A DNA stretch of 10,437 nucleotides from JALXCG01 sp026991065 [NCBI: Gemmatimonadota bacterium]. GTDB taxonomy: Bacteria; GCA-2686955. The notes below the pieces were generated by a model. That model saw only the letters and a program-made list of their open reading frames with translations. It had not been told where the DNA came from and ran no database searches. Position numbers and translations under genes: made by a program. The first letter of the stretch is position 1. Every line of letters begins with the position of its first letter. Location of the stretch: the NCBI GenBank assembly GCA_026991065.1, contig JALXCG010000837.1:1-10437 (forward strand), in the 5' to 3' direction. Positions 1 through 10,437 of this stretch are shown here, piece after piece.

Positions 1-699
1 AGGCGGCGCTATCTGCTGGAGGGGTTGGGCAACGACACTGTGCCCGAGGTCCTGGACCGTTCTGTGGTGGATCGCTGGATCAAAGTCGACGATCGCCACG
101 CATTTCAGACTGCACGCCGCCTGCTGCGCGAAGAGGGACTACTCTGCGGCGGTTCGAGTGGTGCGGTAGCCTGGGCCGCTCGCGAAGTCGCGCGCTCCAC
201 GCCTTCCGGCGCGCGAGTCCTGATGGTGCTGGTTGACGGCGTGCGCAACTATCTGAGCGGTTTTGCCGATGATGAGTGGATGCTGGCCCACCGTTTCTCC
301 GCGCCGAACCTGGGGTTGGGGTCGGTGGGAGACCTGCTGCGGAAACTCCCTCCGCGGCCCCTGATCACCGGGTCGATCGACGAGCCGATCGCCGCCGCGG
401 TGGACATCATGAAGGCTGAAGGGATTTCGCAACTTCCCGTGCTGGACCAGGGGATTCTGGTCGGCCTGGTCACCGAACACGACATTTTGCAGGCGTTGGT
501 CGTTGGTTCATCCGCGGTCGACCGGTCGATGGCCGAGGTGATGAATCGGCAGATCTCTACCGTCGCGCCTGAAGACCCGATCCAGACCTTGATCGATGCG
601 TTTTCGCGAGAAGAGGTGGGCCTGGTGACAGATGCCGCCGGACGTTTGCTCGGAATCCTGGCAAAGATCGATCTGGTGGACTACATCGCCCAGCGTTAG
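1..699 (+). CDS. Cystathionine beta-synthase with C-terminal CBS-domain pair (5' partial)
   Basis: This is the C-terminal 232 residues of a PLP-dependent cystathionine beta-synthase, which condenses serine and homocysteine to cystathionine in transsulfuration. The reading frame is open from base 1, so the true start lies outside the window and the TTG at 25 is not a start. The end of the catalytic domain shows the family segments VPEVLDRS near visible residue 16 and EGLLCGGSSG ending at residue 54; the Ser in this loop contacts the PLP ring nitrogen in known enzymes. RNYLSGFADDEWM then closes the fold. From about residue 115 two CBS domains follow (SIDEPIAAAVDIMKAEGISQ and GLVTEHDILQAL; then MAEVMNRQISTV to the end), the usual adenosyl-ligand regulatory pair; the second is somewhat short. 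The closely related cysteine synthases lack this CBS pair, which supports the call. The downstream gene is 178 bp away and need not share its operon. Confidence 0.92.
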   Translation, partial: RRRYLLEGLGNDTVPEVLDRSVVDRWIKVDDRHAFQTARRLLREEGLLCGGSSGAVAWAAREVARSTPSGARVLMVLVDGVRNYLSGFADDEWMLAHRFSAPNLGLGSVGDLLRKLPPRPLITGSIDEPIAAAVDIMKAEGISQLPVLDQGILVGLVTEHDILQALVVGSSAVDRSMAEVMNRQISTVAPEDPIQTLIDAFSREEVGLVTDAAGRLLGILAKIDLVDYIAQR

Positions 700-731
700 C
701 CCGCGGCGAGCCGGAACTTGTTCAGGGCTAA
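696..731 (+). terminator. Weak inverted repeat after the CBS gene
   Basis: TTAGCCC at 696-702, overlapping the stop codon, is matched by GGGCTAA at 725-731. This gives a perfect 7-bp stem around a 22-nt loop that holds a further small GC hairpin. No T-tract follows, so an intrinsic terminator is only possible. The rest of the 700-877 gap shows no convincing promoter. Confidence 0.25.
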
Positions 732-877
732 ACCGCCTGCTAGCCTGAATTGCTGACCGTCATGGTGCCGCATTGTGGACCCGCTCCATCGTGCTGCCTG
801 GCGGCGGCATCGGATCATCACGTTCCGCTGCTGATTCCCGCGAGACTGTTGGTCTGAAAACAACGAAAGGAAAGACG

Positions 878-1690
878 ATGAGTTGGAAACAAAGTGCTGC
901 GTTGGCCGTGCTGGTCGGTGTGGTTGGGTGCTCGGACGACACATTGGTACTGAACGCCCCCTTCGTTCAGGCGAGTTGGAGCACGAATTCGGTCACTCTT
1001 ACCTGGGAGCCTGTTGCCGAAGCGGAGAGTTACGACATCTACCGGGGCACCGCAGTCACCAATCTCGCTCTTTACGACACAGACTTTGCAGCGACTCAGT
1101 TTCAGGATCTCGACGCGGCCGCGGGGACAGTCTATTACTATGCGGTCAACGCGAAGAAGGGCGACGTCGAATCGGGGTTGAGCAGTTCGGTTGCGGCTTT
1201 CCCGCACACCGCGCCCGCTACTACCGGCAAGGTCTACGAAAACACATCGAGCAACGGCTCCTACTACGGTTTCTTCATGAACAACGGAATCGCCGGCGGC
1301 GAAGATTTCACGCAGGCACAGGTTACCCAGGGAGCGGCCGCTGATCTTGGGCTCAATACCCACGATCAAGGCAGTGAGGTGGATCCGGAGTTCCGCAGTC
1401 CGCATTTTACCGCTGGATCACGCAACAGCAGTTTTGTGCTGGTTCAGGAAAACGCGACCGAGCAGGATTTCAACGCGTTGGTTTCCGCTTCGGAGGCTGC
1501 TTACAGTTGGGCTGCCGATGATATCGCGGTGTTGCCGCAGGCGCTCTACCTCGTGAAGACCGATGAGGGGAACTTTGCCAAGCTGTGGATCACTTCCGGT
1601 GCCGGAACTTCGCCGTTCGCGGGGAGTGGCGCCGACGAGTATGTTGAATTCCGTTTCGACTACAATCCGAACGGAGTAATTCTGTTCTAG
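878..1690 (+). CDS. FN3-domain lipoprotein, C-terminal domain perhaps HmuY-like
   Basis: Predicted 270-residue cell-envelope lipoprotein. The ATG at 878 is chosen because AAGGA at 867-871 sits 6 nt upstream and because a type II signal sequence follows directly: MSWKQS, a hydrophobic stretch, and lipobox VVGC with Cys18. Ser19 at +2 would send it to the outer membrane by the E. coli rule. Residues 28-108 read as a fibronectin type III domain (VTLTWEPVAEAESYDIYRG, and TVYYYAVNAKKG before the last strand). Residues 118-270 form a second beta-rich domain; LYLVKTDEGNFAKLWITS followed by EYVEFRFDYNPNG resembles the end of HmuY-type lipoproteins, which bind haem in Bacteroidetes. I infer this from pattern only, and no haem ligand can be assigned. 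The frame stays open upstream to a TTG at 773, but that start lacks a ribosome site and would bury the signal peptide. Confidence 0.82.
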   Translation: MSWKQSAALAVLVGVVGCSDDTLVLNAPFVQASWSTNSVTLTWEPVAEAESYDIYRGTAVTNLALYDTDFAATQFQDLDAAAGTVYYYAVNAKKGDVESGLSSSVAAFPHTAPATTGKVYENTSSNGSYYGFFMNNGIAGGEDFTQAQVTQGAAADLGLNTHDQGSEVDPEFRSPHFTAGSRNSSFVLVQENATEQDFNALVSASEAAYSWAADDIAVLPQALYLVKTDEGNFAKLWITSGAGTSPFAGSGADEYVEFRFDYNPNGVILF

Positions 1691-1702
1691 TAACGCATTG
1701 AG

Positions 1703-1740
1703 TTCTCTGGTTTCCGTTGGCAGCGACGGAAACCGGAGAG
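1703..1740 (+). terminator. 15-bp stem-loop after the FN3 lipoprotein gene
   Basis: Twelve bases after the stop codon, 1703-1717 pairs with 1726-1740 without a mismatch. The stem has 15 pairs, two of them G-T, and an 8-nt loop TGGCAGCG. The core arms are GGTTTCCGT and ACGGAAACC. No T-run follows, so if it ends transcription it does so without a classic U-tract. It may instead protect the mRNA 3' end or act as an attenuator before the ATP-grasp gene. Confidence 0.55.
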
Positions 1741-1783
1741 ATGTGCGAGTTGGATCTCCCTCCCCCTTCGAGAGGACCGATTG

Positions 1784-3214
1784 ATGCAGACGATCAAAAT
1801 CCGGATCATGGCTTCACTGGACTGGAGCATGCGCAAGGCCATGTTGGATTTCGTAAGTTACGCCGACCCTGTGATTCGCCATGACAACCAGGAATACCGC
1901 CTGGAGTTGGGACGGATCATGGCGGAGCCGATCGTCTGCGGCGCCGATCTCCGGCCTCAGGCGGACGTGGTGGTGGATCGCACCATTCACTGGAACGATT
2001 ACTACAAGTGCTGGGCACAGACCGCACAGAACTGCGGCGTGCGGATTCTCAACAACTCCCTGACCTTCGCCAATCTGGACAAGCACTCGACCTACGATCT
2101 CATGGCGCGTGCCATGCATCCGGCGGATCGTTTTCCGACCACCGTTCTCTTGCCTGACTTCCACCCCTACACGCCCGAGCAGTTTCGTGAGGACGAATGG
2201 CAGACTGAACAGGCCATTCGCAACCGTCACACGCGGTTCGGTTGGGATCCGGAGCGGTGTACCGTTGACCAGGCCAAGGTCGACGAGGAGTTGGAGTCGT
2301 CCCGGCGTTGGCGGCACAAAGGGCAGACCATCCGGGAGCAGTTCTATCCCGCCTACAACTACCTTGCGGATGTCATGGAACGGCATTTCCAGAACCGTTT
2401 TCCGGTGTACTTGAAGAAGGCGTTCGGTGGTGGCGGCAGCGATGTTTTCAAGATCCAGTCGCTGGATGAACTTTACCGTCGCTACGACGCGACCAACGGC
2501 AAGGTGTTTCATCTGCAGGAAGCGATTGAAGACTACGATGTCTTCATCCGCTGCATGGCGATCGGCCCCATGGTGATGCCGATGATCTTCCAGCCGGATC
2601 ACCCCCTGCATGAACACTACTCACCGGAAAAGCTGGTGATGGACCCCGCTGTGTATGCGCGTTTGCAGGCATACGTCCGTTTTGTCAATTCGTACCACCG
2701 CTGGACCTACAACTCCTACGAGTGTCTCGTTAAGGATGGTGCGATCCACCCGATCGACTTTGCCAACGCGTGCCCGGACAGCCACTTTACTTCGCTGCAC
2801 ACCCACTTTCCGTGGCTGATCAAGGCGCTGGTGCAGTGGCTCTCCTACGTCGGCGCGACCCGTAAGAACATGCGTGTGGATCTGGAGCAGGAAAAGTACA
2901 CGGAGGTCTTCAACGATCCGGATCTATCCGCCGAAGAGAAATTCGAATTCCACCGGCGCATGAGCGACGAGTATTTCGAAGTGGAGCGGTTCGAGGAGTT
3001 TTGCGCGATCAATTTCCCGGATATCGACGAGCAGATCATCGCCTTTTTCGAAGAGCGCATGGATTCGATCATTGAATACGCGATCGCTCATTCCGATTTT
3101 CCGGAGCGCGAAAGGCCACGTTTCTTTGCTCACTACAAGTCGATGATGGAGGGGATCTTTCGCCCCAACGCGAAGAAGCATCTGCAAACCGTGGTGCTGC
3201 GGGACCCGGTTTGA
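1784..3214 (+). CDS. ATP-grasp fold ligase of unknown substrate
   Basis: Predicted cytoplasmic carboxylate-amine (or thiol) ligase of the ATP-grasp superfamily, 476 residues. ATG 1784 is preferred over the adjoining TTG 1781 because AGAGGA at 1771-1776 is then 7 nt away. The pre-ATP region carries GVRILNNSLTFANLDKHSTY and FPTTVLLPDF, the usual approach to the ATP site. The glycine-rich loop is YLKKAFGGGGSDVF (K211, K212, G215-G218). The hinge is FHLQEAIEDYDVFIRCM (Q245, E246; D252 follows). The metal site is probably YECLVKDGAIHPIDFANACPD, with E313, D325 and N328. These elements in this order indicate an active enzyme. A long insertion at about 115-195 and a charged helical tail from about 360 to the end make it larger than RimK or graspetide ligases. 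I cannot name the product. The kinase-activator begins 51 bp downstream on the same strand. Confidence 0.83.
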   Translation: MQTIKIRIMASLDWSMRKAMLDFVSYADPVIRHDNQEYRLELGRIMAEPIVCGADLRPQADVVVDRTIHWNDYYKCWAQTAQNCGVRILNNSLTFANLDKHSTYDLMARAMHPADRFPTTVLLPDFHPYTPEQFREDEWQTEQAIRNRHTRFGWDPERCTVDQAKVDEELESSRRWRHKGQTIREQFYPAYNYLADVMERHFQNRFPVYLKKAFGGGGSDVFKIQSLDELYRRYDATNGKVFHLQEAIEDYDVFIRCMAIGPMVMPMIFQPDHPLHEHYSPEKLVMDPAVYARLQAYVRFVNSYHRWTYNSYECLVKDGAIHPIDFANACPDSHFTSLHTHFPWLIKALVQWLSYVGATRKNMRVDLEQEKYTEVFNDPDLSAEEKFEFHRRMSDEYFEVERFEEFCAINFPDIDEQIIAFFEERMDSIIEYAIAHSDFPERERPRFFAHYKSMMEGIFRPNAKKHLQTVVLRDPV

Positions 3215-3245
3215 CACAACGATGAATCCCGGGGCTCTCTTCCTG

Positions 3246-3264
3246 GCCGCGGAACCTCCGCGGC
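3246..3264 (+). promoter_or_regulatory. GC hairpin abutting the kinase-activator start codon
   Basis: GCCGCGG at 3246-3252 pairs perfectly with CCGCGGC at 3258-3264 around the 5-nt loop AACCT. The all-GC 7-bp stem ends one base before the ATG at 3266 and covers the place where a ribosome site should lie. No good Shine-Dalgarno is visible; GGAA at 3251-3254 is inside the stem and 11 nt away. In mRNA this should hinder initiation unless ribosomes arriving from upstream open it. Confidence 0.5.
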
Positions 3265-3265
3265 G

Positions 3266-6200
3266 ATGATCACGGTAGAGGTCGGCACTCGGCAGGTTGT
3301 CAAGCGCGCTCACGCGCCGGTGGCGCGACAAGCATGGCGCATGTTGCGCCGTGAGTATTGGCTGCTTGCCATGTTGCGCCCGGAGCGCGCGCCGCGGGCC
3401 ATCGACTTGTGTTTGGCGGCGGACGGCACGGCAACACTGACTCTGGAGCGGCTCCCCGGAACTTCATTGGATGCCGTTCTGGCCGCCGGAGATGCTACCG
3501 GAGCGCTACACGCCTTGGTAGATGTCGCCGTTGCTCTGCATGCACTGCATGTCAGCGGGTTTGTGCATGGAGACGTGGCTCCACGAAATGTTCTGGTGCA
3601 GGGGCAGGGAGCCACGGCGCGCGGCTGGCTGATCGATTTTGGCTTTGCCGCGCCCATCGGATCGCGGTCAAGACTGGTCCGCGGAACTCCCGCGACCATG
3701 GCGCCTGAATTGATGGCCGGTGGAAGCGTGAGCGCGGCGACCGATCTTTTTGCCTTTGGACGGCTGCTGACCGGGATTGTGGATGGAGGCTGGGATTTGC
3801 CGGCCTGGGCGGGGGAGGTAGGGAGCGACACTGCTGCGGAGCGCTCGGAAACGGCCAACTCCAACTTCACCGGCGCTCGTCGGTCCGCAGTCTTGGCGCT
3901 GGGCGCGAAACTCACCTCCGGCGGGCGACCGGCCGCTGGCCCGCACAACGCTCTGAGCGTGGCAGCAGAATTGCGTGCTGCCCTCAGGCTCGCCTCTGCC
4001 CCGGAGAGCACAGCCGTGGCGCCCCTGGCCCTCTGGATCCGTCGGCGGGCAGCATGGAAGCTGCTGCGCGCAATTGCTGGTCTCGCGCGGGGGAACTTGC
4101 GGGCTGGAGGCAGCGTTGTTATTACCGGAGGCGCTGGGTCTGGTCGCAGAACACTGCAGCAGGTGGCGGAGAGAGTTGCCCGATGTTTCGGAGTGGCGGT
4201 GCGGCGCGATGGCCGCGATCGCGCTCCCGGCGACGTGGAGATGGCGCCGGGGGAGGCGGCGCGGCCAGTGCTGATTCTTCTGGCGGAGCGTGAACCGGAT
4301 GCGTTGCAGCAACACCTGGTTCGGTGGCGTGAAGTGCCCAACACCCTTGGAATGGGCATTTCGGATCAGCCGCCCGGTGACCCCGCGACGACGTGGATTC
4401 AATTGGCGCCTCTCACCCGCATCGAGAGCGCGCGCCTTGGCGCTTTCATGCTGCGAACCCGACAACTGCCGGCGGCACTGGTCTCGCTCTCGGAACCGGG
4501 CCCAAGGCAGCCGATCGACTGGCGTCGGCGCCTCGACCGATGCGCGATCCGGCGTGGAAACGACGGCAATGTGCAGGGGCTGGTTCCGCTCCCGGCGCCC
4601 GCGAGCGAACCTCAGACTGTGCGCGAAGCCGTCTATTTGGGCTTTTGGGGTGAGATTGCGCCGCCTCCGCCGGAGCGCGAGGGTAGCAGTCGACTGGCGG
4701 CGGTTCTCGCGGAGTCGCTGCAGACGCGATCACCGGGAGAGATTGTGCGTTGGGGGGCTGCGCATGGACTCCAGCGGACCGAGATTCGGGCCATTGGCCT
4801 GCGGGTTGCGGATAGCCTGCTGGCCCCTGTTTCCTCCGCACCGGGAGAGGCGCTCGACGCCGGCGGTCGCCGGGCGCTTTGGATACTGCGCGAATTAGGC
4901 GGGCTGGAGAAGCGGATCAGCCTGGGGCTGGAATTGGCGCGGGGCGACCTCGCCGCGGGAAGGCCACGGGCGGCGGCGCTGATGGCGCGGTCACTGGTGC
5001 GGCACTCCCGCGCCACCGAGGAAAACCACTGGCAGGCACTGGTCATCGCCGTGCAGGCGGCGCGCCGGCTTGGCCACTGGCGGGCTGTCGTGCGTGGGGT
5101 TTCCCGGGCTCTGCCGCAGGCACCGGCGCGCTACGCCCATCTCTTGCGGCTGGAGCGGATTGAGGCGTTGACTCAGGGGGGCGATCTTGAGCGCGCCTGG
5201 CAAGAGGCCGCGGCGCTGCGCATTGAGGATGTGGATGCCTCTGCGGCACTGATTCTGGCACGCCTGGCGCAACTTCGAGGCGATCACGCACGAGCGCGCC
5301 AGTGGGCCGGCACCGCGTTCGCTTGCAGCCGGTCGCGGAACCGCTTGCAGGCCGCGAGGGCACTCAATGTTCTGGCCATCTCAGACCTGGCGGTGGGCCG
5401 CCTCCGACCTGCACGCCGGCGCCTGGAGAATGCGCTGCGGGTGCGCCGTCGCCTGCGCGACCTGTCGGGCATGGCTGCTTGCGAACTCCATCTCGCCGAA
5501 GTGGACGAGGCGGAGGGCCGGCGCGCCGATGCCCAGCGCCGCCTGCAACACTGCCTCGACCTGCGCCTCACGGTGGGGCAGGCCGCGGGTGCCGCCGATG
5601 CCCTGGAGCGCATCGGGCGTCTTGCCGCCCGCTCCGGCGATACCAAGGGCGCCCGCGATCAGTTCACCCGTGCATTGCGGATGCGTTTGCGCCTGGGTGA
5701 TCTTTCCGGGACCGCGGCCCTGCGCCACAACTTGGGCATCCTGGCCCTGCGCGATGGCGACGCCCAAGGGGCGCGCCGGGCCGCGCGCGATGCGGCGTCG
5801 ACCTTCTTGAAACTGGGGGATCGGGCGAACTCTCTTGCCGCGCGCGCGCAGGCCGCTCTTGCCCTGGAGGTTCTCGGCCGGCGCGGTCAGGCCATCAGCG
5901 AGATGCTGCGCGTCATGCACTTGCGCCGCAGCACGGGAGGCGCGAGAGAGTTGGCTGCTACCCTCAAACATCTGGCGGACCTGTTCGGCCGCGGGGGCCG
6001 AAACCTGCGCGCGGCCCGCCTGGCAGCCCTGGGAGCGGCCGTGAGCAGAGAAGATCCGGTGCGGCGGGCCCGGCTGGTTCTGCTGCAGGCGGACCATCTG
6101 CTGGCCGCTGGACGGTTCGTGGCCGCCCGCGCGGCGATTGCGTCGATCTCCACCTGGCCCTCGACGCTGGCGATTGGTCTGCAGCGCGATCTGTTGTGGG

Positions 6201-8185
6201 CGCGCCTTCAGGTCACAACTCCAGAACTCCCCTCGTTGGCGAATCGGGCGCGGGCCTGTGGTGAGAACGAAATCGCGCTGGCGGCGGCGCTCTATCTGGC
6301 GACCCGCGGGGAGCCTGACTTGGCCCGTACCGCTCTGCAGGGTGCTGCGCCGTCGCCCTCCGGCACACCGTCGCAGGTTGCCTACGACCTCGCTCGCGCC
6401 GAAGTGGAGATCAGCGCCGGCGCTTGGGAGCAGGCGGAGGTCAGGGCGGCGGCCGCGCGTCACAGCGCGGAGCGCCTCGCCATGCCGGTTGTGACCGCGC
6501 ATGCTCTCTTGCTGCAGGCAACTCTGTTGCTGCGCGCTGAACGGCACGCGGCGGCCCGAGTGCACCTTGATCAGGCGCACGAACTGCTTCGCGGTAGTTG
6601 CGCGGGGGTCAGCACCGCGGCGGATCCCGATCTTCTGCGTCGCATTGAGCGCACCCGTGCGCTCTGCAGTGGGGCCTCCAGCCCACGCCAGCACCTGGCG
6701 TTGACGCGCGTTGCCGAACTCCTGGGTTCGATCGAGGATCCAGAGAAACTCTTCCCCGCGATTCTCCGCGTTGTTCTGGACACTGTCGCGGCCGAGCGCG
6801 GCGTGCTGACCCTGCGCCAGGGAGAGAGTGACGATTTTGAAATCGCCGTTGCCCGCAACGTGGACTCGGCCGCTCTGGGGGATGTGCAGCGGATCTCGCG
6901 CACGATTCTCAGTCGGGCCTATCGCGAGGGAGCGGTTCTTCACTCCTCCAATGCGCTGCAGGATGAGGATTTCTCTGGACTGCGCTCGGTCCAGCTCTAC
7001 CGCATCGTCTCTTTCGCCTGTGCGCCATTGGTGGTTGGGGGGCGCATTGTCGGCACGATCTATCTTGACCGCGGCACTCGCGAAGGGGCTTTTTCCCATT
7101 CCGATCTGGCCTTCTTGGCCGCTTTGGCGAAGATCTCGGCGCTGGCCCTGGAGCATGCGCGCCTTCACAATCGACTGCGCATGCAGGCCGGGGCTCTGCG
7201 CCAGGAGGTGGAGACCCTTTATGGCCTCGGCAGTCTGGTGCAGAAGAGCCGCCCGATGGCGCGCCTGGTTGCCCGCGCCCGGCGTCTGGCTGATGCCGCG
7301 GTCACGGTGCTGATCGAAGGAGAGACCGGCGTCGGCAAGAGTGTTCTGGCGCGAGCCCTGCACTACTCGGGGCGCCGCTCCGGAAGGCCTTTTGTGGAAC
7401 TGGACTGTGGCGCGATCCCGCTGAACCTGGTGGAGAGCGAACTCTTTGGGCACGTGAAGGGTGCTTTTACCGGTGCGGACAGGGAGCGCGACGGTGTCTT
7501 TCAAGCCGCCGACGGGGGAACCCTGTTCCTCGATGAGATCGGCAATCTGCCCTTGGAGGGGCAGGCCAAGCTCTTGCGCGTTCTGCAGGATGGCCGGGTG
7601 CGGAGGGTCGGCGCGGAGCAGTCGATGCGCGTAGACGTGCGCTTGCTGTGCGCGAGCAACTCCACACTGGAAGAGGAGGTTGCCGCCGGGCGCTTCCGCG
7701 AGGACTTATACTTCAGAATCAACCCCGTAGTGCTGCGCATTCCGCCTCTGCGGGAACGCCGCGCCGACATCATCCCGCTGGCGGAACGTTTCTTGCAAGA
7801 AACAGCAGTGCGAATGGGGCTGAAACCGCCGCTCCTGACCGCGGAACTCCGTCGCATCCTGCGCCGTGCCCGCTGGCCCGGCAATGTCCGGCAACTTCAA
7901 AATGAGATCCACAGACTCTTGATACTCCATCCCACCGAAGTCTGGACTGAAGACCATCTGTCGGCCGACCTTGGCTTTGGCGGTGTGGTCTCCAAGAGCG
8001 TTTCATACTCCGGGCGCACCGTCGCCGCAGTGGAGAAAGAGATGCTCGTTGACGCTCTGAAACGTGCCCACTGGAATCGTCGCCGTGCCGCGGAACGTCT
8101 TGGGATGACCCACCGGCAAGTCTGCTACCGGATCGCCAAGTATGGTCTTACGCCACCCTCTCGGAAGCGGGGAGAACAACAATGA
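3266..8185 (+). CDS. Ser/Thr kinase - TPR - GAF - sigma-54 AAA+ activator fusion
   Basis: A 1639-residue one-piece signalling protein. Residues 1-170 are a eukaryotic-type Ser/Thr kinase: K13 in VVKR, E30 in the C-helix, HGDVAPRN (H101, D103, N108), DFG 124-126, GTP 140-142, APE 146-148 and D160. At 284-297 VVITGGAGSGRRTL is a Walker-A remnant with Arg for Lys. Helical repeats fill roughly 480-1130; those at 694-931 are TPRs with a near-exact 40-residue period. GAF is about 1155-1300, then a short coiled coil. The sigma-54 AAA+ domain has Walker A GETGVGKS 1352-1359, GAFTGA 1399-1404, Walker B GTLFLDEIG 1418-1426 and RFREDLYFRIN from 1476. A Fis-type HTH is at about 1586-1627 (NRRRAAERLGMTHRQVCYRI). 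By family it should remodel sigma-54 holoenzyme from a distant enhancer. There is no receiver domain, so control probably runs through the kinase, TPR and GAF parts. No in-frame alternative start exists after the stop codon at 3212-3214. Confidence 0.95.
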   Translation: MITVEVGTRQVVKRAHAPVARQAWRMLRREYWLLAMLRPERAPRAIDLCLAADGTATLTLERLPGTSLDAVLAAGDATGALHALVDVAVALHALHVSGFVHGDVAPRNVLVQGQGATARGWLIDFGFAAPIGSRSRLVRGTPATMAPELMAGGSVSAATDLFAFGRLLTGIVDGGWDLPAWAGEVGSDTAAERSETANSNFTGARRSAVLALGAKLTSGGRPAAGPHNALSVAAELRAALRLASAPESTAVAPLALWIRRRAAWKLLRAIAGLARGNLRAGGSVVITGGAGSGRRTLQQVAERVARCFGVAVRRDGRDRAPGDVEMAPGEAARPVLILLAEREPDALQQHLVRWREVPNTLGMGISDQPPGDPATTWIQLAPLTRIESARLGAFMLRTRQLPAALVSLSEPGPRQPIDWRRRLDRCAIRRGNDGNVQGLVPLPAPASEPQTVREAVYLGFWGEIAPPPPEREGSSRLAAVLAESLQTRSPGEIVRWGAAHGLQRTEIRAIGLRVADSLLAPVSSAPGEALDAGGRRALWILRELGGLEKRISLGLELARGDLAAGRPRAAALMARSLVRHSRATEENHWQALVIAVQAARRLGHWRAVVRGVSRALPQAPARYAHLLRLERIEALTQGGDLERAWQEAAALRIEDVDASAALILARLAQLRGDHARARQWAGTAFACSRSRNRLQAARALNVLAISDLAVGRLRPARRRLENALRVRRRLRDLSGMAACELHLAEVDEAEGRRADAQRRLQHCLDLRLTVGQAAGAADALERIGRLAARSGDTKGARDQFTRALRMRLRLGDLSGTAALRHNLGILALRDGDAQGARRAARDAASTFLKLGDRANSLAARAQAALALEVLGRRGQAISEMLRVMHLRRSTGGARELAATLKHLADLFGRGGRNLRAARLAALGAAVSREDPVRRARLVLLQADHLLAAGRFVAARAAIASISTWPSTLAIGLQRDLLWARLQVTTPELPSLANRARACGENEIALAAALYLATRGEPDLARTALQGAAPSPSGTPSQVAYDLARAEVEISAGAWEQAEVRAAAARHSAERLAMPVVTAHALLLQATLLLRAERHAAARVHLDQAHELLRGSCAGVSTAADPDLLRRIERTRALCSGASSPRQHLALTRVAELLGSIEDPEKLFPAILRVVLDTVAAERGVLTLRQGESDDFEIAVARNVDSAALGDVQRISRTILSRAYREGAVLHSSNALQDEDFSGLRSVQLYRIVSFACAPLVVGGRIVGTIYLDRGTREGAFSHSDLAFLAALAKISALALEHARLHNRLRMQAGALRQEVETLYGLGSLVQKSRPMARLVARARRLADAAVTVLIEGETGVGKSVLARALHYSGRRSGRPFVELDCGAIPLNLVESELFGHVKGAFTGADRERDGVFQAADGGTLFLDEIGNLPLEGQAKLLRVLQDGRVRRVGAEQSMRVDVRLLCASNSTLEEEVAAGRFREDLYFRINPVVLRIPPLRERRADIIPLAERFLQETAVRMGLKPPLLTAELRRILRRARWPGNVRQLQNEIHRLLILHPTEVWTEDHLSADLGFGGVVSKSVSYSGRTVAAVEKEMLVDALKRAHWNRRRAAERLGMTHRQVCYRIAKYGLTPPSRKRGEQQ

Positions 8186-9174
8186 AGGCGATGTCGCGAA
8201 TTCTGCTCCTGCTGATCACTCTGGTGGCGGCGCCTTTCAGCGCTTCGCGCGCCGCCCAATCCCAGGCGCCACAAGCCGATTCCCCGGCCACTGTTGCGAA
8301 CAGTCTCACCGTGGTGATCCATGAGATCATGTTCGACCCGCCGGATACTCTGGGCAGTGACGATGACTATGAATGGATCGAACTTTTTAATACCACCGGC
8401 GCGACCATCGATCTGAGCGGCTGGACACTCAACGGTGCACCGCTCACGGGGGTTATCGAGCCCTATCGCTATCTGATTTGCGCTCGTCAGGATCTCTCGG
8501 ACCCGGATGGAGACGGAGCCTATTTCTCAGCTTTCTACAACCTTGACCACGGCTACGACCTGAACACACCGGTGCTGGACATGGGCAATGCCGAGTGGTC
8601 TTTGCAGGGGCCGGAGTTGGCGGTTGTGCTGCGGGATGGGCTGGAGCAAGTCGTGGATTCGGTGAGCTTTGACCCGGTGCCCGGGGGTGACGGGGATGGC
8701 TCGACACTGGAGCGTGTTGTGGCGCTGCTACCGGGAACGCCCGAGAACTTCGCGGTCAGTTCTCCGGCGGACCGCCACGGATCTCCCGAGGGGGAGAACT
8801 CCACCTCACCCGTGGTGATCGAGGTGTCTTTGCCCCCCGGGCCGTTTTACCGTGGCGATGTGGTCACCATCTCCGAGTCGATTCTCAATCGCAGTTCCGA
8901 GCCCCAAACGATATCGATCTGGCGTGTGATCCAACTGCCGAACTCGTTGCGCCGTGCCTTCAATCCTCCCGGTCTCCCGACCCACCTGATCGTACCCCCG
9001 AATTTTGAATTTCAGGCCGAATCCGAGGTGACGGTGCCGGATCAGCTTCCTCTGGGCGCCTATGGCTACCAGGCGATTATCGGGCAGGGGGAGCAGTCGG
9101 CCGGGTCGGACTGGGAAGAGTTTATCGTGCACTCCAACGACCAGGTGCGCAGCGGGAGTGCGACAGGCTCTTAG
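8182..9174 (+). CDS. Exported lamin-tail-domain (LTD) protein
   Basis: 330-residue exported protein of unknown role. The ATG overlaps the activator stop codon as ATGA, and GGGGAG at 8169-8174 lies 7 nt upstream inside the activator gene, so translation is probably coupled. A Sec signal peptide covers residues 1-24 or so (KAMSR, a hydrophobic core, then SASRA). Residues 44-180 are a lamin-tail domain, an Ig-like beta-sandwich: VVIHEIMFDPP, YEWIELFNTTGATIDLSGW, GNAEWSLQGPELAVVLRDG and a DGDGSTLERV end, followed by the usual LPGTPENF and HGSPEGEN tail. In bacteria such domains occur in secreted nucleases, adhesins and other surface proteins. No nuclease or other catalytic motif is seen. Residues 210-320 look like a second beta-sandwich (YRGDVVTISESILNRS). 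There is no C-terminal sorting signal. It is perhaps an envelope partner or output of the coupled regulator, which is inference from position. Confidence 0.9.
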   Translation: MKAMSRILLLLITLVAAPFSASRAAQSQAPQADSPATVANSLTVVIHEIMFDPPDTLGSDDDYEWIELFNTTGATIDLSGWTLNGAPLTGVIEPYRYLICARQDLSDPDGDGAYFSAFYNLDHGYDLNTPVLDMGNAEWSLQGPELAVVLRDGLEQVVDSVSFDPVPGGDGDGSTLERVVALLPGTPENFAVSSPADRHGSPEGENSTSPVVIEVSLPPGPFYRGDVVTISESILNRSSEPQTISIWRVIQLPNSLRRAFNPPGLPTHLIVPPNFEFQAESEVTVPDQLPLGAYGYQAIIGQGEQSAGSDWEEFIVHSNDQVRSGSATGS

Positions 9175-9197
9175 GCAACACCTCGCCGGATCCGATT

Positions 9198-9219
9198 AAG
9201 TTCACAATTTTGTGAACTT
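9198..9219. promoter_or_regulatory. 22-bp palindrome, candidate enhancer or operator
   Basis: Arms AAGTTCACAA (9198-9207) and TTGTGAACTT (9210-9219) are perfect inverted repeats around TT. The site is AT-rich within GC-rich surroundings and lies outside the genes. It sits 111 bp upstream of the -24 element at 9331, about 140 bp before the predicted transcription start; sigma-54 activators commonly bind 80-200 bp upstream. A Fis-type HTH dimer, or an unrelated repressor, could bind it. As RNA it could form a 9-bp hairpin, but no T-tract follows. Confidence 0.55.
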
Positions 9220-9246
9220 CTGCGAAGGAAGACGCAGTTGGAGTAG

Positions 9247-9258
9247 CCGGTATACCGG
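9247..9258. repeat. 12-bp perfect palindrome CCGGTATACCGG
   Basis: A perfect 12-base palindrome between the 22-bp palindrome and the sigma-54 promoter candidate. It could be a second protein-binding site. Its short length means chance cannot be excluded, and nothing else marks it. Confidence 0.3.
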
Positions 9259-9329
9259 TGACCGCAGTACGGCACTCAGCGCAATCAAGGCAGAAGCGAC
9301 GCTTACCTGGATTTGTCGAACAAGCCCCA

Positions 9330-9346
9330 CTGGCACATTTCCTGCG
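9330..9346 (+). promoter_or_regulatory. Candidate sigma-54 (-24/-12) promoter
   Basis: CTGGCACATTTCCTGCG matches the sigma-54 pattern TGGCAC-N5-TTGC with all six bases of the -24 element and three of four of the -12 element. The invariant GG (9332-9333) and GC (9344-9345) are exactly 12 bases apart. Transcription would start near 9357, leaving about 140 nt of leader before the Cys-rich protein gene at 9497. It is the only good match I found in the non-coding parts of the window, and the window itself encodes a sigma-54 activator. Confidence 0.5.
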
Positions 9347-9370
9347 GTAGATCCGGAGCACAATGAGTCC

Positions 9371-9413
9371 GCTGGCGCGAGGGCGTGGCGCCCGGCCGCG
9401 CCGCAGCGCCAGC
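9371..9413 (+). repeat. GC-rich structured leader with competing hairpins
   Basis: GCTGGCGC (9371-9378) pairs with GCGCCAGC (9406-9413). Inside, GGGCG (9381-9385) pairs with CGCCC (9389-9393). An alternative fold pairs GGCGCG (9374-9379) with CGCGCC (9397-9402) and excludes the outer stem. It lies in the predicted 5' leader of the Cys-rich protein gene. Any regulatory role is inference. Confidence 0.35.
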
Positions 9414-9496
9414 ATTCCCGGGCTGTTCCACCCTGTCGTGGGCCAGCCTGATCTACCGCTCGCTCCTGCTATGGGGTGCGCCGGATGGAGAAGACC

Positions 9497-9880
9497 ATGT
9501 TGCGTTTCTTGATTGCCAGTGCGGCTGCTATGACTCTTGCCGCTTCCGCCAATGCTCAGTGTGTGTCCTGCAGCATCGTTCCCGATGCCGACTGCGTGAT
9601 GCCCGGCAGCGCGCTGAATGTGCAAGTGTGCGTGATTAACGATTGCGAAGAGTTCGTGCGCGTCTCGGCGGATCTGGTCGCGAATGCTCCGGGGGGCGAT
9701 GTCTACGACATCCAGAACAAGTTTTTCTGGGCACCTCCGGGCGAGAACTGCGTCGACCTCGCGCTCTTCGTCCCCGATTTTGTCGACCTGGGCGACTACG
9801 ACCTGGAAGTGACCCTCACTGAAGGCGACAACACGAGCACTTGCAATGCCGCGGTGACTGTCGCGGAAGATTGCGGCTGA
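9497..9880 (+). CDS. Small exported acidic protein with eight cysteines
   Basis: 127-residue protein that I do not recognise. ATG 9497 is chosen because GGAG at 9487-9490 is 6 nt upstream and a clean Sec signal peptide begins there: MLRFLIAS, an alanine-rich core, and cleavage after ANA at residue 20. The GTG at 9476 and the ATG at 9485 would put charged residues before it and lack a ribosome site. The mature chain of about 107 residues carries eight Cys (22, 25, 33, 45, 50, 85, 116, 126), enough for four disulfides. It has roughly 19 acidic against two basic residues. The body looks beta-rich (ALNVQVCVIND, YDLEVTLTEGDNT), suggesting a small Ig-like fold. It has no lipobox, membrane anchor or catalytic motif. 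It is probably periplasmic or secreted and may be controlled by the sigma-54 promoter candidate at 9330. The high aspartate content could bind divalent cations, which is speculation. Confidence 0.78.
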   Translation: MLRFLIASAAAMTLAASANAQCVSCSIVPDADCVMPGSALNVQVCVINDCEEFVRVSADLVANAPGGDVYDIQNKFFWAPPGENCVDLALFVPDFVDLGDYDLEVTLTEGDNTSTCNAAVTVAEDCG

Positions 9881-9890
9881 GTTCGGTAGC

Positions 9891-9927
9891 GGCGGCGTCC
9901 GGCTCGCTCCCTCGGCCGGTCGCCGCC
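9891..9927. terminator. Hairpin between convergent genes
   Basis: GGCGGCGTCCGGC (9891-9903) and GCCGGTCGCCGCC (9915-9927) form a 13-bp GC-rich stem with a single T-T mismatch and an 11-nt loop. It lies in the 66-bp gap between two genes that end facing each other, the classic place for a bidirectional terminator. Neither side has a long T-run. Confidence 0.55.
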
Positions 9928-9946
9928 ATTGGTGCGGGGTGGGTCG

Positions 9947-10437
9947 CTACGCTTGCTGGTCGATCCACTCCCGCATCCATTTTTCCAATACCCCCAATGG
10001 CACGGCACCGATACCCAGAAGGCGGTCATGGAAACCGCGCAGGTCGAAACCACTGCCGAGCGCGGCTTCCGCGTCGCGTCGCATCCGGGTGATGCTTAAC
10101 TCGCCGATCTTGTAGGAGAGAGCCTGCCCGGCCATGCAGATGTAGCGTTCCACCTCGGCCGCAACATTCGCCGCCGAGAGCGCGGTTCCCTGAGCCATGT
10201 ATTCGATCGCCTGCTCACGGCTCCAGCCCTTGGAGTGGATGCCGGTATCTACCACCAACCGCGCGGCGCGCCACAACTCCAGGGTCAAGCGTCCAAACTC
10301 CGAATAGAGCTCCTGGTAGAAACCGAGTTCTTTGGGGAGCCGCTCGGAATAGAGCGCCCAACCTTCGACGTAAGCGGTGAACATTCCATGCTTGCGGAAA
10401 TCGGGCAGGTTGCTGATCTCCTGCGCCAGCGCGATCT
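9947..10437 (-). CDS. DUF885 family protein, C-terminal part (5' partial)
   Basis: The last 162 residues of a DUF885 protein read on the minus strand; the frame is open to the window edge, so the ATG at 10384 is internal. The visible segments follow the family order: IALAQEISNLPDFRKHG, AYVEGWALYSERL, ELWRAARLVVDTGIH, WSREQAIEYM, a GQALSYKIGEL segment and FDLRGFHDRLL. DUF885 proteins are usually about 550-600 residues and exported, and are regarded as metallopeptidase-like; the usual histidine-rich site should lie just upstream, outside the window. The substrate is unknown. Met replaces the usual Gly in HGGFTAY, a minor difference. The gene is convergent with the Cys-rich protein gene and unlikely to share its control. 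Confidence 0.92.
   Translation of the reverse strand, partial: IALAQEISNLPDFRKHGMFTAYVEGWALYSERLPKELGFYQELYSEFGRLTLELWRAARLVVDTGIHSKGWSREQAIEYMAQGTALSAANVAAEVERYICMAGQALSYKIGELSITRMRRDAEAALGSGFDLRGFHDRLLGIGAVPLGVLEKWMREWIDQQA

What the first reader, a model, noticed from the sequence alone, without database searches (positions are those of the whole stretch)
3266..8185. Kinase, TPR, GAF and sigma-54 activator in one polypeptide
Sigma-54 activators normally receive signals through a receiver, PAS/GAF or FHA domain. Here an N-terminal Ser/Thr kinase with all core catalytic residues is joined covalently to an activator with intact Walker A, Walker B, GAFTGA and Fis-type HTH. The kinase could phosphorylate its own TPR, GAF or AAA+ part, making a one-component phospho-switch for sigma-54 transcription. 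Similar architectures occur in databases, but I know of no mechanistic study.
Basis: partly seen in the sequence, partly recalled or inferred. Interest (0 to 1): 0.75.

Follow-up and report, generated by a model that had tools for sequence, protein, structure and literature searches.

The report
Kinase-like domain fused to sigma-54 activator
A single bacterial protein joins a kinase-like domain, a hidden ATPase-like domain, repeat and sensor domains and a gene-switching motor; similar fusions occur in many bacteria, but in this one the kinase and the hidden ATPase have altered key parts, so it may well sense and switch genes without phosphorylating itself.

Summary
"All core catalytic residues" is overstated. 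From its only standard start the protein begins after the Gly-rich loop (in-frame codons just upstream spell GRGTSA, perhaps a remnant), and the catalytic-loop Lys is Ala (HGDVAPRN). K13, E30, D103, N108 and D124 are kept. The hidden domain has lost Walker A Lys (GGAGSGRRT) and Walker B Asp. Such fusions are not unique: at least 25 of 386 sampled genomes carry one. Of 32 fusions, 18 keep a complete kinase motif set, so a phospho-switch is plausible for the group but less so here. In the sister genome the same front end carries histidine-kinase or GGDEF outputs. Against the one ortholog, GAF (79%) and AAA+ (62%) are better conserved than the kinase C-lobe tail (27%) and NTPase (36%). Best reading: a GAF-sensing sigma-54 activator with a mainly non-catalytic regulatory arm. 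An active kinase without a Gly-loop, as in Toxoplasma WNG1, is not excluded.

The parts
3266..8185 (+). 1639-aa fusion protein: kinase-like / degenerate P-loop NTPase / TPR / GAF / sigma-54 AAA+ / Fis HTH
3215..3265 (+). 17 in-frame codons before the ATG, no ATG/GTG/TTG; would read HNDESRGSLPGRGTSAA, possible Gly-loop remnant
3266..3991 (+). kinase-like domain, about residues 1-242; begins after the Gly-rich loop; K13, E30, D103, N108, D124 kept, D+2 Lys replaced by Ala-105
   Evidence: Pfam, family profile and motif table, AlphaFold model and structure comparison
3302..3304 (+). VAIK-type Lys-13 (QVVK)
3566..3589 (+). catalytic loop H101-G-D-V-A-P-R-N108
3635..3643 (+). DFG, D124
4001..4615 (+). 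degenerate P-loop NTPase of AAA_16/STAND type, residues 246-450
   Evidence: aligned to the AAA_16 region of relatives; model and fold comparison
4127..4153 (+). altered Walker A GGAGSGRRT, residues 288-296 (Lys to Arg); ortholog GPAGSGRRS
4265..4300 (+). altered Walker B PVLILLAEREPD, residues 334-345 (Asp to Ala-340)
4943..6655 (+). TPR region, about residues 560-1130; limits approximate
   Evidence: TPR_12, three stretches; helices towards the end of the 1-600 model
6737..7150 (+). GAF domain, residues 1158-1295; 79% identical to the ortholog over 1140-1310
7238..7735 (+). sigma-54 AAA+ domain, residues 1325-1490: GETGVGKS, GAFTGA, TLFLDE, FREDLYFRIN
7751..7972 (+). AAA+ lid, residues 1496-1569, with WPGNVRQL
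8021..8143 (+). Fis-type HTH (HTH_8), residues 1586-1626
8182..9174 (+). Lamin-tail-domain (LTD) gene, start codon overlaps the fusion's stop; follows the fusion in G001 too

Best explanation
This is a sigma-54 enhancer-binding protein whose signal input is a large regulatory arm: kinase-like domain, STAND-type NTPase-like domain, TPR and GAF. In this member the two N-terminal ATP-using domains look degenerate and most likely act as non-catalytic modules: an allosteric or protein-docking pseudokinase, and a STAND-like scaffold that can no longer cycle nucleotide normally. The GAF domain is probably the main ligand sensor, and the intact AAA+ domain remodels sigma-54 RNA polymerase at promoters bound through the Fis-type HTH. 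Shown by sequence: the architecture, the altered catalytic loop and Walker motifs, the Gly-loop missing after the only standard start, the intact sigma-54 motor, and the high conservation of GAF. Inferred: non-catalytic function of the front end, GAF as the sensor, and restraint of AAA+ assembly by the arm until signal binds. The fusion ancestor in this phylum probably had a Gly-loop, so its loss here is secondary.
For: No Gly-loop after the only standard start. Catalytic-loop Lys to Ala. The first aligned residue of the kinase model is residue 1, against residue 200 of IRAK4 (Z 19.4, rmsd 2.5 over 208 residues); that IRAK4's Gly-loop is at 193-198 is recalled. NTPase-like domain lacks Walker A Lys and Walker B Asp, while 22 of 31 fusions read keep the Walker A Lys. 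In the two genomes of the phylum 0 of 4 sigma-54-fused kinases with a readable active site keep the complete motif set, against 8 of the 16 other kinase domains in the table: a weak contrast. Identity to the ortholog G001:C135: GAF 79%, AAA+ 62%, TPR 50% and 37%, NTPase 36%, kinase C-lobe tail 27%. P0001, its ortholog, G001 C174, the cut-off C782 and G000 C244 form one clade (SH-aLRT 99); C174 and C244 have sequence in the Gly-loop columns, P0001 has none. rpoN present.
Against: K13, E30, D103, N108 and D124 are all kept, which is more than drift need keep. WNG1 shows that a Gly-loop is not strictly needed (PMC6442604). In-frame codons just upstream spell GRGTSA, so a Gly-loop-like segment may be translated from an unseen start. 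Kinases of these genomes not known to be fused to sigma-54 are often degenerate too (8 of 16, for example C468, C736, C201), so degeneration is no mark of this output. The ortholog's contig starts inside the kinase C-lobe, so conservation of its active site could not be measured. Low identity in kinase and NTPase may be ordinary for fast-evolving sensor parts. The ortholog's own AAA+ has GAFTDA and its contig lacks lid and HTH, so constraint on its output is doubtful.
Confidence: 0.46

Rival explanations
1. One reading: the kinase is active and phosphorylates its own TPR, GAF or AAA+ part, giving a one-component phospho-switch for sigma-54 transcription.
For: K13, E30, D103, N108, D124 and the APE Glu kept; 18 of 32 fusions have complete motif sets, so the ancestral arrangement was probably catalytic (inference). 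WNG1 is active without a Gly-loop and prefers Val at the Ala of VAIK (PMC6442604); this protein also has Val there (QVVK), as 7 of 33 kinases in the table do. Arg-107 at D+4 is where tyrosine kinases place a compensating Arg (recalled). A Gly-loop-like GRGTSA lies in frame just upstream.
Against: Catalytic-loop Lys lost, Gly-loop missing after the only standard start; neighbouring NTPase also degenerate. Arg at D+4 also occurs in L117, whose HRD Asp is gone, so it may be chance.
Confidence: 0.22
2. The kinase and NTPase remnants are vestigial: the working part is TPR-GAF-sigma-54, and the N-terminal 450 residues are decaying without a role.
For: Kinase and NTPase both altered; 27% and 36% identity to the ortholog in those parts; a two-gene arrangement also exists (G000:C173, kinase-like frame overlapping a GAF-sigma-54 frame).
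Against: The frame is open through all 1639 codons and the kinase core folds with pLDDT of about 80-96 in the model; K13, D103, N108 and D124 survive; the NTPase region aligns over most of its length in both genomes.
Confidence: 0.2
3. Start-site or assembly artefact: a Gly-loop exists in the organism's protein but the start is hidden by an unusual start codon or an error in this metagenome assembly; or translation starts later, at Met-26, without K13.
For: Draft genome of 902 contigs, 84% complete. No clear ribosome-binding site seen by eye before ATG-3266. In-frame upstream codons spell GRGTSA.
Against: No ATG, GTG or TTG in those codons; their codon-position G+C (0.71, 0.71, 0.65) differs from codons 1-25 (0.76, 0.52, 0.72) and from the rest of the gene, though samples are tiny; Lys-to-Ala and the Walker changes do not depend on the start.
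Confidence: 0.12

Closest known systems
Bacterial enhancer-binding proteins (NtrC/NifA/NorR type sigma-54 activators)
   Same: Sigma54_activat E 1.3e-65, GAFTGA, lid, Fis HTH; best NCBIfam match is to NifA (E 1.5e-102, but 344 bits against a cut-off of 529), which also has GAF-AAA+-HTH order (recalled)
   Different: About 1140 residues of kinase-like, NTPase-like and TPR sequence in front of the GAF domain
PknK of Mycobacterium tuberculosis and MalT-type STAND proteins
   Same: Kinase joined to a STAND NTPase; MalT-type proteins link a STAND core and TPR sensor to DNA binding (PMC4381067 and PMC6468293, passages read)
   Different: PknK has no sigma-54 output (recalled); here the Walker A Lys and Walker B Asp are missing
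HstK (Alr2258) of Anabaena PCC 7120, kinase and histidine kinase in one chain
   Same: Ser/Thr kinase and histidine kinase domains in one chain (PMC2176072, passages and a reference title); a protein Pkinase-AAA_16-TPR-GAF-HisKA-HATPase lies in the sister genome (G001:C17)
   Different: Output is a histidine kinase, not a sigma-54 activator
Kinase plus TPR plus GGDEF protein (Clostridium thermocellum gi 23020879)
   Same: Kinase and TPR joined to another output (PMC1262709, passages); a Pkinase-TPR-GAF-GGDEF protein is in G001:C221
   Different: Diguanylate cyclase output
WNG kinases of Toxoplasma (WNG1/ROP35, BPK1)
   Same: No Gly-loop or beta-1, VAIK Lys and alpha-C Glu kept, Val in VAIK (PMC6442604, passages)
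   Different: Eukaryotic secreted kinases; WNG1 shown active, BPK1 a pseudokinase; no kinship claimed beyond the kinase fold

Membership tests
sigma-54 enhancer-binding protein | AAA+ core with Walker A, GAFTGA, Walker B and Arg-finger region | tested here: met
sigma-54 enhancer-binding protein | C-terminal Fis-type HTH | tested here: met
   HTH_8 1586-1626, E 1.1e-11
sigma-54 enhancer-binding protein | organism has rpoN | tested here: met
   Sigma54_DBD E 1.6e-64 in G000
sigma-54 enhancer-binding protein | activates a -24/-12 promoter | not testable with these tools
   13 sites with up to 2 mismatches in the window against 5.29 expected, mostly inside genes; the site at 9331 cannot be told from chance
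active Hanks-type protein kinase | Gly-rich loop | tested here: inconclusive
   absent after ATG-3266, the only standard start; GRGTSA in frame just upstream, no start codon there
active Hanks-type protein kinase | VAIK Lys, alpha-C Glu, HRD Asp, Asn, DFG Asp | tested here: met
   K13, E30, D103, N108, D124
active Hanks-type protein kinase | catalytic-loop Lys (D+2) | tested here: not met
   Ala-105
active Hanks-type protein kinase | phosphotransfer | not testable with these tools
   needs protein
STAND NTPase | P-loop NTPase fold | tested here: met
   model mean pLDDT 75.1; best Z 11.4, rmsd 4.5 over 189 residues, to Cdc6 1fnn; Apaf-1, Dark and NLR chains also listed
STAND NTPase | Walker A Lys and Walker B Asp | tested here: not met
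   GGAGSGRRT; LILLAE
STAND NTPase | AAA_16 profile match (E up to 0.001) | tested here: not met
   20 of 28 fusions match PF13191, this one does not
kinase-NTPase-TPR-GAF-sigma-54 fusion group (my grouping) | all domains in one frame, as in other genomes | tested here: met
   Pkinase, Sigma54_activat and GAF in 28 of 28 scanned, TPR_12 in 27 of 28

The most novel reading that the evidence does not exclude
A bacterial WNG-like kinase: without a canonical Gly-loop, and with an Ala/Arg catalytic loop arranged as in tyrosine kinases (HGDVAPRN), it still binds ATP and phosphorylates its own GAF or AAA+ part, so one polypeptide couples a reshaped kinase site to sigma-54 promoter opening.
Probability: 0.13. 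Interest if true: 0.75.

Novelty: new variant of a known kind. Interest (0 to 1): 0.42.

Why it matters
A kinase-STAND-TPR-GAF front end welded to a sigma-54 motor is present in at least 25 of 386 sampled genomes, yet none of the rows listed by my library searches is a study of one. The group offers natural contrasts, with complete-motif kinases in 18 of 32 and altered ones such as this. The question whether Ser/Thr phosphorylation or mere allostery by a kinase fold gates a bacterial AAA+ activator can therefore be tested directly by comparing members and chimeras.

Tried and rejected
Tried: (a) A close-relative scan of named genomes with the full protein found none; a scan with the GAF alignment returned 3 loci: two contigs with the numbers and lengths of G001 C174 and C135 (Gemmatimonadetes bacterium ARS67, NYZA01) and one from a Spirochaetales MAG that I did not follow up. 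(b) A -24/-12 promoter scan: 13 sites with up to 2 mismatches in the window against 5.29 expected (0 of 200 shuffles reach 13), but most lie inside genes on the coding strand; the one ahead of the gene at 9497 (site at 9331) is not aligned with the G001 site, and L053 had 2 against 1.55 expected, so I claim no target. (c) Coupled loss of kinase and Walker motifs: 15/2 against 7/7, Fisher p 0.044, but related rows are not independent; phylogenetic pairs were too few (median p 0.625), so no claim. (d) Number of fusion origins: with corrected labels, well-supported branches do not force more than one; the first run suggested more because two truncated copies of known fusions had been labelled non-fused. 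(e) The missing N-terminus of the G001 ortholog was sought and not found on another contig. (f) Kdo/WaaP and ABC1 kinase matches are weaker than Pkinase and were taken as signs of divergence. I lowered the main explanation from 0.50 to 0.46 and raised the active-kinase (0.20 to 0.22) and start-artefact (0.08 to 0.12) rivals for that reason. The same draft contrasted 0 of 4 with 4 of 4 kinases chosen by me; the full table gives 0 of 4 against 8 of 16.

Rows dropped: of 36 regions fetched (all rows outside G000 and G001 with an open frame over 1000 aa), 28 were used. L111 (the frame I recovered was 534 aa, while the search had listed 1766; not resolved), L123 and L126 (cut by contig ends) and L127-L131 (no kinase found) were set aside. 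With P0001, C244, C412 and G001 C174 this gives 32. L106 was left out of alignments A3-A5, L124 out of A5, and L106, L116, L117, L125 out of the Pfam scan. The kinase profile was trained on 18 sequences, 17 of them among these fusions, so their E-values there are inflated; P0001 was not among them. Only the two best candidates per genome were scored, so 25 of 386 is a lower bound. In the 16 other kinase domains of the phylum, C441 and C168 are cut by contig ends (their outputs are unknown) and C76 shows only its C-terminal part.

Full report
WHAT IS THERE. The frame 3266-8185 (+) encodes 1639 aa without interruption. Pfam finds Pkinase, TPR_12, GAF, Sigma54_activat, AAA_lid_14 and HTH_8 in that order. 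The sigma-54 motor is intact by motif: GETGVGKS 1352, GAFTGA 1399, TLFLDE 1419, RFREDLYFR 1476, WPGNVRQL 1537. The genome is a draft of 4.14 Mb in 902 contigs, from a phylum in which only two genomes are held, G000 (this one) and G001. A scan of named genomes returned contigs of the MAG Gemmatimonadetes bacterium ARS67 (NYZA01) that match G001's contigs C135 and C174 in number and length. One rpoN match was found in each genome.

THE KINASE. K13, E30, H101-G-D103, N108, D124 and the APE are present. Two elements are not. First, the Gly-rich loop: the Pfam match starts at profile position 43 of 263, and a profile built from 18 related kinases, this one not among them, matches from position 45 of 324 at E 5.5e-34. 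Between the stop at 3212-3214 and the ATG lie 17 in-frame codons without ATG, GTG or TTG. They would read HNDESRGSLPGRGTSAA: GRGTSA lies about where a Gly-loop should be and resembles CGRGGSSAV of L103. The likeness is suggestive only: GxG at that place in 33 of 1000 shuffles, mean alignment score reached in 66 of 1000, best score in 468 of 1000, and the profile match does not extend into it. It may be a remnant of a lost longer N-terminus or point to a hidden start. The AlphaFold model of residues 1-600 (mean pLDDT 79.6) has a kinase fold. VIA-align aligns it from residue 1, with residue 200 of IRAK4, Z 19.4, rmsd 2.5 over 208 residues; that IRAK4's Gly-loop is at 193-198 is recalled. Second, the catalytic-loop Lys is Ala-105 (HGDVAPRN). 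HGD instead of HRD means little here, because many fusions with complete sets also read HGD.

THE HIDDEN DOMAIN. Residues 246-450 align with the AAA_16 region of relatives. The Walker A Lys is kept in 22 of 31 fusions read; here the motif reads GGAGSGRRT, and GPAGSGRRS in the ortholog. The Walker B stretch reads PVLILLAE, with Ala-340 where relatives often have an Asp. Modelled alone (mean pLDDT 75.1), it matches P-loop AAA+/STAND folds: Cdc6 1fnn at Z 11.4, rmsd 4.5 over 189 residues, with Apaf-1, Dark and plant NLR chains in the lists. So both N-terminal ATP-using domains are altered, while the C-terminal one is intact.

HOW COMMON. A profile of the phylum's fusions was run over 386 genomes, two candidates scored in each. 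All 36 rows outside G000 and G001 with a frame over 1000 aa were fetched; 28 hold kinase-like and sigma-54 domains in one frame, from 23 genomes. With G000 and G001 that is at least 25 of 386. Twenty-four of these 28 plus four from the phylum were scanned with Pfam: Pkinase, GAF and Sigma54_activat in 28 of 28, TPR_12 in 27, HTH_8 in 23 (some are cut by contig ends), AAA_16 in 20. Kinase motifs in 32 fusions: VAIK Lys 31, HRD Asp 30, catalytic Lys 27, Asn 26, DFG Asp 31, at least two Gly of the loop 22, complete set 18. This member is among the 8 that lack one or more of the five residues counted there (VAIK Lys, HRD Asp, catalytic-loop Lys, Asn, DFG Asp), with C244, C412, L114, L115, L116, L117 and L121.

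MODULE AND HISTORY. In G001 a like front end carries other outputs: AAA_16-TPR-GAF-HisKA/HATPase (C17), TPR-GAF-GGDEF (C221), or no further Pfam match (C228, C130). Of the 20 kinase domains found in the two genomes, the four fused to sigma-54 in one frame with a readable active site have 0 complete motif sets; G001 C174 misses only the Gly count. The other 16 have 8 complete (C441, C583, C17, C213, C221, C228, C130, C79). The contrast is weak and degenerate kinases are common in these genomes anyway. In G000:C173 a kinase-like open frame of 1011 aa overlaps a separate GAF-sigma-54 open frame by 29 bases, a split form. In a tree of the GAF-AAA+ part, P0001, its ortholog, G001 C174, the cut-off C782 and C244 form a clade with SH-aLRT 99. 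C174 and C244 have sequence in the Gly-loop columns, so the loss here is probably secondary.

CONSTRAINT. Identity to the ortholog G001:C135 is 27% in the kinase C-lobe tail, 36% in the NTPase, 50% and 37% in the TPR halves, 79% in GAF and 62% in the AAA+ core. The ortholog's contig starts within the C-lobe, so its active site is unseen. Its AAA+ has GAFTDA and then runs into the downstream LTD gene out of frame, so lid and HTH are missing in that assembly. This may be a real deletion or a misassembly, and it weakens the argument from AAA+ conservation.

MECHANISM. Best supported: a GAF-sensing sigma-54 activator with a large arm in which kinase-like and STAND-like domains act mainly by shape and binding (0.46). 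That STAND proteins with TPR sensors switch by nucleotide-driven opening is from PMC4381067 and PMC6468293 (abstract starts and passages); with the Walker positions lost, such cycling is unlikely here (inference).

PRINT. PMC1262709, PMC2877116 and PMC2176072 (passages) mention a kinase-TPR-GGDEF protein, TPR and GAF as common partners of bacterial kinases, and HstK; the word sigma was found 0 times in the first and third, and once, in a reference title, in the second. Ten library searches showed no study of a kinase-sigma-54 fusion among the rows listed; lists were capped and subscription journals are mostly not held.

Noticed in passing
L053 (G001:C135) around 3930-3960: The ortholog's sigma-54 domain reads GAFTDA and the contig runs from FRINTIP directly into the LTD protein in another frame: a deletion of lid, HTH and LTD start, or a misassembly.
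   Followed up: partly
8182-9174, 9497-9880, 9947-10435 and L053: Gene order fusion, LTD protein, small secreted-like protein, DUF885-like protein (reverse strand) is the same in both genomes; the LTD start overlaps the fusion stop.
   Followed up: partly
9200-9217; L053 4761-4778: An inverted repeat GTTCAC-N6-GTGAAC lies near the end of the LTD gene in both genomes: after its stop in the window, inside the reading frame before the stop in G001. Possibly a terminator or operator.
   Followed up: no
9331-9346: GG-N10-GC site two mismatches from the sigma-54 consensus, ahead of the small secreted-like gene; cannot be told from chance.
   Followed up: partly
1781-3214: ATP-grasp-like protein with no Pfam match at E 0.1 and only a weak NCBIfam RimK match (E 6.7e-5, under cut-off), directly upstream in the same direction.
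   Followed up: no
L160 (G000:C173) 173-1852 and 1824-4856: Split version: a kinase-like open frame of 1011 aa overlapping a GAF-sigma-54 open frame of 560 aa.
   Followed up: partly
L165 (G001:C5) 1930-3489 and 3584-5305: A sigma-54 activator gene followed by a pseudokinase (HGCLDIDTV, GFG) with a Roadblock/LC7 domain.
   Followed up: no
L116, L117 (G340): Two fusions in one genome whose kinase-like domains have lost the HRD Asp (HTA, HCG) while the Walker A of the NTPase is intact.
   Followed up: no
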